A DNA stretch of 64,000 nucleotides from Paludibaculum sp. Its GTDB lineage: Bacteria > Acidobacteriota > Terriglobia > Bryobacterales > Bryobacteraceae. The notes beneath the pieces are model-generated. The model ran no database searches. It saw only the letters and a program-made list of their open reading frames with translations, and was not told the origin of the DNA. Positions within the stretch are counted from its first letter, which is position 1. Each line of letters starts with the position of its first letter. The stretch is from assembly GCA_029973955.1 (NCBI GenBank), contig JARKQJ010000007.1, forward strand, positions 1 to 64,000. Reading direction: 5' to 3'. This document shows positions 1 to 64,000 of this stretch, piece by piece. The translations under genes were made by a program, and so were the position numbers.

Positions 1-136
1 GACTTCGTCTCGGGGGAATATTGCTTTACGGTGGCCTCGCGACTTCGTCTCGGGGGAATATTGCTTTACGGTGGCCTCGCGACTTCGTCTCGGGGGAACA
101 TGGCTCCACAGTGGCCTCGCGACTTCGTCTCGGGGG
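1..136. repeat. 40-bp tandem repeat, about 3.4 copies, hairpin-forming
   Basis: Three direct copies with a 40-base period begin at 1, 41 and 81, and a partial copy runs from 121 to about 136. The first two copies are identical and the third differs mainly around bases 99-110. Each unit carries a GTGGCC box followed by a short stem-loop of about 9 bp (one mismatch, one G-U pair) and then TCGGGGGAA. The array may extend left beyond the window edge. The same core recurs at 3307-3420, so the blocks lie on both sides of the padR-permease pair. The units abut directly with no unique spacers, so this is not a CRISPR array. Confidence 0.85.
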
Positions 137-173
137 ACTAGGGTTTCGCCTTGGCGTCTGGGGGAGATGGGGG

Positions 174-2789
174 CTACTCGTCGCGGAGGGCGGTGGCGGG
201 GTCGAGGCGGGCGGCTCGGAGGGCTGGGATTAGGGCGGCCAGGAGGGCGGCGGCACCTAGGAGGGCGGCGGCGGCGAGGATGGCCAGGGGATCGCGGGAT
301 TTGACGCCGAAGAGCATGGATTCGAGGAAGCGGCCGGCGGCGAGGGCGAGGACCAGGCCGATGGCGAGGCCGATGGCGGCGAGTTTGGCTCCGCTGGCGA
401 GGAGGAGAGAGACGACGTTGGAGCCGGTGGCGCCGAGGGCGAGGCGGAGGCCCATTTCGGAGTGGCGCTGAGCGGCGGCGTAGGACATGACGCCGTAGAC
501 GCCGGCGGTGGAGAGAACGGCGGCAAGGGTGGCGAAGACGATCAGGAGGAGAGAGCGGAAGCGGGGGAGGGCGACGGCGTCGGAGTGGAACTGTTCGAGG
601 GTGGCGATTTTGATGGGAATGGAGGGATCGATGGAGGTGATGGCGGCGGAGGCGGCGTGGGCGACATCGCCCTGGGCGCGGAGGACGAGGTGGAGATCGT
701 TGGCGTGGTAGGGCTGCTGGCGGTAAGGCATGTAGAGTTCGGGCCCGGGGGCGGCGGCGGGGCTGTCGTTGCGCATGTCGCCGACGACTCCGACGATTTT
801 CATCCAGACATCGCGTTCGAGGCCGCATTTGATGCGGCGGCCGAGGGGGCTTTGGCCGGGGAAGACCTGGCGGGCGAGGGCTGCGGAGACGATGGCGACG
901 GGCTCGGATTCGAAGAGGTCACGTTCGTTGAAGTCGCGGCCGGAGAGGAGAGGGACGCCCATGACGGCGAAGTAGCCGGGGCTGGTGAGCCGGAAGCCGG
1001 CCTGGGGGAGCTTGTCGGAGGGGGTATTGGAGTGGTGGAGACCTTCGACGGCGTAGAGTCCGTTGGAGCCGTAGGGGCCGGTGGGGAGGCCCATGACGCC
1101 GGCGGCGCCGAAGACGCCGGGGATCTGGCGGAGCGAGTCTAAGATTCGAGCAAAGGTGGCGCCAGCCTGGAGGTATTGGGCCTCGGTGCGGGCGGGGATG
1201 CTGGCGGTGAGGACGAGGCGGCCGGTGGTCTGATAGCCGAGTTCGACGGAGTTGAGGGCGAGGAAGCTACGGAATAGGAGGCCAGCGCCGAGAGTGAGGA
1301 CGAGGGCGAGCGCGATTTCGGCGCAGACGAGGGCTCCGCGGGCCCATTCGGCGCGGCCGCCGCCGATGACGCTGCGGGCGCCGCCCTGCTTGAGGGATTC
1401 ATGAACACCGGCGCGGGCGGCGCGCCAGGCGGGCCAGAGTCCGAAGAGGAGAGCGGCGGCGAGAGAGACGGCGAGGTTGAAGAGGAGGGCGCCGGGATCG
1501 ACACGGATTTCGTCGAGGCGAGGGAGGTTGGGCGGAGCGAAGCGGAGGAGGGCGCCGAGGCCGGCGTAGGCGAGGAGCAGTCCGGCGGTGCCGCCGGCGA
1601 GGCCGAGCAGGGCGCTTTCGACGAGCAACTGGCGGAGGAGGCGAGGGCGGCCGGCGCCGAGGGCGACGCGGAGGGCCATTTCGCGGGAGCGGGCGGTGGC
1701 GCGGGCGAGGAGAAGATTGGCGACGTTGGCGCAGGCGACGAGGAGGACGAGTCCGACGGCCGCCATGAGGAGCCAGAGGGTATTGCGGCTGCGTTCGACA
1801 AAGAGGTCTTTGAGGGGAGTGGCGGTGAAGGATTTGTTCCTGTGAGTGGAGGGGAAGGCCTGCTGGAGTCGTGCGCCGACAGTGGAGAGGTGGGCGCGGG
1901 CGGCCTCGAGGGAGACGCCGGGCTTGAGGATGGCGACAGCTTTGTAGTTGCCGGCGGTGCGGTTCTGATTCTCCCAGAAGATGGGCAGCCAGAGTTCGGC
2001 CTTGAGGGGGAAGTGGAAGCCGGCGGGCAGAACGCCGACGACGGTGAGGACGCGGTCGTCGAACTTGACGGTTTGGCCGATGGCCTGTTGGGCTCCGCCG
2101 AAGCGGCTGGCGGCCAAGCCATGGCTGACGAGAATGACAGGGGCCTTGGTGGTGAATTCGGCGCGGGAGATGAGGCGGCCGGCGATGGGGTTGAGTTGGA
2201 AGACGTCGTTGAAACCGGCGTCGACGCCGAAGGTAGGGATGAATTCGGCGCGGCCGGCGATTTCGATGGCGAGCTCACCGCCGGAGTAACGAGTGGCGGC
2301 GGAGAAGGGGGAGGGTTCGGCGATGAGGTCGGGGTAATCGCCGCCGGAGACGTTGCCGGGGCGGTGGGTGTTGGTCCAGAGGGTCTGGACGGCGACGATG
2401 CGGGCAGAGTCGCGGTAGGCGAGGGGTTCGAGGAGGACGGATTTGACGACGCTGAAGATGCCGGTGGTGGCGCCGATGCCGAGAGCGAGGGTGAGAACGG
2501 CGACGGCGGTGAAGCCGGGGTTGCGGGCAAAGCCGCGGGCGCCGAGGCGGAGGTCGCGGAGGAGTTCGTCGAGCCAGCGGGCGATCCACATTTCGCGGCT
2601 GCGCTCTTCGAGTTGGAGTTCGTTGCCGAAGGTGCGGCGGGCGGCGCGGGCGGCCTCCTGGGGCGTGAGGCCCTGGTCCTGGAGCCGTTCGGCGCGGAGG
2701 GCGACGTGGAGGCGCATCTCCTCTTCGAGGGCGGCGCGTTCGGTGCGGGCGTGCAGCCAGTAGCGGATCCGCCGGATGAGTTCTCGCAT
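174..2789 (-). CDS. ADOP-type ABC permease (MacB/FtsX-like, duplicated)
   Basis: This 871-residue membrane protein has the acidobacterial orphan-permease layout. A cytoplasmic N-terminal region (about 1-85) is followed by a first transmembrane helix at about 92-113. Next comes a MacB-type extracytoplasmic domain (about 115-330), then FtsX-like helices around 337-360, 385-412, 432-455 and 487-509. A second extracytoplasmic domain and a second FtsX module (about 745-860) complete it. The conserved phrase MALRVALGAG follows the first FtsX helix and a related phrase (MGLRLALGA) appears in the second half, so the module is duplicated. Relatives act as peptide or drug efflux permeases or as non-transporting mechanotransmission proteins. 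No ATPase gene lies beside it. It is read with padR, 3 bases downstream of that stop. Substrate is unknown. Confidence 0.92.
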   Translation of the reverse strand: MRELIRRIRYWLHARTERAALEEEMRLHVALRAERLQDQGLTPQEAARAARRTFGNELQLEERSREMWIARWLDELLRDLRLGARGFARNPGFTAVAVLTLALGIGATTGIFSVVKSVLLEPLAYRDSARIVAVQTLWTNTHRPGNVSGGDYPDLIAEPSPFSAATRYSGGELAIEIAGRAEFIPTFGVDAGFNDVFQLNPIAGRLISRAEFTTKAPVILVSHGLAASRFGGAQQAIGQTVKFDDRVLTVVGVLPAGFHFPLKAELWLPIFWENQNRTAGNYKAVAILKPGVSLEAARAHLSTVGARLQQAFPSTHRNKSFTATPLKDLFVERSRNTLWLLMAAVGLVLLVACANVANLLLARATARSREMALRVALGAGRPRLLRQLLVESALLGLAGGTAGLLLAYAGLGALLRFAPPNLPRLDEIRVDPGALLFNLAVSLAAALLFGLWPAWRAARAGVHESLKQGGARSVIGGGRAEWARGALVCAEIALALVLTLGAGLLFRSFLALNSVELGYQTTGRLVLTASIPARTEAQYLQAGATFARILDSLRQIPGVFGAAGVMGLPTGPYGSNGLYAVEGLHHSNTPSDKLPQAGFRLTSPGYFAVMGVPLLSGRDFNERDLFESEPVAIVSAALARQVFPGQSPLGRRIKCGLERDVWMKIVGVVGDMRNDSPAAAPGPELYMPYRQQPYHANDLHLVLRAQGDVAHAASAAITSIDPSIPIKIATLEQFHSDAVALPRFRSLLLIVFATLAAVLSTAGVYGVMSYAAAQRHSEMGLRLALGATGSNVVSLLLASGAKLAAIGLAIGLVLALAAGRFLESMLFGVKSRDPLAILAAAALLGAAALLAALIPALRAARLDPATALRDE

Positions 2790-2792
2790 GGA

Positions 2793-3137
2793 TCAGGCCT
2801 CCAAGGGTCGGACGATTCTGCCGATGGCGCGGGTGACGCGCAGGTACTCCTGGACTTCGAGGCCGAGGTACTGGCGGCCTTCGGGGGTGAGCTGATAGTA
2901 GCGGGCGCGGCGGTTGTCGTTGGTGCGTCCCCATTCGCCGAGGATGAAGCCCTTGACGAGAAGGCGCTGGAGGGCGGGATAGAGGGAACCTTCCTCGACC
3001 TGGAGGACGTCGTCGGAGACGCGGAGGATGGATTCGGCGATTTCGAAACCGTGGAGGGTGCCGTGGGCGGCGAGGGTCTGGAGGATGAGCATGTCGAGGG
3101 TGCCCTGGGGGATGGTGGCGCGGTGACCGGCTCGCAT
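2793..3137 (-). CDS. PadR-family transcriptional regulator
   Basis: The 114-residue protein is a compact PadR winged-helix repressor. It begins with the typical IPQGTLDMLIL segment, continues with the HGFEIAESI helix and the recognition stretch EEGSLYPALQRL, and then a wing ending in YYQLTPEGRQYL. The short C-terminal helix would give dimerisation. It precedes the ADOP permease by 3 bases, the standard acidobacterial pairing in which PadR is assumed to control the permease and itself. An inverted repeat overlaps the promoter just before its ATG, consistent with autorepression. The inducing ligand cannot be told from the sequence. Confidence 0.93.
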   Translation of the reverse strand: MRAGHRATIPQGTLDMLILQTLAAHGTLHGFEIAESILRVSDDVLQVEEGSLYPALQRLLVKGFILGEWGRTNDNRRARYYQLTPEGRQYLGLEVQEYLRVTRAIGRIVRPLEA

Positions 3138-3156
3138 TACATAGACATTCTATGTT
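3138..3156 (-). promoter_or_regulatory. padR promoter with PadR-type inverted repeat
   Basis: A perfect 6-bp inverted repeat, ACATAG-N5-CTATGT (3139-3155), sits directly upstream of the padR ATG at 3137. On the minus strand a TAGAAT hexamer (3147-3152) lies 9 bases before the ATG, so transcription would begin at or beside the start codon. PadR proteins commonly bind ATGT-N8-ACAT-like palindromes, and this site fits. The -10 call and the operator call are inferences from spacing and symmetry. Confidence 0.6.
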
Positions 3157-3215
3157 ACGTGGGGGCGGGAGGGCAAGGGGGGGGTGCTGGGAGGTGGTTG
3201 GGGTGGATGCCGAGG

Positions 3216-3262
3216 CGGGACAGCCACGCTGTGTCCACGGGGGGACACAGGTGGCAGTCCCG
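3216..3262. other. Long extragenic stem-loop
   Basis: The arms 3216-3236 and 3243-3262 pair almost completely: CGGGAC, GCCAC and CTGTGTCC on the left match GGACACAG, GTGGC and GTCCCG on the right. There is one A/A mismatch and one bulged G, giving about 19 paired bases around a 6-base loop. It lies in the 319-base gap between padR (start 3137) and the SBBP gene (end 3457). It could be a transcription terminator for the SBBP gene without a U-tract, a protein-binding site or part of a small RNA. Confidence 0.55.
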
Positions 3263-3306
3263 GGTGGGTTTTAGGGGGTTGGGGTGGAGCGCCGCAGGGC
3301 TTCTAC

Positions 3307-3420
3307 TGTGGCCCCGAGGCTGAGGCCTCGGGGGAAGCCGGGCCAACAGTGGGGCGCCGAGGCTGGGGCCTCGGGGGAAAACGGGCTAACACTGTGGCCC
3401 CGAGGCTTGCGCCGGGGGAG
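3307..3420. repeat. 43-bp tandem repeat, about 2.6 copies, same family as 1-136
   Basis: Units start at 3307, 3350 and 3393 with a 43-base period; the last is partial. Each contains GTGG, a GC-rich inverted repeat (CCCCGAGGC / GCCTCGGGG with a 4-base loop in unit 1) and a TCGGGGGAA-like tail. The core aligns with the 40-base units at 1-136, and some stem positions differ in a compensatory way (an A-T pair there, a G-C pair here), which argues for a conserved structure. No gene is visible in the surrounding gap 3157-3456. Confidence 0.8.
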
Positions 3421-3456
3421 AGGGGGACATGGCAGAGCCCCCCACTTCGTTCGGGA

Positions 3457-5772
3457 TTATTGGGTGATGCGGTAGAAGAGGCCGCTGACTCCGCCGGCTT
3501 TGCTGGGCTTGGCGGGGGCGTTGCCGATGTTGAGGTTGGGGGAGTTGGAGTAGCCGGCGACGAAGGGGTTGCCGGCGGCGTCGAGGGCGAGGGTGGTGGC
3601 GACGTCGTTGCCGGAGCCGCCGAGGACGGCGGACCAGACGAGTTGATCGAGGCCGGCTTTGGAGGGGTCGAGCCGGGAGATGAAGAACTCGTTGAGGCGG
3701 ATGGGCGGGGCGGAGATGCCCTGCATGTTCACGAAGGGGAAGTCGGAAGAAGCGGTATAGCCGGCGACGGTGACGGTACCGGAGGCGGGGTGGCAGGCGA
3801 TGGCGTAGGGGACGTCGCCGCCCTTGCCACCGAGGTAGGTGAGGTAGTCGACGTAGTTGAGGCCGGGCCTGGTGAAATCGAAGCGGGCGACGAAGGCGTC
3901 GGTGCTGCCGCGGCGGGAGAGGCCGTAAGCGCCAGGGCTGATGGGGAGGTCGTCGGAGAAAGTGTAGCCGGTGACCCAGAGGCGGTCCTGCGCATCGAAG
4001 GCGATGGCCTGGATGGCGTCGAGGTCGGAGCCACCGAAGTAGCCGCCGTAGAGGAAAGAATCGAAGACGGTCTTATCGGGATCGATGAGGACGAGGAAGC
4101 CGTCGCCGACGGAACTGGGCCAACTCTGGCGCGCGTTGTCGGAGGTGGGGATGTCTTCCGACATTGTGGTTCCGGCAAAGGCGACATAGCCGTTCGAGTT
4201 GAAGGCGACGGCGTTGGCGATGTCGGTGGAGGCGCCGCCGAAGTAAGTGGTGTAAACGAGGGACTCGGGGTAGGCGCTGAGGGGCTGGGCGACGAAGAGG
4301 AAGGCCTCCGTGCCGCCGCGGTTGGAAGGCTGGAGGGAGAGGCCGGAGATGACGTTCCGGAGGAAGCCGGAGGTGGTGTAGCCGGTGACGGCGATGCGGT
4401 TCCGAGGGCCGGCGGCGATGGCCTGCGGGTAGTCTCCGAGTTCGCCGCCGAAGTAGGTGGAGAAGACGAGGCTGCCTTTGCCGAGAACGGAGGGGTCCAA
4501 GACGAAGAGGAAGGCGTCGATGCCTGCGTCCTTCTCAGATTGGAAGGCGTTGGAGCTGAGAGGAAAGTCAGTGGACTGGGTGGTGCCGGTGATGGCGACG
4601 TACTTGCCCATGAGGGTGATGGCGGTAGCTTCGTCGTCGGCCGAGCCGCCGACATAGGTGAAGTAGGAGAGCTTCCAATTGGCACCATCGGGCGAGATCT
4701 GGGCGATGTAGGCGTCCTTGATGGTGGTGCTGACCTGGTAGTTGTAGACGATGGAAGATTTGGCGTGAGCCTTGGCGACGGAGTTATCCTGGGCGCGGAC
4801 GACGGTCCAGGAGGTGGTGCCGGCGCCATCCACGACCTTGAGGGTTTCGTCCTCGATGCGGATGTTGAAGGGGACTTCGGTGGGGAAGCTGGTGTAGGAG
4901 GCGACGGTGATGGTGGTGTCGGAGGCGCTGATGGCTTCGGTGATGCTGGTGGTGACGGTGGTGCCGTTGCGTTCCCAGATATAGGGGTCAGTTCCGGGGA
5001 CCAGGGGGATCACGGAGCGGGAGCCGCCGGTGATCCAGTAGCTGCCATCGGGAGCGGCGACGGCGCCCATGATGGATTCGAACTGATCGCCGCCGAAGTA
5101 GCCGGCCCAGGAGACGACGGGGTCGATGACGAGGGGGAGGGAGGAGTCGTACTGGCCGAGGGAGAGGCGGACCTGACCGTTATCGAGGATGTAGCGGCTG
5201 GGGACCTGGAGGCGTTCGGAGCCACGGGTCTGATAGGCGAGGGGGGCATGCTGGCGAAGGCCGCCGGCGAGGAGGAGGGAGCCGTCAGGCTGGAGGGAGG
5301 GGGCGGGGCCGGAGAAGCTCATGCGGATGAGGGAGGGATCGGCACCGGGCTGAACGACGAAGTCGAATTCGAGGAGTTTGCCGGCGGAGTAGTAGACGAC
5401 ATCAATGCCAGGGTAGACGGAGGCGGCGGCGACCTGCTGGAAGTGGGGGACGTTGCGGCGCCAGGCGGCCTGGCCGCGGCCGGTGAAGTAGTCGGTCACA
5501 GCAAGCTGGGGCTGCTGACCGAGGAGGGAGGCGGCGGGCTGGGAGCCGGGAAACGTCAGGCGAACATTCGCGGAGGAGGTAGCGAAGGTGGCGCCGCGAG
5601 GATCGACGGCGAGGGACAGGGCTGCACTCCGGGAGAGGAAGCCGGCGCCGCCGGGAGCGGGCTCAAACCAAGCGGGAATCTGGGCGAGAGCCTGGCGAGG
5701 ATCGGGGCGGCCAGCGAAGACCGAAGCGGCAGACAAAGCCAGGACCGCAAGAAAAGACGGCAGATTGCGCAT
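3457..5772 (-). CDS. Secreted SBBP-repeat beta-propeller protein
   Basis: The 771-residue protein starts with a clear signal peptide (residues 1-20, ending SVFA). The region 25-220 matches the N-terminal domain that precedes SBBP repeats and ends in the phrase PLVIDPVVSW. From about 225 to 750 it consists of repeated units with WITG, FGG and DAFVAR/DAFLF-type signatures, the seven-residue-core SBBP pattern that folds into a beta-propeller. An inserted region at about 260-350 interrupts the first blades. Such proteins are abundant and secreted in Acidobacteriota; their function is unknown, with adhesion or carbohydrate binding the usual guesses. There is no C-terminal Ig-like or sorting domain. 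It appears monocistronic. Confidence 0.85.
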   Translation of the reverse strand: MRNLPSFLAVLALSAASVFAGRPDPRQALAQIPAWFEPAPGGAGFLSRSAALSLAVDPRGATFATSSANVRLTFPGSQPAASLLGQQPQLAVTDYFTGRGQAAWRRNVPHFQQVAAASVYPGIDVVYYSAGKLLEFDFVVQPGADPSLIRMSFSGPAPSLQPDGSLLLAGGLRQHAPLAYQTRGSERLQVPSRYILDNGQVRLSLGQYDSSLPLVIDPVVSWAGYFGGDQFESIMGAVAAPDGSYWITGGSRSVIPLVPGTDPYIWERNGTTVTTSITEAISASDTTITVASYTSFPTEVPFNIRIEDETLKVVDGAGTTSWTVVRAQDNSVAKAHAKSSIVYNYQVSTTIKDAYIAQISPDGANWKLSYFTYVGGSADDEATAITLMGKYVAITGTTQSTDFPLSSNAFQSEKDAGIDAFLFVLDPSVLGKGSLVFSTYFGGELGDYPQAIAAGPRNRIAVTGYTTSGFLRNVISGLSLQPSNRGGTEAFLFVAQPLSAYPESLVYTTYFGGASTDIANAVAFNSNGYVAFAGTTMSEDIPTSDNARQSWPSSVGDGFLVLIDPDKTVFDSFLYGGYFGGSDLDAIQAIAFDAQDRLWVTGYTFSDDLPISPGAYGLSRRGSTDAFVARFDFTRPGLNYVDYLTYLGGKGGDVPYAIACHPASGTVTVAGYTASSDFPFVNMQGISAPPIRLNEFFISRLDPSKAGLDQLVWSAVLGGSGNDVATTLALDAAGNPFVAGYSNSPNLNIGNAPAKPSKAGGVSGLFYRITQ

Positions 5773-5850
5773 GAATGGGCTCAGTAGGGGCAGTCAGCCC
5801 CAAACAAACTATTATACGGGTCCGGAAGGAGTTCCGGGTACAGGCGGGAA

Positions 5851-6129
5851 TCAGCTTTCGAGGATGAAAAAGCCGGTTTCGACCGAGGTGGAGGTGATGC
5901 GGTTCCAGGCGACGCGGGCGCGGCCCTGAGCGTGGGCGTGCTGGAACTGGACCTCCTGTCCGCTGGCAAGGGTGGTGAAGGAATGAGCGGCGCGGAAGCC
6001 GTGGAGGGAGACGTCCAGGAGGCGGGCCTCGATGAGGGGAGCGGCGGAGCTATCGGTGCCGCGGAAGCGAACGAGGCCCGCGGCGGGCATGCGAGGCTCA
6101 CGCCGTCTTTCCGGTTGCTTGGCTGCCAT
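5851..6129 (-). CDS. Small PilZ-domain protein
   Basis: This 92-residue protein has the PilZ c-di-GMP-binding pattern. An arginine-rich RRREPR motif near residues 8-13 supplies the RxxxR element, and a later D-x-S-x-x-G stretch (DVSLHGFRA, about 39-47) supplies the second binding motif. A beta-barrel-like remainder follows. The start at 6129 is favoured because the RRREPR motif would be lost with the next internal ATG. The gene overlaps the end of the sigma-54 activator by 32 bases, suggesting translational coupling. It probably acts as a c-di-GMP effector subunit, with the adjacent HD-GYP/GGDEF protein a candidate ligand source. Confidence 0.8.
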   Translation of the reverse strand: MAAKQPERRREPRMPAAGLVRFRGTDSSAAPLIEARLLDVSLHGFRAAHSFTTLASGQEVQFQHAHAQGRARVAWNRITSTSVETGFFILES

Positions 6130-7129
6130 GCGTGCAGGTCTCCAGAGAGTGGGCGCCGGGAGGGTTAGCGTCCTGGTCGATGCGGTAGAGCTTCAGTTTC
6201 CGGCTGAGGGTTCGCCGGGAGATCCCCAAGGTATCGGCGGCGCGCTGGCGGTGGCCGTTGGACTGTTCCAGGACACGGAGGATGGTGTGGCGTTCGATGC
6301 CGTCGAGGCTGTCGGAGCGGGGGGTGGAGATGGAATCCACCGGAGAGGGCGGGAGATTGAGGCATTTGGACGTGATGACGCCGCCGCCGGCGAAGATGGC
6401 AGCGCGAGTGACGACGTTTCTCAGTTCGCGGACGTTGCCGGGCCAGGGGTAGCGGCAGAGGGAGAGGATGGTATCGCCGGAGAGGGAGGCGGAAGGGTCC
6501 TGGCAGTGGAGGAAGTAGCCGGCCAGGGCTGGGATGTCGTCGAGGCGTTCGCGGAGGGGCGGGACGCGGAGGGTGATCTGCGAGAGGCGGTGGTAGAGGT
6601 CCTTGCGGAAGCGGCCCTGGGAGGCGGCGATTTCGAGTTCGGCATTGGTGGCGGCGACGATGCGGACATCGACCTGGACCTTGCGGGTGCCGCCGAGGCG
6701 GTAGTAAGGGGCGCCGTCGAGGACGCGGAGGAGTTTCACCTGCATGCGGGGATCGAGTTCGCCGATTTCGTCGAGGAACAGGGTGCCGCCGTGGGCCAAC
6801 TCAAAGAGGCCGGGTTTGGCGGAGTCCGCCCCGCTGAAGGCGCCCTTTTCGTAACCGAACAGCTCGCTCTCCATGAGGTGCTCGGGCAGGGCTCCGCAAC
6901 TGATATCGACCCATGGTTTGTGGCAGCGGAGCGAGAGATGGTGGATGGCGCGGGCGACCAGTTCCTTGCCGCAGCCGCTTTCCCCTTGAATGAGGACGCT
7001 GGCGCCGGAGCGGGCGACGCGTCCGGCGAGGTCCAGCAGGTCGTTCATCTGGCGGCTGGCATAGACGGCGGGCATCCCGAGGAACTCGCGGTGCTGTGGA
7101 GCGGGCGCGGCCATAACCGGATCTGTCAC
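6098..7129 (-). CDS. Sigma-54-dependent transcriptional activator without receiver domain
   Basis: The 343-residue protein consists of an AAA+ sigma-54 interaction domain and a Fis-type helix-turn-helix. Walker A GESGCGKE lies at 49-56 and the sigma-54 contact loop at 96-101 reads GAFSGA instead of the usual GAFTGA. Walker B (TLFLDEIGE) is at about 116-124, and the HTH is at about 283-320. There is no receiver, GAF or PAS domain, so it resembles PspF in being controlled by a partner protein or constitutively active. The start chosen is GTG at 7129; an in-frame ATG at 7114 is an alternative. It is followed by the overlapping PilZ gene and faces the divergent HD-GYP gene. Confidence 0.88.
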
Positions 7130-7273
7130 TCTCCATCATTGAGGAAAAAAGGAGAGTTGCGATAGAGGCAGCGGGCCGAGGAGGGGCGTGATGCGCCCCT
7201 AGACACACCCAGGAATTCACCTTAGGGGGAAAGGAGTAATGTTCTGGAGGAAAAACGACGATGGAGGGGGAAA

Positions 7274-9742
7274 ATGGAGAAGTCCGTTGTCAGCAATGCC
7301 TATGTGCGGCTGGTCATCCTGATGGGTGCGGCCGTGCTGCTGCCGCAGTTGGCGCAGTGGAAGTCCACGGATGGGCTACAGTACCTCTCTTACATGCTGC
7401 TGGCGGTGCTGGCGGGGTGCTTTCAGGTGGAGTACCGGACGGAGCAGGGGCGGTTTCCGCTGAGCACGCTGTTCGTGATGATCACGATGAAGACGCTGTC
7501 GACGCCGGAGGCGTTTCTGCTGGCGGCGATCAGCACGGCGGCGGAGGCGGTGAACCGGCAGTCGGAGCACCGGAGGTCGATGACGGACATTTCGTTCGCG
7601 GTGGCGTCTGTGTCGATCGCGGTGGGGCTCTCGGATTTCGCAATGCGGGGGATCTATCTGCCGATGCACCTGAGCCAGTTGAACTCGGCGCTGCAGGCGG
7701 CGTTGGTGGGGATGACGTTTTTCGTGGGGATCTCGTTCCCGCAGGCGATGAAAGAAGCGCTGGAGACGGGCGAGAAGATGGCGCACGTCTGGAAGCATAA
7801 GCAGTTCTGGGCGGTGCCCTACTACGTGGCGGCGGCTTTGGTGGCAAGCCTGTTCGATGTAGCCAGGATGAGCGTGGGCTGGCAGATTCCGGTGCTGGTG
7901 CTGCCGGTGGTATTCCTGCCATACCGGGCCTACCGGCTGTACATGGAGCGGATCGAAGGCAGCCTGGTGCATGCCGAGGAGATGGCGTCGCTGCACCTGC
8001 GGACGATCGAGGCGCTGGCGCTGGCGATCGACGCGAAGGACGAGACGACGCACGAGCACCTGCAGAGGGTGCAGGTGTACGCGATGGAATTGGGCAAGGA
8101 ACTGGGGCTGAACCGGGAACAGCTGGAGGCGTTGCGGGCGGCGTCGCTGCTGCACGACATCGGCAAGCTGGCGGTGCCGGAGCACATCATCTCGAAGCCG
8201 GGCAAGCTGACGCCGGAAGAGTTCGAGAAGATGAAGATCCATCCGGTAGTGGGGGCGGAGATTCTGGAGAGGGTGAGATTTCCATATCCGGTGGTGCCGA
8301 TTGTGCGTTCGCATCATGAGCGCTGGGACGGCAACGGGTATCCGGATCGACTGAAGGGGGAGGAGATCCCGATCGGTTCGCGGATTCTGGCGGCGGTGGA
8401 TTGCCTGGATGCGCTGGCGAGCGACCGGCAGTACCGCAAGGCTATGCCGCTGGACCAGGCGATCGGAGTGCTGGTGCGGGACGCCGGGACGGCGTTCGAT
8501 CCGAGAGTGGTGGAGATTCTGGCGCGGCGCTATGTGGAGTTGGAATCGAAGGCGAGAACGAATAGCACGGAGCCGCTGAAGCTGACCAAGGACGTGGTGA
8601 TCCACGGAGGCAGCGCGCCGGCGGCCGGGTTTGAAAAATCGGAGAGCAAGACGCGGGCGGAAGAGGGCTTCAATCAGCCGGACTTCCTGGCATTGATCGC
8701 GGCGGCGCGGCAGGAGGCGCATGGGCTGTTCGAATTGGCGCAGGATCTGGGCAGCTCGCTGAGCCTGGATGAGACGCTGTCCGTGCTGAGCGTGCGGCTG
8801 AAGCGGATTGTTCCGTTCGATTCGATGGCGGTGTACGTGAGGCGGGAACAGGTGTTGATGCCGGAGTTTGTGAGCGGGGAGAATTTCCGGCTGTTCGCAT
8901 CGCTGCAGATCCCGATGGGGGAGGGGCTGTCGGGCTGGGTGGCGGAGAACGCGAAGCCGATTGTAAATGGGAATCCGACGGTGGAGCCGGGGTATCTGAA
9001 CGACACGACGAAGTTTTCGACGTTGAGGTCGGCGCTGGCGGTGCCGCTGCACGGGATGAACGGCGTGGTGGGGGTGATCGCGCTGTATCACACGGAGCGG
9101 GATGCGTATACGAAGGATCATCTGAGGGTGCTGCAGGTGGTGAGCTCGAAGCTGTCGCTGGCGATCGAGAACGCGCTGAAGTACCGGCAGGCGGAGTCTT
9201 CGGCGACGACGGATTATCTGACGCAACTGCCGAACGCGCGATCGCTGTTCCTGCATCTGGACGCGGAACTGGCGCGGGCGCGGCGCGAGCAGGGCGAGTT
9301 GACGGTGGCTGTGTGCGACCTGGACAACTTCAAGCAGATCAACGACCAGTACGGCCACCTGGAAGGCAACCGGGTATTGCGGATTGTGGCGTTGACGCTG
9401 CGCAACAACTGCCGCGAGTACGACTACGTGGGGCGCATGGGGGGCGACGAATTCGTGGTGGTGATGGGACGGATGGACGCGAACGATGCGGCGACGCGAA
9501 TCGAGCAGATGCGGCGGGCAGTGCTCGAAGAGACGCGGCTGCAGACGGGGCTGGACCTGACGGTGTCGATCGGCACGGCGACTTTCCCGAAAGACGGCGC
9601 GGACGCGGAGGATCTGCTGACGACGGCAGACCGGCTGATGTATGCGGCGAAGCAGGCGAGTCCGGCGCGGCTGAAGGCGCAGCAGCGGTGGGAGCAGTGG
9701 AAGGAAGCGTCGGGGCAGGCGGAGGCGCCGGCGGTGCTATAG
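7274..9742 (+). CDS. Membrane HD-GYP / GAF / GGDEF c-di-GMP turnover protein
   Basis: The 822-residue protein carries both hydrolase and cyclase modules. Residues 8-220 form about six membrane helices acting as a sensor. The HD-GYP domain (about 235-425) has HD at 294-295, HHE at 347-349 and GNGYP at 353-357, so it should be a competent c-di-GMP phosphodiesterase. A GAF domain (about 490-640) follows. The GGDEF domain (about 645-800) has an intact GGDEF at 723-727 and an RxxD inhibitory site at R714/D717. The ATG at 7274 has a strong GGAGG-type ribosome site. Its stop overlaps the convergent permease by 6 bases. Confidence 0.93.
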   Translation: MEKSVVSNAYVRLVILMGAAVLLPQLAQWKSTDGLQYLSYMLLAVLAGCFQVEYRTEQGRFPLSTLFVMITMKTLSTPEAFLLAAISTAAEAVNRQSEHRRSMTDISFAVASVSIAVGLSDFAMRGIYLPMHLSQLNSALQAALVGMTFFVGISFPQAMKEALETGEKMAHVWKHKQFWAVPYYVAAALVASLFDVARMSVGWQIPVLVLPVVFLPYRAYRLYMERIEGSLVHAEEMASLHLRTIEALALAIDAKDETTHEHLQRVQVYAMELGKELGLNREQLEALRAASLLHDIGKLAVPEHIISKPGKLTPEEFEKMKIHPVVGAEILERVRFPYPVVPIVRSHHERWDGNGYPDRLKGEEIPIGSRILAAVDCLDALASDRQYRKAMPLDQAIGVLVRDAGTAFDPRVVEILARRYVELESKARTNSTEPLKLTKDVVIHGGSAPAAGFEKSESKTRAEEGFNQPDFLALIAAARQEAHGLFELAQDLGSSLSLDETLSVLSVRLKRIVPFDSMAVYVRREQVLMPEFVSGENFRLFASLQIPMGEGLSGWVAENAKPIVNGNPTVEPGYLNDTTKFSTLRSALAVPLHGMNGVVGVIALYHTERDAYTKDHLRVLQVVSSKLSLAIENALKYRQAESSATTDYLTQLPNARSLFLHLDAELARARREQGELTVAVCDLDNFKQINDQYGHLEGNRVLRIVALTLRNNCREYDYVGRMGGDEFVVVMGRMDANDAATRIEQMRRAVLEETRLQTGLDLTVSIGTATFPKDGADAEDLLTTADRLMYAAKQASPARLKAQQRWEQWKEASGQAEAPAVL

Positions 9743-11113
9743 CGTTTTGCCGGCGAGGCGGAAGCGGTAGACGAGCGCGCCGGAGATGAGGGTGACGGCG
9801 GCGGCAAGAGAGATCATCGGGGCGAAACGGAGGCCGGCGATGACGAGCCAGACGCCAGGCACAACAAAGAGGAGCGGGATGAGGGGGAAGCCGAAGCTGA
9901 CGACGGAGAGCTTCTGCCAATCCGGCCGGCGGCGGAGCCAGAAGAGGCTGGCGACGGCGAGCATGGCGAAGAGGTTCAGCAGATAGCCGATGTAGGTCAT
10001 GAGGTTGCCGAAGTTGACCATGGTCATGAGCATGGCGCAGGCGCCCTGGCAGAGGATGGCGGGCACGGGAGTGCGCCACTCGGGGTGGATTTTGGCGGCG
10101 ACGGGGAGGAAGGCGCCGTTCTTGGCCATGGCGTAGTAGAGGCGGGGTCCGATGGTGACCATGGCGTTGACGGTGGACATGAGGGAGACGGCGAGGAGAA
10201 GGCTGAAGACGCCGGCGATCTCGGGTCCGAAGAGGGCTTTGGCGGTGAGGCTGCCGACGGCGAGGACGCCCTTCATTTCCGAGAGCGGCGTGGCGTAGAT
10301 GAAGACCACGTTGAAGAGGAGGTAGAGGACGGCGACGAGACCCGTGCCGAGGGCGAGGGCGAGGGGCAGGGTTCGTTCGGGACGTTTGAGTTCTTCGGCG
10401 ATGTAGGTGGCGGCGTTCCAGCCGCTGTAGCCGACATAGATCCAGAAGAGGCTGATGGCGAACTGGGCGGGGATGGGGGTGGAAGAGGTGCGTTCGGTAA
10501 CCTGGCTCAGGTGGGACCAGTCGCCGTGACCGATGGAGAGGCCGAGTCCGATGAAGGCGACCATGACGAGCACCTTGATGGAGGTGAGGGCGTTCTGGAT
10601 GCGGGCGATGAACTCGACGCCGAACAGGTTGAGGACGGTGAAGCCGAGGACGAGCAGGGCGGCGGCCACCTGGGCGCCGCCGAACTGGAGTCCCATCTCG
10701 CCGAAGTTCCAGCGATACCAGACGTTTTCCTGGCGCAGCGCGGGGCTGAAGTAGCCGAGGTAGTTGGAGAAGGCGAGGGCGGCGGTGGCGATGGGCGCGG
10801 AGAAGCCGGCGAAGAAGCTGACCCAGCCGCTCATGAAGCCGAGCGTGGGGCCGTAGGCGCGGGTGAGGTAGACGTATTCGCCGCCGGAAGCGGGGAAGTT
10901 GATGCCGAGTTCGGAGTAGGAGAAGGCGCCGGCGAGGGCGACGACCGCGCCGATCAACCAGATGACGAGGACGTAGGAGGGATCGCCGAGATCGCCGGCG
11001 AGGAAGCCGGTGGAGGTGAAGATGCCGGTGCCCACCATGTTGGAGATAACGAGCGCAGTGGCGGAGTAAAGGCCCAGCCGGCGGAGGAGGGTAGGCGAGG
11101 AGGAAGAGGCCAT
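9737..11113 (-). CDS. APC-family amino acid permease
   Basis: The 458-residue protein has about 12 hydrophobic segments and the family's opening signature, SNMVGTGIF, in helix 1 (about 24-32). Other diagnostic stretches are PASGGEYVYL near residue 75 and the helix-6 region IYVGYSGWNAATY (about 225). It should be a proton- or exchange-driven amino acid transporter of the LAT/APC type in the inner membrane; the substrate cannot be assigned. It lies downstream of the haem genes on the same strand but has its own promoter-like element 10 bases before its ATG. Confidence 0.9.
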   Translation of the reverse strand: MASSSSPTLLRRLGLYSATALVISNMVGTGIFTSTGFLAGDLGDPSYVLVIWLIGAVVALAGAFSYSELGINFPASGGEYVYLTRAYGPTLGFMSGWVSFFAGFSAPIATAALAFSNYLGYFSPALRQENVWYRWNFGEMGLQFGGAQVAAALLVLGFTVLNLFGVEFIARIQNALTSIKVLVMVAFIGLGLSIGHGDWSHLSQVTERTSSTPIPAQFAISLFWIYVGYSGWNAATYIAEELKRPERTLPLALALGTGLVAVLYLLFNVVFIYATPLSEMKGVLAVGSLTAKALFGPEIAGVFSLLLAVSLMSTVNAMVTIGPRLYYAMAKNGAFLPVAAKIHPEWRTPVPAILCQGACAMLMTMVNFGNLMTYIGYLLNLFAMLAVASLFWLRRRPDWQKLSVVSFGFPLIPLLFVVPGVWLVIAGLRFAPMISLAAAVTLISGALVYRFRLAGKTL

Positions 11114-11123
11114 TTAAGGTTCA

Positions 11124-11129
11124 ATTGTA
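11124..11129 (-). promoter_or_regulatory. -10 element of the APC permease
   Basis: On the minus strand TACAAT lies 10 bases upstream of the permease ATG at 11113. It falls in the short gap after the Janus-like gene. A TTGACC stretch lies further upstream but with too short a spacer (13) for a confident -35. The spacing implies a very short or absent leader. Confidence 0.4.
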
Positions 11130-11144
11130 CTTGAGTGCGGCGGG

Positions 11145-11495
11145 TCAATCTTCGTGCCAGCACTGGTAGCCGGGGAAGGCGGCGGAGAAGAGGCTGACAG
11201 TGAGGTCGCGGTCGGGTTCGCGGCCGAACTGGGTGCTGCGGTCGGAGAGGACGATGTGGCCGGCGCCGTGATCGATTTCGCACCAGCCACCGCCGAGGGG
11301 GCGTAGGCCGTACTGCTGGGCGAGGTGGAGATGGAATTCGGCGGAGTCGTCAAAGACGGCGACGAGGCGGCGGGGATCGGAGAGATCGCGGCCGAGGATG
11401 AACTTGCCGGAGACGCGCGGCAGGTCGGCGGCACGCACGATGAGGAGGATGGTGGGGCGGCCGTCAGCGGGCTGAATGTTCTGGCGGAGCAGCAT
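11145..11495 (-). CDS. Small Janus/Ocnus-like protein of unknown function
   Basis: The 116-residue protein overlaps the 3' end of hemCD by 32 bases and is probably translationally coupled to it. It has no signal peptide or membrane helix. The C-terminal half contains GGGWCEIDH, then an STQFGREPDR stretch and a final AAFPGYQCW. This recalls the Janus/Ocnus (phosphohistidine phosphatase-like) fold, in which a GGGR strand and a SxxFGREPDR-like helix recur. The catalytic histidine of phosphohistidine phosphatases cannot be placed securely; H76 in EIDHGAGH is a candidate. Start is ATG at 11495. Role in haem synthesis is not implied by anything except position. Confidence 0.6.
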   Translation of the reverse strand: MLLRQNIQPADGRPTILLIVRAADLPRVSGKFILGRDLSDPRRLVAVFDDSAEFHLHLAQQYGLRPLGGGWCEIDHGAGHIVLSDRSTQFGREPDRDLTVSLFSAAFPGYQCWHED

Positions 11496-13122
11496 GGCGT
11501 TCGACCTGAGCCACGATGGTTTCGACGAGCGAGTCCGTGGTGGATTGGGGCGCTTCGAGGGCGACGGGGAGACCGAGGCGGCGGGCGGTATCGGAGGTAA
11601 TGGGTCCGATGGAGGCGATGGAGCAGCCGGCGAGGAGGTCCGGGCCGGCGGCGGCGAGGAGGTTCTTGGCAGTGGAAGAACTGGTGAGGGTGATCCAGTC
11701 GGGCTTCCAGGAAGAGAGGAGGTCGCGAGTGCGCTCGGCGAGGCCGGCGGGGACGCGGTTTTCGTAGACGGGAAGGACGTCGACGTGGGCGCCGAGGGCG
11801 CGGAGTTGCTCGGGGATGATCTCGCGGGCGGAGGCGGCGCGAGGCAGCAGGATGCGCTTGCCTTGCAGGGATTCGGAGGAGAGGGTTTCGGCGAGACTCT
11901 CGGCGACGAAGTCTTCGGGGAGGAGATCGGGCTGGAGGCCGATGGCGCGGAGGGCTTCGGCGGTGGCGGGACCGATGGCGCAGAGTTTGGGGCCGGGGGT
12001 AGCAGCAGTGGAGGAAAAGAAGGCTTCGACGGCGTTGGCGGAGGTGAAGATGGCCCAGTGGTAGGAGGTCCAATCGGGGCGTTCGAAGGGGATGGGGTGG
12101 ATTTCGATGACGGGGAGTTCGACGACTTCGGCGCCGAGAGCGCGGAGCTTCGAAGAGAAAGTGCCGGCCTGGGACTGGGCGCGCGTGACGAGGATGCGGC
12201 GGCCGGCGAGGGGGAGGTCGCCGCCATAGACGGAGGCGAGGATGGCGCGGGCGCCGAGACTGAGGAGACGGTGGGCGGCGGCGGCGCCGAGAGTGGCGGC
12301 GCTGGCGGCGGGGGCGCTGCAACGGTCGTCGAAGAAGGGCTCGCCTTCGGGATGGATGACGACGGCGCGGAGGGTGAGCTGATCGTTTTCGACAGTGGCG
12401 TGAGCGCCGATGGGAACCTGACAGCCGCCGCCGAGAGCGGCGAGGACGGCGCGTTCGGCGGTGACGGCGGCGCGGGTGGGGGCGTGGTCGAGCTTTGAGC
12501 AGATGAGGAAAGCGTCGCCCTGGTCGTCGCGGGTTTCGATAGCGAGAGCGCCCTGGCCGACGGCGGGGCACATGAGATCGGCGGGCAGGAGTTCAGTGAT
12601 GCGATGGCCCCAACCGAGGCGGCGCAGGCCGGCGCCGGCGAGAAGGATGGCCTGGAACTGGCCTTCGTCGAGCTTGCGGAGGCGGGTGTCGAGATTGCCG
12701 CGGATGGGTTCGATGATGAGATCGGGGCGGAGGCGCTTCAACTGGGCGGAGCGGCGGAGAGAGGAGGTGCCGACGCGGGCGCCGTGGGGGAGGGCTTCGA
12801 GGGTGGAGCCGATGAGGGCGTCGAAGGGGATTTCGCGCTCGGGGATGGCGGCGACGGTGAGGCCGTCGGGGAGGATGGTGGGGAGGTCCTTGAGAGAGTG
12901 GACAGCGAGATCGATGCGGCGGTCGAGGAGGGCTTCTTCGATCTCCTTGGTGAAGAGGCCCTTGGAGCCGACCTTGGCGAGCGGGACGTCGGTGATCTTG
13001 TCGCCGGTGGTTTTGATGATCTCGAGATGGGTTTCGACGCCGAGTTCAGCCAGGCGGGCGGCGACCCAGTTGGCCTGCCAGAGGGCGAGTTGGGAGCCGC
13101 GGCTGCCGATGATCAGTTTCAT
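11464..13122 (-). CDS. hemCD: Fused hydroxymethylbilane synthase / uroporphyrinogen-III synthase
   Basis: The 552-residue protein joins two consecutive haem-pathway enzymes. Residues 1 to about 298 are HemC, which condenses four porphobilinogens: it opens IGSRGSQLALWQ, has the catalytic aspartate D79 in VHSLKDLP and the dipyrromethane-cofactor cysteine C234 in GGGCQVPIGA. Residues about 302-545 are HemD, which cyclises hydroxymethylbilane to uroporphyrinogen III, recognisable by ILVTRAQSQAG, ELPVIEI, FTSANAV and LTSSSTAKN. Fusion would allow handover of the unstable bilane. The start overlaps the hemA stop by 4 bases. Both active centres look intact. Confidence 0.95.
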   Translation of the reverse strand: MKLIIGSRGSQLALWQANWVAARLAELGVETHLEIIKTTGDKITDVPLAKVGSKGLFTKEIEEALLDRRIDLAVHSLKDLPTILPDGLTVAAIPEREIPFDALIGSTLEALPHGARVGTSSLRRSAQLKRLRPDLIIEPIRGNLDTRLRKLDEGQFQAILLAGAGLRRLGWGHRITELLPADLMCPAVGQGALAIETRDDQGDAFLICSKLDHAPTRAAVTAERAVLAALGGGCQVPIGAHATVENDQLTLRAVVIHPEGEPFFDDRCSAPAASAATLGAAAAHRLLSLGARAILASVYGGDLPLAGRRILVTRAQSQAGTFSSKLRALGAEVVELPVIEIHPIPFERPDWTSYHWAIFTSANAVEAFFSSTAATPGPKLCAIGPATAEALRAIGLQPDLLPEDFVAESLAETLSSESLQGKRILLPRAASAREIIPEQLRALGAHVDVLPVYENRVPAGLAERTRDLLSSWKPDWITLTSSSTAKNLLAAAGPDLLAGCSIASIGPITSDTARRLGLPVALEAPQSTTDSLVETIVAQVERHAAPPEHSAR

Positions 13123-14384
13123 TCATCCTCCAGGCGGAACATGCGGCGGATGACGGAGAGAATGCGGTCGCCTTCCGGCTGGGAGGCGGCGCGGCGGATT
13201 TCGGTCATCGGGCCGTGAGCGAATTTATTGATGAGGCCGCGGGTGTAAGCCTGCAGGGCCTCTTCCTGCTGCGGCGAGAGTGCGCCGAAGCGGGAGCGGA
13301 CGCGGTCGAGTTCAGCGCGGGAGAGATCGTCGAGTTGCTGCTGGAGGCCGACGATGATGGGGGCAACCTCGCGGGCGCGTATTTTGTCGAAGAGGCGCTG
13401 GATCTCCTCCTCGATGATCCGCTCGGCCTGATCGGCTTCGCGTTGGCGGGCGAGGCGGTTCTGTGCGACCTCGCGGCCGAGGTCGTCGATGTCGTAGAGG
13501 TAGATATTTTCGAGGTCGTCGACGGCGGGTTCGACGTTGCGGGGGACGGCGATGTCGATGATGAAGATGGGGCGGTTCTGGCGGCGGCGGAGGACCTGCT
13601 TCATCTCGTCTTTGCGGAGGATATAGTCGGGCGCGCCGGAGGAGGTGATAACGATGTCCATCTCGTGGAGGCGCTGGTGGAAGGTGTCGTAGTCGATGAC
13701 GGAGCCTTCGAAGAGAGCGGCCATCTCTTCGGCGCGGGCGCGGGTGCGGTTGGTGACCAGGATGCGGTTGCAGCCGGCGCGGTGGAGGTGGCGGGCGGCG
13801 AGTTCGGACATTTTGCCGGCGCCGACGAGGAGGACGGATTTGGATTTGAGATCGCCGAAGATCTGGCGGGCGAGCTCAATGGCGGCGTAGGAGATGGAGA
13901 CGGCGCTGCGGCCGATGTCGGTTTCGGAGCGGACGCGTTTGGCGACGAAGAAGGCGCGGGTGAGGACGGTGTCGAGGAAGCCGTGGACGGCACCTTGGGC
14001 GCGGGCGGCGGAGTAGGCGGCTTTGAGCTGGCCGAGGATCTGGGGTTCGCCGAGGACCATGGAGTCGAGGGAAGCGGCGACGCGGAAGAGGTGGCGGACG
14101 GCCTCGCGGTCGTCGAAGGTGTAGAGGTAGGGCTGGAGGAAAGACTGATCGAGGGAGCGGCCGCCGGCGAGCCGGGCGAGGACGGCGGGAAGCGCGTCCT
14201 CCGACTTGGCGTGGATGGCGACCTCGACGCGATTGCAGGTGGAGAGGATCAGAGCTTCTTCCACGCCCGGGCAATCCTGGAGAGATTGGAGGGACTCAGG
14301 GAGGGCGGCTTCGGGGAAGGCGAAGCGCTCGCGGATCTCGACCGGCGCGGTTTTGTAGCTCAGACCTGTGAGAAAGACCTTCAT
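13119..14384 (-). CDS. hemA: Glutamyl-tRNA reductase
   Basis: HemA reduces glutamyl-tRNA to glutamate-1-semialdehyde with NADPH, the first committed step of C5 tetrapyrrole synthesis. The 421-residue protein has the family opening GLSYKTAPVEIRERF, the catalytic cysteine C50 in LILSTCNRVEV, an NADPH-binding segment VLLVGAGKMSELAARHL (about 190) and the C-terminal dimerisation helix with the LINKFAHGP signature. Length is normal. It lies between the ccsA/hemX-like gene (13 bases upstream) and hemCD (4-base overlap), so the three form an operon for tetrapyrrole supply. Confidence 0.97.
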   Translation of the reverse strand: MKVFLTGLSYKTAPVEIRERFAFPEAALPESLQSLQDCPGVEEALILSTCNRVEVAIHAKSEDALPAVLARLAGGRSLDQSFLQPYLYTFDDREAVRHLFRVAASLDSMVLGEPQILGQLKAAYSAARAQGAVHGFLDTVLTRAFFVAKRVRSETDIGRSAVSISYAAIELARQIFGDLKSKSVLLVGAGKMSELAARHLHRAGCNRILVTNRTRARAEEMAALFEGSVIDYDTFHQRLHEMDIVITSSGAPDYILRKDEMKQVLRRRQNRPIFIIDIAVPRNVEPAVDDLENIYLYDIDDLGREVAQNRLARQREADQAERIIEEEIQRLFDKIRAREVAPIIVGLQQQLDDLSRAELDRVRSRFGALSPQQEEALQAYTRGLINKFAHGPMTEIRRAASQPEGDRILSVIRRMFRLEDE

Positions 14385-14397
14385 TGGCAGGCGAGCC

Positions 14398-15234
14398 TCA
14401 TTTTTCCAGGAGGGGGCGCAGCCCGACGTGAGCGGCCCAGGTGAGAACGGAGAAACAGAGCACGGTCAGGGAGAGGAGAGCGGCTCGTCTTCCGCGCCAT
14501 CCGGCGGAGAGACGGAGGAAGACCATGACGAGATAGAAAGCCCAGGTGATGAGGGAGACGACGATGGCGGGCTGAGTAATCCAGCGGGTGCCGTATTCGA
14601 TGGAGGCCCAACTGGAGGCGGCGGCGACGGCGAGGGTGATGGCGACGAAGCCGAAGTTCATGGAGCGGGTGATGAGATTGTCGAGGACCTCGAGAGGGGG
14701 GAGACGGTCAGAAGCGGTGCGGAAGAGCCAACCGGGCTGGGCGTGGCGGCGCTTGAGGCGGCGTTCCTGGAGGAGATAGAAGACCGAGGCGGCGGCGCTG
14801 AACATGAGGCCGGAGATACCGATGAGGACGAGCAGGATGTGGGTAACGAGCAGCGCGCCGCGAAGGCGAGTGTCGGACCAGGAGGTGGAGGGTCCGGCGG
14901 TGGCGCCGATGAGGGTGAGGACGGCGACCAGAGGGAAGACGAAGACGCTGAGGACGGCGAAGTGGTAGCGCCATTCGAGGAAGAGATAGGCGACGGCGAA
15001 GAGGAAGGCGGCGAGGGAGGCGGTTTCGAAGAAGTTGTTGGCGGCGACAGTATGGAGGGCGATGCTGTGCTCGACGATGGAGACGAAGTGGAAGACGACG
15101 GCGAGTTGGAAGGCGCGGAGGGCCAGGGGGAAGAGGCGGTCGCCCTGCCGGAGCAGGGAGAGAACTGCCTGGAGCAGCGCGAGCATGTAGAGGGCGGTGG
15201 CCAGACGAAGCCAGACGAGGCTCATTTCCAGCAT
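14398..15234 (-). CDS. CcsA/HemX-type membrane protein (cytochrome c assembly family)
   Basis: The 278-residue protein is almost entirely hydrophobic, with about eight membrane helices. It contains the family's histidine-bearing helices (FHFVSIVEHSIALHT near 47-61; LLVTHILLVLIGISG near 130) and a C-terminal WAAHVGL that would hold a haem-ligating histidine. CcsA/HemX proteins take part in haem delivery for cytochrome c or modulate HemA; the position directly before hemA favours the HemX role. The ATG at 15234 is chosen because upstream codons are low-complexity and non-hydrophobic; an in-frame ATG at 15225 is possible. A TATACT hexamer on the minus strand near 15274-15279 is a likely -10. Confidence 0.85.
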   Translation of the reverse strand: MLEMSLVWLRLATALYMLALLQAVLSLLRQGDRLFPLALRAFQLAVVFHFVSIVEHSIALHTVAANNFFETASLAAFLFAVAYLFLEWRYHFAVLSVFVFPLVAVLTLIGATAGPSTSWSDTRLRGALLVTHILLVLIGISGLMFSAAASVFYLLQERRLKRRHAQPGWLFRTASDRLPPLEVLDNLITRSMNFGFVAITLAVAAASSWASIEYGTRWITQPAIVVSLITWAFYLVMVFLRLSAGWRGRRAALLSLTVLCFSVLTWAAHVGLRPLLEK

Positions 15235-15319
15235 GGGACCACCCGGCGGCAGAAAAAACCCGGCACGCTTTGAGTATACCCCGCGCGGAAGATTCCCCCC
15301 ATGGTGCGAAGATGGCAGC

Positions 15320-16045
15320 ATGACGCTGAATCTGAAGGGCAAAACGGCACTGGTGACAGGTGGAACGCGAGGCATTGGGCGGGCAGTGGCGGAGAGGCTG
15401 CTGGAAGCGGGGGCCAGCGTGGCGATCTGCGGGCGGAGCGCGGAAGGGGTAGAGAGGGCGGTGGAGGAGATGCGGGCACGGTTTTCGCGCGAAACCCTAA
15501 AACTCGAAGGCAAAGCCGCCGATGTTGGGAGTGAGGCAGCCGTACGAGAGTTGTTCGGATGGCTAGACGGCGGGATCGGCGGTCCGGACATCCTGGTGAA
15601 CAACGCCGGGGTGGGGATCTTCAAGGATCTGGCAGAGTTGACGCCGGGAGAATGGAATCTAGTGATCGGGACGAACTTGAGCGGCGTTTACCACTGTTGC
15701 CACGAAGCGCTGCCGCGGATGCGGCAGAGAGGTGGCGGGTGGATTGTGAACGTGGCGAGCCTGGCAGGGAAGAACGCCTTTGCCGGAGGAGCGGCGTATA
15801 ACGCGTCGAAGTTCGGGCTGTGCGGAATGAGTGAAGCAGTGATGCTGGATCACCGATATGAAGGTGTGAAGGTGACGACGGTGCTGCCTGGCAGCGTGAG
15901 CACGGATTTCGGGCGCGCGGGCAAGGCGGACTGGAAGATTGCTCCGGAGGATGTCGCGGAGACGGTGGCGATGATCCTGGCGATGCCGGAGAGGACGTTG
16001 ATCAGCCACGTGGAAGTCCGGCCGTCGCGCCCGCCGAAGCGGTAA
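15320..16045 (+). CDS. Short-chain dehydrogenase/reductase
   Basis: The 241-residue protein is a classical SDR using NAD(P). It has the cofactor motif TGGTRGIG at 13-20, NNAG at 94-97, the catalytic serine S147 and the YNASK motif with Y160 and K164. After the active site it keeps the LPGSVSTDF segment typical of the family. The ATG at 15320 sits where similarity begins; the region between it and the divergent ccsA-like gene is only 85 bases and must hold both promoters. The arginine after the second glycine suggests NADPH. Substrate unknown. Confidence 0.92.
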   Translation: MTLNLKGKTALVTGGTRGIGRAVAERLLEAGASVAICGRSAEGVERAVEEMRARFSRETLKLEGKAADVGSEAAVRELFGWLDGGIGGPDILVNNAGVGIFKDLAELTPGEWNLVIGTNLSGVYHCCHEALPRMRQRGGGWIVNVASLAGKNAFAGGAAYNASKFGLCGMSEAVMLDHRYEGVKVTTVLPGSVSTDFGRAGKADWKIAPEDVAETVAMILAMPERTLISHVEVRPSRPPKR

Positions 16046-16137
16046 GCGGGAGCAGGAGATTGGGATTTGTTGCCGCCGGGAGGGCGATGTGCCCGCCGGT
16101 GAGTGGATCAGGAAAGGAGCCCATTTTGGGCCAAGGG

Positions 16138-17445
16138 ATGACAATCGACACCAAACCTGGCGACGGCACTGCAGGCGCCATCCCGCCGATGCCGAGAGAG
16201 GCCCGGCGGCTCCCGTTCACGCGCCGCCAGGGCGGAATGGGCTTGGATGCTTTTCTGCGCGACGATGCCGTCGAGGGGCACACGGCTCCGGCTCTGGTCC
16301 TGGACCCGTCGAGGACGGGGCGCGAGGCGACGACGCTGGAGAGCGGGTTGAAGCAACTGGTGGTGGGCCAGGACGAAGCGATCTCGCAGATCGTGAACAT
16401 CTACCAGATGCATGCGACGGGGCTGAACGCACCGCATCGTCCGGTGGGCAATTTCCTCTTTCTGGGGCCGACGGGGTCGGGCAAGACGAGAATTGTGGAA
16501 GCGACCGCGGAGACGCTGCTGGGTTCGGCGCGGGCGGTGATCAAGATCGACTGCGCGGAGTTTCAGCACAGCCACGAGATCGCGAAGCTGATCGGCTCGC
16601 CTCCGGGCTACCTGGGACACCGGGAGACGCATCCGCTGCTGAGCCAGGAAGTGCTGAACCAATATCACACGGAGCGGATGAAGCTGAGCTTCGTGCTGTT
16701 CGACGAGATCGAGAAGGCATCGGATGCGCTGTGGAATCTGCTGTTGGGGATTCTGGACAAGGCGACGCTGACGCTGGGCGACAACCGCAAGGTGGATTTC
16801 TCGCGGGCGATGATCTTCATGACATCGAACCTCGGAGCGGCGGAGATGAGCGCGATCATGGCGCCGAAGCTCGGATTTGGGGCGATGCGCAAAGGGCCGG
16901 AGGCACTGGACGCGAAGACCGGTGAGAAGCTGGGCCGGACGAGCCTGGAGGCGGCGCGCCGCAAGTTCACGCCGGAGTTCATGAACCGGCTGGACAAAGT
17001 GGTTGTCTTCAAACCGCTGGGCGAAGAGCAATTGCGGAAGATCCTAGACATCGAACTTTCGATGGTGCAGGAGCGGGTGTTTTACGCTTCGCCGGACCGC
17101 AGTTTCGTCTTCTCGCTGACGCAGGAGGCCAAGGAGTTACTGCTCCGGGAAGGCACGGACGTGAAGTATGGCGCGCGGCATCTGAAACGGGCGATCGAGC
17201 GGCTGTTGGTGCAGCCGATGTCGAACCTCATTGCGACGGAGCAGGTGCGCGGTGGGGATCTGATCAAGGTGGACGCGGAAGCGGAGGGTGGGTGGCTCCG
17301 TTTTTCCCGGGCGGCGGAAGGGCTGCCCACTCAGGCGATGGCGGAGATGGCAGAAGTACCGGCGAGGCGTTGGATGAGAGCCGCCTCGGCGCCGCCGCCT
17401 GAAGTGCAAAGGATTCCCGCGGCGCGTGGATCGCGACGGGGGTAG
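16138..17445 (+). CDS. Stand-alone Clp-type AAA+ ATPase
   Basis: With start ATG 16138 the protein has 435 residues and one AAA+ module related to the second ring of ClpA/ClpB. Walker A GPTGSGKT is at 110-117, the substrate-pulling pore loop GYLG at 157-160 and Walker B VLFDEIEK at 186-193. An arginine finger lies in NRLDK (R284) and sensor 2 in GARHLKR (about 345-351). The small C-terminal D2 domain follows. It lacks the Clp N-domain, first AAA ring, M-domain and a ClpP-docking IGF/IGL loop, so it is more likely an unfoldase or remodeller than a protease subunit. The start is uncertain: TTG 16060 and ATG 16237 are alternatives. No obvious partner is adjacent. Confidence 0.85.
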   Translation: MTIDTKPGDGTAGAIPPMPREARRLPFTRRQGGMGLDAFLRDDAVEGHTAPALVLDPSRTGREATTLESGLKQLVVGQDEAISQIVNIYQMHATGLNAPHRPVGNFLFLGPTGSGKTRIVEATAETLLGSARAVIKIDCAEFQHSHEIAKLIGSPPGYLGHRETHPLLSQEVLNQYHTERMKLSFVLFDEIEKASDALWNLLLGILDKATLTLGDNRKVDFSRAMIFMTSNLGAAEMSAIMAPKLGFGAMRKGPEALDAKTGEKLGRTSLEAARRKFTPEFMNRLDKVVVFKPLGEEQLRKILDIELSMVQERVFYASPDRSFVFSLTQEAKELLLREGTDVKYGARHLKRAIERLLVQPMSNLIATEQVRGGDLIKVDAEAEGGWLRFSRAAEGLPTQAMAEMAEVPARRWMRAASAPPPEVQRIPAARGSRRG

Positions 17446-17470
17446 GACGGCATCCGGACGTTTGCCGCAA

Positions 17471-18952
17471 TCAGGGCTGAAGCGGCGGGGATTCGACAGG
17501 TGCGCGCGGGGCTAAGACCGGGATGCTGCCGCCTTGCTGGGTAAGCGAGAGGGGGCGGGGCTCGGATTCGCACTCGGGCAGGGGTTGAACGGAGTAGTAG
17601 TTCAGTCCGTACCGCCAGGCGCGGTGGAGATTATCGACGCAAGTTTGAGCGGCGTGCGGCTTGACCTTGCGCCACAGGCCGCGGGCGGAGACGAGTTCAT
17701 CGAGCACGGGGGCCGTGCTCCGTTTGACGTACCAGAGGCCGCCGGCAGACAAGGCGGCGACGAGCACGATGGCCGGGGTGCGCCGGCCACGGGACTCGAG
17801 CCACCAGGCGGCGGCGGCAAAGGGCGCGATGAACGCGAAGTACTCCCAGTGCAGTTCGCCCCACTCAGCGCGGCGGATGCCGTAGAGGAGCGATTCCGGC
17901 AGGATGGAGACCACGACGGGACAGAGGCCCACCAGCAGCGCGGAGAGCACCAGGCTGCGGCGCAGATTCTTCGCTTGCTGACACCCGACGGCCAGCAGGG
18001 TGGCCAGCGGGGGCACGAGCGGCAGGATGTAGCCGGGGAGTTTGTTCGAAGAGAGCGAGAAGAACAGGAAGCCAAAAGCGAAGGTGGCGGCCGGAACGCG
18101 GAGGCGTTCGTCGCGCCAGGAGAAGGGTCCGAGAAGCGAGAGCAGGACAGGCCAGGGAAAGAGACCGCCGATGAGGACAGGGAGATAGAACCAGGCGGGC
18201 TGAACGTGCAGCAGTCCGCCGCTGGCGAATCGGGCAAGGTGGTGGCGGATGAAGAACTCTTCGAAGAAGGGCCGGCCATGAAGCAGGAGCATTGCAAGGA
18301 ACCAGGGTGCGGCGAGGAGGAACGCGAGGGCGCCGGGCAGCAGGAACTGCCGCCATTGCCTGCGGTTGAGCCAGAGGAATGGGAGCGCGAGCACGCCAGG
18401 GACCAGCCCTTTGGCGAGGATGGAGAGTGCGAATAGAAAAGCCGCCAGGTAGAGCAGGCGCCGGGAGGCGGTGCGCATCCAAAGCATGCCGCAGAGCAGT
18501 GCCCCATTGAAGGTGACGGCGAGGGGCGCGTCGGTGACGGCGACCTGGGTGTAGGCGGTCCACCCGGCGGTGGTGGCGAGGATCAGAGTGGCGGCGATGG
18601 CGGCCTGATCGTCGATGAGACGGCGGAGAGCGGCGAACTGGAAGGCGAGAAAGGCAAGGGAGAGGATGGCGAGGGGGACCCTGGGGGCGAGGCCGTCGCT
18701 GAGTCCGGCCTTGTGGGCGATGGCGACGAGCCAGTAGAGCAGGGGCGGCTTTTCGAACCAGGGCTCACCCCAGAGGCGGGGGGTAATCCAGTCGCCGGAG
18801 TCGGCCATGGCGCGGCCGATGGAGGCGTAGCGGGGTTCGTCCGGGCCCAGCAGTCCGACGCTGGAGAGGCCGTCAAAGAGGAGCAGCGCCAGGGTGGCCA
18901 AGGCCAACGCGATCAGGAGGTTATTTCGGGTGCGGAGGCCAGCCAGGGACAC
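17471..18952 (-). CDS. ArnT/PMT-like membrane glycosyltransferase (GT83-type)
   Basis: The 493-residue protein has 10-12 membrane helices. The first periplasmic loop carries the acidic motif GPDEPRYAS (about 36-44), followed by WFEKPPLLYW (about 65-74), both diagnostic of the ArnT/RgtB/dolichyl-phosphate-mannose transferase superfamily. These enzymes use a polyprenyl-phosphate sugar donor to modify lipid A, proteins or other envelope glycans on the periplasmic face. The acceptor cannot be assigned. The start is GTG at 18952, only about 20 bases from the divergent HIT-gene start, so its promoter must overlap that gene. Confidence 0.88.
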   Translation of the reverse strand: MSLAGLRTRNNLLIALALATLALLLFDGLSSVGLLGPDEPRYASIGRAMADSGDWITPRLWGEPWFEKPPLLYWLVAIAHKAGLSDGLAPRVPLAILSLAFLAFQFAALRRLIDDQAAIAATLILATTAGWTAYTQVAVTDAPLAVTFNGALLCGMLWMRTASRRLLYLAAFLFALSILAKGLVPGVLALPFLWLNRRQWRQFLLPGALAFLLAAPWFLAMLLLHGRPFFEEFFIRHHLARFASGGLLHVQPAWFYLPVLIGGLFPWPVLLSLLGPFSWRDERLRVPAATFAFGFLFFSLSSNKLPGYILPLVPPLATLLAVGCQQAKNLRRSLVLSALLVGLCPVVVSILPESLLYGIRRAEWGELHWEYFAFIAPFAAAAWWLESRGRRTPAIVLVAALSAGGLWYVKRSTAPVLDELVSARGLWRKVKPHAAQTCVDNLHRAWRYGLNYYSVQPLPECESEPRPLSLTQQGGSIPVLAPRAPVESPPLQP

Positions 18953-18959
18953 TCACCAG

Positions 18960-18965
18960 TATAAT
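18960..18965 (+). promoter_or_regulatory. Consensus -10 (TATAAT) of the HIT-protein gene
   Basis: A perfect TATAAT lies 7 bases before ATG 18973 and overlaps an in-frame upstream ATG at 18964. Transcription from it would start at about 18972, which decides in favour of ATG 18973 and of a leaderless message. No good -35 is visible at 17 bases spacing. Confidence 0.6.
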
Positions 18966-18972
18966 GGCGGCA

Positions 18973-19515
18973 ATGAAGTGGATTTGCATCATCGCCGCCC
19001 TGTGTTGTGGCTTGCCGCTGGCGGCGGACGTTTCGCAGTGTGCCTGTGACCCCTCCAAGCCGGAGACGATGAAGGCGCGGGAGTGCTCGCTGTGCAACGT
19101 GGCGAGCCAACACAAAGGCGAGGGGAAGTTCTTCGTATTAAAAGACAACAACCCGCGCAAGCCGAACCGCTGGCTGGTGTTGCCGGTGGAGCACGGCGAG
19201 GGACCGCACCACATGCACGAGATGTCAACGGCGGAACGGGTCGAGTTCTGGCGCACGGCGATCAACCTGGGGAAAGAGAAGTTCGGCGAAGAGTGGGGTG
19301 TGGCTTACAACGGATGGAAGGTTCGGACACAGTGCCATGCGCATATCCACGTAGGCCGGTTCATTCGGGCGGCGGAGAGCGCGCAGTACAGGTTTGTGAG
19401 GACGGTGGAGCAGTTCCCCGCCCCGGAGGATGCGGGCCTGTGGATTCACCCGGTGCCGGGCGGTTTTCACGTTCATGCCGGAGAGCAGATTGCGGAGACG
19501 GTGCTGGTGCGTTGA
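18973..19515 (+). CDS. Secreted HIT-superfamily hydrolase
   Basis: The 180-residue protein begins with a signal peptide (MKWICIIAAL to about residue 18). The mature part has the histidine triad HAHIH at 122-126 (H122, H124, H126), the catalytic signature of HIT nucleotide hydrolases/transferases, and an ECSLCN pair (C38, C41) like the zinc site of many HIT proteins. HIT enzymes cleave nucleoside-phosphate bonds; the secreted relatives are CDP-diglyceride hydrolases, but overall similarity to those is not evident. Periplasmic nucleotide or nucleotide-sugar hydrolysis is a reasonable guess. It is read divergently from the ArnT-like gene. Confidence 0.75.
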   Translation: MKWICIIAALCCGLPLAADVSQCACDPSKPETMKARECSLCNVASQHKGEGKFFVLKDNNPRKPNRWLVLPVEHGEGPHHMHEMSTAERVEFWRTAINLGKEKFGEEWGVAYNGWKVRTQCHAHIHVGRFIRAAESAQYRFVRTVEQFPAPEDAGLWIHPVPGGFHVHAGEQIAETVLVR

Positions 19516-19578
19516 GGCCGGGGAGTCGAGAAAGCCGCCCTGAGGATAGTAAGCTAGGCAATAGAGACTCGAGGACGC

Positions 19579-20289
19579 ATGCGAATTCTAGTGGTTGAAG
19601 ATGAAGAGCGCATTGCCGATTTCGTAAATCGGGGTTTAACCAGCGCCGGTTACGAAGTGCAGGTGGCGCCGGACGGGCAGACGGCCCTGGATCAGATCCA
19701 TCAATCGGATTTCGATTTGGTGATCCTCGACCTGATGCTGCCGGATATAGACGGGCTGACGGTACTCGAAAAGCTGCGCGTCCGGAAGGTGAGCCCGGCG
19801 GTGCTGATCCTCAGCGCGCGGGGCGGCGTGGAGGACCGGGTGAAAGGGCTGGAACTGGGGGCCGACGACTACCTGGTGAAGCCGTTCGCGTTTGTAGAGC
19901 TGCTGGCCAGGGTGCGGGCGCTGATCCGGCGGGGTCAACCGATGATGGAGAAACTCTCGTGCGGAGACCTGACGCTGGATTGCGTCAGGCGGCGGGCCAA
20001 CCGGGGGGGCAAGGCGATCGACCTGGCGCCGAAGGAGTTCAGCATCCTGGAGTACCTGATGCGGAACCAGGGCAAGGCGTTGAGCCGGACCATGATCGTG
20101 GAGCACGTCTGGGACATGGAGTACGACGGGTTGACGAACATCGTGGACGTCTACATCCGCCACCTGCGGAGCAAGGTGGACGATCCGTATCCGGCGAAGC
20201 TGATCCACACGGTGCGGGGCGTGGGCTACATGGTAGACCCGGGCACCAAGGTGACCGAAGAACAGGTTCAAATGCCGGACGTTGAGTAG
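19579..20289 (+). CDS. OmpR-family response regulator
   Basis: The 236-residue protein has a receiver domain (about 1-115) with acidic pocket E7/D8, phosphoacceptor D51 in VILDLMLPD, and conserved lysine in LVKPF (about 101). A winged-helix DNA-binding domain (about 128-225) follows, containing APKEFSILEYL and a VDVYIRHLRSKV recognition helix. It resembles CusR/TctD-type regulators. A GAGGA ribosome site precedes ATG 19579. The partner kinase starts 29 bases downstream, so the two form a two-component operon. The regulon is not indicated by the neighbours. Confidence 0.95.
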   Translation: MRILVVEDEERIADFVNRGLTSAGYEVQVAPDGQTALDQIHQSDFDLVILDLMLPDIDGLTVLEKLRVRKVSPAVLILSARGGVEDRVKGLELGADDYLVKPFAFVELLARVRALIRRGQPMMEKLSCGDLTLDCVRRRANRGGKAIDLAPKEFSILEYLMRNQGKALSRTMIVEHVWDMEYDGLTNIVDVYIRHLRSKVDDPYPAKLIHTVRGVGYMVDPGTKVTEEQVQMPDVE

Positions 20290-20318
20290 GTCCATTCTCG
20301 ATCCAGGGCTGGGGTGAT

Positions 20319-21770
20319 TTGAGAGTGGGACTGAATTCCATTCGAGCGAAGTTGACGCTCAGCGCGGCGCCGGGGCTGCGCTTCCGCCTGACGGCGAGCT
20401 ATGTGGTGCTGCTTGCCCTGGTTTTGACGAGCGTCGGCCTGATCTTCCGCCAGGCGCTGGCGACGGCCTTTCACATGCAGAACGAGCGGGTGCTGGCCGA
20501 GCAATGGTCCACGTTGCACGGCTACCTGCGAATCCAGGACGGCGAACTGGTGTGGCTGTACAAGCCGGGCGCGACCCAGGAGGAGTATGACGTGGACCGG
20601 CTGCGGCAGGTGCTCCTGCTGTCGGAGCCGGATGGGCGCGTGCTGGAGATGTCGTACGGCTACGCTGCGCTGGGCCAGGAATCGAAGGAACAGATTGCGA
20701 AGGTCCTGAAACTGAAGGACCCGGTGGACGTGAAGCGGCTCGACCGCGATGGCAATGCGCACCTGGTGCGAATGGGGGTGATGCGGGACGAGGGCAAGGA
20801 GTATTTCGTGGCGCTGGGCCTGCCGATTGAGGAGACGATGCAGGTGCCGGACCGGCTGATGCGGGTCTACTTCCTGATGATGCCCTTGATGCTGCTGGCG
20901 ATTGGAGTACTGGGGTGGTTTGCGGCGGACCGGGGACTCCGTCCGCTGGAAGAGTTGACCACGGGCGCGGAACGCGTGTCCGGCGGAGACCTGAGCCTGC
21001 GGCTGTCGCCGCGCGGAACGGGCGATGAACTGGACACCCTGATCACGACATTCAACGGGATGATGGAGCGGCTGGAGCAGAACTTCGGCCGGGCGTTGAG
21101 ATTCTCAGTGGACGCGTCGCACGAGCTGCGGACGCCGCTGACGGTGATCCGCGGCCAGTTGGAAGTAGCCATGATGACGGCGGAGACGAAAGAACAGTAC
21201 CGCCAGGCGATTGAAACGGCGCTGGAAGACGTGGAGCAACTGGTGGTGATCGTGAATGGGCTGCTGTATCTGGCGGAGGCCGAATCCGGGCAGATCCGGC
21301 TGCAGAAGGAGCCGCTGGAGCTTTCGACGTTGCTGGTTGAGCGCTTGCAGCGACTACAGGCGGAAGCACGGGCGAAGGGTGTGGAGTGCGCGTGCGAAAT
21401 CGAGCCGCAGTGTCCTGTGTTCGCGGACCGCCAATTGATGGAGCGGATGACGCAGGAGTTGTTTTCCAACGCGATGAAGTTCACGCCGGCGGGCGGGCGG
21501 ATCAGCGTGGGGCTGCGACGGGCGGGCGGTGAGGTGGACCTGCGCGTGAGCAACAATGGAGCCGGCATTGGGGAAGAACATCTCCAGCACATTTTTGAAC
21601 GGTTCTACCGAGTGCGAGAGGGCGAACATTGCCGGGCCAGCGGGGTGGGACTGGGGTTGACGACGGCACAGTGGATTGTTCAGGCGCACGGAGGGCGAAT
21701 TGAGGTGTCCAGCGCGCGCGGTGCGGAGACGGTCTTCGTGGTTTCGCTGCCGGCGAGCGTGAGCGCGTAG
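20319..21770 (+). CDS. HAMP-containing sensor histidine kinase
   Basis: The 483-residue kinase has two membrane helices (about 22-45 and 183-203) enclosing a 135-residue periplasmic sensor, then a HAMP linker (about 205-255). The dimerisation/phosphoacceptor box is VDASHELRTPL with H268. The ATPase domain has NAMKFTP (N box), NNGAGIGEEHL (G1), FERFYRV (F box) and GVGLGLT (G2). It belongs with the upstream OmpR-type regulator. The start used is TTG at 20319; GTG at 20325 is an alternative and no ATG is available before the first helix. Confidence 0.93.
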   Translation: MRVGLNSIRAKLTLSAAPGLRFRLTASYVVLLALVLTSVGLIFRQALATAFHMQNERVLAEQWSTLHGYLRIQDGELVWLYKPGATQEEYDVDRLRQVLLLSEPDGRVLEMSYGYAALGQESKEQIAKVLKLKDPVDVKRLDRDGNAHLVRMGVMRDEGKEYFVALGLPIEETMQVPDRLMRVYFLMMPLMLLAIGVLGWFAADRGLRPLEELTTGAERVSGGDLSLRLSPRGTGDELDTLITTFNGMMERLEQNFGRALRFSVDASHELRTPLTVIRGQLEVAMMTAETKEQYRQAIETALEDVEQLVVIVNGLLYLAEAESGQIRLQKEPLELSTLLVERLQRLQAEARAKGVECACEIEPQCPVFADRQLMERMTQELFSNAMKFTPAGGRISVGLRRAGGEVDLRVSNNGAGIGEEHLQHIFERFYRVREGEHCRASGVGLGLTTAQWIVQAHGGRIEVSSARGAETVFVVSLPASVSA

Positions 21771-21831
21771 CGGGAAGCCGGCACCCAATCGGGCTTGCAC
21801 GCTTCGGGGGTGGGCTTCGTCCTGGACTTAC

Positions 21832-22155
21832 ATGAGATCCGGACGTGTGTGGGTTCTGTGCCTGTTTGCGGCCGGCGCCGTACTGTGGGGCCAGCGGGAA
21901 CGCTTCGCACCGAGCCAGGAGGTGGCGACGTGGGAGTACCGTTCATTGGTTCCGCAGGAGGTGGCGCCGGGCTCGTACCGCCAGGTGGATTGGTATGACG
22001 TCACGCGGATGGGCGAGCAGGGCTATGAACTGGTCAGTGTGACGCCCTGGGTGATTCGCAACGACGAGCGGCTGTACAAAGACACGGCGCCGAAAGTGAT
22101 CACGCAGAACTACATGGCGTACTACTTCAAGAAACCGAAGGCGCTGCAGAAGTAA
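21832..22155 (+). CDS. Small secreted protein with DUF4177-like pattern
   Basis: The 107-residue protein has a short signal peptide (to about residue 20). The remainder contains WEYRSL, then after a spacer MGEQGYELVSV, which is the layout of DUF4177-type proteins (a strand, then an N/G-x-x-G-[WY]-E-L helix-strand). Function is unknown. It follows the histidine kinase by 61 bases and its 3' end overlaps the convergent gene at 22127 by 29 bases. It could be read with the two-component system, but no functional link is visible. Confidence 0.65.
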   Translation: MRSGRVWVLCLFAAGAVLWGQRERFAPSQEVATWEYRSLVPQEVAPGSYRQVDWYDVTRMGEQGYELVSVTPWVIRNDERLYKDTAPKVITQNYMAYYFKKPKALQK

Positions 22156-22519
22156 GAGCGGCGGCGAGGCGGCGGGCGAGGCGCCCCGGCCGCGGGGGCG
22201 CAACGGTGTGCGTCCGCGTGGACTGGGCGAGCAGGAGAACGGACCAGCCGCCGGGCATTTCGAGCCAGGCCTGCCAGCGGTCAGGCAACTCCGTGGCCGA
22301 GGGCCACCAGGCGGGGTGGGGACGCGCGGCGATCTTCAGCGGCGCGGGCCACAGGTGGCGGCCCCAGAGTTGTTCGGCCTCGGCCAGGGGCTGGCTGGAG
22401 GTGAGTTGGAAGACCGCCACGCGTTGATCCGGCCGCGGCGCCGCAAGAGGCGGACCCGAGTGAGGCGCCGCAAAGAGCGGCGACGTGGCGGGAAGGGTGA
22501 GGAAGTGGCGGCGGAGCAT
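22127..22519 (-). CDS. Hypothetical protein downstream of galM
   Basis: I do not recognise this 130-residue protein. It begins with a hydrophobic, alanine-rich stretch that could be a weak signal peptide (about 1-19) and is rich in tryptophan, proline and arginine. The ATG lies 6 bases after the galM stop, so it would be the last gene of the truA-lacZ-galM minus-strand run. The 3' overlap with the DUF4177-like gene and the lack of motifs leave some doubt that it is translated. Confidence 0.45.
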   Translation of the reverse strand: MLRRHFLTLPATSPLFAAPHSGPPLAAPRPDQRVAVFQLTSSQPLAEAEQLWGRHLWPAPLKIAARPHPAWWPSATELPDRWQAWLEMPGGWSVLLLAQSTRTHTVAPPRPGRLARRLAAALTSAAPSVS

Positions 22520-22525
22520 CGTGAG

Positions 22526-23695
22526 CTATTGAGCCGCGGCCGTGCGGAACTTCCAAACGGTGGTGGACTTGTATTGCTGGCCGGCCTTCAGCGTGGTGGT
22601 GGGGAAGGCGGGGTGGTTGGGCGAATCGGGGTAGTGCTGGGTTTCGAGACAGAAGCCGAAGCGCTGCTGGTAGGCGACGCCGCCCTTGCCCTTGATGGTG
22701 CCGTCGAGGAAGTTGCCGGTGTAGAACTGCGTGGCGGGTTCAGTAGTCCAAACCTGCAGGACACGGCCCGAGACGGGGTCAGTCACTTCGGCGGCGGGCG
22801 CCAGTCCTTCATCCTTGCGATCGAGGACGAAGTTGTGATCGTAGCCCTTGCCGAGCTTGAGTTGGAGGTCATCGGCGGCAATGTCCTTGCCGATCGCCTT
22901 GGGGTTACGGAAATCGAACGGCGTGCCGGCCACCGGCTTCAACTCGCCCGTGGGAATGAGGCCGGCGTCCACGGGGGTGAAGCGACTGGAGTTGATGGCA
23001 ATCTGCTGTCCAAGAACGTCGCCTTTGCCCTGCCCGGTGAGGTTGAAGTAGGTGTGGTTGGTGATGTTGAGGACGGTGTCCTGGTCAGTGGTGGCGGCGT
23101 AGTCGATCTTGAGGTCGTTGTCGTCGGTCAGGGTGTACACGACGGTGACGTCGAGGTTGCCGGGGTAGCCTTCTTCGCCGTCGGCGCTGCGGTATTTGAG
23201 GGTAAGCACCTGGCCTTCCGGCTTGGATTCGGCGGTGGCGGACCAGACCTGCTTGTCGAAGCCCTTGAGGCCGCCGTGGAGGGAGTTCTCACCGTTGTTT
23301 TTGGCGAGGGTGTAGGTCTTGCCGTTGAGGGAGAACTTGCCTTTGGCGATGCGGTTGCCGTAGCGGCCGACGATGGCGCCGAAGTAGGGATGCTCGCCGA
23401 GATAGCCCTGGAGATTGTCGAAGCCGAGCACGACGTCGGCGAACTGGCCCTTGGCGTCGGGCGTCCTGAGCGACACGACGATGCCGCCGTAGTTGGTGAT
23501 GGCGGCTTCGACGCCGTTCCTGTTCTTGAGGATGTAGAGGTCGACCGGCTGGCCTTGGGCGGTTTTGCCGAATTCCTGTTTCGTCACGGATCCTTTTTCT
23601 CCTTGGGAAGCTCCCTGTGGTTCAGATGGTCTTTTGGCGCAGGCGGCACAGAAGATGACGGCAGCGAGGCAGGTGATGCTGAGGGTGCGGTGCAT
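22526..23695 (-). CDS. galM: Exported aldose 1-epimerase (mutarotase)
   Basis: The 389-residue protein interconverts alpha and beta anomers of galactose/glucose. After an export signal ending in an FCAAC motif near C19 that could act as a lipobox, it shows the mutarotase features YGGIVVSL, GRYGNRIA, LHGG (about 130), the HTYFNLTG motif with the catalytic-region histidine, and the late acid-containing ATQFYTGN and FCLETQHYPD stretches. It is encoded 14 bases downstream of the secreted GH2 beta-galactosidase. That fits coordinated handling of released beta-galactose outside the cytoplasm. Confidence 0.92.
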   Translation of the reverse strand: MHRTLSITCLAAVIFCAACAKRPSEPQGASQGEKGSVTKQEFGKTAQGQPVDLYILKNRNGVEAAITNYGGIVVSLRTPDAKGQFADVVLGFDNLQGYLGEHPYFGAIVGRYGNRIAKGKFSLNGKTYTLAKNNGENSLHGGLKGFDKQVWSATAESKPEGQVLTLKYRSADGEEGYPGNLDVTVVYTLTDDNDLKIDYAATTDQDTVLNITNHTYFNLTGQGKGDVLGQQIAINSSRFTPVDAGLIPTGELKPVAGTPFDFRNPKAIGKDIAADDLQLKLGKGYDHNFVLDRKDEGLAPAAEVTDPVSGRVLQVWTTEPATQFYTGNFLDGTIKGKGGVAYQQRFGFCLETQHYPDSPNHPAFPTTTLKAGQQYKSTTVWKFRTAAAQ

Positions 23696-23709
23696 GCTTG
23701 CTCCTGATG

Positions 23710-26913
<3,204 letters not shown>

Positions 26914-27672
26914 TCACAGCGCCGGGTAGTTGACCTTTTCCAGGAAGAGCCCGGAGGCGGGCGCAGTCCAGGCGGCGACGTCGTGCTGCTTGCCGCGGGC
27001 CTCGATGAGTTGGGCAAATTCTTCGACCTTGAGTTCTCCGAGGCCGACCTTGACGAGGCAGCCGGCGAGTCGGCGGACCATGCGCCAAAGGAAGTGCGAG
27101 GCTTCGACGTGGAAGAGGATGAGGTCGTCCTGCCGCTCGACAGTGGCGCTGTTGACGACGACGATGGTGGATTCGCCGGGCTTGGAAGGATCTTTGGCGC
27201 AGAAGCGGACGAAGTCATGGCGGCCGGGGATGAGGGCGGCGGCCTGCTGCATTTTGGCGAGGTCGAGCGGGTCTTTGATCCACCAGACGAACTTCTTGGA
27301 AAAGGCGGTTTTGCGGGTGGAGATCTGGTAGACGTAGCTGCGGGAGACGGCGCTGTGGCGCGCGTGGAACCTGGCGGGCACTTCCTGGACGTCGAGGATG
27401 GCGATGTCGGCGGGCAGGGCTTCGTTCATGAGGCGCAGGAGGAGTGCGGGCGGGGTGGGCCGGCGCGGTGCGCCGCGGAGGTGCGCCACCTGGGCGGCCG
27501 CGTGGACGCCGGAATCGGTGCGGCCGGAGCCGGCGAGCTCGACGGGGCCTTTGAAGAGGTCGGCCGTTGCTTTGCGCAGTTCGCCCATGACGGTGCGAGG
27601 GGCATTGATCTGTTCGGCCCAGCCGCTATAGCGGCTACCGTCGTATTCGAGAATCAGCTTCCAGGTCTTCAC
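26914..27672 (-). CDS. truA: tRNA pseudouridine synthase A
   Basis: TruA isomerises uridines 38-40 in the tRNA anticodon arm. With start GTG 27672 (preceded by AGGAG at 5 bases) the protein has 252 residues, the normal length, and begins directly with the KLILEYDGSRYSGW strand. The catalytic aspartate is D53 in GSGRTDSGVHA. The C-terminal half contains HDFVRFC and FLWRMVRRLAG, also diagnostic. An upstream in-frame GTG at 27705 would add 11 unlikely residues. It is the first of a minus-strand run that continues into lacZ and galM, probably by chance of packing. Confidence 0.96.
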   Translation of the reverse strand: MKTWKLILEYDGSRYSGWAEQINAPRTVMGELRKATADLFKGPVELAGSGRTDSGVHAAAQVAHLRGAPRRPTPPALLLRLMNEALPADIAILDVQEVPARFHARHSAVSRSYVYQISTRKTAFSKKFVWWIKDPLDLAKMQQAAALIPGRHDFVRFCAKDPSKPGESTIVVVNSATVERQDDLILFHVEASHFLWRMVRRLAGCLVKVGLGELKVEEFAQLIEARGKQHDVAAWTAPASGLFLEKVNYPAL

Positions 27673-27734
27673 TCTGTCTCCTATGATGCGCGACTCGGCG
27701 CTCACGTGCGCGGTCCATAATGGAGACGAGAGCC

Positions 27735-28040
27735 ATGCTTATCGTTCACGTACACATCAACGTCAAGCCGGAATGCGTGGACGCCTTCCGCGAGGCGACC
27801 ATTGAGAATGCCAGTAAGAGCATCGAAGAGCCGGGCATAGCGCGCTTCGATTTCCTGGCCCAGCAGGACGATCCGACGAAGTTCCTGCTGGTGGAGGTAT
27901 ACGCGGACCCGGCGGCGGCGGCGTCGCACAAGAACACGGCGCACTACGCCAAGTGGCGCGACGCGGTGGCGCCGCTGATGGCCGAGCCGCGCAGCAGCGT
28001 GAAGTTCACGAACGTGTTTCCCGGCGAATCGAGCTGGTAA
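27735..28040 (+). CDS. Antibiotic-biosynthesis-monooxygenase (ABM) fold protein
   Basis: The 101-residue protein is a small ferredoxin-like alpha/beta dimeric-barrel protein of the ABM/LsrG group: [13 protein letters not shown] at the start, [10 protein letters not shown] in the middle and [16 protein letters not shown] then H-Y-A-K-W near the end. Relatives are cofactor-free quinol monooxygenases or the autoinducer-2 isomerase LsrG. The ATG at 27735 is preferred over 27720, because CATAAT at 27715-27720 looks like a -10 and would overlap the upstream ATG. It is followed after 5 bases by an iron alcohol dehydrogenase, forming a two-gene operon. Confidence 0.85.
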
Positions 28041-28045
28041 GCGGC

Positions 28046-29203
28046 ATGAATTGGGAGTTCGCCACCGCCGCACGCATCCGTTTCGGCGCCGGCACGGCGC
28101 GGGAAGCCGGCGGCGCCGCGCGGCAGATGGGGACGCGTGCGCTGCTGGTGACGGGGAGTTCACCGGGGCGCGCGTCCACGTTGCTGGCGGACCTGCACAA
28201 GGAGGGCGTCGGCTGCACACCGTTCGCAGTGAGCGGCGAGCCGACGGTGGAGTGCGTGCGCACGGGCGTGGAGACGGCGCGGCGCGAGCAGTGCGATCTG
28301 GTGATCGCGTGCGGCGGCGGCAGCGCCATCGACGCCGGCAAGGCCATCGCGGCTCTGCTCACGAATCCGGGCGATCCGCTGGACTATCTCGAAGTGGTGG
28401 GCGCGGGACAGGCGCTGAAGCTGGCGCCGGCGCCGTTCATCGCCGTTCCGACCACGGCCGGCACAGGCAGTGAGGTGACGCGAAACGCGGTGCTGGGCTC
28501 CACAGAACATGGCGTGAAAGCGAGCTTGCGCAGCCCGCTGATGCTGCCGCGCCTGGCGGTGATCGACCCGGAGTTGACCCTGGAACTACCGCCGGCGGTG
28601 ACGGCCTCGACGGGTTTGGATGCATTGACGCAGTTGCTGGAGCCGTTCGTATCCACACGCGCGAATGCGATGACGGACCTCTACTGCCGCGAGGGCATGC
28701 GATTGTCGGCGCGCTCACTGCGGAGAGCCTTCGAACAGGGCGACGATCTGGTGGCACGCACGGACCTGGCGCAGGCGAGCCTGTTCGGCGGACTGGCGCT
28801 GGCCAACGCGGGATTGGGCGCGGTGCATGGATTCGCGGCTCCGATCGGCGGGATGTTCCCCGCCCCGCACGGCGACGTGTGCGCGGCGCTGCTGGCACCC
28901 GCCACGAGGATCAACATTGGCGCCCTGCGTGCGCGCGCGGCCGGCAGCGCGGCGCTGGAGCGCTACCGGGAAGCCGCGCGTATCCTCACGGGACAGGCCG
29001 CGGCCACGCTGGAAGATCTGATCGCCTGGCTCGAAGAGCTGGTGCGCGGCCTGCGGATTTCCGGACTCAGCGCTTACGGAGTGCGGCGGGAGGACCTGAT
29101 GGAGATCGCCGCCAAGGCCGCGCAGGCGAGCAGCATGAAAGCCAATCCGCTGGTGCTGTTCCCCGAGGAACTGTTGGAAGCTTTGGAATCGGCTTTACAC
29201 TGA
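28046..29203 (+). CDS. Iron-containing alcohol dehydrogenase
   Basis: The 385-residue enzyme is a group III metal alcohol dehydrogenase. It has the dinucleotide-binding GGGSAIDAGKA segment (about 92-102), PTTAGTGSEVT (about 135) and metal-site histidines in the GAVHGFAAPIG and PAPHGDVCA stretches (about 257-275). The aspartate ligand is expected in the TGLDALTQLLE region (about 192). Relatives reduce or oxidise short alcohols, maleylacetate or lactaldehyde. The upstream ABM protein suggests aromatic or aldehyde breakdown, which would suit a maleylacetate-reductase-like role, but this is inference. Confidence 0.9.
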   Translation: MNWEFATAARIRFGAGTAREAGGAARQMGTRALLVTGSSPGRASTLLADLHKEGVGCTPFAVSGEPTVECVRTGVETARREQCDLVIACGGGSAIDAGKAIAALLTNPGDPLDYLEVVGAGQALKLAPAPFIAVPTTAGTGSEVTRNAVLGSTEHGVKASLRSPLMLPRLAVIDPELTLELPPAVTASTGLDALTQLLEPFVSTRANAMTDLYCREGMRLSARSLRRAFEQGDDLVARTDLAQASLFGGLALANAGLGAVHGFAAPIGGMFPAPHGDVCAALLAPATRINIGALRARAAGSAALERYREAARILTGQAAATLEDLIAWLEELVRGLRISGLSAYGVRREDLMEIAAKAAQASSMKANPLVLFPEELLEALESALH

Positions 29204-29222
29204 GATCGGGAGGTTCACGCCG

Positions 29223-29906
29223 ATGCGCAAACTGGTCATCGTTGCCCTTCTGGCCGTCGTGGCCCTGAGCTCCGCATCTGGGCAGCGCACCCCTTACGTT
29301 CGCGCGTCGGGGGAGGGAGTGGCTTCGATCAAGCCGGATCAGATGAAGCTGACGGTGGGAGTGACCACGCAGGCGGAAACCGCGCAACAAGCTGCCGCGG
29401 ACAATGCCGCGCGGTCCACGCAGGTGATCGACGCACTGCGCAAGCTGCTGGGCCCCTCGGCGGAGTTGCAGACCATCGCCTACAACGTCACTCCGTTGTA
29501 CAAGTACCCGTCCGGCGGGACGCCGGTGCTCTCCGGCTACAGCGCGTCCAACACTCTTGAAGCGACCACAGGGGATCTGTCGATCGCCGGCCGCCTGATT
29601 GATGTAGCGGTGGGAGCGGGCGCGACTTCGGTGGGCAGCATCCGGTTCGGGCTGAAGGACCCGCAGCCAGCCAAGCAGATCGCCCTGAAGCTGGCCGTGC
29701 AGCAGGCCCGCTCCAGCGCGGATGCCATGGCCGGGGGGCTGGGCGCGAAGCTCGGCTCGGTGATCTCGATTGCGGAAGCCAGCGTGGCCACGCCGGTCTA
29801 TAGCGACCGGAGTACCGCTGCGGGCGCGGCGACGGTGACACCGGTTGAGACGGGTATGGTCGAGGTCCGCGCCTACGTGGTGATCGAGGCGCAGTTGGCG
29901 AACTAG
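29223..29906 (+). CDS. SIMPL-domain (DUF541) secreted protein
   Basis: The 227-residue protein has a signal peptide (1-19) and a SIMPL/DUF541 domain. The start of the mature part carries VRASGEGVASIKPDQM and the core shows TIAYNVTPLYKYPSGG followed by a GYSASNTLEATT strand. Family members form periplasmic or outer-membrane-associated oligomers (BP26-like channels, YggE-like stress proteins). It sits 19 bases after the alcohol dehydrogenase on the same strand. Its stop overlaps the convergent amidohydrolase fusion by 4 bases. Confidence 0.9.
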   Translation: MRKLVIVALLAVVALSSASGQRTPYVRASGEGVASIKPDQMKLTVGVTTQAETAQQAAADNAARSTQVIDALRKLLGPSAELQTIAYNVTPLYKYPSGGTPVLSGYSASNTLEATTGDLSIAGRLIDVAVGAGATSVGSIRFGLKDPQPAKQIALKLAVQQARSSADAMAGGLGAKLGSVISIAEASVATPVYSDRSTAAGAATVTPVETGMVEVRAYVVIEAQLAN

Positions 29907-32851
29907 CGGGAACTGGCCGCGCGCTCGTTCAGATACTCTTCGATGTTGGTGTAGCCGTCGTTGTCGCGGTCCAGAGCGGCATCGCGCGGGTCGTTGGGAT
30001 TCAGGCCCTTGGCGCGTTCCCATTCATCGGGCATGCCGTCAGCGTCGGTGTCCTTGGGTGCGGCAACGGCGGGGTAGACAGGCCAGCCGCCCACTTCCTT
30101 GGTCGCGTCGATGATGCGGCCCTTGCCCGTGCGTACCTCTTCGATGATGCGGGTGTCGACGGCATCTCGCACGGGCCGCGAGGCGCCGGCGCCGGCCAAC
30201 ACCAGGTTGTAGGCTTCCCGCGCGGTGACCGTCTTCACGGGCATGGCAGAGAAAGGCGCGTCCATCAATTCAAAGAGCGGGCGGCCCGCTTCCTGCCGCG
30301 GCTCGAACATGGCGGCGTCGTTCTTCGAGAACTGCGGGCGGCCCTCCACCTCGTTGCCGCTGACGAAGTACTTCACGCGCGCCGTTTTGGTGAGGATGAT
30401 GGGCGGGCGCTGGCTGCTTTCCGGACCGGGCTTGAGATAGTTGTTCACGTAGTTGGCGCTGAGCACATCGCCGGTCATTCCGCTGCAAATGGCGCCCCAC
30501 AGGGCCATGACGTTGTTGCGCACGTCGAAGGTGGGGAACGGCGGACGGCCGTAGTTGTCGCCGAGACGCGGGTTGCGGGCGATGTTCTTCACCCAGAGAT
30601 TGTGATGGAAACTGACGCCGCCGATGGCGCGGGCCAGCGAGCCGTAGCCGTGCTCGCCCTTCTTGTGGACGCTCTTGCGCAGCGATTCGCCAATGAGGCT
30701 CCATTGCACGGTGACGTCGCGAATTCCGCCGCTGGGCGAGAGCGATTCATCGACGGACCAGGAGGCGGAGCAGTGGTCGACCACCACGTTGTAGCTGTCG
30801 CCGCCGATGGAGATGGCATCCACTTCCTTGCCCAGCACTTCGCCGGGCCGCGAGCGGAGGTAGCGGATGACGACGTCATGCGTGGAGACCACCAGGCCCG
30901 CTCCGCGCAGGCAGATGCCCTGGCCTGGCGCGCTTTGCCCGGCGAGCGTGACGAAGGGTTCGCGGATGCGGATCTCGTCCTTGAGGTCGATGATGCCGGA
31001 GACACCGAAGACGACAACGCGCGGCCCCTTGGCCTCCAGCGCCTCGCGCAGGCTGCCCGGGCCGCTGTCGTTGAGGTTCTTCACCACATCGACGCGGCCG
31101 CCGCGGCCGCCGGCCGTGGCGGAGCCGAAGCCTTCGGCGCCGGGGAACGCGGGGAGATCGCGGCGCGTGATCTTACCGTCGAGCATGGTGAGCACGGGGT
31201 GGATCATGCGGATCTCATCTTCCGGGCAAGTGAGGATGTCGCGATCGATCACGATGAGATCCGCCAGCTTGCCCGGTTCGATGGAGCCGGATTGCTTTTC
31301 GCTGAAGTGCATGTAAGCAGCGCCGGTGGTGTGCATCCGGATGGCCTCTTCGCGCGTGATCTTCTGCTCGGGATAGATCACCTTGCCCTCCGTGGTGCGG
31401 CGCGTGATGGACATCCACATGCCGTAGAAGGGATTGAAGGGATTGACGGCGTTGTCGGGATTGTGGCCGAGCATGTGATCGCTGCCGCCGGCGACGACGA
31501 TGCCGTGGTCGAGGTATTCGCGCAGCGGATAGAAGTGGCTCATGTTCTGGAGGCCGAAGACGCGCTCCAGAGCCGGCTCATCGAAGTGGAGCCAGCCAGG
31601 CTGTACGTCGGCGAGGATGCCGAGGCGTTTCATCTTCTCAATCGATTCGGCGCTTTGAAAGCTGCCGTGCATCACGTGGGAGCGTGTGGGCGCGATGGGC
31701 TTCACTTTGTCGAGGCGGTCGAAGGTGTCCAGCAGAACGTCGATGGCGCCGCCGCCCTGGACGTGGGCGGTCATCTGCCATCCCTTGTCGCGCGCGGCGG
31801 AGAAGATGGTGTAGAGCTTGTCAGGCTCGACGAAGAGCGTGCCGCGCGCGTCCGGGTTGGTCTGGCCGTAGAGTTGCCGGCCGAAGGGGCCGTAGGGCAT
31901 GCGCTGGTAGGCCGTGCCGACGGACTGGCCGCCGTCGAGGGTCACTTTGAAGGCGCCGAATTTCAACCAGTCGTCGCCCTGGTTCGTGGTCCACTTGGAG
32001 GCCTGGATCTCTCGCACCACTTCCCCGGTGGGCCGCGCGGCGTTGATGCGCCAGGTGAGCACGACGCGAATCGGCAGCCGGCCCTGCGTCTTGAGTTTCT
32101 CAAACAGTGCCACATCTGAAGGCGTCACGGCGCGGTCACCCACAGCCGTGAGACCGGTGCTGGCGTAGATCTTCAGCATCTTCTCCAGAGCGGCCAGTTT
32201 CTCTTCCTCGGTGTAGGGCTCGGCCTTGGAGATGCCCTTGAGCAGTTGGGAAGCGTTGCGCAGGATGCCGTTGGGCTCGCCGTCGGCGCCCTTCACCACT
32301 TCCCCACCCGGCGGATTGGGCGTGTCTTTCGTGATGCCGCTGATCTTGAGCGCCATCGTGTTGGCCGACCAGACGTAGCTGCCGTCGAAGGCCACGGGAT
32401 GATCGGGCGTGACATCGAGGTCCTGCCGAACGGGCATGCGCATTTCCTTCAGGCGCGGCGGCAGAGTGCGCGGCACGATGATCCATTCGCCCTTGGGCGT
32501 GGTCTTGGCCTTGGCACGAATGAACTCCTGAATGGCGATGATGCTGTCGAAGGGCGGCAAAGGAGAGCGGAATTCGCTGAGGCCGGACTCGAGCGCGTGG
32601 ACGTGCGCGTCAATGAGGCCGGGCAGCACGCTGCGGCCCTGGAGGTCGATCACCTGAGTTTTGGCGCCGCGCTCCTTGGCGAGCACGTCCTTGCTGACGC
32701 CCACGGCGACGATGCGGTTGCCGCGAATGGCCACGGCCTGCTGCACGCTGAAGCTACCGTCTACGGTGATGATCTTGCCGTTGTGCAGGATGAGGTCGGC
32801 ATCGGCGCCCCAGGCTGCGGCGGCGATGAGAATAAGAGCGGATCGGCGCAT
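29903..32851 (-). CDS. YtcJ-like amidohydrolase fused to a pectate lyase with Ca-binding tail
   Basis: This 982-residue secreted protein joins two unrelated enzymes. After a signal peptide (1-16), residues 20 to about 563 are an amidohydrolase of the YtcJ group: LPGLIDAHVHA with H83/H85, a central HVQGGGAID, SHVMHG, GSDHM and a closing GSIEPGKLADLIVIDRD strand. At about residue 566 it changes without linker to LPAFPGAEGFG, the opening of PL1-type pectate lyases, whose parallel beta-helix continues to about 905 (VVVDHCSASWSVDE, SFHHNLWVKN). Residues 934-970 hold two D-x-D-x-D-G calcium repeats. Neither half is visibly damaged. Alternatives are a genuine bifunctional enzyme, a recent deletion fusion, or an assembly join near 31155. 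Confidence 0.88.
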   Translation of the reverse strand: MRRSALILIAAAAWGADADLILHNGKIITVDGSFSVQQAVAIRGNRIVAVGVSKDVLAKERGAKTQVIDLQGRSVLPGLIDAHVHALESGLSEFRSPLPPFDSIIAIQEFIRAKAKTTPKGEWIIVPRTLPPRLKEMRMPVRQDLDVTPDHPVAFDGSYVWSANTMALKISGITKDTPNPPGGEVVKGADGEPNGILRNASQLLKGISKAEPYTEEEKLAALEKMLKIYASTGLTAVGDRAVTPSDVALFEKLKTQGRLPIRVVLTWRINAARPTGEVVREIQASKWTTNQGDDWLKFGAFKVTLDGGQSVGTAYQRMPYGPFGRQLYGQTNPDARGTLFVEPDKLYTIFSAARDKGWQMTAHVQGGGAIDVLLDTFDRLDKVKPIAPTRSHVMHGSFQSAESIEKMKRLGILADVQPGWLHFDEPALERVFGLQNMSHFYPLREYLDHGIVVAGGSDHMLGHNPDNAVNPFNPFYGMWMSITRRTTEGKVIYPEQKITREEAIRMHTTGAAYMHFSEKQSGSIEPGKLADLIVIDRDILTCPEDEIRMIHPVLTMLDGKITRRDLPAFPGAEGFGSATAGGRGGRVDVVKNLNDSGPGSLREALEAKGPRVVVFGVSGIIDLKDEIRIREPFVTLAGQSAPGQGICLRGAGLVVSTHDVVIRYLRSRPGEVLGKEVDAISIGGDSYNVVVDHCSASWSVDESLSPSGGIRDVTVQWSLIGESLRKSVHKKGEHGYGSLARAIGGVSFHHNLWVKNIARNPRLGDNYGRPPFPTFDVRNNVMALWGAICSGMTGDVLSANYVNNYLKPGPESSQRPPIILTKTARVKYFVSGNEVEGRPQFSKNDAAMFEPRQEAGRPLFELMDAPFSAMPVKTVTAREAYNLVLAGAGASRPVRDAVDTRIIEEVRTGKGRIIDATKEVGGWPVYPAVAAPKDTDADGMPDEWERAKGLNPNDPRDAALDRDNDGYTNIEEYLNERAASSR

Positions 32852-32881
32852 AGCTGGATTCTATCGCTACACTGGTTAGTA
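32852..32881. promoter_or_regulatory. Overlapping divergent promoters with minimal leaders
   Basis: Only 30 bases separate two divergent start codons. On the minus strand TAGAAT (32858-32863) lies 6 bases before the amidohydrolase ATG. On the plus strand TACACT (32868-32873) lies 8 bases before the DUF362 ATG. Both messages would begin at or near their start codons. The -35 regions would lie inside the opposing genes. Confidence 0.45.
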
Positions 32882-33979
32882 ATGACGCGCAGAGAACTGC
32901 TCGCCGCACTGGGAACGGCGCCCGTCCTCGCTGAGAAAACGCCTCCTGCCACTCCCGTGGCCGTGGCCCGCTGTGCGCGGTACGACACGGACCTGGCCGC
33001 CACGCTCGGCGGGATGTTCGATCAACTCGGCGGACTCGGCGGCCTGGTCAACAACAAGACTGTCACCATCAAATTGAATCTCACCGGCAGCCCTGGGCTG
33101 CGCTTCCAGGGCCGGCCGCTGGGCAACACGCACTACACGCATCCACGCACGGCACTGGCGCTCGCCCACTTGCTGGGCCGCGCCGGCGCGCGCCGCATCC
33201 GCTTCGTGGAAAGCTGCTGGGCCACGGCCGGGCCGCTGGAAGAGTACCTGCTCGAATCGGGCTGGAACGTGCGTGCGCTGAAGTCCGCCGCGCCCAATGT
33301 GGTGTTCGACAACACCAATGCGCGCGGGCCGCACAAGGACTATGCACGCTTCCGGGTGCCCGGCGGCGGAACCGTGTTTCCTGGCTTTGACCTCCATCGC
33401 GCCTACGACGAAACAGACGTCTTCGTCTCCATGGCCAAACTGAAGCAGCACAAGACCACCGGGGTCACGCTCAGCATGAAGAACATCTTCGGCATCACGC
33501 CGTCGTCGATCTATGGCGACGATGCGGGCGTCGATGCGCCCAATGAGAATCCCACCAAGGGGCGCGTCACGATCCTGCACGAAGGCAAGCGCCAGCCATC
33601 GGCCACCGCGCCCGCAGAACTCGACCCCAAGTCCAGCCGAAGCGGCGGCCAGCGCGTGCCGCGCATCGTGGCCGAACTCGCGGCCGCCCGGCCCATTCAC
33701 ATCTCGTTCATCGACGGCGTTGAGACGATCGCCGCCGGCGAGGGGCCGTGGATCGATGGCATCCGCTATGTGCAGCCCGGCCTGCTGGTGCTGGGCACGA
33801 ACCCGGTCTCCACGGATGCCGTGGGCACGGCCCTGATGGGCCTGGACCCGCGCGCGCAGTTCGCGGATTGCGCCAACATGATGCTGCTGGCCGAGCAGAT
33901 GGGTGTCGGCAGCGCGGACCTGAAGCAGATCGAGGTGCGCGGCGGCGCGCTCAAGGACCTCGTCTACCGCTTCTCCTGA
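32882..33979 (+). CDS. DUF362-domain protein with export signal
   Basis: The 365-residue protein starts MTRRELLAALG, a short twin-arginine-like signal. The body matches DUF362: VTIKLNLTGSPG (about 60), a THPRTALALAHLL helix, FVSMAKLKQHKTTGVTLSMKNIFG (in two blocks around 180-205), and a late VLGTNPVSTDAVGTALMG segment. DUF362 proteins are often fused to ferredoxins or found next to carbohydrate genes, and the biochemical role is unknown. Here there is no iron-sulfur motif. Its 3' end overlaps the convergent gene at 33964 by 16 bases. Confidence 0.87.
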   Translation: MTRRELLAALGTAPVLAEKTPPATPVAVARCARYDTDLAATLGGMFDQLGGLGGLVNNKTVTIKLNLTGSPGLRFQGRPLGNTHYTHPRTALALAHLLGRAGARRIRFVESCWATAGPLEEYLLESGWNVRALKSAAPNVVFDNTNARGPHKDYARFRVPGGGTVFPGFDLHRAYDETDVFVSMAKLKQHKTTGVTLSMKNIFGITPSSIYGDDAGVDAPNENPTKGRVTILHEGKRQPSATAPAELDPKSSRSGGQRVPRIVAELAAARPIHISFIDGVETIAAGEGPWIDGIRYVQPGLLVLGTNPVSTDAVGTALMGLDPRAQFADCANMMLLAEQMGVGSADLKQIEVRGGALKDLVYRFS

Positions 33980-35346
33980 GCCGCTTCCAGCAGCACGATG
34001 CCGACGTCCTCCACCAGCGGCATGTCCACGCCCGAGCCCTCCTCGGTGTCGTAGACCTCCAGTGGCCGCTCGCCGCGCGGAGTCAGCCACCGCGCGGACC
34101 GGAGCTTCGCGCTGAAGTGCAGCGTGACGTTCTCCACCGGGTAGTCGGTGTAGTTCACCAGATGGAGCGCCAGGCGGCCGTCGCCGGCCTTGAGATTGGA
34201 GAGCATCCCGGGCGCGCCGAAGACGCGCACGGCGAAGTTGCGGCGGTTGATGAGCGAGTTGATCTCGCGCCAGATCTCGTCGAGTTGCTTCAATTGCTCG
34301 GCGGAGTAGGTGACGCGATCCGGCGGCGGCAGTTCCATCTTCCAGCCGGGCGGGCCGTTCACCAGCGTGCCGCCGCGGCGGGCCATGTTGCGCGCGGCCT
34401 CCTTCTGCTCGGCGGTGAGGGCGGCCGGATCCAGCGTGAGCAGCATGCGCGTATCGGCCAGGCCGCGGCCGGTGAGGCCGGCGGGCGTGGTGACGGTAAC
34501 GGGAATGTGCTTGGCGGCGATCATATCCACCACGCCGCCGGAGACAAGTGCGCCGCCGGCCGCCTCTTCGACGAGGGCCAGGGCGCTGTAGTCCCGCCAG
34601 CGGCAGAGCGCGCGCTGGTCGCGATAGAACTTCAGCACGCCGGCCAGGCGCTGCCAGTCCTTCATCACGCGCTCATCATTCCTGCGCAGCGCGGCCCAGA
34701 AGTCGGCATCGAGATCCACCAGCCAGGTGGCGCCGCTGATGGCGGCGTCGCCCACCGCCTTAATGTAAGCCGCGGCGCGCAAAGGCTCGCGCGGAGCGCG
34801 GACGGTGATCCAGATCCCGGTCTCGGGATCGGCCACGGCACGCAGAAAGCGGAGCGCGCCGCCGTTGGTCTCGATCCACGGTCCGCTGGTGGGGTGCGCC
34901 TGCAGGGCGCCGTCCTTCTCCGCGCGGATGCCAGGCCACAGCCCCTGCGCGGTGGCCAGCACGTCGGGCTTGTTCTGCCAGGCCAGTTCCGCACGCGGCA
35001 CGATCTCCACCACGCGCTTCCCCGCCCCCTGCAGCCGCGCGCGCACGGCCGCTCCCAAGCGGCCCTCCACCACCACGCCATCCACCCCCGCGGCCAGCGT
35101 CGCGGCCAGCGCCTCATCGGGAGAATCCGCCGCGGCTTCCGCCAGCACTTGCAGGCCTTGCTTGTGCGCCCCGTCGACAAAGCCCGCCGCCAACTCGCCC
35201 GGAGGCACCACGACGCAATTCACAGCCGAGCCCGCCAACAGTTCCAGCGTGAACGCATCCGCCTTCGGCAGGCGCATCGGCACGCACTCCGCAGCCCAGG
35301 TGGAAGCCATGAAAGCAGCACTGAGAAGAGCCGTCACAAACACCAT
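33964..35346 (-). CDS. Secreted glycosidase-like protein of unknown function
   Basis: I do not recognise a family with confidence. The 460-residue protein has a signal peptide (about 1-18) and then an alternating alpha/beta pattern. It includes HKQGLQVLAEA (about 82), AAGVDGVVVEG (about 105), WIETNGGALRFLRAV and GATWLVDLDADFWAAL, like TIM-barrel hydrolases such as GH10/GH42-type relatives. The C-terminal 80 residues (LALHLVNYTDYPVENVTLHF onward, in short strands) look like an Ig/beta-sandwich domain of a glycosidase. Catalytic carboxylates cannot be assigned. It is divergent from the LarA-family gene. Confidence 0.6.
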   Translation of the reverse strand: MVFVTALLSAAFMASTWAAECVPMRLPKADAFTLELLAGSAVNCVVVPPGELAAGFVDGAHKQGLQVLAEAAADSPDEALAATLAAGVDGVVVEGRLGAAVRARLQGAGKRVVEIVPRAELAWQNKPDVLATAQGLWPGIRAEKDGALQAHPTSGPWIETNGGALRFLRAVADPETGIWITVRAPREPLRAAAYIKAVGDAAISGATWLVDLDADFWAALRRNDERVMKDWQRLAGVLKFYRDQRALCRWRDYSALALVEEAAGGALVSGGVVDMIAAKHIPVTVTTPAGLTGRGLADTRMLLTLDPAALTAEQKEAARNMARRGGTLVNGPPGWKMELPPPDRVTYSAEQLKQLDEIWREINSLINRRNFAVRVFGAPGMLSNLKAGDGRLALHLVNYTDYPVENVTLHFSAKLRSARWLTPRGERPLEVYDTEEGSGVDMPLVEDVGIVLLEAAQEKR

Positions 35347-35386
35347 GATACGCAGCGCCGCCCAATGACTGGAATATCACCTGACC

Positions 35387-35392
35387 TATACT
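35387..35392 (+). promoter_or_regulatory. -10 element of the LarA-family gene
   Basis: TATACT ends 9 bases before ATG 35402. ATGACT at about 35365-35370, 16 bases upstream, is a weak -35 candidate. The predicted transcript start falls within a few bases of the start codon. Confidence 0.5.
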
Positions 35393-35401
35393 TGAGTTAG
35401 C

Positions 35402-36673
35402 ATGAGCCTGTACTTCGCCACCGGATCCCCCACCACGGAAATCAGCTCCGCGGAACTCAAGAAGGCTGTCTTTCAATCGCTCGACGCGCTCGGCGAGCGG
35501 AAGAAGGTTCTGGCGCTGCCCCCGGACATCACGCGCTTCCACTCCCGCGCCGGCGAGATCACACGCCTCGTCCACGAATATTACGGCGACCGCCTGAAGG
35601 CCGTGCTGCCCGCCATCGGCACCCACGTGCCGATGACCGGCGCCGAGATCGAACACATGTTCGGCGACATGCCGAAGTCTCTCTTCCACGTGCACGACTG
35701 GCGCAACGGCATCACCACGCTGGGCGAAGTGCCGGCCGAGTACGTGAAGGAGCAGTCCGGCGGCATGCTCGATTTCACCTGGCCCGCGCAGGTGGACAAA
35801 CTGCTGGTGGACGGAGGCTTCGACCTGATCCTCTCTCTCGGCCAGGTGGTGCCGCATGAAGTGATCGGCATGGCCAACTACAACAAGAACGTCTTCGTGG
35901 GCACCGGCGGGCGAGAGGGTATCAATAAGAGCCATTACCTGGGCGCGGTGTACGGCATGGAGCGCATCATGGGCCGCGCCGACAACCCCGTGCGGCGCGT
36001 GTTGAACTACGCCGGCGACCACTTCGCCAGGCACCTGCCCATCGTCTACATCCACACCGTGATGAGCAAGAACGCCGCCGGCCAACTGGCCACGCGCGGC
36101 CTCTACGTGGGCGACGATGCAAGCTGCTTCACGCAGGCCGCCGACCTCAGCCTGAAGGTCAACTTCGTCATGATGGACCGCGAGATCCGCAAGGCCGTGG
36201 TCTTCCTCGATCCCAGCGAGTTCCGCAGCACCTGGCTGGGCAACAAGGCCGTCTACCGCACGCGCATGGCGCTGGCCGACGAGGCGGAATTGATCGTGCT
36301 GGCCCCGGGCGTTAAGGAGTTCGGAGAGGACCCGGGCATCGACAAACTCATCCGCAAGTACGGCTACGTGGGCACGCCCAAGGTGCTGGACGCGGTGAAG
36401 AAGAACGAGGATCTGGCCAACAACCTGAGCGCCGCGGCACACCTCATCCACGGCTCATCGGAAGGCCGCTTCCAGATCACCTACTGCCCCGGACACCTCA
36501 CCCGCGAAGAAGTGGATTGCGTGAACTTCCGGTACTCGGACCTGGGGCAGATGATGAAGAAGTACGACCCCGCCAAGCTCAAGGACGGCTATAACACCGT
36601 GAACGGAGAAGAGGTGTTCTACATCTCGAACCCGGCGCTGGGGCTCTGGGCGTACAAAGGCCGCTTTCAATAG
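35402..36673 (+). CDS. LarA-family nickel-dependent 2-hydroxyacid racemase
   Basis: The 423-residue protein belongs to the lactate racemase (LarA, DUF2088) family, which epimerises 2-hydroxyacids with a nickel-pincer nucleotide. It has the N-terminal ALPPDITRFHSRAG strand-loop, GTHVPMTGAEIEHMFG (about 73-88), and the central VVPHEVIGMANYNKN followed by GGREGINKSHYLG, where LarA places its cofactor lysine and catalytic histidines. The cofactor-building genes larB, larC and larE are not nearby. The substrate may be a sugar acid rather than lactate, given the carbohydrate neighbours. The reading frame is intact and of normal length. Confidence 0.85.
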   Translation: MSLYFATGSPTTEISSAELKKAVFQSLDALGERKKVLALPPDITRFHSRAGEITRLVHEYYGDRLKAVLPAIGTHVPMTGAEIEHMFGDMPKSLFHVHDWRNGITTLGEVPAEYVKEQSGGMLDFTWPAQVDKLLVDGGFDLILSLGQVVPHEVIGMANYNKNVFVGTGGREGINKSHYLGAVYGMERIMGRADNPVRRVLNYAGDHFARHLPIVYIHTVMSKNAAGQLATRGLYVGDDASCFTQAADLSLKVNFVMMDREIRKAVVFLDPSEFRSTWLGNKAVYRTRMALADEAELIVLAPGVKEFGEDPGIDKLIRKYGYVGTPKVLDAVKKNEDLANNLSAAAHLIHGSSEGRFQITYCPGHLTREEVDCVNFRYSDLGQMMKKYDPAKLKDGYNTVNGEEVFYISNPALGLWAYKGRFQ

Positions 36674-36680
36674 AGGGCGG

Positions 36681-37628
36681 CTACCGGAGAGAAGCCCGGT
36701 ACCACTCCAGCGTCCGGCGTAGCCCGTCTTCGAAACTGAACCGCGGCGCGTGGCCCAGGTCGCGGACAGCGGCCGTGGTATCGGCCTGAGAATGCTTCAC
36801 GTCGCCGGCGCGATCCGGTCCGTACTGGGGTTCGATCTGCACGCCCTCGATCTTGCACAGCGTGCGCCAGATCTCGTTGAGCGTGAAGCGCCCGCCGTTG
36901 CCGGCGTTGTAGACCTTGCCGGAAACGGTGGCGGCCGGCGCTTTCCAGGCCTTGATGCAGAGCCCGGCCACGTCTTCCACATAGGTGAAGTCGCGCGATT
37001 GTTCGCCGTCGCCGAAGATGATGGGCGCGCTGCGCTCCAGCAGTTTCGTCATGAAAATGCTGAGGACGCCCGAGTAGGGGCTGGACGGATCCTGCCGCGG
37101 TCCATAGACGTTGAAGTAGCGCAGCGCCACCGTCTCCAGTCCGTAGCAGGAGTGGAACACCGAACCGTAGTACTCGCCCACCAGCTTCTGCAGCGCATAG
37201 GGCGATTTCGGATTCGGCGCCATCGTCTCCACCTTCGGCAGCACTTCCGTGTCGCCGTAGGCGGAGGAAGAAGCCGCATAGACCACGCGGCCCACGCCGC
37301 CTTCCTGCGCGGCGCGCATCACATTGAAGGTGCCGTCGATATTGGACTCATGCGAAGGCACGGGCTCCGTAATCGAGCGAGGCACCGAAGGGATGGCTGC
37401 CAGGTGGAAGACCACCGGCGCGCCCTTCAGCAGCGGGGCGATGGCGTTGTACTCGCGGATGTCGGCACGGTGGATCTCTACACGGTCCGCAACCTCGGCC
37501 AGATTCTCTGCTTTGCCGGAGAGGAAGTTATCCACCACGGAAACACGCTCTGCGCCCTGCGCGAGCAGGGCGCGCACGAGGGCGGAGCCGATGAATCCGG
37601 CGCCGCCGGTCACAACAGGATAGTTCAT
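36681..37628 (-). CDS. NAD-dependent sugar-nucleotide epimerase/dehydratase
   Basis: The 315-residue protein is an extended SDR of the UDP-glucose 4-epimerase group. The Rossmann motif GGAGFIG is at 8-14, followed by FHLAAIPSVPRS (about 74-85), a YAASSSAYGD strand (117-126), the catalytic SPYALQK pair Y144/K148 and RYFNVYGPRQ (about 167-176), which is strongly diagnostic. It likely interconverts UDP-glucose/galactose or UDP-GlcNAc/GalNAc-type substrates for envelope glycans. It overlaps the upstream isomerase gene by 4 bases and ends a four-gene minus-strand operon that begins with the glycosyltransferase-methyltransferase fusion. Confidence 0.93.
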   Translation of the reverse strand: MNYPVVTGGAGFIGSALVRALLAQGAERVSVVDNFLSGKAENLAEVADRVEIHRADIREYNAIAPLLKGAPVVFHLAAIPSVPRSITEPVPSHESNIDGTFNVMRAAQEGGVGRVVYAASSSAYGDTEVLPKVETMAPNPKSPYALQKLVGEYYGSVFHSCYGLETVALRYFNVYGPRQDPSSPYSGVLSIFMTKLLERSAPIIFGDGEQSRDFTYVEDVAGLCIKAWKAPAATVSGKVYNAGNGGRFTLNEIWRTLCKIEGVQIEPQYGPDRAGDVKHSQADTTAAVRDLGHAPRFSFEDGLRRTLEWYRASLR

Positions 37629-38458
37629 AGTTTTTCGATGATCGAATTCAGATAGCGCAGACTTTCCGTGGCAATTCGTTCGGGGCCCGGCGAGAAGTCG
37701 AAGGCCTCCAGCGAGATCCACCCCTGGTAGTTCAGCCTTTTCAGGGTGGCCAGCACTGGAGCGAATTCGTAGTTGCCGGTGCCGCAGTGGCCGCCGTCGG
37801 TCTCGTTCACGTGCACATGCCGGATGATGCCGAAGTGCTTTTCCACGAGGGAGGCGTGCGGCTCGGTCTCATCCACCGCGTTGTGCGTGTCGAACATGGT
37901 CTGGATGGCGGGGCTACCCACCTCCGCCACGATGGATGCGGCTTCGTCCAGCGAGCCGATCACGTCGGTCTGGTTGGCCGGCAGGGCCTCCACCAGGATC
38001 TTCACTCCGCGCTCCTCGGCGTGCGGCGCCACGGAGACCAGGCCCTCCACGAAACGCTTGGTGGCCTCTGCGCGGGTTGCACCGCCGGTGGTGCCGCGCT
38101 GGAGCGGGGAACCGAAGATCATGACGCCGTCGGGGCCCAGGTCCGCGCACAGGTCCACCAGGCCGAGAATGTGCGCCCAGCCCCGCTGGCGGAGGTCGGC
38201 GTCGGGCGTGGTGACGTGCAGCCCTTTGGGCGCCACCATCAGCCAGTGCAGGCCCACGAACTTCAGGCCTTCCGCTTGAATGATGGAGGCGTAGTTCTGG
38301 CGCTCCGCGGCTGAGATGTTGCAGGGATCCTCGGAGAGTGTGAAGGGTGCGATCTCGATCCCTTCATACCCGGTCGCCTTGATGTGGCGGCAGGCTTCAG
38401 CGAAGTCCCACCCCTGATAAACCTCATTGCAGATGGAATGACGAAAACTTGAGCCCAT
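37625..38458 (-). CDS. Sugar phosphate isomerase/epimerase-like TIM-barrel protein
   Basis: The 277-residue protein belongs to the AP-endonuclease-2-like sugar isomerase family. Visible elements are YEGIEIAPFTLSEDP (about 33), FVGLHWLM (about 67), a metal-site glutamate in VEALPANQTDV (about 155), MFDTHNAV (about 190), IRHVHVNETDGGHCG (about 213) and a final WISLEAFDF strand. These fit a divalent-metal isomerase acting on a ketose, such as hydroxypyruvate or a sugar phosphate. It is cytoplasmic, without signal peptide, unlike its relative at 53043-54011. It is in an operon with an epimerase (4-base overlap) and a zinc dehydrogenase 27 bases upstream. Confidence 0.88.
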   Translation of the reverse strand: MGSSFRHSICNEVYQGWDFAEACRHIKATGYEGIEIAPFTLSEDPCNISAAERQNYASIIQAEGLKFVGLHWLMVAPKGLHVTTPDADLRQRGWAHILGLVDLCADLGPDGVMIFGSPLQRGTTGGATRAEATKRFVEGLVSVAPHAEERGVKILVEALPANQTDVIGSLDEAASIVAEVGSPAIQTMFDTHNAVDETEPHASLVEKHFGIIRHVHVNETDGGHCGTGNYEFAPVLATLKRLNYQGWISLEAFDFSPGPERIATESLRYLNSIIEKL

Positions 38459-38485
38459 ATATGGATTGATCCTAGTGTACTTGAA

Positions 38486-39502
38486 TCACAGCGAGTCCAG
38501 ACGGTGGACTACCTTGGGGGAAGCGGAGACGGTGGTCAAGGACTCGCGCCAGGCGCGCGCCGGACGGCGCTCGATGAGCGCTTCCAGCCACGGCCGCGGG
38601 ATGCGCGACAGGTCTTCCAGCGCGAGTTCGAAATGGCACCGGGCGGCGTTGACGATGCCCGCCACGCTGAGGTTGTCCACAATCGTCCGGATGCCTGGAA
38701 GCGGGATTGCGGCGTCCGGCGCGCCGATCAGGATCAGGACTCCGCAGGGCGCCAGCCACTCCAGCGCCGCCTCAGCCGCGCGCGGCGCGCCAGCGGCTTC
38801 CAGCACCAGGTCGAACCGGCCTGAGGCCGTCCCGCGGCAATAGCGGACGTCCATGGCGCGCAGCAGTTCCACGCGGCGGTCGCTCTCCTCTTCCAACGAG
38901 ACGACCTCCACCACGACGCCGCGCGCGGCCAGGATCATTGCGCTCAGCAGGCCCAGCGGTCCCGCGCCAAGAATGCAGGCCGTGCGCGGCTGCAGCGGGT
39001 GGCATCGGAATGCCGTCTCCACCGCCTTCTCCGCCACACTGAGCGGCTCGGCAAGCACTGCGAGGTCCAGCAGGCCATCCGGAACGCGGACCAGAGCTTC
39101 GGCCGGGTCGGTGGCGAAAGGCGCAAAGTAGCCGTGGCTTCGAAAGATGCCACGCTCCGTAAAGCCATCGGTCCGGCACAGGTCCAACCTGCCCTGCAGG
39201 CAATGATCGCAGGCCGGCACGCACGCACGCCGGATCATGGGCACCACCCAATCACCGCGCCGCAGTGCCTCCACCCCTGGCCCGGTTTCAACCACCTGCG
39301 CCAGCGCTTCATGGCCCAGAGCGAGCAGCGACTCGCCGGGCGGCGGCTCGCCGAAATGGAATAGGCTCAACTCCCTGTCAGTGGCGCAGACACCCAGTTC
39401 ATGCACGCGCAGCCGCACCTGCCCCCAGTCTGGCTCGACGGGATCGGCGATAGACGCTTCCCGGACCGTGCGTTGTTCGAAATCCAGGCAGAGCGCTCGC
39501 AT
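38486..39502 (-). CDS. Zinc-dependent glucose/sugar dehydrogenase (MDR family)
   Basis: The 338-residue enzyme is a medium-chain dehydrogenase similar to glucose 1-dehydrogenases. Catalytic zinc ligands are visible as C39 in GVCATD and H64/E65 in LGHEA. The structural zinc site is C94-x3-C98-x2-C101-x7-C109. The Rossmann motif is GAGPLGLLSAM. The GVCATDREL opening and the AEPLSVAEKAVE stretch are close to the archaeal-type glucose dehydrogenase pattern. It would oxidise an aldose with NAD(P) in the cytoplasm. The gene lies 6 bases after the glycosyltransferase-methyltransferase fusion. Confidence 0.88.
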   Translation of the reverse strand: MRALCLDFEQRTVREASIADPVEPDWGQVRLRVHELGVCATDRELSLFHFGEPPPGESLLALGHEALAQVVETGPGVEALRRGDWVVPMIRRACVPACDHCLQGRLDLCRTDGFTERGIFRSHGYFAPFATDPAEALVRVPDGLLDLAVLAEPLSVAEKAVETAFRCHPLQPRTACILGAGPLGLLSAMILAARGVVVEVVSLEEESDRRVELLRAMDVRYCRGTASGRFDLVLEAAGAPRAAEAALEWLAPCGVLILIGAPDAAIPLPGIRTIVDNLSVAGIVNAARCHFELALEDLSRIPRPWLEALIERRPARAWRESLTTVSASPKVVHRLDSL

Positions 39503-39508
39503 GGCGGC

Positions 39509-40924
39509 CTAGGCGGCTTTCCTGGCCACCACCACCATCGACAGACCATGCCACGGCAGGAACTTGTCGATGAACCGCCAGAACCACACGGTCTTGTCGA
39601 AGACCTTCAACGGGAACTTGGAGAGGTAAGAGCGGCGCAGAACTTTGCCGCCATACCACCAGCCCAGGACGCCGGCCTTGTTGATCTGCCGGACCTCCTC
39701 CACTTCGAACCCGGCCGAGCGGAGCAGCTCCTCCAGGCCACGGAAGTCAAAGCGGCACTTCTGCCCCATGGCGACATCAATGCTGCCGTACAGCCTCTTG
39801 CCCTGCGGGGCGAGCAGCAACAGCTTGCCTCCGGGCTTCAGCGCGCGGTTCAATCCGGCCAGCGCGGCCTGCGGAGCATCCAGCCCTTCCAGGACATTCA
39901 CCGCCAGGGCCGTATCGAACTCCGCATCCCAGCGTTCAAAGGCCGGCTCATCACCGGCAGCGCAGTCACAAACCTCAACGTTCGGGGTACGCAGAAACCG
40001 GTTGCGGAGCGCGTGCAGATGGAGAGGGTCGCCGTCGGCGGCCACATAGCGCAACCGGCGGCCCATGAGGCGGGCGGAGAATGTGCCGATGCCCGCGCCA
40101 ACCTCCAGCACGGTGTCGCCCAGGTGAGGGCGCAGCAGCGAACTGATCCAGTCAATGTAGCCCGGCGTGCGAGTCAGATTGATCAGTGCGCCACGGCCCT
40201 TGGGCTCGGAATAGAGATCGTCAATCAGCCAGAACTTCAGGATCACGCCCAGCGCTTGCAGTCCGTCCTTCCAGCCGATCTTCTTCCCTTCCTCGTACGT
40301 GCGTCCGTGGTAGCTGATCGGTACTTCGTAAATGCGCAGCTTCCGCTTGGCGCATTTCATGGTGATCTCCGGCTCAAAGCCGAAACGGTCACTGCGAATC
40401 GGGATCGATTTCAAAAGGTCCGTGCGGAAAACCTTGTAGCAGGTCTCCATGTCCGTCACATGGATGTTGGAAAAGACGTTTGAGATCAGCGTGAGCGTCT
40501 GGTTGATCACTGTGTGCCAGAACGGCAGCACGCGGCGGGACTCGCCGGCCAGGTAGCGCGAGCCGAACACCGCATCGGCGTGCCCCGTCAACAATGGCTT
40601 CATCAGCACGGGATACTCCTGCGGGTCGTATTCCAGGTCGGCGTCCTGGATGAGGCAGAAGTCTCCCTCAGCCTTGGTAATGGCGGTGCGGACGGCGGCC
40701 CCTTTGCCTTGGTTCTTCTCGTGACGGAACAGGCGGATGACCGGGTGCTCCGCGGCCAGCCGCTGCAAGATGTCCCACGTCCCGTCGGTGGACCGGTCGT
40801 CGACGATCACCAGTTCGCGCTCCAGTCCCTCCGGCAACGGAGCGGCCAATACCTGTCCCAAGCTGGCTTCCACCACGGTGCGCTCGTTGTAGACAGGAAT
40901 GAGGATACTGACTTTAGGTGCCAA
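39509..40924 (-). CDS. Bifunctional GT2 glycosyltransferase - SAM methyltransferase
   Basis: The 471-residue protein joins a DPM1-like glycosyltransferase and a class I methyltransferase. Residues 1 to about 235 are GT2: SILIPVYNE at 6-14, VDDRSTDGT at 41-49, the metal/UDP motif QDADLEYD at 93-100, and the KxF, FGFEPEIT and GRTYEEGKKI phrases typical of polyprenyl-phosphate sugar synthases. Residues about 255-470 carry a SAM motif I (VLEVGAGIG, 273-281), an acidic loop AADGDP and a Methyltransf_11-like core. The frame is continuous. It probably makes a polyprenyl-phosphate sugar, with the second domain methylating a related product. The start is TTG at 40924, right after a promoter-like element. 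Confidence 0.9.
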   Translation of the reverse strand: MAPKVSILIPVYNERTVVEASLGQVLAAPLPEGLERELVIVDDRSTDGTWDILQRLAAEHPVIRLFRHEKNQGKGAAVRTAITKAEGDFCLIQDADLEYDPQEYPVLMKPLLTGHADAVFGSRYLAGESRRVLPFWHTVINQTLTLISNVFSNIHVTDMETCYKVFRTDLLKSIPIRSDRFGFEPEITMKCAKRKLRIYEVPISYHGRTYEEGKKIGWKDGLQALGVILKFWLIDDLYSEPKGRGALINLTRTPGYIDWISSLLRPHLGDTVLEVGAGIGTFSARLMGRRLRYVAADGDPLHLHALRNRFLRTPNVEVCDCAAGDEPAFERWDAEFDTALAVNVLEGLDAPQAALAGLNRALKPGGKLLLLAPQGKRLYGSIDVAMGQKCRFDFRGLEELLRSAGFEVEEVRQINKAGVLGWWYGGKVLRRSYLSKFPLKVFDKTVWFWRFIDKFLPWHGLSMVVVARKAA

Positions 40925-40930
40925 GCTGTC

Positions 40931-40936
40931 AGTATA
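40931..40936 (-). promoter_or_regulatory. -10 element of the glycosyltransferase operon
   Basis: On the minus strand TATACT ends 6 bases before the TTG start at 40924. It heads the four-gene operon running to 36681. The first transcribed base would fall on or next to the start codon. Confidence 0.45.
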
Positions 40937-41096
40937 TTATGGCCGGGCACGGCATCAGCGGATCACCTGCCGCGGATACCCGCGCGAATCATAGTCCTAA
41001 GGGTCTTTGGAGTGCGTTCTACGCATTTCCATTGGTTGTTCGAAAAGTGCGCCTCCCGCACCATGGACTTAGTACTAAAGACATGGGAGGGCTACC

Positions 41097-41330
41097 ATGC
41101 AGCGCAAATTGAAAGACCGAATGGCACCAGCCACCCTTCTCTTGGCAGCACTGTTTACCAAGGGTTCACCAGAGAACACGAAAGCGCAGGAATTGGTCGA
41201 GTTCGCCCTGCTGGCCGGCTTCATCGCCGTCAGCGTTGCCGCCACCATCCCGTACTCCATCACTGGACCTTTGTCCAATATTTTCAGCAAGATCCAGGAA
41301 CACCTGATCCGCAACGGAGCCGGAGCCTAG
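41097..41330 (+). CDS. Orphan Flp-type (type IVb) pilin-like protein
   Basis: The 77-residue protein has a positively charged, short N-terminal leader and then AQELVEFALLAGFIAVSVAA (about 30-49). That resembles the Flp pilin core, in which a G/A-Q-x-x-x-E-[YF]-A-L stretch with the fifth-position glutamate E35 precedes a hydrophobic helix. Prepilin peptidase would cut just before it, though the usual glycine is replaced by alanine/lysine here. A GGGAGGG ribosome site precedes the ATG. No tad/cpa assembly genes are nearby. The upstream 170-base gap holds a perfect TTAGTACTAA palindrome (41069-41078). Confidence 0.65.
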   Translation: MQRKLKDRMAPATLLLAALFTKGSPENTKAQELVEFALLAGFIAVSVAATIPYSITGPLSNIFSKIQEHLIRNGAGA

Positions 41331-41337
41331 ACAAAAC

Positions 41338-41700
41338 CTACGGCCGCACGCGCGCCGCCAACCCAAGAATCAGACAGAACAGATTCCAGGCCACCAGGCA
41401 CGAGAAGAAAAAGTTAGCCTTCCTCAGCAGAGCGTTCCGCCCTGTCCGCCAGCAAAGCAGCGCCAGCACAACCGCCCCCACCTTCACCGCCACCAACCCC
41501 TGCAACGGAGTGCCAAACGCCAACATCGACCAACGCACCAGCGGATTGGCTTCCTGCACCCCTGCCATCAGAAAGGCCAGGGTGGTCAGCACATCCAGAA
41601 CCTGGAGATAGCTGAAATGCACAAAAAGGCGTGCGCCGGAGATGGTTTCGGCTGCAAAGGGCCGGGGGATGGAGACGGTGACATTCATGTCGTCTACCAT
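41338..41700 (-). CDS. Small membrane protein, DUF5658-like
   Basis: The 120-residue protein has about three membrane helices. The segment FSYLQVLDVLTTLAFL followed by GVQEANPLVRW (about 28-57) matches the DUF5658-type pattern, in which D-x-x-T-T and E-x-N-P are conserved. Function unknown. It converges on the Flp-like gene, ending 7 bases from it. ATG 41700 is used; an ATG four codons later is equally plausible. Confidence 0.65.
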   Translation of the reverse strand: MVDDMNVTVSIPRPFAAETISGARLFVHFSYLQVLDVLTTLAFLMAGVQEANPLVRWSMLAFGTPLQGLVAVKVGAVVLALLCWRTGRNALLRKANFFFSCLVAWNLFCLILGLAARVRP

Positions 41701-41852
41701 TGAACGCCACCTTGCGCTCCCAATAAAGGCCTAAGCTTCCTATTTTGAAGGGTATAGAAGTTCTGGTACGACTATGGGACCAAACGGCCCTCCGGTCAAT
41801 CTGCGCCCCGATGTATACTTTCTGTTCGCCCCAAAAATGGGCAAAACCTCGA

Positions 41853-41895
41853 CTTCGCAAGGTACTGGTCCAGTACCAGCGGCGAGGGTGCGAAG
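41853..41895. other. Nested inverted repeat in the 41701-41911 gap
   Basis: A perfect 8-bp palindrome (GGTACTGG, T, CCAGTACC at 41861-41877) is enclosed by a 7-bp outer inverted repeat (CTTCGCA 41853-41859 and TGCGAAG 41889-41895). It lies just beyond the stop of the MBL exonuclease gene (41912). It may be part of that gene's 3' untranslated region or an operator. A smaller GCCC/GGGC hairpin followed by A residues lies near 41828-41845. Confidence 0.45.
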
Positions 41896-41911
41896 GCAGC
41901 CACGGTTTGAG

Positions 41912-43327
41912 CTAGTCGAGCACCACGGATTCCCCGCGTGCCGGAATCTGCACCGGCAGACCGTACTTCGCCTCGATGACCTTGGCCAGGGCGGCGGATT
42001 GCGAAGCTTCGCCGTGGACCAGGAAGACGCGCTTCAGCGTCGGAACCATCGGTTTCATCCACGCCAGGAGTTCGTTCTGGTCGGCGTGGCCGGAGAGTTC
42101 GTTGATCTTCACAACTTCGGCGCGAAGCCGCGTGGGTTCGCCGAAAATGGGCACTTCCGGCCACTTTTCGACGATTTTCCGGCCCAAAGTGTGCTCCGCC
42201 TGGAAGCCGGTGATGAGGACCATGTTCCTGGGGTTTTCGATGCTGTTGCGCAGGTGGTGCAGCACCCGCCCGGCTTCACACATGCCGGAGGCGGAAAGCA
42301 CCATAAAGGGCCCACGCAGGTCATTCAGAGCCTTGGATTCAGAGACTTCCCGCACATAGCGCAGCAGGCCGAAGCCGAATGGATCGTCGCCGCGCAGCAG
42401 GAACTGGCGGGTCTCTTCATCGAACAGGTAGGTGTGGCGGCGAAAGACCTCGGTGACGTTGACGGCCAGTGGGCTGTCGACGAACATCGGGATGACGGGG
42501 ATGCGCTGCTCGAGGATGAGTTCGTGCAGCAGCAGGACGATCTGCTGCGTGCGGCCCACGGCAAAGGCGGGGGCGACAATGCGGCCGCCGCGGGCGGCGG
42601 CGCGGACGACGGCATCGGCTAGTTTGTCTTTGACGGCGCCGATGTCGTCGTGGAAGCGATCGCCGTAGGTCGACTCCATGATGAGGTAGTCGACAGGCGG
42701 CATGGGGTCGGGATCTCGGATGATGGGCAGGTTCGGGCGGCCGACGTCGCCGGAGTATGCGATGCGGCGTTTCTTGCCGTCCTGCACCACTTCGAAGACG
42801 ACGGAAGTGGAGCCGAGCATATGGCCGGCGTCGGTGGGGCGGTAAGAGACTCCTGGCCCGATCTCTTGAGGGGAGTTTTCGAGCACGGGCTGAAAGAGTT
42901 CCAGCGTGCGTTCGGCGTCGGCGATGTTATAGAGGGGCTCGACGGCCTCGTGCTCATCGGGCTGGCCGACGGCACGGCGGCGGGAGTGGCGCTTGGCGAC
43001 GAACTGCGCATCCTTCTCCTGGATGAAAGCGGAGTCCGGCAACATGCTGTGGCAGAGATCGATGGTGGCGGGGGTAGCATAGATGGGCCCCGCAAAGCCC
43101 TTTTTCACGAGAGTGGGCAGATTGCCGGTGTGATCTGTGTGGGCGTGGCTCACCACTACGGCATCGATGTTCTTCGGCGCGAAGGGGAAGTTGGCGTTGC
43201 GTTCATGCGCCTCTTTCCGGCGGCCCTGATAGAGCCCGCAATCCATCAGGTACCTTTTTCCATTGACGGCCAGCTCGTGCATGGAGCCGGTCACGGTCTG
43301 CGCGGCACCGTGAAAGGTGAGTTTCAT
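41912..43327 (-). CDS. MBL-fold beta-CASP RNA-processing exonuclease
   Basis: The 471-residue protein is a metallo-beta-lactamase/beta-CASP nuclease of the CPSF73-like bacterial group. The zinc motif HAHTDH is at 61-66 (H61, H63, D65, H66), with further ligands in DAGHMLGS (about 165) and YSGDVGRPNLP (about 192). The ESTYGDR motif is present at about 212-218. The beta-CASP cap includes VLSASGMCEAGRVLHH (about 345), VLITGFQAEHTLGRKI and the terminal HADQNELLAWM histidine motif. It should trim or cleave RNA in the cytoplasm. It is read after the ICMT-like gene, 40 bases downstream. Confidence 0.92.
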   Translation of the reverse strand: MKLTFHGAAQTVTGSMHELAVNGKRYLMDCGLYQGRRKEAHERNANFPFAPKNIDAVVVSHAHTDHTGNLPTLVKKGFAGPIYATPATIDLCHSMLPDSAFIQEKDAQFVAKRHSRRRAVGQPDEHEAVEPLYNIADAERTLELFQPVLENSPQEIGPGVSYRPTDAGHMLGSTSVVFEVVQDGKKRRIAYSGDVGRPNLPIIRDPDPMPPVDYLIMESTYGDRFHDDIGAVKDKLADAVVRAAARGGRIVAPAFAVGRTQQIVLLLHELILEQRIPVIPMFVDSPLAVNVTEVFRRHTYLFDEETRQFLLRGDDPFGFGLLRYVREVSESKALNDLRGPFMVLSASGMCEAGRVLHHLRNSIENPRNMVLITGFQAEHTLGRKIVEKWPEVPIFGEPTRLRAEVVKINELSGHADQNELLAWMKPMVPTLKRVFLVHGEASQSAALAKVIEAKYGLPVQIPARGESVVLD

Positions 43328-43367
43328 GCTGAAAGCATCTCACAGTTGAAAAAACCGTGCTGTGCGG

Positions 43368-43922
43368 CTAAAAGGCAGGACGAAGAGCCTTGAGAATGAG
43401 GAAGGCATAAACGGCCAGAAAGCCGTAGAGCGCCTTCTGCTCCTGATTCACTTTGTACACGGCCCAGGAAAAAGGCTGCGGCGGGAAGGCCTCGGGCAAG
43501 CGCGGCACGAGCTGCGGAACACGCGCGGCGTAGTCCTGATATTCGGGAAAGAGCTTGGCCAGGTGCTGCTCCTCCTGCTCCATCACGGGCAGGTAGATAA
43601 AGAGGAAGACCGCGCCGGCAAGGAGGGTGAGTTCCGAGCGGGCGGCGGCGAGCGTGCAGCCGAGAGCGGTGAGCAGCGAACCGATGTAAAGAGGATTGCG
43701 CACGAGCGCGTAGGGGCCGGAGACCGTCAGCTGCTGATTCTTGCGAAGATGGCCGGCGGCCCAGGCGCGGATGGCGAGTCCGGCGATGGCGAAAGGCAGG
43801 CCCAGGAGGAGCGTGGGCAGCACGGGGTCGGCCAGCCACACAAAGGCGGCGGCAAGCAGGAGGCCCGACGGCACTCGCAGGCGCTGGACGGTTTCGGCAT
43901 AACGTTTGGGAAAGAAAGACAT
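43368..43922 (-). CDS. Isoprenylcysteine-carboxyl-methyltransferase-like membrane protein
   Basis: The 184-residue protein has four to five membrane helices and the SAM-binding C-terminal pattern of the ICMT/PEMT-like family: GPYALVRNPLYIGSLL (about 69-84) is the GPY..RHP-Y motif with N for H, and EEQHLAKLFPEYQDYAARVP (about 126-145) is the E-x-x-L-x-x-x-F-G-x-x-Y-x-x-Y tail. It likely methylates a lipid or an isoprenoid-linked substrate at the membrane. Its ATG overlaps the stop of the heptosyltransferase-like gene by one base, so the two are coupled. Confidence 0.85.
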   Translation of the reverse strand: MSFFPKRYAETVQRLRVPSGLLLAAAFVWLADPVLPTLLLGLPFAIAGLAIRAWAAGHLRKNQQLTVSGPYALVRNPLYIGSLLTALGCTLAAARSELTLLAGAVFLFIYLPVMEQEEQHLAKLFPEYQDYAARVPQLVPRLPEAFPPQPFSWAVYKVNQEQKALYGFLAVYAFLILKALRPAF

Positions 43923-44869
43923 CAGAGAAGATCCCTCAGTTCAGAGAACACCATGGCGGGTGAGATGGCACGCATCGAAGCGGCGATCTCCGCTCCGCGC
44001 TGGTAAGTGGTTGCGGCGCCGGCGGCGCGAAGGACACGGACGGCCGGCGAGTACGGGCCGTTGCGCGCGGGATCGGTCGGTCCGAAGACGGCAACGCCGG
44101 GCCGCCCCAGCGCGGCCCCAAGATGCATGGGGCCGCTATCGACCCCCACTGTGGCGCGGGCACGGCGGGTAGCGTCGATCAGCCCGCGGATGCTGGAAAG
44201 GTGCAGCACGGCGCCGGGCACCTGCCTGAGCTGTTCGGCCTGGAAAGGGGCGCCGTTCAGGACGAGGCGAACACCGTGCTTCTCACGCAGCAAGCTGGCC
44301 AGTTCGCCGTAGAACTCGAGCGGCCACTGCTTGGAGGCCCAACCGGCCAGCGGCGCGGCCAGGACGAAGGGCTCCTCCGGCAGCTCCCCCTCCGGTTGAC
44401 CCGGCGGAAGCGGGAACTCCACGGCACCGGTTTTCGCGCCGGCGGCACGGGCGAGATCGAGGTTCATGTCGACCACATGGGTTGCGGCGGTCTGAACGCC
44501 GTCGGAGTAGAGCAAAGCGGCTGGCCGTTCGCGCACCAGCGAAGAGTGGAAGCCGAGGATGCGGCGGGCCTTGGCGGCGGTGGCGACCAGCGCGGATTGG
44601 ATGAGGCCCTGGAAGTCGATGGCGAGGTCGAAGGGTTCGGCGCGCAGGCGGCGGACGGCATCCCGGACACCGGAATACGTACCGCGGTCGATGGGGATGA
44701 TCTCGTCGGCCACTCCTCCGCCTTCGAGCAGTTCCGCGAATCGCGGCTTCACGGCCCAGGCGATGAGGCAGCCGGGCCAGGTGCGCTTCAGCGCGGCGGC
44801 GGCGGGCAGGGCGTGGAGGATGTCGCCCAGAGCGCTGAGCCGGACCACGAGAATGCGCCGCGGAGCCAT
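43922..44869 (-). CDS. Glycosyltransferase family 9 (heptosyltransferase I-like)
   Basis: The 315-residue protein begins RRILVVRLSALGDILHALPAA, the GT9 opening with the conserved S/G-A-L-G-D-x-x-h motif and D17. It continues with DFQGLIQSAL (about 91), HVVDMNL (about 131), the donor-domain GWASKQWPLEFYGEL (about 176), and the final GVDSGPMHLGAALGRP (about 248) that binds ADP-heptose in WaaC/WaaF. It probably adds a heptose to lipopolysaccharide core. The ATG at 44869 is preferred since upstream codons are low-complexity. It follows the degenerate nucleotidyltransferase gene by 4 bases. Confidence 0.9.
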   Translation of the reverse strand: MAPRRILVVRLSALGDILHALPAAAALKRTWPGCLIAWAVKPRFAELLEGGGVADEIIPIDRGTYSGVRDAVRRLRAEPFDLAIDFQGLIQSALVATAAKARRILGFHSSLVRERPAALLYSDGVQTAATHVVDMNLDLARAAGAKTGAVEFPLPPGQPEGELPEEPFVLAAPLAGWASKQWPLEFYGELASLLREKHGVRLVLNGAPFQAEQLRQVPGAVLHLSSIRGLIDATRRARATVGVDSGPMHLGAALGRPGVAVFGPTDPARNGPYSPAVRVLRAAGAATTYQRGAEIAASMRAISPAMVFSELRDLL

Positions 44870-44873
44870 GGGG

Positions 44874-45212
44874 TCAAACCTGGCGCGAGCGCAGATGTTC
44901 GACAAACTCGCCGCGCAGGCGGAGGTGCTCCTCGTCCAGAGAGATCGACGCAACGGGCGCTCCGGCGCCGGCGAGATAGACGCGGTCCACGCAGGCCAGC
45001 GCGGCCACGAGTTCGGCGCGGGCGCGCGCCGGGAGGATGGGCTGCGGAGGCTCATCCAACACAACGGCCAGGGCGGGAGCATCCTGGCGGAGACGCTGCA
45101 ACGCGGCAGCGTGGGCGGCCAGCAGGGGATCGAAGCTCCCGCTGACCACCAGAGCGCCGGGCGGCAGCGGAGTGGCCGCGGCGGGGGTCTGGATTTTGTC
45201 GCGTGAATCCAT
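44874..45212 (-). CDS. Degenerate RfaE2/HldE-like nucleotidyltransferase
   Basis: The 112-residue protein begins the family strand and loop (ALVVSGSFDPLLAAH, 20-34) of cytidylyl/adenylyltransferases such as the HldE C-terminal domain. The HxGH signature is altered: the first histidine is L31 and the glycine A33, with only H34 kept. A helix-strand pattern continues to about 95, but no ISSTKIR-type motif is seen, and the protein is shorter than working relatives. It lies 4 bases upstream of the GT9 gene, where an ADP-heptose-making enzyme would make sense. It may be inactive, regulatory or active on something else. Confidence 0.6.
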   Translation of the reverse strand: MDSRDKIQTPAAATPLPPGALVVSGSFDPLLAAHAAALQRLRQDAPALAVVLDEPPQPILPARARAELVAALACVDRVYLAGAGAPVASISLDEEHLRLRGEFVEHLRSRQV

Positions 45213-45304
45213 TCATACCTTTGTAGCAGCAGGCACGGCGCATCAGCTACCGGCGTGATTCGCAAGTGTGCTATGCCAAGCAGTGGATTGATAGACTCGC
45301 TGAC

Positions 45305-46813
45305 ATGAAGTTGAGACGACGGGAGATGCTGACTTTGCCCGCCGCCGCGGCCGCGCCCAGCACGACCCACACCGGCGGCACGGCGCTCTGCATGAACGAG
45401 GACAACAGCCACTGGTTCTTCACCCGCGCCGGACAGACGCACACGCCGGAGTCCGTGGCGTCGTTCATCGACCAATACGGCGGCACCGAAGTCCGCGAGA
45501 TCCTGCTGAGCGCCAACTCGCAGCGCACCAGTTTCGACAGCAAGGTGTGGGACCCGATCTGGAAGGGCTACGATCCGCGGGGCCCGGACGACCAGCCGCT
45601 GTTCCGCTCGACGGCCGCCGAGAGCCGCGCCGGAGCGCGCAAATGGGTGCATACGGCATGGTCGCTCGCACAGCAGGGCATCGACCCCTACGCAGTGTGG
45701 ATTCGACGGGCGCGCGAGCGCGGCCTGTCACCGTGGGTGTCGATGCGCATGAACGACCTGCACAACGTCGACGATCCGCAGAGCTACATGCACTCCAGCT
45801 TCTGGCGGGAGCATCCCGAGTTCCGCCGTGTGCCGTGGCGCGAGGTGGACTGGCGCGACCGGGCCTTCGACTACGGCCGCAAAGAGGTGCGCGACTATCA
45901 CTTTCAACTGGTGCGCGAATATTGCGAGCGCTACGACTTCGACGGGCTGGAGCTGGACTGGATGCGCTTCGGCTTCCACCTGCGGCCGGGCTACGAACTG
46001 GCGGACGGCCCCAGGATCACCGAATTCGTGCGCGCCACGCGGCGCCTGTTGAACGAGTGGGAGAAACGCCGCGGCCATCGCATCCGCCTGGGCGCGCGCG
46101 TGCCGTCCAGACCTCAGACGGCCGTGAATCTCGGCCTCGACGGCGCGTTGTGGGCGCGCGAAGGGCTGGTGCAGCTGCTCGTCATCACACCGTTCTGGGC
46201 GAGTATCGAAACCGACATGCCCGTGGAGCTTTGGCGGCAACTGGCGGGCAGGGACGTGACACTCTGCGCGGGCCTCGAACTGCTGCTGCGGCCGTATCAC
46301 TCTTACCGGCCGCTGGGCTACAACACGCTGGAAACGGTGCGCGGCGCGGCGGCTTCGCTGCTGAGCCGCGGCGCCGACCGCATCTACCTGTTCAACTACA
46401 TGGACTCGCAGACGGCCATGCCCGACCTGCCCAACTACCCCACGCTGCTGCGCGAGTGCGGCAGCCTGAAGACGCTGGCCGGCAAACCCCGGCGGCACGT
46501 GGTGACCTATGCCGACACCTCCGCGCCTGGCGAGCCCTCCGGCGCCCAGTTGCCCAAAACGCTGCAAGCCGGCGAGTGGGCAGCTTTCCGCCTACACGTG
46601 GGGCCGCGGCTGGCCAAGGCCAGATTGCGCCTGCAGTTGGAAGACCTGGAACTCAGTGAAGTGCGCGTGAGCGGCGAACTCGTGCAGCCCTCGGCTCAGG
46701 AAGAAAAGTTCCGCTGCTGGCAATGCCAAACAGGCCTCGAAGGCGCCGTGGTGGTGGACGTTCGCGCCGCCAGGGCGGGCAAGGCCCATTGGGTGGAGAT
46801 CGCCGGCGAGTGA
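45305..46813 (+). CDS. Secreted TIM-barrel glycosidase-like protein
   Basis: The 502-residue protein starts with an arginine-rich, Tat-like leader (KLRRREMLTLPAAAAA). The catalytic-barrel region shows WIRRARERGLSPWVSMRMND (about 128-147) and CERYDFDGLELDWMRFGFH (about 207-225), typical of GH10/GH-like barrels in which the D/E at the end of the DGLELDW strand is catalytic. A further strand reads DRIYLFNYMD (about 358). The last 100 residues form a beta-sandwich. It resembles a glycoside-hydrolase-like family common in Planctomycetes and Acidobacteriota without assigned activity. It is followed by a strong hairpin terminator. Confidence 0.7.
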   Translation: MKLRRREMLTLPAAAAAPSTTHTGGTALCMNEDNSHWFFTRAGQTHTPESVASFIDQYGGTEVREILLSANSQRTSFDSKVWDPIWKGYDPRGPDDQPLFRSTAAESRAGARKWVHTAWSLAQQGIDPYAVWIRRARERGLSPWVSMRMNDLHNVDDPQSYMHSSFWREHPEFRRVPWREVDWRDRAFDYGRKEVRDYHFQLVREYCERYDFDGLELDWMRFGFHLRPGYELADGPRITEFVRATRRLLNEWEKRRGHRIRLGARVPSRPQTAVNLGLDGALWAREGLVQLLVITPFWASIETDMPVELWRQLAGRDVTLCAGLELLLRPYHSYRPLGYNTLETVRGAAASLLSRGADRIYLFNYMDSQTAMPDLPNYPTLLRECGSLKTLAGKPRRHVVTYADTSAPGEPSGAQLPKTLQAGEWAAFRLHVGPRLAKARLRLQLEDLELSEVRVSGELVQPSAQEEKFRCWQCQTGLEGAVVVDVRAARAGKAHWVEIAGE

Positions 46814-46824
46814 TGTCAGACGGA

Positions 46825-46864
46825 AAACCCCTCCGGCATCTGCGTGGCTGCACCGGAGGGGTTT
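46825..46864. terminator. Rho-independent-like bidirectional terminator
   Basis: A perfect 12-bp stem (AAACCCCTCCGG at 46825-46836 and CCGGAGGGGTTT at 46853-46864) encloses a 16-base loop and lies 11 bases after the stop at 46813. T-rich flanks on both strands are short. It would close the TIM-barrel gene and, on the other strand, the decayed PEP-CTERM gene. Confidence 0.8.
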
Positions 46865-46883
46865 CCTCAGTTAGGTTGTGTTC

Positions 46884-47218
46884 CTATGCCCGCAGGCGCC
46901 GCCTGGCTCAGAGGGCGGCGAGGCCGGCGGCGGCGCGGGCGCAGGTGGACGGTTCGGGCACCTCCCCCTGGACACCATTGGTCACCGTCAATTGCAGGCC
47001 AACGCCAGCGAAGAAATAATCCTGGCCGGCGCCGACCATGAGTTAGATCCTGTCACCCGCCGCGAGCGCCAGCGCGCCGTTGAGCGGCCGCGGCGAAAGA
47101 CGGCGCCAAGCCCGGTGCTGTTGCCGTTCCCGCCAGCGATGGCGCGAAGAATCACCCACTTCCACCCGCGACGTTGTCATCAATGGCTGATCCAGTGATG
47201 GTGTATCCCCCTGCGCTG
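46884..47218 (-). pseudogene. Decayed PEP-CTERM protein gene
   Basis: Reading the minus strand in one frame gives GALALAAGDRI, a TAA stop (47043-47045), then LMVGAGQDYFFAGVGLQLTV and VPEPSTCARAAAGLAAL, a TGA stop (46908-46910), ARRRLRA and a final TAG (46884-46886). This is a PEP-CTERM sorting signal (VPEPST, hydrophobic segment, basic tail) with two stop codons inside. Further upstream, coherent protein-like sequence (GGYTITGSAIDDNVAGGSG) continues in a different frame from about 47218, so at least one frameshift has also occurred. No start codon or ribosome site is evident. I see no other gene between 46865 and 47322. Confidence 0.75.
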
Positions 47219-47322
47219 GGAGCGGTGAATCGGAGAATCGCCCAACTTTCGTGTCAACACCTCTTCCGCCGTCGCCCAGGGCCGCGATTCGAGGGGCAGC
47301 GAGATTTCTCTTGCGCGGGTGC

Positions 47323-47356
47323 TTGACGCTTGGTGTCCCAAGTGCCATAGTACACT
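47323..47356 (+). promoter_or_regulatory. GntR-operon promoter with probable autoregulatory operator
   Basis: TTGACG (47323-47328) and CATAGT (47346-47351) are 17 bases apart, a canonical -35/-10 spacing. The -10 is embedded in AGTG-N8-CACT (47341-47356), an inverted repeat of the kind bound by YtrA-type GntR repressors. The GTG start codon follows 6 bases after the -10, so the message would be leaderless and the repressor would sit on its own -10. Confidence 0.6.
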
Positions 47357-47357
47357 T

Positions 47358-47774
47358 GTGATCCCATTCCGGCTCACATTACAGCCCGGCGTTCCCATTC
47401 ACGAACAGGTGGCCTTCGAGGCCAAGAAGGCGATGATGTCGGGACGGCTGAAGCCGGGCGACCCGTTTCCCAGCGTGCGGGCACTGAGCCGGGAGTTGAA
47501 GATCCACGTCAACACGGCCATGCGCGTGGTAGCCGCGCTCACGCAGGAAGGGCTGCTGGAGGTGCGCCCGGGCATCGGCACGGTGGTGTGCCAGCCGCCT
47601 CCGGCGCGGCGCGCCGAGCGCAGCCGCGCGCTGGGGCCGGAGATCGACCAGGTGGCGGTGAAGGCGATGCAGATGGGGTTGACGCTGGAGGAGTTTCAGA
47701 AGGTGGTGGAGGAGCGCTGGCGCAAGCTGCAGCCAGCGATGGAATCAGCGAGTTGGAAGGAGTCCGAGAGGTGA
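47358..47774 (+). CDS. GntR-family (YtrA-type) transcriptional regulator
   Basis: The protein has 138 residues from GTG 47358. It is a GntR winged helix with the standard opening (PFRLTLQPGVPIHEQV), a GRLKPGDPFPSVRALSRELKIHVNTAMRVVAAL DNA-binding core (in sections at about 30-62) and GLLEVRPGIGTVV as the wing. A short C-terminal helical pair of about 50 residues replaces a ligand domain, as in YtrA regulators of ABC exporters. It overlaps the downstream ATPase gene by 4 bases (GTGA) and sits under its own operator. An in-frame GTG at 47319 lies inside the promoter and is unlikely. Confidence 0.9.
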   Translation: MIPFRLTLQPGVPIHEQVAFEAKKAMMSGRLKPGDPFPSVRALSRELKIHVNTAMRVVAALTQEGLLEVRPGIGTVVCQPPPARRAERSRALGPEIDQVAVKAMQMGLTLEEFQKVVEERWRKLQPAMESASWKESER

Positions 47775-48670
47775 CCTCGATTCTCAAGACCGAACAACTG
47801 ACGATGAAGTTCCGGCGGCTGACTGCCGTGGACCACGTGGACCTGGAGGTGCCGGAAGGCTCGGTGTTCGCGCTCACCGGCGCGAACGGCGCGGGCAAGA
47901 CCACGACGCTCGAATGCGCTATGAACATCCTGCGCCCGACATCAGGCCGGTGCGTGGTTCTGGGCGCGGATTCAAGACGGCTGGGACCAGGCGAACTGGA
48001 ACAGATCGGCTTCGTTTCAGAAGGCCAGAAACTGCCCGGCGGCATGACGGTGGAGCGCTTTCTGGCCTTCTGCCGGCCGATGTATCCCGCGTGGAGCGAT
48101 GCTGATGCAGCGGCCCTGGTGCAGCAGTTCGGCCTGCCGCTGGACCGCAAGCTCACCGCGCTCTCGCGCGGCATGCGCGTGAAGGCGATGCTGGCGGCGG
48201 CGCTGGCCCACCGGCCGAAGCTGATCCTGCTGGACGAGCCCTTCGGAGGGCTCGACGTATTGGTGCGCGAGCAGTTGATCCGCAGTGTGCTGGACCGCAC
48301 GCCGGAAGCCACTGTGGTGCTGGCCTCGCACGACATGGCGGAGATCGAGAGCTTCGCCACGCACATCGCCTATCTCGAAGAGGGCCGGCTGAGGTTCAGC
48401 GAGGAGACGGCGGCGCTCTCGGCACGCTTCCGTGAGGTGGAGGTGACGGTGGAGGGTCCCGTGGCGCCCCAACGCTGGCCGGAGACATGGCTGCGCGTGC
48501 AGCAGGGCGCGGGGCTGGTGAGGTTTACGGATTCAGCGTGGAAGGAAGAAGGCGCCACCGAGCGGATCAAGGCGCTGGTGCCAGGCGCCAAGGACGTCAC
48601 TTGGCGGGGGCTGGATTTACGCGGAATCCTGTTGGCAGTCGCGGCGGGCAGGCAGGACCTGGAGCAGTAG
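47771..48670 (+). CDS. ABC transporter ATP-binding protein
   Basis: The 299-residue protein from GTG 47771 is an exporter-type ATPase subunit. Walker A GANGAGKT is at 37-44, the Q-loop region SEGQKLPGGMTVERF follows, the signature reads LSRGM (about 133), and Walker B is LILLDEPFGGLD (about 153-164). The switch histidine lies in VLASHDMAEIE (about 188). The extra 90 residues at the C-terminus (from about 208) have a mixed fold seen in YtrB/BcrA-type subunits. It is co-transcribed with the YtrA-type repressor and two paralogous permeases. Confidence 0.93.
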   Translation: MTSILKTEQLTMKFRRLTAVDHVDLEVPEGSVFALTGANGAGKTTTLECAMNILRPTSGRCVVLGADSRRLGPGELEQIGFVSEGQKLPGGMTVERFLAFCRPMYPAWSDADAAALVQQFGLPLDRKLTALSRGMRVKAMLAAALAHRPKLILLDEPFGGLDVLVREQLIRSVLDRTPEATVVLASHDMAEIESFATHIAYLEEGRLRFSEETAALSARFREVEVTVEGPVAPQRWPETWLRVQQGAGLVRFTDSAWKEEGATERIKALVPGAKDVTWRGLDLRGILLAVAAGRQDLEQ

Positions 48671-48674
48671 TCCC

Positions 48675-50234
48675 ATGAAAACCATTTGGGTGTTCTTTCG
48701 CAAGGACAGCCGCGCGCTGTGGTGGGCGATTGCACCAGCGCTGGTGCTGTATGCGGCCCTGGTCTTGATGGATAGCCGGCGGCACGGCTCGGTTCCCGGC
48801 CTCACTGAAGGGTGGGGTTATGTGATTGTTCCCCTGGCGTGGGTATTCCTGCTGGGGCTGGCGGTGCTGGAAGACCCGCCGCTTCAGCGGCGCCAGTTCT
48901 GGCTGGCAACGCCCTGCCGGCCGGACACACTGTTGGCGGCCAAGGCCCTGTTCGCCGTCTGCTGGGTGCACGTTCCTTACCTGATCGGCTGTTGCCTGAT
49001 CCTGGCGGCGCGCGGATTCGCTCCCTGGGAAGATGTGCCGCAGTTGCTCTGGAAGCAGGCGGCGGTGCTGGCCGTTGTGACGCTGCCGGCGATTGCCGCG
49101 GCATCGGTGGTGGCCAGCGTCTCTCAACTCCTGGTGCTGGGAATCGCCGCCATCGGCGTGGTGCCCTACGCCGTCGCAAACCTGTTGGCCACTCGGCGGA
49201 GTCCCATCGAGGAGGATGTGACGGAAGCCGTGGTCTTGTCGCTGCTCCTGGCACTGGGCTCGGCGCTGGTGATCCTGGCTGTGTATGGTTTTCGCCGCGC
49301 TGTGGCCGGGCGCGTGCTGGGCTTGGCGGCAGTGGCGGGGCTTGCAGTTGTTGCCGTCAAGTGGACGCTGCTCGATTCGCTGCGCCTCGAAGAGTATTTC
49401 CCTGCCGAACCGCTGACTCGTACAGGATTGCTTGTCCCGGCGGAGCCGGATCTGTCCAGGCTGCCGGAAGGGTGGAAGTCAGGTTCGTGGCGATTGCCTG
49501 GGCGCGTCGATGTCTTTCTGCCGGCAGCGTTCACCGGCCTGCGGTCCGGGGAAGTCAACTGGGATTTGGACAACTTGAGCATCACGCTCACCGGAAATGG
49601 CGGCGAGCGAGTGCAAGTGGGAGCACCGGCGGTGAACGGCGACCCGGGTTCGGCCGGAGCATTCGGGCTATTCGCACCCACTGGCCAAGCCGGAAGCTCA
49701 TTGCTGCTCTGCCTGAACATACCTGAGCACAGCTTTCGCCGACTCCAGAAAGGGAGGGTCCTCATGGAGGGCTATGTCCGCGTTTCCGGCAATCTATTAG
49801 GCGAAGCACAGTCAATCAAGCCAGGGGTGAGAAAGCGCATCGCCGGTTTGGGAGTCTGCGATCTCGACGTAGTCCCGGTTATCAACGGAACGCAGTTCGC
49901 TCGTGAACTCTCGGCGGCCTGCGGCTCTACAAGGCGAATCCCACCGTTCTCCGAGGTCCGAAGCTCCTGGAGTCTTGGACGGAGTTCCCGCCCCAAGCAC
50001 CTGGTGGATCGCAGCGGCAGGAACGGGCATTGGGAGTTCCAAACCTGGCTGTCGCCCGTATACCGGGCGGAGACGGGTTGGGGCACAAGCACTCTGACTG
50101 TGAGAGAACCGGATGACCTGAGCTTCGAAATCAGGCCGTCCAGGAGCGAGCGCAGCCAACTGGTGCGATTTCGAGCGGCGGAACTGGACTTGAGCCGGTA
50201 TACGCTGGCGCACCAGCCCGCAGGGCAGGATTGA
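48675..50234 (+). CDS. ABC exporter permease with large extracytoplasmic C-terminal domain, copy 1
   Basis: The 519-residue protein has an N-terminal block of about six helices (residues 12-245). Characteristic phrases are FFRKDSRALWWAI at 7-19, VLEDPPLQRRQFWLATP (about 64-80) and KALFAVCWVHVPYL (about 89-102). From about 255 to the end there is a hydrophilic, beta-rich domain without known motif. This is unlike ordinary ABC2 permeases, which are all-membrane. It is 4 bases after the ATPase gene and is followed by a paralogue. No family name can be given; the pairing and operon make it an exporter subunit. Confidence 0.8.
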   Translation: MKTIWVFFRKDSRALWWAIAPALVLYAALVLMDSRRHGSVPGLTEGWGYVIVPLAWVFLLGLAVLEDPPLQRRQFWLATPCRPDTLLAAKALFAVCWVHVPYLIGCCLILAARGFAPWEDVPQLLWKQAAVLAVVTLPAIAAASVVASVSQLLVLGIAAIGVVPYAVANLLATRRSPIEEDVTEAVVLSLLLALGSALVILAVYGFRRAVAGRVLGLAAVAGLAVVAVKWTLLDSLRLEEYFPAEPLTRTGLLVPAEPDLSRLPEGWKSGSWRLPGRVDVFLPAAFTGLRSGEVNWDLDNLSITLTGNGGERVQVGAPAVNGDPGSAGAFGLFAPTGQAGSSLLLCLNIPEHSFRRLQKGRVLMEGYVRVSGNLLGEAQSIKPGVRKRIAGLGVCDLDVVPVINGTQFARELSAACGSTRRIPPFSEVRSSWSLGRSSRPKHLVDRSGRNGHWEFQTWLSPVYRAETGWGTSTLTVREPDDLSFEIRPSRSERSQLVRFRAAELDLSRYTLAHQPAGQD

Positions 50235-50244
50235 GAGGGCCGCC

Positions 50245-51795
50245 ATGCGAACCATGTTTCTCTACTTCAGAAAAGACAGCCGCCATCTGTGGTGGGCCAT
50301 CCTGGCGGCCGCGGCCATGTGGGGGGTGCTGGTTTGGACGGACTGCTGGCGCAGCGATTCACAGCCTGACCCGGTGACGGGCTGGGGCAACCTGGTGCTC
50401 CCCTTGCTCTGGGCGCTGCTGGTAGCGCTGGCTGTTCTGGAAGACCCGCTCACCGGGCGCCGGCAGTTCTGGCTGACGACGCCGGCGACGGGACGCGAGG
50501 TCCTGGGGGCGAAGGCACTGTTCGCCGTCTGCTGGATTCATGTTCCTTACCTACTGGGATGCATGGTGGTGCTGGCGGCGCGCGGCTTCTCGCCCTGGGC
50601 CCATCCCGGAGCGCTGCTGGAGCAACAGGCGGCGGTGCTGCTAATGGTGACGCTTCCGGCAATGGCGCTGGCGGCTGTGGTGAAAAACATAGCGCAATTC
50701 GCTGTGATCGCTTTGATGGTTGTGGCAGTGGAGGGCTTTACGGGCCCGATCATGATGAGGGGAATTCCATTCTTCGTGCGCTGGCATGCAGAGCAGGCGA
50801 AGTTCATCATGTTGGCGCTGGGGATGACCGCGCTTCTGGCGCTGGCCCTGGCCTACGGTGCGCGTCGGATTCCGGTGGCACGCATCGCGGGAGCCCTCGC
50901 GCTGCTCCTCGCCGGCGGCGTGCTCCATATGTGGACTCGCGAGACGAACCTGCGGGTTCTGTCCTGGCTGACACGCAGTGAGATCAGGATTGTCAGCTTC
51001 GCTCTGCGGCCGGAAGCGCCAGTCATCCCGAGCGACATGCGGATGAGAATCCAGGGTGGCCCGGGGGCCGGCTATTGGATCCCATATCGTGCCGCCAGTT
51101 CATCGCGGGAAGAACATCTGAGGTACGACCCGTTGCGTGTCACTCTCACAAACCGCCAGGGAGAGACGCTCACCAGCGCTGTGCCCGGAGAGACCCTATC
51201 CATGAGCCGTCCGGCGCTGATGGCAATGGCGGTCCCGTCGACAGAAGCGGGCAAAGGATGGCTCCAACTGATTCTGGACAGGTCGGGCACCGCGAGAATC
51301 GGCAAAGGCCCCGTAAAAATCACAGGGGATGTCGTGGCGGTGGACTACAAGAAGGGCACCGGCACGGCGATGAATCCGTTCGTGCGCACGCGAGTGGATG
51401 GCGTAGGAGCCTGCGCCGCGGAGATGCGGGAAGCGACTCTGCAAGGCGACGCCTTGAGCGTCCTTTGCGAATCGGCAGGGCGTGGAGCGGAGTTCATTCA
51501 AGGCCGGTTCTGGCGCGAACACGACGACTGGAAGTTGCGATTAGGGCTGGATCGGGCATGGAACATGATTTCATGGCCCAGGTTGAGCTGGCTCTCGCCG
51601 GTGAGGCGAAAGCAAGCCCTGGTGCCGGTAATCTCGGGGGTACCGGGGTACACGAGCACGTGGCAGATCCCGAAGGAGAAACTGGAGGGGCTGAAGCTCG
51701 ACTTGGTACCGGTGCGACAACGCGTATCGCAAGTAGTCCGCTTCGAGTTGGAAGGCGTTGAACTGGAGAAGTACGTGCCGCAGGCCTCGAAGTGA
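50245..51795 (+). CDS. ABC exporter permease with large extracytoplasmic C-terminal domain, copy 2
   Basis: The 516-residue protein is a tandem paralogue of the preceding gene. It repeats FRKDSRHLWWAI (about 8-19), LAVLEDPLTGRRQFWLTTP (about 60-78) and KALFAVCWIHVPYLLGC (about 87-103) at nearly identical positions. About six helices (to residue 240) precede a 270-residue extracytoplasmic region that diverges more strongly than the membrane part. The gene is 10 bases after copy 1. Two half-permeases would pair with an ATPase dimer as a heterodimeric exporter. The divergent outer domains are likely the substrate-specific parts. Confidence 0.8.
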   Translation: MRTMFLYFRKDSRHLWWAILAAAAMWGVLVWTDCWRSDSQPDPVTGWGNLVLPLLWALLVALAVLEDPLTGRRQFWLTTPATGREVLGAKALFAVCWIHVPYLLGCMVVLAARGFSPWAHPGALLEQQAAVLLMVTLPAMALAAVVKNIAQFAVIALMVVAVEGFTGPIMMRGIPFFVRWHAEQAKFIMLALGMTALLALALAYGARRIPVARIAGALALLLAGGVLHMWTRETNLRVLSWLTRSEIRIVSFALRPEAPVIPSDMRMRIQGGPGAGYWIPYRAASSSREEHLRYDPLRVTLTNRQGETLTSAVPGETLSMSRPALMAMAVPSTEAGKGWLQLILDRSGTARIGKGPVKITGDVVAVDYKKGTGTAMNPFVRTRVDGVGACAAEMREATLQGDALSVLCESAGRGAEFIQGRFWREHDDWKLRLGLDRAWNMISWPRLSWLSPVRRKQALVPVISGVPGYTSTWQIPKEKLEGLKLDLVPVRQRVSQVVRFELEGVELEKYVPQASK

Positions 51796-51796
51796 A

Positions 51797-52597
51797 TCAC
51801 GGCCGCTTGCCGAAGTTATACGTAAAGCTGACCAGGATCTGCCGGTCCGGGTCGCCGCCGGCCAGTCCGTAGCGCTGGCAGACGACGTCAATGGCGGCGC
51901 GCTCTGTGATCGCATATTGGATGCCGCCAAAGAGCGAGAACGTGCCCGCGAATCCCGTGGAGCGTTCCAGCGCCGCGGTGACATGCGGCGTGAAGCGCTT
52001 GAACCTGCCGCCGAGTTGGCGGCCGTAGCCGATGTCCAGGTCCCACACGCCGGCCGGGTTGGTGTCCGATGGCCGGGTGGCGGCGCTCCAGGAAAGCAGT
52101 GCCGCGAGACTGTTGCCGGATCTGTCGAGGCGGGCGATCAGATTGGCGCCAAGGCGCGCACCGGAGTCGTCGTGAAGCACAGCCGTCGCCGCCGGAGCGA
52201 CGGCGATGTCGAAGTGCTCGCTATCGAAGAGCACCGACGTGGCGGCAAAGGTCAGCCGGTCACTGAACTGCGTGCTGCGGCCGCCGGCGCTCACGGCGCT
52301 GGAGACCGAATCGAACGACGCGCTATACTCCGTGCGGCCCCAAAAGAGCGAATCGCCCTCGGGCGTCCATTTGAGCGCCGAGGGGAGCGTGAAAGTGGAG
52401 GTGGTGTAGGAATAGAGGCCGCCGAAATCCAACTCCACGGTGCCGGGCTCGGCAATCAGGTCGTTGACGTGGAGCCGCTTGCGCATCGAGACGCCGGTAG
52501 TGTGGCGCCGCACGGTGCTATGGCGGTGGAATCCCACCCCATGCACCGGCATCACGGCCAGCAAGAGGAGCAACCCCGCGGCAGTACGATTCACCAT
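51797..52597 (-). CDS. Outer-membrane beta-barrel protein
   Basis: The 266-residue protein has a signal peptide (about 1-20). The mature part alternates short amphipathic strands with aromatic girdles (LYSYTTSTFTL, SLFWGRTEYSASF, FSDRLTFAATSVLF, IQYAITERAAID) and ends in QILVSFTYNF, close to a C-terminal barrel signal. The layout resembles the transporter/MetA-pathway-type phenol-degradation barrel family. Its stop is 1 base from the convergent permease stop. It is the last of a minus-strand operon with the Gfo/Idh oxidoreductase and isomerase, suggesting uptake or sensing at the outer membrane. Confidence 0.75.
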   Translation of the reverse strand: MVNRTAAGLLLLLAVMPVHGVGFHRHSTVRRHTTGVSMRKRLHVNDLIAEPGTVELDFGGLYSYTTSTFTLPSALKWTPEGDSLFWGRTEYSASFDSVSSAVSAGGRSTQFSDRLTFAATSVLFDSEHFDIAVAPAATAVLHDDSGARLGANLIARLDRSGNSLAALLSWSAATRPSDTNPAGVWDLDIGYGRQLGGRFKRFTPHVTAALERSTGFAGTFSLFGGIQYAITERAAIDVVCQRYGLAGGDPDRQILVSFTYNFGKRP

Positions 52598-52611
52598 GGC
52601 AGCCCTTATCG

Positions 52612-53040
52612 TTACAGGCTACTACGGAGGACCGCCTCCAATTGCATGACGGCTTCTTCGGCGGAATCATAGGGCGCCAACGTGCAGCGCGTGTGGCGAT
52701 TGCCGGTGATGAGCAGCGAGATGGCGTGGGCCAGATCCCGCCGGTAAAACAGGATCACCGGCTTCCGCGTCCCGCCCAGCAGGTACCCCGCTTCATAGCC
52801 GATGCCGAACGACGACCCGCTCACTTCGCCAAGGAAGACATCGCACTCCTCCAACCAACGCATGTCGCGCTCATAGACTTCGTGCGCGGCCAGACGGCGG
52901 TCGGCCTCCCGCGCGTCGTCATCGATCAGATGACGCGTGAGCACAGTGTGGCCCAGCGCCTCCATGCGTTCCACCAGCAATCGCGCTGTGGCCAGAGAGC
53001 CGCGGTCTCCAGCCACCGTGAACCCAAAGTAGATCTTCAT
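52612..53040 (-). CDS. Nucleoside 2-deoxyribosyltransferase-like (Rcl/DNPH1-type) protein
   Basis: The 142-residue protein begins KIYFGFTVAGDRGSLATARLL, the Rcl-type start with its substrate loop, and continues with ERDMRWLEECDVFLGEVSG (about 57-75) and GIGYEAGYLLGG (about 79-90). The acidic residues D59, D67 and the likely nucleophile E83 are in place. Such enzymes cleave the N-glycosidic bond of deoxynucleoside 5'-monophosphates. It lies between a sugar isomerase (2 bases upstream) and the barrel gene (14 bases downstream). The ATG at 53040 is the only start compatible with the N-terminal strand. Confidence 0.8.
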   Translation of the reverse strand: MKIYFGFTVAGDRGSLATARLLVERMEALGHTVLTRHLIDDDAREADRRLAAHEVYERDMRWLEECDVFLGEVSGSSFGIGYEAGYLLGGTRKPVILFYRRDLAHAISLLITGNRHTRCTLAPYDSAEEAVMQLEAVLRSSL

Positions 53041-53042
53041 CC

Positions 53043-54011
53043 CTAGGTCAGTACCTTGCGGCAGTAGTCGACGCACTTCCGGATTTCGGCCAGCACGTCG
53101 GAGCCCTGCGGGATCTTGTACTCCAGTTCGATGGTGGCCTGGAACTTCCACTTCTCTCGCTGCATGAGCAGCAGAAACTCTTTGAGCGGCGTGTCGCCTT
53201 CGCCCCAAGGCATGCCGGGCCCGTTGTCTTTCTTGCGGTCTTTCAGATGCACGTGCGTGATGCGCGTGTGGTTCTCCTTGATCCACTCCGCCGGCGAGAA
53301 ACCGTTGGACGCGAAGAAGTGCCCGATATCCACGTTGGCGCCGTTGTACTTCGAATACCAGAAGGCCTGCTCCCACGCGCCCAGACGGCCGAAAGCCTCC
53401 GGGTTCGTGAGATTGCCGTGGCCGTGGTAGCCCACCATCATCTTGTGCTTGGCGGCGAACTGCCCGATGCGCTTGGTCTGGCTCACCGGGATCTCGCAGG
53501 AGATGGCATACGCGCCGAGCGCCCTGGTCATCTGGAAGCAGTAATCCAGCACGTCATCAGGCGCGGTGTTGATGCCGTCCATCTTGACGACCTGGATCTT
53601 CACGCCGGCATCTTCATACTTCTTGCGAAAGTTCTTGAACTCCGCCATGGAGCGCGAGAGGCGCCACTTGCGCAACTCTTCCAGCGCGGCTTTGTCGGCG
53701 GCGGTGAGCTGCTCCTTCCCGCGCGCTGCCATGCCCACGCCGCGCGAAGCGATGGCAGGCGCGCCCAGAAACGCTTCGATCGGCTGTGTGCGCAGCTCGG
53801 CGGCGCTCACGCCGGTCTGGGCCATGTAGCCGAGAATCTGATCGGCATTGCTCGGCAGGCCGTGGTAGCTGTACGGGATGTTGATGCCCACCTGTACGCC
53901 GCCGATGAGCGAATTCGGCTTGGCGGCAGGCGCCGTCGGTGCGGCCGGCAGCGGAGAGGCAGCGAGCCCGGCCAGGGCCAGGCGTCCGAGATCGCGGCGG
54001 TTGATTTCCAT
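53043..54011 (-). CDS. Secreted sugar phosphate isomerase/epimerase-like protein
   Basis: The 322-residue protein has a Tat-like leader (EINRRDLGRLALAGLAASPLP) and a TIM-barrel of the AP-endonuclease-2 type. Visible elements are VQVGINIPYSY (about 40), VKIQVVKMDGI (about 136), VGYHGHGN with metal-site histidines (about 196), ANVDIGHFFASN (about 224) and RITHVHLKDRKKDNG (about 246), with ATIELEY at the end. Exported members of this family usually accompany secreted Gfo/Idh/MocA oxidoreductases, as here (14 bases downstream of one). The pair probably acts on sugars outside the cytoplasm. Confidence 0.88.
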   Translation of the reverse strand: MEINRRDLGRLALAGLAASPLPAAPTAPAAKPNSLIGGVQVGINIPYSYHGLPSNADQILGYMAQTGVSAAELRTQPIEAFLGAPAIASRGVGMAARGKEQLTAADKAALEELRKWRLSRSMAEFKNFRKKYEDAGVKIQVVKMDGINTAPDDVLDYCFQMTRALGAYAISCEIPVSQTKRIGQFAAKHKMMVGYHGHGNLTNPEAFGRLGAWEQAFWYSKYNGANVDIGHFFASNGFSPAEWIKENHTRITHVHLKDRKKDNGPGMPWGEGDTPLKEFLLLMQREKWKFQATIELEYKIPQGSDVLAEIRKCVDYCRKVLT

Positions 54012-54025
54012 ATTGTTCTCCTGAA

Positions 54026-55555
54026 CTAGAGCTTGAGCTCCCAGCCCTTCTTGAATTCGGGTCGGACGAATTTGTTGGCTGCGGCGTTGTTCTTGAAGCG
54101 CAGGTTGGCCGCATCCCATTCCAGCTTGCCGGACACGCGCCACGCGATCACGGCCAGGGCGAGCCATTCGGCGTACGGCCCGGTCACCGAGAAGTCAGAG
54201 CACGACCGCTCCCCACCCTTGCAGGCGCGGATCCAATCCAGCATATGTCCGGGCGAACGGGTGAGCAGCGGCGGCGGCAGCCGGTATTCCTTCCATCGCG
54301 CGCTCGGCAGCAGCCACACGCCCTCGCCGCGCGATGATGTCGCGAGCATCCCTTTCGTCCCGATAAAGAGCGAGCCGTTGCCCGTCAGCAGACCCGGCTG
54401 CGAACCGGCGCCGCGCCCGCCAGGCGGCAGGTAGACCGCAACCCCCGGGCCGCCCGCGCCGGTTACCGGCGCGTTCGCCGGCCGTGCCGGGCGCTTCGCC
54501 GGAGCTCCCGTGGGGCGCTCCTGCCGCGGCCCGCGGCCCTTCTCGCCCAGGTTGTTCACCGGCGGCAGAATCACTTCGTTCTCCATGCCCGGCACGCGAA
54601 ACGCCTCCGGATCTCCGGGCCGCGCCGAGTCGTGATAGTACACCGCGACGGCCGGCATCTTGCCGCGCGCCGGGAAGTCCAGCCGAACCACTCCGCGATG
54701 CGGCACCGTGATCGAGGATTTGCCCTCCTGCCGGATGCACTCCAGGCTCGCCGGCGCGCCCAACTGCAGCGCCGTGTGCACCGGCCCCGCCGTGTGCGTG
54801 GCCCAGTTGCCCACCTGGCCGGTGCCGAAATCAAGGAAGCCGCGCCAATTGTACGGAACGTACGCTTCGCTGAACGGCCGCTCCGCCGCGCCGCCCAGCC
54901 ATAGTTTCCAGTCGAGCGTATCGGGGACCTTTGCTTCCGCGGGCTGCGCCTCCAGCCCCGTGGGATGCGTACCCGGCGTGGTGACGATGTGCGCCTCCGT
55001 GACATCGCCGATCTCGCCGGACCAGATAATCTCCGCCGCCACGCGATTGCACTCGTGCGAAAAGCCCTGGTTTCCCATCTGCGTGGCCACGTTGTACTTT
55101 GCCGCCGCCTGCTGCAGCAGCCTGGCCTCCCACGGCGTGCGCGTCAACGGCTTCTCCACGTAAACGTGCTTGCCGTGCTGCATGCAGGCCAGCGCCACGG
55201 TGGCGTGCATGAAATCCGGGATGCCGATGGTGCAGGCGTCGATGTTCTTGCCTTCCTTGTCGAGCATCTGGCGAAAGTCCTTGTAGTGCGGGACCTTGTA
55301 TTTCGCCAGGTTTTCGGCGCCGCGCTTGGCGTCCACTTCGCACAGCGCCACGATGTTCTCCGTGGCGGCGGCCTGGTTCAGGATTACCCCGCCCTGCCCT
55401 CCTACCCCGATGGCGGCGACATTGAGCTTGTCATAGTAAGGCTTGTATCCCAGCGCTTTCAGCGAGGGCACACTACCGTAGCCGCTCAGCGGCACGGCTC
55501 CGGCCAACAGGGATCCAAAGAAGAAATGACGGCGTGGAAGAGATGTGAAAGACAT
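54026..55555 (-). CDS. Secreted Gfo/Idh/MocA-family oxidoreductase
   Basis: The 509-residue protein has a twin-arginine leader (LPRRHFFFGSLLAGAVPLS) consistent with export with bound cofactor. The Rossmann segment is VAAIGVGGQGGVI (about 47-59), followed by ALCEVDAKRG (about 71) and the conserved catalytic-site YVEKPLTR (about 131). The long C-terminal part (about 165-500) includes a proline/glycine-rich insertion at about 325-375. Secreted relatives with tightly bound NAD(P) oxidise glycosides. The operon with an isomerase, a nucleosidase-like enzyme and an outer-membrane barrel fits sugar processing. ATG 55555 is preferred to GTG 55567. Confidence 0.9.
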   Translation of the reverse strand: MSFTSLPRRHFFFGSLLAGAVPLSGYGSVPSLKALGYKPYYDKLNVAAIGVGGQGGVILNQAAATENIVALCEVDAKRGAENLAKYKVPHYKDFRQMLDKEGKNIDACTIGIPDFMHATVALACMQHGKHVYVEKPLTRTPWEARLLQQAAAKYNVATQMGNQGFSHECNRVAAEIIWSGEIGDVTEAHIVTTPGTHPTGLEAQPAEAKVPDTLDWKLWLGGAAERPFSEAYVPYNWRGFLDFGTGQVGNWATHTAGPVHTALQLGAPASLECIRQEGKSSITVPHRGVVRLDFPARGKMPAVAVYYHDSARPGDPEAFRVPGMENEVILPPVNNLGEKGRGPRQERPTGAPAKRPARPANAPVTGAGGPGVAVYLPPGGRGAGSQPGLLTGNGSLFIGTKGMLATSSRGEGVWLLPSARWKEYRLPPPLLTRSPGHMLDWIRACKGGERSCSDFSVTGPYAEWLALAVIAWRVSGKLEWDAANLRFKNNAAANKFVRPEFKKGWELKL

Positions 55556-55742
55556 AACCGGGCTCACGAGTAGAGGCGAACACGTGCATCATATCGTAAC
55601 GGCCGGCCCCGCTCTTTCAGAGAGAACAGCACGGCGGCGCGGGCAGCTCCGCTGTACTGTCGTTTCTCGTCGCATATACAGTCCGCTGGGTATTCAGGAA
55701 GCGGCGCCCGCTCGGTAGCCTGGAACTTGGAGGCAGAATCCC

Positions 55743-56972
55743 ATGGCTGATTTTTACCAAACCGGAGCTGTGACCACTCTGCACCGCCTGACGACGAATC
55801 ACGTCGACCGGCTGGAAGCTGACCTTGAGAAATTCGCCCGGAACAAGCCCATTGGCCTGGTCCTGCCCGCGCTCTACTCCGAGTTCGAAACCCTGGCCAT
55901 GCAGCGCATCGTGCGTGAACTGCAGAAAGTACGCTACCTGCAACGCATCGTTCTCGTCCTGGCGCGCGCCAACCGCGAGCAGTACGAGCGCGCGCGCAGC
56001 TTCTTCGACGACTTCTACACGCCCGTCAACATCATCTGGGTGGACAGCGAGCGCGTCCAGTCCCTGCTCCAGATGCTCGAAGAACGTGGCCTGCCGCCCG
56101 GACCCGACGGCAAGGGCCGCTCCTGCTGGATGGCCTACGGCTACCTCCTCGCCAAGCGCGACTGCCAGATGATCGCCCTGCACGATTGCGACATCGTCAA
56201 CTACGACCGCCAGTTGCTGGCCCGGCTCTGCTACCCCATCGCACATCCCCACCTCACCTTCGATTTCTGCAAAGGCTATTACGCGCGCGTCACTGACCGC
56301 ATGCACGGCCGCGTCACGCGCCTCTTCATGACACCGCTCATCCGCGCCCTGGAAGGCATGGCCCCCGGCCATCCCTTCCTGCGCTTCCTCGACAGCTTCC
56401 GCTATCTCCTCGCCGGTGAATTCGCCATGGACATCGACCTCGCGCGCGTCAACCGCATCCCCGCCGATTGGGGCCTCGAAGTGGGCGTCCTCGCCGAAGT
56501 CTTCCGCAACTGCGCCGTCGCCCGCACCTGCCAGGTGGACCTCATGGACACTTACGAGCACAAGCATCAGGTGCTCTCGGAGGACGACCAGTCCAAGGGC
56601 CTCTCGCGCATGGCCACGGATATCTCGAAGTCCCTCTTCGTCACCCTCGCCGCCGAAGGCCTCGTCTTCACCGCCGACCACTTCCGCAGCCTCGAAGTCC
56701 GCTACGTCCGCATGGCTCAGGACACCATCTCCCGGTACTACGCCGACGCCATGCTCAACGGCCTCAAGTTCGACCGCCACGCCGAAGAGCAGGCCGTCTC
56801 CGTCTTCGCCAAGAGTCTCGGCACCGCCGCCACGGAGTTCATCCGCGATCCCCGCGGCCTGCCGCTCATCCCGAACTGGAACCGCGTCGGGGCGGCCATG
56901 CCCGAGTTCTTCGATCTCCTCGAAGACGCTGTGGAAAAGGACGCGCGGCAGTTCGCCGCGCGCATCGCCTGA
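55743..56972 (+). CDS. GT81-like glucosyl-3-phosphoglycerate synthase
   Basis: The 409-residue protein resembles GpgS-type glycosyltransferases, which make glucosyl-3-phosphoglycerate from a nucleotide-glucose and 3-phosphoglycerate. Seen directly: IGLVLPALYSEFET (about 37-50), a donor-site strand VLARANREQYERA, and the metal-binding D148-x-D150 in IALHDCDIVNYDRQLLARL. TFDFCKGYYARV (about 171-182) and RYLLAGEFAMDIDL (about 220-233) match the acceptor-binding regions of the GT81 group. Assignment is reinforced by the second glycosyltransferase 10 bases downstream and the MpgP-type phosphatase at 59078. The exact sugar cannot be settled from sequence alone. Confidence 0.75.
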   Translation: MADFYQTGAVTTLHRLTTNHVDRLEADLEKFARNKPIGLVLPALYSEFETLAMQRIVRELQKVRYLQRIVLVLARANREQYERARSFFDDFYTPVNIIWVDSERVQSLLQMLEERGLPPGPDGKGRSCWMAYGYLLAKRDCQMIALHDCDIVNYDRQLLARLCYPIAHPHLTFDFCKGYYARVTDRMHGRVTRLFMTPLIRALEGMAPGHPFLRFLDSFRYLLAGEFAMDIDLARVNRIPADWGLEVGVLAEVFRNCAVARTCQVDLMDTYEHKHQVLSEDDQSKGLSRMATDISKSLFVTLAAEGLVFTADHFRSLEVRYVRMAQDTISRYYADAMLNGLKFDRHAEEQAVSVFAKSLGTAATEFIRDPRGLPLIPNWNRVGAAMPEFFDLLEDAVEKDARQFAARIA

Positions 56973-56982
56973 GGGAGATCCA

Positions 56983-58344
56983 ATGGCCCAACCCACCTTG
57001 CCGCTGGAGGCGCTCAGAGCCGCCGAAGTCATCCGCCGCGCAGATATCGTCATCGGCATTCCCAGCTTCAACAACGCTCAGACCATCGGTCACGTCGTCC
57101 GTGCAGCCAACGCCGGCCTGGCCAAGTACTTCCCGCAACTCACGGCCGTCGTCGTCAACTCCGACGGCGGCTCCACCGATGGCACCCGCGAAGCCGCCCT
57201 CTCCGCGCGCGTCGAGGACAGCCACCTCATGCTGCTCTCCACGCCTATGCTGGCCGCGCACCGCCTCTCGTTCCCCTATCACGGCGTGCCCGGCAAAGGC
57301 AGCGCTTTCCGCATGATCTTCCAGCTCGCCCGCCAGCTCGACGCCAAGGCCTGCGCCGTCGTCGACTCAGACTTGCGCTCCATCACGCCCGAGTGGATTG
57401 ATCTCCTCATCCGCCCCATTCTCTTCGCCGGCTTCGATTTCGTCGCCCCCTACTACCAGCGCCACAAGTACGACGGCACCATCACCAACAGCATCGTCTA
57501 CCCCCTCACGCGCATGCTGTACGGTGTCTCCGTCCGCCAGCCCATCGGCGGTGAATTCGGCATCTCGGCGCGGCTCATCCGTCGCTATCTCGAACGCCAG
57601 GACTGGGAGACCGACGTCGCCCGCTTCGGCATCGACATCTGGATGACCACCATCGCGCTCGCCGAGGGCTTCCGCGTCTGCCAGAGCTTTCTCGGCGCCA
57701 AACTGCACGACGCCAAGGATCCCGGCTCGGACCTCTCCGCCATGCTGCAACAGGTGGTCGGCAGCGTCTTTACCCTCATGCAGGAGTTCGACGGAGTCTG
57801 GCAGCAGCGCTCCGGCTCGTCACCGGCCGAACTCTTCGGCTTCCGTTTCGACGTCGGCCTCGATCCCATCGCCGTCAACGTCGAACGCATGGTCACGGCT
57901 TTTCGCCGCGGCGCCGCGGATCTCGCTGAGATCTGGGAAACCGCGCTCGAACCGCCGACGCTCAAGGCCCTGCGAACCCTGGCCGCCAACGGCGGGCGCG
58001 ACGGTGCCCCATTCCACCTCGACGATCAGCTCTGGACCGATGTGGTCCTGGAATTCGCTTGCGCCTTCCGCAAGCACCCCATTGCCCGCGGCCTGATTCT
58101 GCGGTCAATGACTCCGCTCTACCTGGCCCGCGTCGCCTCTTTCGTTCTGGAAACCGAACATCTGGTGGCGCCGGAAGTGGAACAGAAGATCGAACGGCTC
58201 TGTCATTCCTTCGAACAGGCCAAGCCGCGGCTGGTGGCGAAGTGGAATGAGGACGGCAAGGCTCCCAGAAACCTGAGATCGGCGGCCAGCCTCAACCAGT
58301 CTCAGCCGATGGCGGCCGCACAACTGGAGGTGAATCATGATTGA
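56983..58344 (+). CDS. GT2-like glycosyltransferase of the glycosylglycerate locus
   Basis: The 453-residue protein has a GT-A fold: IVIGIPSFNNAQTIGHVVRA (22-41), VVVNSDGGSTDGTRE (57-70), the metal-binding D128-x-D130 in AVVDSDLRS, and a Q-P-I-G-G-E-F-G-I acceptor motif (about 183-191). The final 170 residues are helical. It resembles enzymes annotated as glucosylglycerate synthase (Ggs) or mannosylglucosyl-3-phosphoglycerate synthase (MggA). In known systems of this kind (Persephonella, Petrotoga) a second transferase either makes glucosylglycerate in one step or extends it. It follows the GpgS-like gene by 10 bases and overlaps the MscS-like gene by 8. Confidence 0.75.
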   Translation: MAQPTLPLEALRAAEVIRRADIVIGIPSFNNAQTIGHVVRAANAGLAKYFPQLTAVVVNSDGGSTDGTREAALSARVEDSHLMLLSTPMLAAHRLSFPYHGVPGKGSAFRMIFQLARQLDAKACAVVDSDLRSITPEWIDLLIRPILFAGFDFVAPYYQRHKYDGTITNSIVYPLTRMLYGVSVRQPIGGEFGISARLIRRYLERQDWETDVARFGIDIWMTTIALAEGFRVCQSFLGAKLHDAKDPGSDLSAMLQQVVGSVFTLMQEFDGVWQQRSGSSPAELFGFRFDVGLDPIAVNVERMVTAFRRGAADLAEIWETALEPPTLKALRTLAANGGRDGAPFHLDDQLWTDVVLEFACAFRKHPIARGLILRSMTPLYLARVASFVLETEHLVAPEVEQKIERLCHSFEQAKPRLVAKWNEDGKAPRNLRSAASLNQSQPMAAAQLEVNHD

Positions 58345-59038
58345 AATCTTGAAGCAAGTCCTGGAAGACGCGCTGCGGCGCCTCCAGTATCAGATCGCTA
58401 CTTACCTGCCGTCACTCTTGGCGGCCCTCACGCTGATCCTGATGGCCTACCTCGCCGCCGTTTCTGTGCGCTGGCTGATCTATCGCATCTTCAAAGGACT
58501 GGCGATCGACAAATTCCTGCGACAGAGCGGCGTGGCGTTTTTGGTGGATCCCTCCGGCCGCCTGCGCGCCACGCGCTTGGCCGCGGAGAGCGCGTATTGG
58601 GGCCTGCTTCTCGCGGGATTCCTCTTGGGGCTGGATGTCTTCGGCACGGACCTCACTACACGAATCGTGCAGAGCTTCGTGTTTCTCCTGCCGAAGATCC
58701 TCGTGGCCGGGCTGATTCTCCTGGGCGGAGCCTGGCTCGGCCACTATCTGGGCCGGAACATGCTGGTGTGGGCAGTGAATGAAAACCTGCCCGCACCGCG
58801 CCGGCTCGCAGTGCTCGTACGTGTCTTGATCATCTTCGTCGCCATCGTTGTCGCGGCCGATCAGCTCGATTTCGCCCGCAGCGTGTTTCTCGCGGCGTTC
58901 ATCATCTTAGTCGGTGGGGCAGTGTTGGCAGCCAGCCTGGCGATCGGCTTGAGCGCGCGAGGGGTGTCGCGCCTGCTCGATGACCGGTCCGGGCAGGTGG
59001 ACGGAACCACCGAGCGTTCCTTGTGGAGCCACCTCTGA
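58337..59038 (+). CDS. MscS-related conserved-TM-helix membrane protein
   Basis: The 233-residue protein has about five hydrophobic segments (around 22-45, 85-103, 110-135, 160-180 and 185-210) in the arrangement of the 'conserved TM helix' repeats related to MscS channels. The last helix is followed by SLAIGLSARGVSRLLDD, like the pore-exit of MscS-type proteins, but the large cytoplasmic vestibule is absent. The gene overlaps the glycosyltransferase by 8 bases, tying it to the putative osmolyte genes. A role in solute release or osmosensing is an inference from that context. Confidence 0.78.
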   Translation: MIEILKQVLEDALRRLQYQIATYLPSLLAALTLILMAYLAAVSVRWLIYRIFKGLAIDKFLRQSGVAFLVDPSGRLRATRLAAESAYWGLLLAGFLLGLDVFGTDLTTRIVQSFVFLLPKILVAGLILLGGAWLGHYLGRNMLVWAVNENLPAPRRLAVLVRVLIIFVAIVVAADQLDFARSVFLAAFIILVGGAVLAASLAIGLSARGVSRLLDDRSGQVDGTTERSLWSHL

Positions 59039-59077
59039 GCTGCGGCACTGCGCCCTCAGACGGGCGGCGGCCTCGCG

Positions 59078-59875
59078 TCAGCCGCCCGTCAAGGCCAGTA
59101 CCGCCTCGTTCCAGCCCGCCGGCCCCGGCTCCGCGGTCACGATGCCGCGCGGCACGTGCCCCTTCAGCCCTTCCACGCGCGGAGATCGAATGAGCACCGC
59201 GTGGTCCATGCGCCGCAGGAACGCGACATCGTTCAACCCATCCCCCAGCCCGATCGTGCGCAGCTCGGGCCATTGCGGACGGAACAGCGCCATTAGCGCT
59301 TCGGCCGCCACGGCTTTGTCATTCGCGCCCAGGATGTGCCAGAACCGCCCGCCGCGCGTCCAGCACAAACCGCGGCTCTCGATCGCCGACGCCAGCGCCT
59401 CCTCTTTCCCCTCATCCAGCACGACGAACGGTTCGTCATACTCGCGCATCTTCGCCCGTTCCGCATCTTCCAGCCGCATCCCGCATTCGGATGCCACCAC
59501 GTCGGGAGTCATCCCTTGAAATCCCAACACCCGGCAGCGGCTCTTCTCTGCCGCCACTTCCAGCTCCGCCACCAGCCGGCCGTAGGCTGTGCCCCACTCC
59601 AGCACCTCATACCCGTCTCTCTGCCTGGAGCCGGCCACCGCCTCCCCGAAGTAACCGCGAGGGATGAACGCGGCCCCGCCGTTCTCCACGATGAACGGAT
59701 GTCGATGCCCCCAGCGGCGCCGCAACACCTCCACCTCCGCGCGCGTCTTGCTCGTCACGGGAATCCACGGAATGCCCTTCCGCCGCAGGTGCTCCAGCGC
59801 CGGAATCGCCGCGCGCCAGTCGTACGTGTCGTGGTCCAGCAGTGTTCCGTCGAGGTCGGTAAAGATCAGGTCCAT
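59078..59875 (-). CDS. MpgP/GpgP-type HAD phosphatase
   Basis: The 265-residue protein is a Cof-type HAD hydrolase of the mannosyl-3-phosphoglycerate phosphatase family. Motif I is FTDLDGTLLD (5-14), motif II lies in PVTSKTRAEVE (about 39), and motif IV is GLGDGLNDVAFL (about 209-220). The family-specific ENGGAAFIPRGYF (about 63-75) and SRCRVLGFQGMT stretches are present. It would dephosphorylate glucosyl- or mannosyl-3-phosphoglycerate to the free osmolyte. It is encoded convergently with the synthase operon, ending 39 bases from it, and would be controlled separately. Confidence 0.88.
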   Translation of the reverse strand: MDLIFTDLDGTLLDHDTYDWRAAIPALEHLRRKGIPWIPVTSKTRAEVEVLRRRWGHRHPFIVENGGAAFIPRGYFGEAVAGSRQRDGYEVLEWGTAYGRLVAELEVAAEKSRCRVLGFQGMTPDVVASECGMRLEDAERAKMREYDEPFVVLDEGKEEALASAIESRGLCWTRGGRFWHILGANDKAVAAEALMALFRPQWPELRTIGLGDGLNDVAFLRRMDHAVLIRSPRVEGLKGHVPRGIVTAEPGPAGWNEAVLALTGG

Positions 59876-59969
59876 CAGTTGTCGCTCCTAGGTTACACGC
59901 ATCCTCCCGCGAACTCGATCCCTGCCCGGCTCTACTTTCCACGCAAAATGGCTGTATGAGGGCAACTCG

Positions 59970-61313
59970 ATGAAGTCAAGAAGCTGGCTCGTACTCTCCA
60001 TCGGTTTCGGGACCCTCCTGGTCCTCATCGTCTTGCTCGGCCTCAGCGCCCGGCACCAGGCTCAATCCGTCTACGAGGAAACGCGCAAGGCACACGAAGC
60101 ATATCTTCAGGCCGACACCGTACTCCGCCAGATTCCAGCCGATCTCTACTGGGGCGACATCCTCATCCGCGACTACCTGCTCGACCCCGATTATCAGCGC
60201 GTCGACGCCTATCAGGAACAGCTCCTCCAGCGCCGCGCCGTCATTCAGAATCGCCTCGACGAACTCTCCGAACGCCTCGGCAAAAACGAGCCCGCCCGCC
60301 TCCAGCAACTGCGCACTGAGCTGCGCGCCTACTGGGATTCCATCACCCCCATCCTCTCCTGGTCGCCCGAAGAGAAGGCCTACTACAGCCGTGCCTTCCT
60401 CCGCCACCAGGTGCTGCCCCGGCGCCAGGCCGCCGTGGCCTTGGCGCGCGAAATCGGCGAAATCAACGCCGCCAACCTCCGCCGCGAACAGCAGCGCCTG
60501 CGCGAAAGCCAGTCCTCCTTCCGCGCCTTTCTCGACCGGACTCTCGCCGTCGCCCTCCTCCTCGGCCTGGCGGTCGCCCTCATCAGCATCGCCCGCGTCT
60601 CGTCTCTCGGACGCCACAGCGAACAGCAACGAGTCCGCGCCGAAACCGCCGAAGAGGAGCTCCGCCGGCTCTCCCGCAAACTGGTTCGAGCACAGGAAGA
60701 AGAGCGCCGCTCGCTCTCCCGCGAACTCCACGACGCCATCGGCCAGATGCTCTCCGCCATGACCATGGAACTCGGCAATCTCGAAGCCTCCCTCCACTCG
60801 CCGGACAAACTCCGCGAACGGCTCGACGAGGCCCGCCGCCTCAACGCCGACACCATCCGCGACGTCCGCGACCTCGCCACGGGACTCCGCCCCGCCATGC
60901 TCGACGAACTCGGCCTCGGCCCCGCCCTCCGCTGGCAGGGCCGCGAGTTCCTCCGCCGCAGCGGCGTCCCCGTCACCGTGCAGCTCGACGGCGACCTCGA
61001 AGAACTCCCCGAATCCCACCGCACCTGCATCTACCGTATCGTTCAGGAGGCGCTCACCAACTGCGCCCGTCACGCGCAGGCCCAGTCCATCCGCGTCTCC
61101 GTCTACGGCCGGCCGGACCGCGTGCAGCTCACCATCCAGGACGACGGCATCGGCTTCGATCCTACCCTCGCCTCCAGCCGCGGCCTCGGCCTCATCGGCA
61201 TCCAGGAACGCGTGCGCGAACTCGACGGCCGCATCCGCATCGCCTCTCAGCCCCAGAAGGGCACTATCCTGGAAGTAGACCTGCCAGTGTGCCGGGAAGT
61301 GCCTGCCGAATGA
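59970..61313 (+). CDS. NarL-type sensor histidine kinase (HisKA_3)
   Basis: The 447-residue kinase has membrane helices at about 8-28 and 190-210 enclosing a helical periplasmic sensor of about 160 residues that looks like a four-helix bundle. After a coiled-coil linker, the HisKA_3 box is RELHDAIGQ with H254. LATGLRPAMLDELGL (about 297-311) and a compact ATPase domain with EALTNCARHA and DDGIGFDP (about 390) complete it. It resembles DegS/NarX/UhpB kinases. A GAGGG ribosome site lies 7 bases before the ATG. It overlaps the response regulator by 4 bases. Confidence 0.93.
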   Translation: MKSRSWLVLSIGFGTLLVLIVLLGLSARHQAQSVYEETRKAHEAYLQADTVLRQIPADLYWGDILIRDYLLDPDYQRVDAYQEQLLQRRAVIQNRLDELSERLGKNEPARLQQLRTELRAYWDSITPILSWSPEEKAYYSRAFLRHQVLPRRQAAVALAREIGEINAANLRREQQRLRESQSSFRAFLDRTLAVALLLGLAVALISIARVSSLGRHSEQQRVRAETAEEELRRLSRKLVRAQEEERRSLSRELHDAIGQMLSAMTMELGNLEASLHSPDKLRERLDEARRLNADTIRDVRDLATGLRPAMLDELGLGPALRWQGREFLRRSGVPVTVQLDGDLEELPESHRTCIYRIVQEALTNCARHAQAQSIRVSVYGRPDRVQLTIQDDGIGFDPTLASSRGLGLIGIQERVRELDGRIRIASQPQKGTILEVDLPVCREVPAE

Positions 61314-61957
61314 CTCGAATCCTCATTGCCGATGACCATGGCGTGATGCGCAAGGGCTTGCGCCTTCAGCTCGAACAGCATGCGGGCCTCGAAGTGGTGG
61401 GCGAAGCCGCCGACGGGCGCCAGGCCGTTCAGCTCGCCGCCGAACTCAACCCCGACCTCGTCATCATGGACATCGGCATGCCCAACCTCAATGGCGTCGA
61501 GGCCACCGCCAAGATCACCAAACACAACCCCGAAATCGGAGTCATCATCCTCTCCGTCTACTCCGACGAAGAGTACATCCTCCGTGCCCTCACCGCCGGA
61601 GCCCGCGCCTACCTGCTCAAGGAGACCGCCGACGTCGATCTCCTCCGCGCCGTCCAGGCCGTCGCCCAGAAGAAATCGTTCTTCAGCCCGCGCGTCGCCA
61701 AAATGCTCCTCGACGACTTCGTCCTCCACCTCAAGCAGCGTGGCATGCAGGACTCCTACGATCTCCTCACGGATCGCGAGAAGGAGGTCTTCCAGCTCCT
61801 CGCCGAAGGCAAGACCGCCAAGGACATCGCCGCCCTCCTCAACCTCAGCCCCTACACCGTCGAAACCCACCGCACACGCATTATGCAGAAACTCGATCTG
61901 CACAGCTCCGTCGACCTCGTCCTCTACGCCGTCCGCAAAAAGATCATCGCATTCTAG
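61310..61957 (+). CDS. NarL/FixJ-family response regulator
   Basis: The 215-residue protein has a receiver domain with D8/D9, phosphoacceptor D54 in VIMDIGMP, and K104 or nearby in YLLKET. A LuxR-type helix-turn-helix follows (about 148-210), with LTDREKEVFQLLAEGKTAKDIA and SPYTVETHRTRIMQKL. It pairs with the overlapping kinase upstream (ATGA overlap at 61310-61313). It may control the following secreted alpha-galactosidase, 31 bases downstream on the same strand, or unlinked genes. Confidence 0.95.
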   Translation: MTRILIADDHGVMRKGLRLQLEQHAGLEVVGEAADGRQAVQLAAELNPDLVIMDIGMPNLNGVEATAKITKHNPEIGVIILSVYSDEEYILRALTAGARAYLLKETADVDLLRAVQAVAQKKSFFSPRVAKMLLDDFVLHLKQRGMQDSYDLLTDREKEVFQLLAEGKTAKDIAALLNLSPYTVETHRTRIMQKLDLHSSVDLVLYAVRKKIIAF

Positions 61958-61988
61958 ATAAGCTGTCATCTTGGCAGGCAGCCCTACG

Positions 61989-64000
61989 ATGACACATTCA
62001 AAGCCCGCGATCCTTGTGGCGGCTCTGGCCGCGCTCTGTCTCCCCGCCCGCGCCGGCGACACCGAAGCCCGTGATTTCATCGCCGCCAAACTCCTCGGAC
62101 GGCCCGCTGCCCGGCCCGCCGGCGCGCAGATCGTCGTCTCGCCGAAGCCTGCTTCGCTGGCCCGCAATCGCATCGCCGGCCGCGCCTTCCGCATCGTCGA
62201 GCGGGAGTTTGCCGGCGGCATCGCCCAGCGCGCTCCCGGCCAGGCCCGCATCGTCCTGCCCGCGCCCGGCGCTCGCTTTCAGGCCCTGGTCGGTGTCGAC
62301 AGTAACGACCTCGGCTACTACGCCAACGCCGGCCGCGGCATGGTCGTCGCCAGCGTCGAAGTCAACGGCGTTGAGCGCTTCCGCTCTCCGGTCCTCAAAG
62401 AAGGCATGGCCGCCGTCCCCGTCTCCGTCGACCTCGCCGGCGCCCGTGAGTTCACCATTAAACTCACCGCCACCGGCGAACGCACCCGCACCTATCAATC
62501 CGAATGGGACCAGGCGGATTGGGCCGATGCCCGCGTCACCCTCTCCGACGGCTCCACCCTCAACGTCGCGGATCTGCCCAACGGCCCCCTCCCCGGCGCC
62601 TATCCCACTTCAGCCCCTTTCTCCTTCCGCTACCAGGGACGCCCCTCGGCGGAGTTCCTCGACACCTGGCAACTCGCCCGCTCTGAGCAGCGGCTCGATG
62701 CCGCCCGCACCCGCCACACCCTCACATATTCCGAGCCCAACGGCCCCCTTCAGCTCCGCCTCGAAGCCGTCGTCTACGATCGCTTCCCTGTCGTCGAATG
62801 GACTCTCTTCCTGAAGAACCGCGGTACCGTACCCACCGCCATCCTCGAAGACATCCAGGCGCTCGATACCGCCTTCGAACGCGGCGGCGGCGCCGAGTTC
62901 CTCCTCCACCACACGAAGGGCAGTCCGAACTCCGCCACGGATTTCATGCCGCTCGAATCCCCGCTCCCCCCCGGCGAGGAGAAGCGCATCTCCACCCGCG
63001 GCGGCCGCTCCACCGATACTGACTTCTGCTACTTCAACATCGCCCGCGCCGAAGGCGGCATCATCGCCGCTCTTGGCTGGCCCGGCCAGTGGGCCGCCCG
63101 CTTCACCCGCGATAAGGACCGCGCCCTCCGCGTCCGCGCCGGCCAGGAGCTTACCCACTTCCGTCTTCTCGCCGGCGAAGAGGTCCGCTCCCCCCTCGTC
63201 GCTCTCCTCTTCTACGACGGCGATTGGATCGACGGCCAGAACCTCTGGCGCCGCTGGATGGTCGCTCACAATCTGCCCCGTCCCGGCGGCCAGCTCCCGC
63301 CCCCGCAACTCGCCGGCGGCAGCAATCGCCACACCGTCGAAATGCAGGACGCCAATGAGGAGAACCAGAAGGCCTTCCTCGCCCGCGACCTCGACGCCGG
63401 CGTGAAGCTCGACTACTGGTGGATGGACGCCGGCTGGTATCCCTCCCCCAAAGGCTGGCCGCAAACCGGCACCTGGGAGCCCGACCCCGTGCGCTTCCCC
63501 CGCGGCCTCGCCCCCGTCGCCGCCGCCGCCCATGCCCGCGGCGTCAAAACCATCGTCTGGTTTGAGCCGGAGCGCGTCGCCCCCGGCTCCTGGCTCTACG
63601 AAAACCACCCCGAATGGCTCCTCGGCCAGGACGGCCGCAACAAGCTCCTCTTCCTCGGCAACCCCGATGCCTACAAGTGGCTCGTCGAACGCGTCAGCAC
63701 CCTCATCCGCGACCAGGGCATCGACCTCTACCGCCAGGACTTCAACTTCGAGCCCCTTTCCATGTGGCGCAACAACGACTCCGAAGACCGCCAGGGCATC
63801 ACCGAAATCCAGCACATCACCGGCTACCTCGCCTTCTGGGACGAACTCCGCCGCCGCTTCCCTGCCCTCGCCATCGACACCTGCGCCTCCGGCGGCCGGC
63901 GCGACGATCTCGAAACCCTGCGCCGCTCCGTCCCCCTCTGGCGCAGTGATCACCCCTACGAGCCCGCCTCCATGCAGGCCCAAACCTACGGCCTCGCCCT
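61989..64000 (+). CDS. Secreted GH36 alpha-galactosidase with NPCBM-like domain (3' truncated by window)
   Basis: An open frame from ATG 61989 runs to the window edge, giving at least 670 residues. A signal peptide (about 1-22) is followed by an NPCBM-like carbohydrate-binding domain (about 45-190: FQALVGVDSND, ASVEVNGVERFRSPVL, FTIKLTATGE). The GH36 part has LDYWWMDAGWYP (about 474-485), KTIVWFEPERVAPGS (about 519-533), the nucleophile D584 in LYRQDFN and the acid/base D639 in CASGGRRDD. It should release alpha-linked galactose outside the cytoplasm. The C-terminal beta-sandwich is missing only because the window ends. It complements the secreted beta-galactosidase at 23710-26880. Confidence 0.9.
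   Translation, partial: MTHSKPAILVAALAALCLPARAGDTEARDFIAAKLLGRPAARPAGAQIVVSPKPASLARNRIAGRAFRIVEREFAGGIAQRAPGQARIVLPAPGARFQALVGVDSNDLGYYANAGRGMVVASVEVNGVERFRSPVLKEGMAAVPVSVDLAGAREFTIKLTATGERTRTYQSEWDQADWADARVTLSDGSTLNVADLPNGPLPGAYPTSAPFSFRYQGRPSAEFLDTWQLARSEQRLDAARTRHTLTYSEPNGPLQLRLEAVVYDRFPVVEWTLFLKNRGTVPTAILEDIQALDTAFERGGGAEFLLHHTKGSPNSATDFMPLESPLPPGEEKRISTRGGRSTDTDFCYFNIARAEGGIIAALGWPGQWAARFTRDKDRALRVRAGQELTHFRLLAGEEVRSPLVALLFYDGDWIDGQNLWRRWMVAHNLPRPGGQLPPPQLAGGSNRHTVEMQDANEENQKAFLARDLDAGVKLDYWWMDAGWYPSPKGWPQTGTWEPDPVRFPRGLAPVAAAAHARGVKTIVWFEPERVAPGSWLYENHPEWLLGQDGRNKLLFLGNPDAYKWLVERVSTLIRDQGIDLYRQDFNFEPLSMWRNNDSEDRQGITEIQHITGYLAFWDELRRRFPALAIDTCASGGRRDDLETLRRSVPLWRSDHPYEPASMQAQTYGLA

What the first reader, a model, noticed from the sequence alone, without database searches (positions are those of the whole stretch)
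29903..32851. Amidohydrolase fused to a pectate lyase in one secreted protein
One intact 982-residue frame carries a complete YtcJ-like amidohydrolase (metal motif H83/H85 to the closing IVIDRD strand) joined without linker, at about residue 565 (DNA near 31155), to a complete PL1-type pectate lyase with a calcium-repeat tail. I know of no established enzyme with this pairing. The lyase half has no signal peptide and depends on the amidohydrolase leader. It could be a bifunctional enzyme acting on modified pectin, a new deletion fusion, or an assembly artefact.
Basis: partly seen in the sequence, partly recalled or inferred. Interest (0 to 1): 0.7.

Follow-up and report, generated by a model that had tools for sequence, protein, structure and literature searches.

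The report
Conserved amidohydrolase–pectate lyase fusion protein
One bacterial gene joins two normally separate enzymes, a metal-dependent amidohydrolase and a pectin-cutting lyase, in a single apparently secreted protein; the same joined gene is kept in several related species, so it is real and not recent, and I found no description of this pairing.

Summary
The minus-strand ORF 29903-32851 encodes 982 residues: a leader, a complete PF07969 (YtcJ-like) amidohydrolase and, without linker at residue 566, a PL1_2-type pectate lyase with calcium-loop-like motifs. It is not an artefact of one assembly. Seven genomes of two genera carry it, 4 of 9 and 3 of 5 searched, one being a single contig. 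Both halves show purifying selection, and the metal-ligand and catalytic positions checked are kept in the fused copies. The nearest stand-alone lyases begin with the same motif just after their leader, so an exported enzyme replaced the lyase's leader. In two more species with the same neighbour the lyase is gone, and a DNA scar of its ends shows deletion from an older fusion. No further fusion appeared in samples of 399 class and 396 phylum genomes or among 69 named lyase-only loci. Best reading: a bifunctional exoenzyme whose lyase rides on the amidohydrolase's export. Action on one modified polyuronan is possible but unproven.

The parts
29903..32851 (-). Fusion gene, 982 aa: leader + amidohydrolase + pectate lyase
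   Evidence: found in 7 genomes
32798..32851 (-). Putative Sec signal peptide, about residues 1-18
   Evidence: read by eye; similar leaders in fused relatives; no predictor was run
31163..32797 (-). YtcJ-like amidohydrolase (PF07969), residues 19-563; candidate metal ligands H83, H85, K302, H363, H392 or H395, D458
31151..31162 (-). Junction, residues 564-567: C-terminus of the amidohydrolase runs into the mature start of the lyase (LPAFPGAEG begins at 566)
30053..31156 (-). PL1_2-type pectate lyase domain, residues 566-933; D692, D701, R759, R762
29915..30052 (-). Calcium-loop-like tail (DTDADGMPDEWE ... DRDNDGYTNIEEY), residues 934-979
   Evidence: TSP3_bac below cut-off; positions; pseudo-EF-hand of PfPL1
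32882..33979 (+). Divergent neighbour (label DUF362 recalled, not tested); beside the gene in the 7 fused and 2 scarred loci
29223..29906 (+). Convergent neighbour (label SIMPL-domain recalled, not tested); overlaps the stop by 4 bases

Best explanation
This is a real, not recent gene fusion that makes one exported bifunctional protein. SHOWN by sequence: the end of a YtcJ-like amidohydrolase with its own leader is joined, at the mature start of the protein, to a PL1_2-type pectate lyase without a leader; this is kept in seven genomes of two genera with purifying selection and the checked active-site positions intact in both halves; and in two species of one genus the lyase was deleted from such a fusion, leaving a scar and a stand-alone amidohydrolase. 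BEST SUPPORTED but not proven: one fusion event. INFERRED: the polypeptide leaves the cytoplasm on the amidohydrolase's leader and the lyase rides as cargo. Outside the cytoplasm the C half cuts polygalacturonate-type chains by beta-elimination with R759 as the base. The N half uses a two-metal site to hydrolyse an amide or ester on a still unknown substrate. The amidohydrolase is the core function, since stand-alone copies are widespread and it survives loss of the lyase; the lyase is a dispensable add-on that ties pectin cutting to the same place and amount.
For: Full-length fusions in 7 genomes, one a single contig. C-half tree: the 7 fused lyases form one clade, 100/100, inside a 13-row clade with stand-alone lyases of five family genomes and one Opitutae locus. 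dN/dS 0.05-0.39 over 36 N-half pairs (the two scarred copies included) and 0.11-0.36 over 21 C-half pairs. Metal-site and lyase positions kept in every fused row that has letters there. The five nearest stand-alone lyases have PAFPGAEG directly behind a leader-like N-terminus (leaders judged by eye). Scar: the G144 tail matches the last codons of the lyase, 0 of 2000 shuffles against G099 and against G154, 3 of 2000 against G044. The fusion is the only PelZ-type match in the window's genome, which also has 8 GH28 and 2 GH88 matches.
Against: No signal-peptide program was run. dS reaches 1.39, so the ratios are rough. The free amidohydrolase-half tree does not join the two fused groups (the window's group goes with other genera at 69/93); holding them together is not rejected (p-AU 0.407). 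For G126 the scar evidence is weaker (10, 63 and 65 of 2000 shuffles reach it). The same tree marginally rejects the two scarred species as one clade (p-AU 0.044; groups named after seeing the tree), although their scars are alike.
Confidence: 0.72

Rival explanations
1. The two active sites cooperate on one substrate: the amidohydrolase removes an amide- or ester-linked group from a modified polyuronan or its fragments, and the lyase cuts the same chain.
For: The fusion is kept in both genera with both sites intact. The lyase's second PDB relative is VexL, E 2.3e-16, whose product complex holds N-acetylated galacturonate units (PMC11229556). Precedents: a secreted PF07969/YtcJ enzyme hydrolyses taurine-conjugated bile salts (PMC13081902, passages), and an enzyme with an amidohydrolase-superfamily module desulfates iota-carrageenan (PMC4144425, passages).
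Against: Stand-alone amidohydrolases of this group are common and no lyase lay near those examined. Two species dropped the lyase and kept the amidohydrolase. Of 94 held loci with a lyase, 81 have no amidohydrolase of this family in the held DNA. The substrate of this amidohydrolase group is unknown to me.
Confidence: 0.25
2. Assembly artefact or chimera in this draft genome.
For: The window genome is a 282-contig draft with 6.05% estimated contamination.
Against: Same junction in six other genomes, including the single-contig G099. The gene of G150 is cut by a contig end near residue 107, not at the junction.
Confidence: 0.01
3. Neutral fusion: the lyase is attached by chance and no longer matters.
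For: The lyase is gone in two species, and one fused copy (G047) has a degraded second calcium loop.
Against: C-half dN/dS is 0.11-0.36 over 21 pairs, and R759, D692, D701, E702 and H734 are present in 7 of 7 fused rows.
Confidence: 0.08
4. Two fusions arose independently in the two genera, or one genus passed the locus to the other.
For: Three large-genome members of the window's genus lack the fusion and have a 58-59% stand-alone amidohydrolase of another branch. The free amidohydrolase tree does not join the two fused groups (52/61 and 69/93).
Against: One clade of fused lyases, 100/100; same junction and same divergent neighbour in both genera; one clade of the nine amidohydrolase halves is not rejected (p-AU 0.407). 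The lyase clade and shared neighbour speak against two separate fusions but not against transfer.
Confidence: 0.25

Closest known systems
[quoted passage not shown] also PelZ of Dickeya and BT_4115/4116/4119 (names from PMC11229556)
   Same: C half aligns over residues 568-871 (E 1.1e-44); by my count in that alignment catalytic R220 falls on R759; calcium-binding motif at the C-terminus
   Different: PfPL1 has its own signal peptide; here the lyase is the C-terminal half of an amidohydrolase fusion. The paper also names Arg235, which I could not match to an arginine
YtcJ-like amidohydrolases (PF07969/COG1574), e.g. metalloBSH of Bilophila (PMC13081902, preprint, passages) and PDB 3icj
   Same: Full-length PF07969 match and the same ligand order HxH, K, H, H, D; metalloBSH is secreted too
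   Different: Substrate unknown here; metalloBSH has an additional C-terminal domain that the passages I saw do not call a lyase
[quoted passage not shown]
   Same: A multi-module protein with an amidohydrolase-superfamily module that acts on an anionic polysaccharide; a signal peptide was predicted in its close relative Q3IKL4
   Different: Partner modules are beta-propellers, not a lyase; its relationship to this amidohydrolase was not tested
AepA of Pectobacterium
   Same: Recalled as a YtcJ-like protein; [quoted passage not shown]
   Different: Family membership not tested here. PMC6286560 (passages) says it may serve use of atypical nitrogen sources and cites a 2010 paper, seen by title only, that it does not regulate those enzymes

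Membership tests
Amidohydro_3 / YtcJ-like amidohydrolase (N half) | Match to PF07969 above the curated cut-off over the whole model | tested here: met
   300 bits against 29.7, model 1-471 of 472
Amidohydro_3 / YtcJ-like amidohydrolase (N half) | Six metal-site positions (two His of HxH, Lys, two His, Asp) as in metalloBSH | tested here: met
   H83, H85 in 6 of 6 fused rows with letters and 26 of 26 stand-alone rows; K302, H363, H395, D458 in 7 of 7 and 26 of 26; H392 in 7 of 7 and 22 of 26 (26 of the 35 N-only rows were aligned, the two scarred copies and three distant paralogues among them); order from PMC13081902. Which of H392/H395 is the ligand was not settled
Amidohydro_3 / YtcJ-like amidohydrolase (N half) | Metal-dependent hydrolase activity | not testable with these tools
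   needs protein
PL1_2 pectate lyase (C half) | Sequence relationship to a characterised PL1_2 enzyme over the beta-helix | tested here: met
   PfPL1/9buj E 1.1e-44; PL1_2 assignment of PfPL1 from PMC11229556
PL1_2 pectate lyase (C half) | Catalytic arginine | tested here: met
   R759 in 7 of 7 fused and 21 of 21 stand-alone rows; R762 in 7 of 7 and 18 of 21 (21 lyase rows aligned, chosen from the 90)
PL1_2 pectate lyase (C half) | Second catalytic arginine, printed as Arg235 in PfPL1 | tested here: inconclusive
   by my count position 235 of the PDB chain is not an arginine in the alignment
NCBIfam NF041900 PelZ equivalog | Score above the curated cut-off of 840 bits | tested here: not met
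   180.9 bits, so it is not filed as PelZ itself
Pfam pectate lyase families | Any Pfam pectate-lyase model matched | tested here: not met
   only TSP3_bac below cut-off in the C half
PL1_2 pectate lyase (C half) | Parallel beta-helix fold | not tested

The most novel reading that the evidence does not exclude
The fusion is a natural two-step enzyme for an amide- or ester-substituted polyuronan: the YtcJ-like half strips a substituent that blocks the lyase, and the PL1_2 half then cuts the chain. That would give this large amidohydrolase group a polysaccharide-related role and tie it to pectin-type polymers.
Probability: 0.22. Interest if true: 0.75.

Novelty: new variant of a known kind. Interest (0 to 1): 0.52.

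Why it matters
Amidohydrolases of this kind are very common in these bacteria: 143 of 150 family genomes matched the query at E 1e-20, most of the listed matches being to the amidohydrolase half. Most of the superfamily is uncharacterised (PMC13081902, passages). A conserved fusion to an enzyme of known chemistry is a clue to where such a protein works and perhaps on what. The locus also shows a whole exported enzyme taking the place of a signal peptide, and a later deletion of the passenger that left parts of both its ends as a readable scar, so the order fusion-then-loss in those species does not rest on trees alone.

Tried and rejected
Artefact and recent fusion: rejected by independent genomes. 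Limits: two candidates per genome were scored, with cut-offs 1e-40 and 1e-150, so a divergent fusion could be missed. Long open frames around amidohydrolase matches in G357 (two), G015 and G261 were fetched; the amidohydrolase ends within 6 residues of the frame's end and no lyase was found in those loci. A linked-gene origin (neighbours that lost the stop between them): no lyase was found near the stand-alone amidohydrolase loci (E 1e-15, flanks up to about 9 kb, shorter at contig ends). AepA as a regulatory link: dropped, as the sources disagree. One deletion against two in G126/G144: unresolved. The scars match at 23 of 25 bases, but a G126+G144 clade has p-AU 0.044 and a G044+G154+G099 clade 0.029. 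Identities in 40-codon windows show no clear exchange except possibly at the 3' end. First rpoB tree was wrong because some rows were read on the wrong strand; replaced. One search read three loci on the wrong strand; redone. Positions 303, 364, 393 and 396 were off by one; corrected. A draft of this report gave the scar match to G154 as 23 of 27 bases; recounted, it is 22 of 27.
Full report
WHAT IS THERE. The minus-strand frame 29903-32851 is one intact gene of 982 codons. Residues 66-562 match Pfam Amidohydro_3 from end to end. Residues 566-762 match NCBIfam PelZ, and 568-871 align with the solved lyase PfPL1, PDB 9buj. That paper (parts 1-2 of 3 read) places PfPL1 in PL1 subfamily 2 and describes a calcium-binding pseudo-EF-hand at the C-terminus. 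The window protein has calcium-loop-like motifs there, though its Pfam TSP3 matches are below cut-off. No Pfam pectate-lyase model matches, and the PelZ score is far below that model's own cut-off, so I call it a PL1_2-type relative and not PelZ itself.

IT IS CONSERVED. Searches by family (150 genomes) and by genus (9 and 5 genomes) find the fusion in seven genomes. In the window's genus these are G000, G150 (93%), G127 (80%) and G047 (77%), 4 of 9. In a second genus of the same family they are G044, G099 and G154 (72-73%), 3 of 5. G099 is one contig. G150's gene is cut by a contig end near residue 107; a matching first part lies at the end of another contig beside the same divergent neighbour. 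Two genomes of the window's genus (G151, G153; 84 and 78% complete) have no match at 1e-60. Three large-genome members (G100, G145, G152) carry a 58-59% stand-alone amidohydrolase, and G100 a separate 52% lyase.

HOW IT WAS MADE. Stand-alone amidohydrolases of related genera end within a few to about a dozen residues of the point where the fused proteins run into the lyase. In the five nearest stand-alone lyases (L038-L042) PAFPGAEG follows directly on a leader-like N-terminus (judged by eye), and this is the sequence at residues 567-574. So the mature lyase took the place of the amidohydrolase's stop, and the amidohydrolase took the place of the lyase's leader. The two genes are not near each other in the unfused relatives examined: no lyase around the stand-alone amidohydrolases, and of 94 held loci with a lyase only the 13 that hold the fusion (7 distinct genes; some loci are repeats) have an amidohydrolase of this family. 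The seven fused lyases form one clade, 100/100, inside a 13-row clade (100/99) with stand-alone lyases of G019, G086, G082, G011 and G100 and one Opitutae locus. The amidohydrolase halves are less clear. The free tree puts the window's group with other genera (69/93) rather than with the second genus, but one clade of all nine is not rejected (p-AU 0.407). One fusion event is the simplest reading; transfer of the locus between the genera is not excluded.

HOW IT WAS LOST. G126 and G144 belong to the second genus and share the gene order: divergent neighbour, amidohydrolase, then a gene that I label glycerol kinase from its sequence (recalled label). Their amidohydrolases end in a short tail. 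It begins like the lyase's first codons (AFP) and continues into the lyase's last codons, read in another frame. The right part of G144 matches G154 at 22 of 27 bases without gaps. Of 2000 shuffles, 0 reach the score against G099 or G154 and 3 against G044; for G126 the counts are 10 (G044), 63 (G099) and 65 (G154). The left part is short and by itself weak (42 to 1698 of 2000 shuffles reach it). The two scars match each other at 23 of 25 bases, which suggests one deletion. The amidohydrolase tree, however, pairs G126 with fused G044 (99/95) and puts G144 with G099 and G154 (88/71), and it marginally rejects a G126+G144 clade (p-AU 0.044). rpoB pairs G044 with G126 (100/97) and puts G144 next to them (100/98). 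Two losses, or one loss plus exchange of the locus, remain possible.

WHAT IT LIKELY DOES. Selection keeps both halves: dN/dS 0.05-0.39 in 36 N-half pairs (scarred copies included) and 0.11-0.36 in 21 C-half pairs, with dS partly saturated. Metal-site positions known from a secreted YtcJ-like enzyme (PMC13081902, preprint, passages seen) are present in the fused copies that have letters there, as are R759 and the other lyase positions checked. The window's genome has no other PelZ-type match (draft, 94.5% complete) but has 8 GH28 and 2 GH88 matches, so growth on pectin is plausible. I conclude that the protein is exported by the amidohydrolase's leader and carries two working enzymes; export and both activities are inferred, not shown. 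Whether the two act on one substrate is open: retention in two genera speaks for it; the many stand-alone amidohydrolases and the loss of the lyase in two species speak against.

COMPARISON AND NOVELTY. Each half belongs to a known family. The pairing was seen in the class sample only in the two genera (6 of 399 genomes), in the phylum sample only in the window's own genome (1 of 396), and in 3 of the 80 named loci kept. Paper searches listed no paper that names it; only capped listings were seen (for example 8 of 1,030), and the library lacks most subscription journals. PL1_2 domains do occur with other partners in fetched loci. I therefore call it a new variant of a known kind: a new domain architecture.

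LIMITS. No structure model, no signal-peptide predictor, no reads, no activity data. Neighbour gene names marked as recalled were not tested against a family library.

Noticed in passing
G100:C2:24258-26128, G145:C1:1238417-1240290, G152:C59:256528-258401 (L204-L206): In the three large-genome members of the window's genus, the orthologue of the divergent neighbour gene (32882-33979) stands beside a GH28-family gene where the fusion stands in the window.
   Followed up: partly
L102:5830-8559: An Armatimonadota locus appears to have two tandem PL1_2-type domains in one 910-residue frame (second domain judged by eye).
   Followed up: no
L046:8691-10751 and L048:5242-7314: Two family genomes carry a lyase of this group behind a similar N-terminal region of about 330 residues of unknown kind, another fusion of this lyase group.
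   Followed up: no
L053:8170-11598: The G047 fusion has a degraded second calcium loop (LNGGGYTAIEQ in place of RDGDGYTNIEE).
   Followed up: no
L054, L055, L159: In the second genus the fusion frame runs on past the lyase; in G044 and G099 it overlaps the start of the next gene in another frame, and the G154 tail looks the same.
   Followed up: partly
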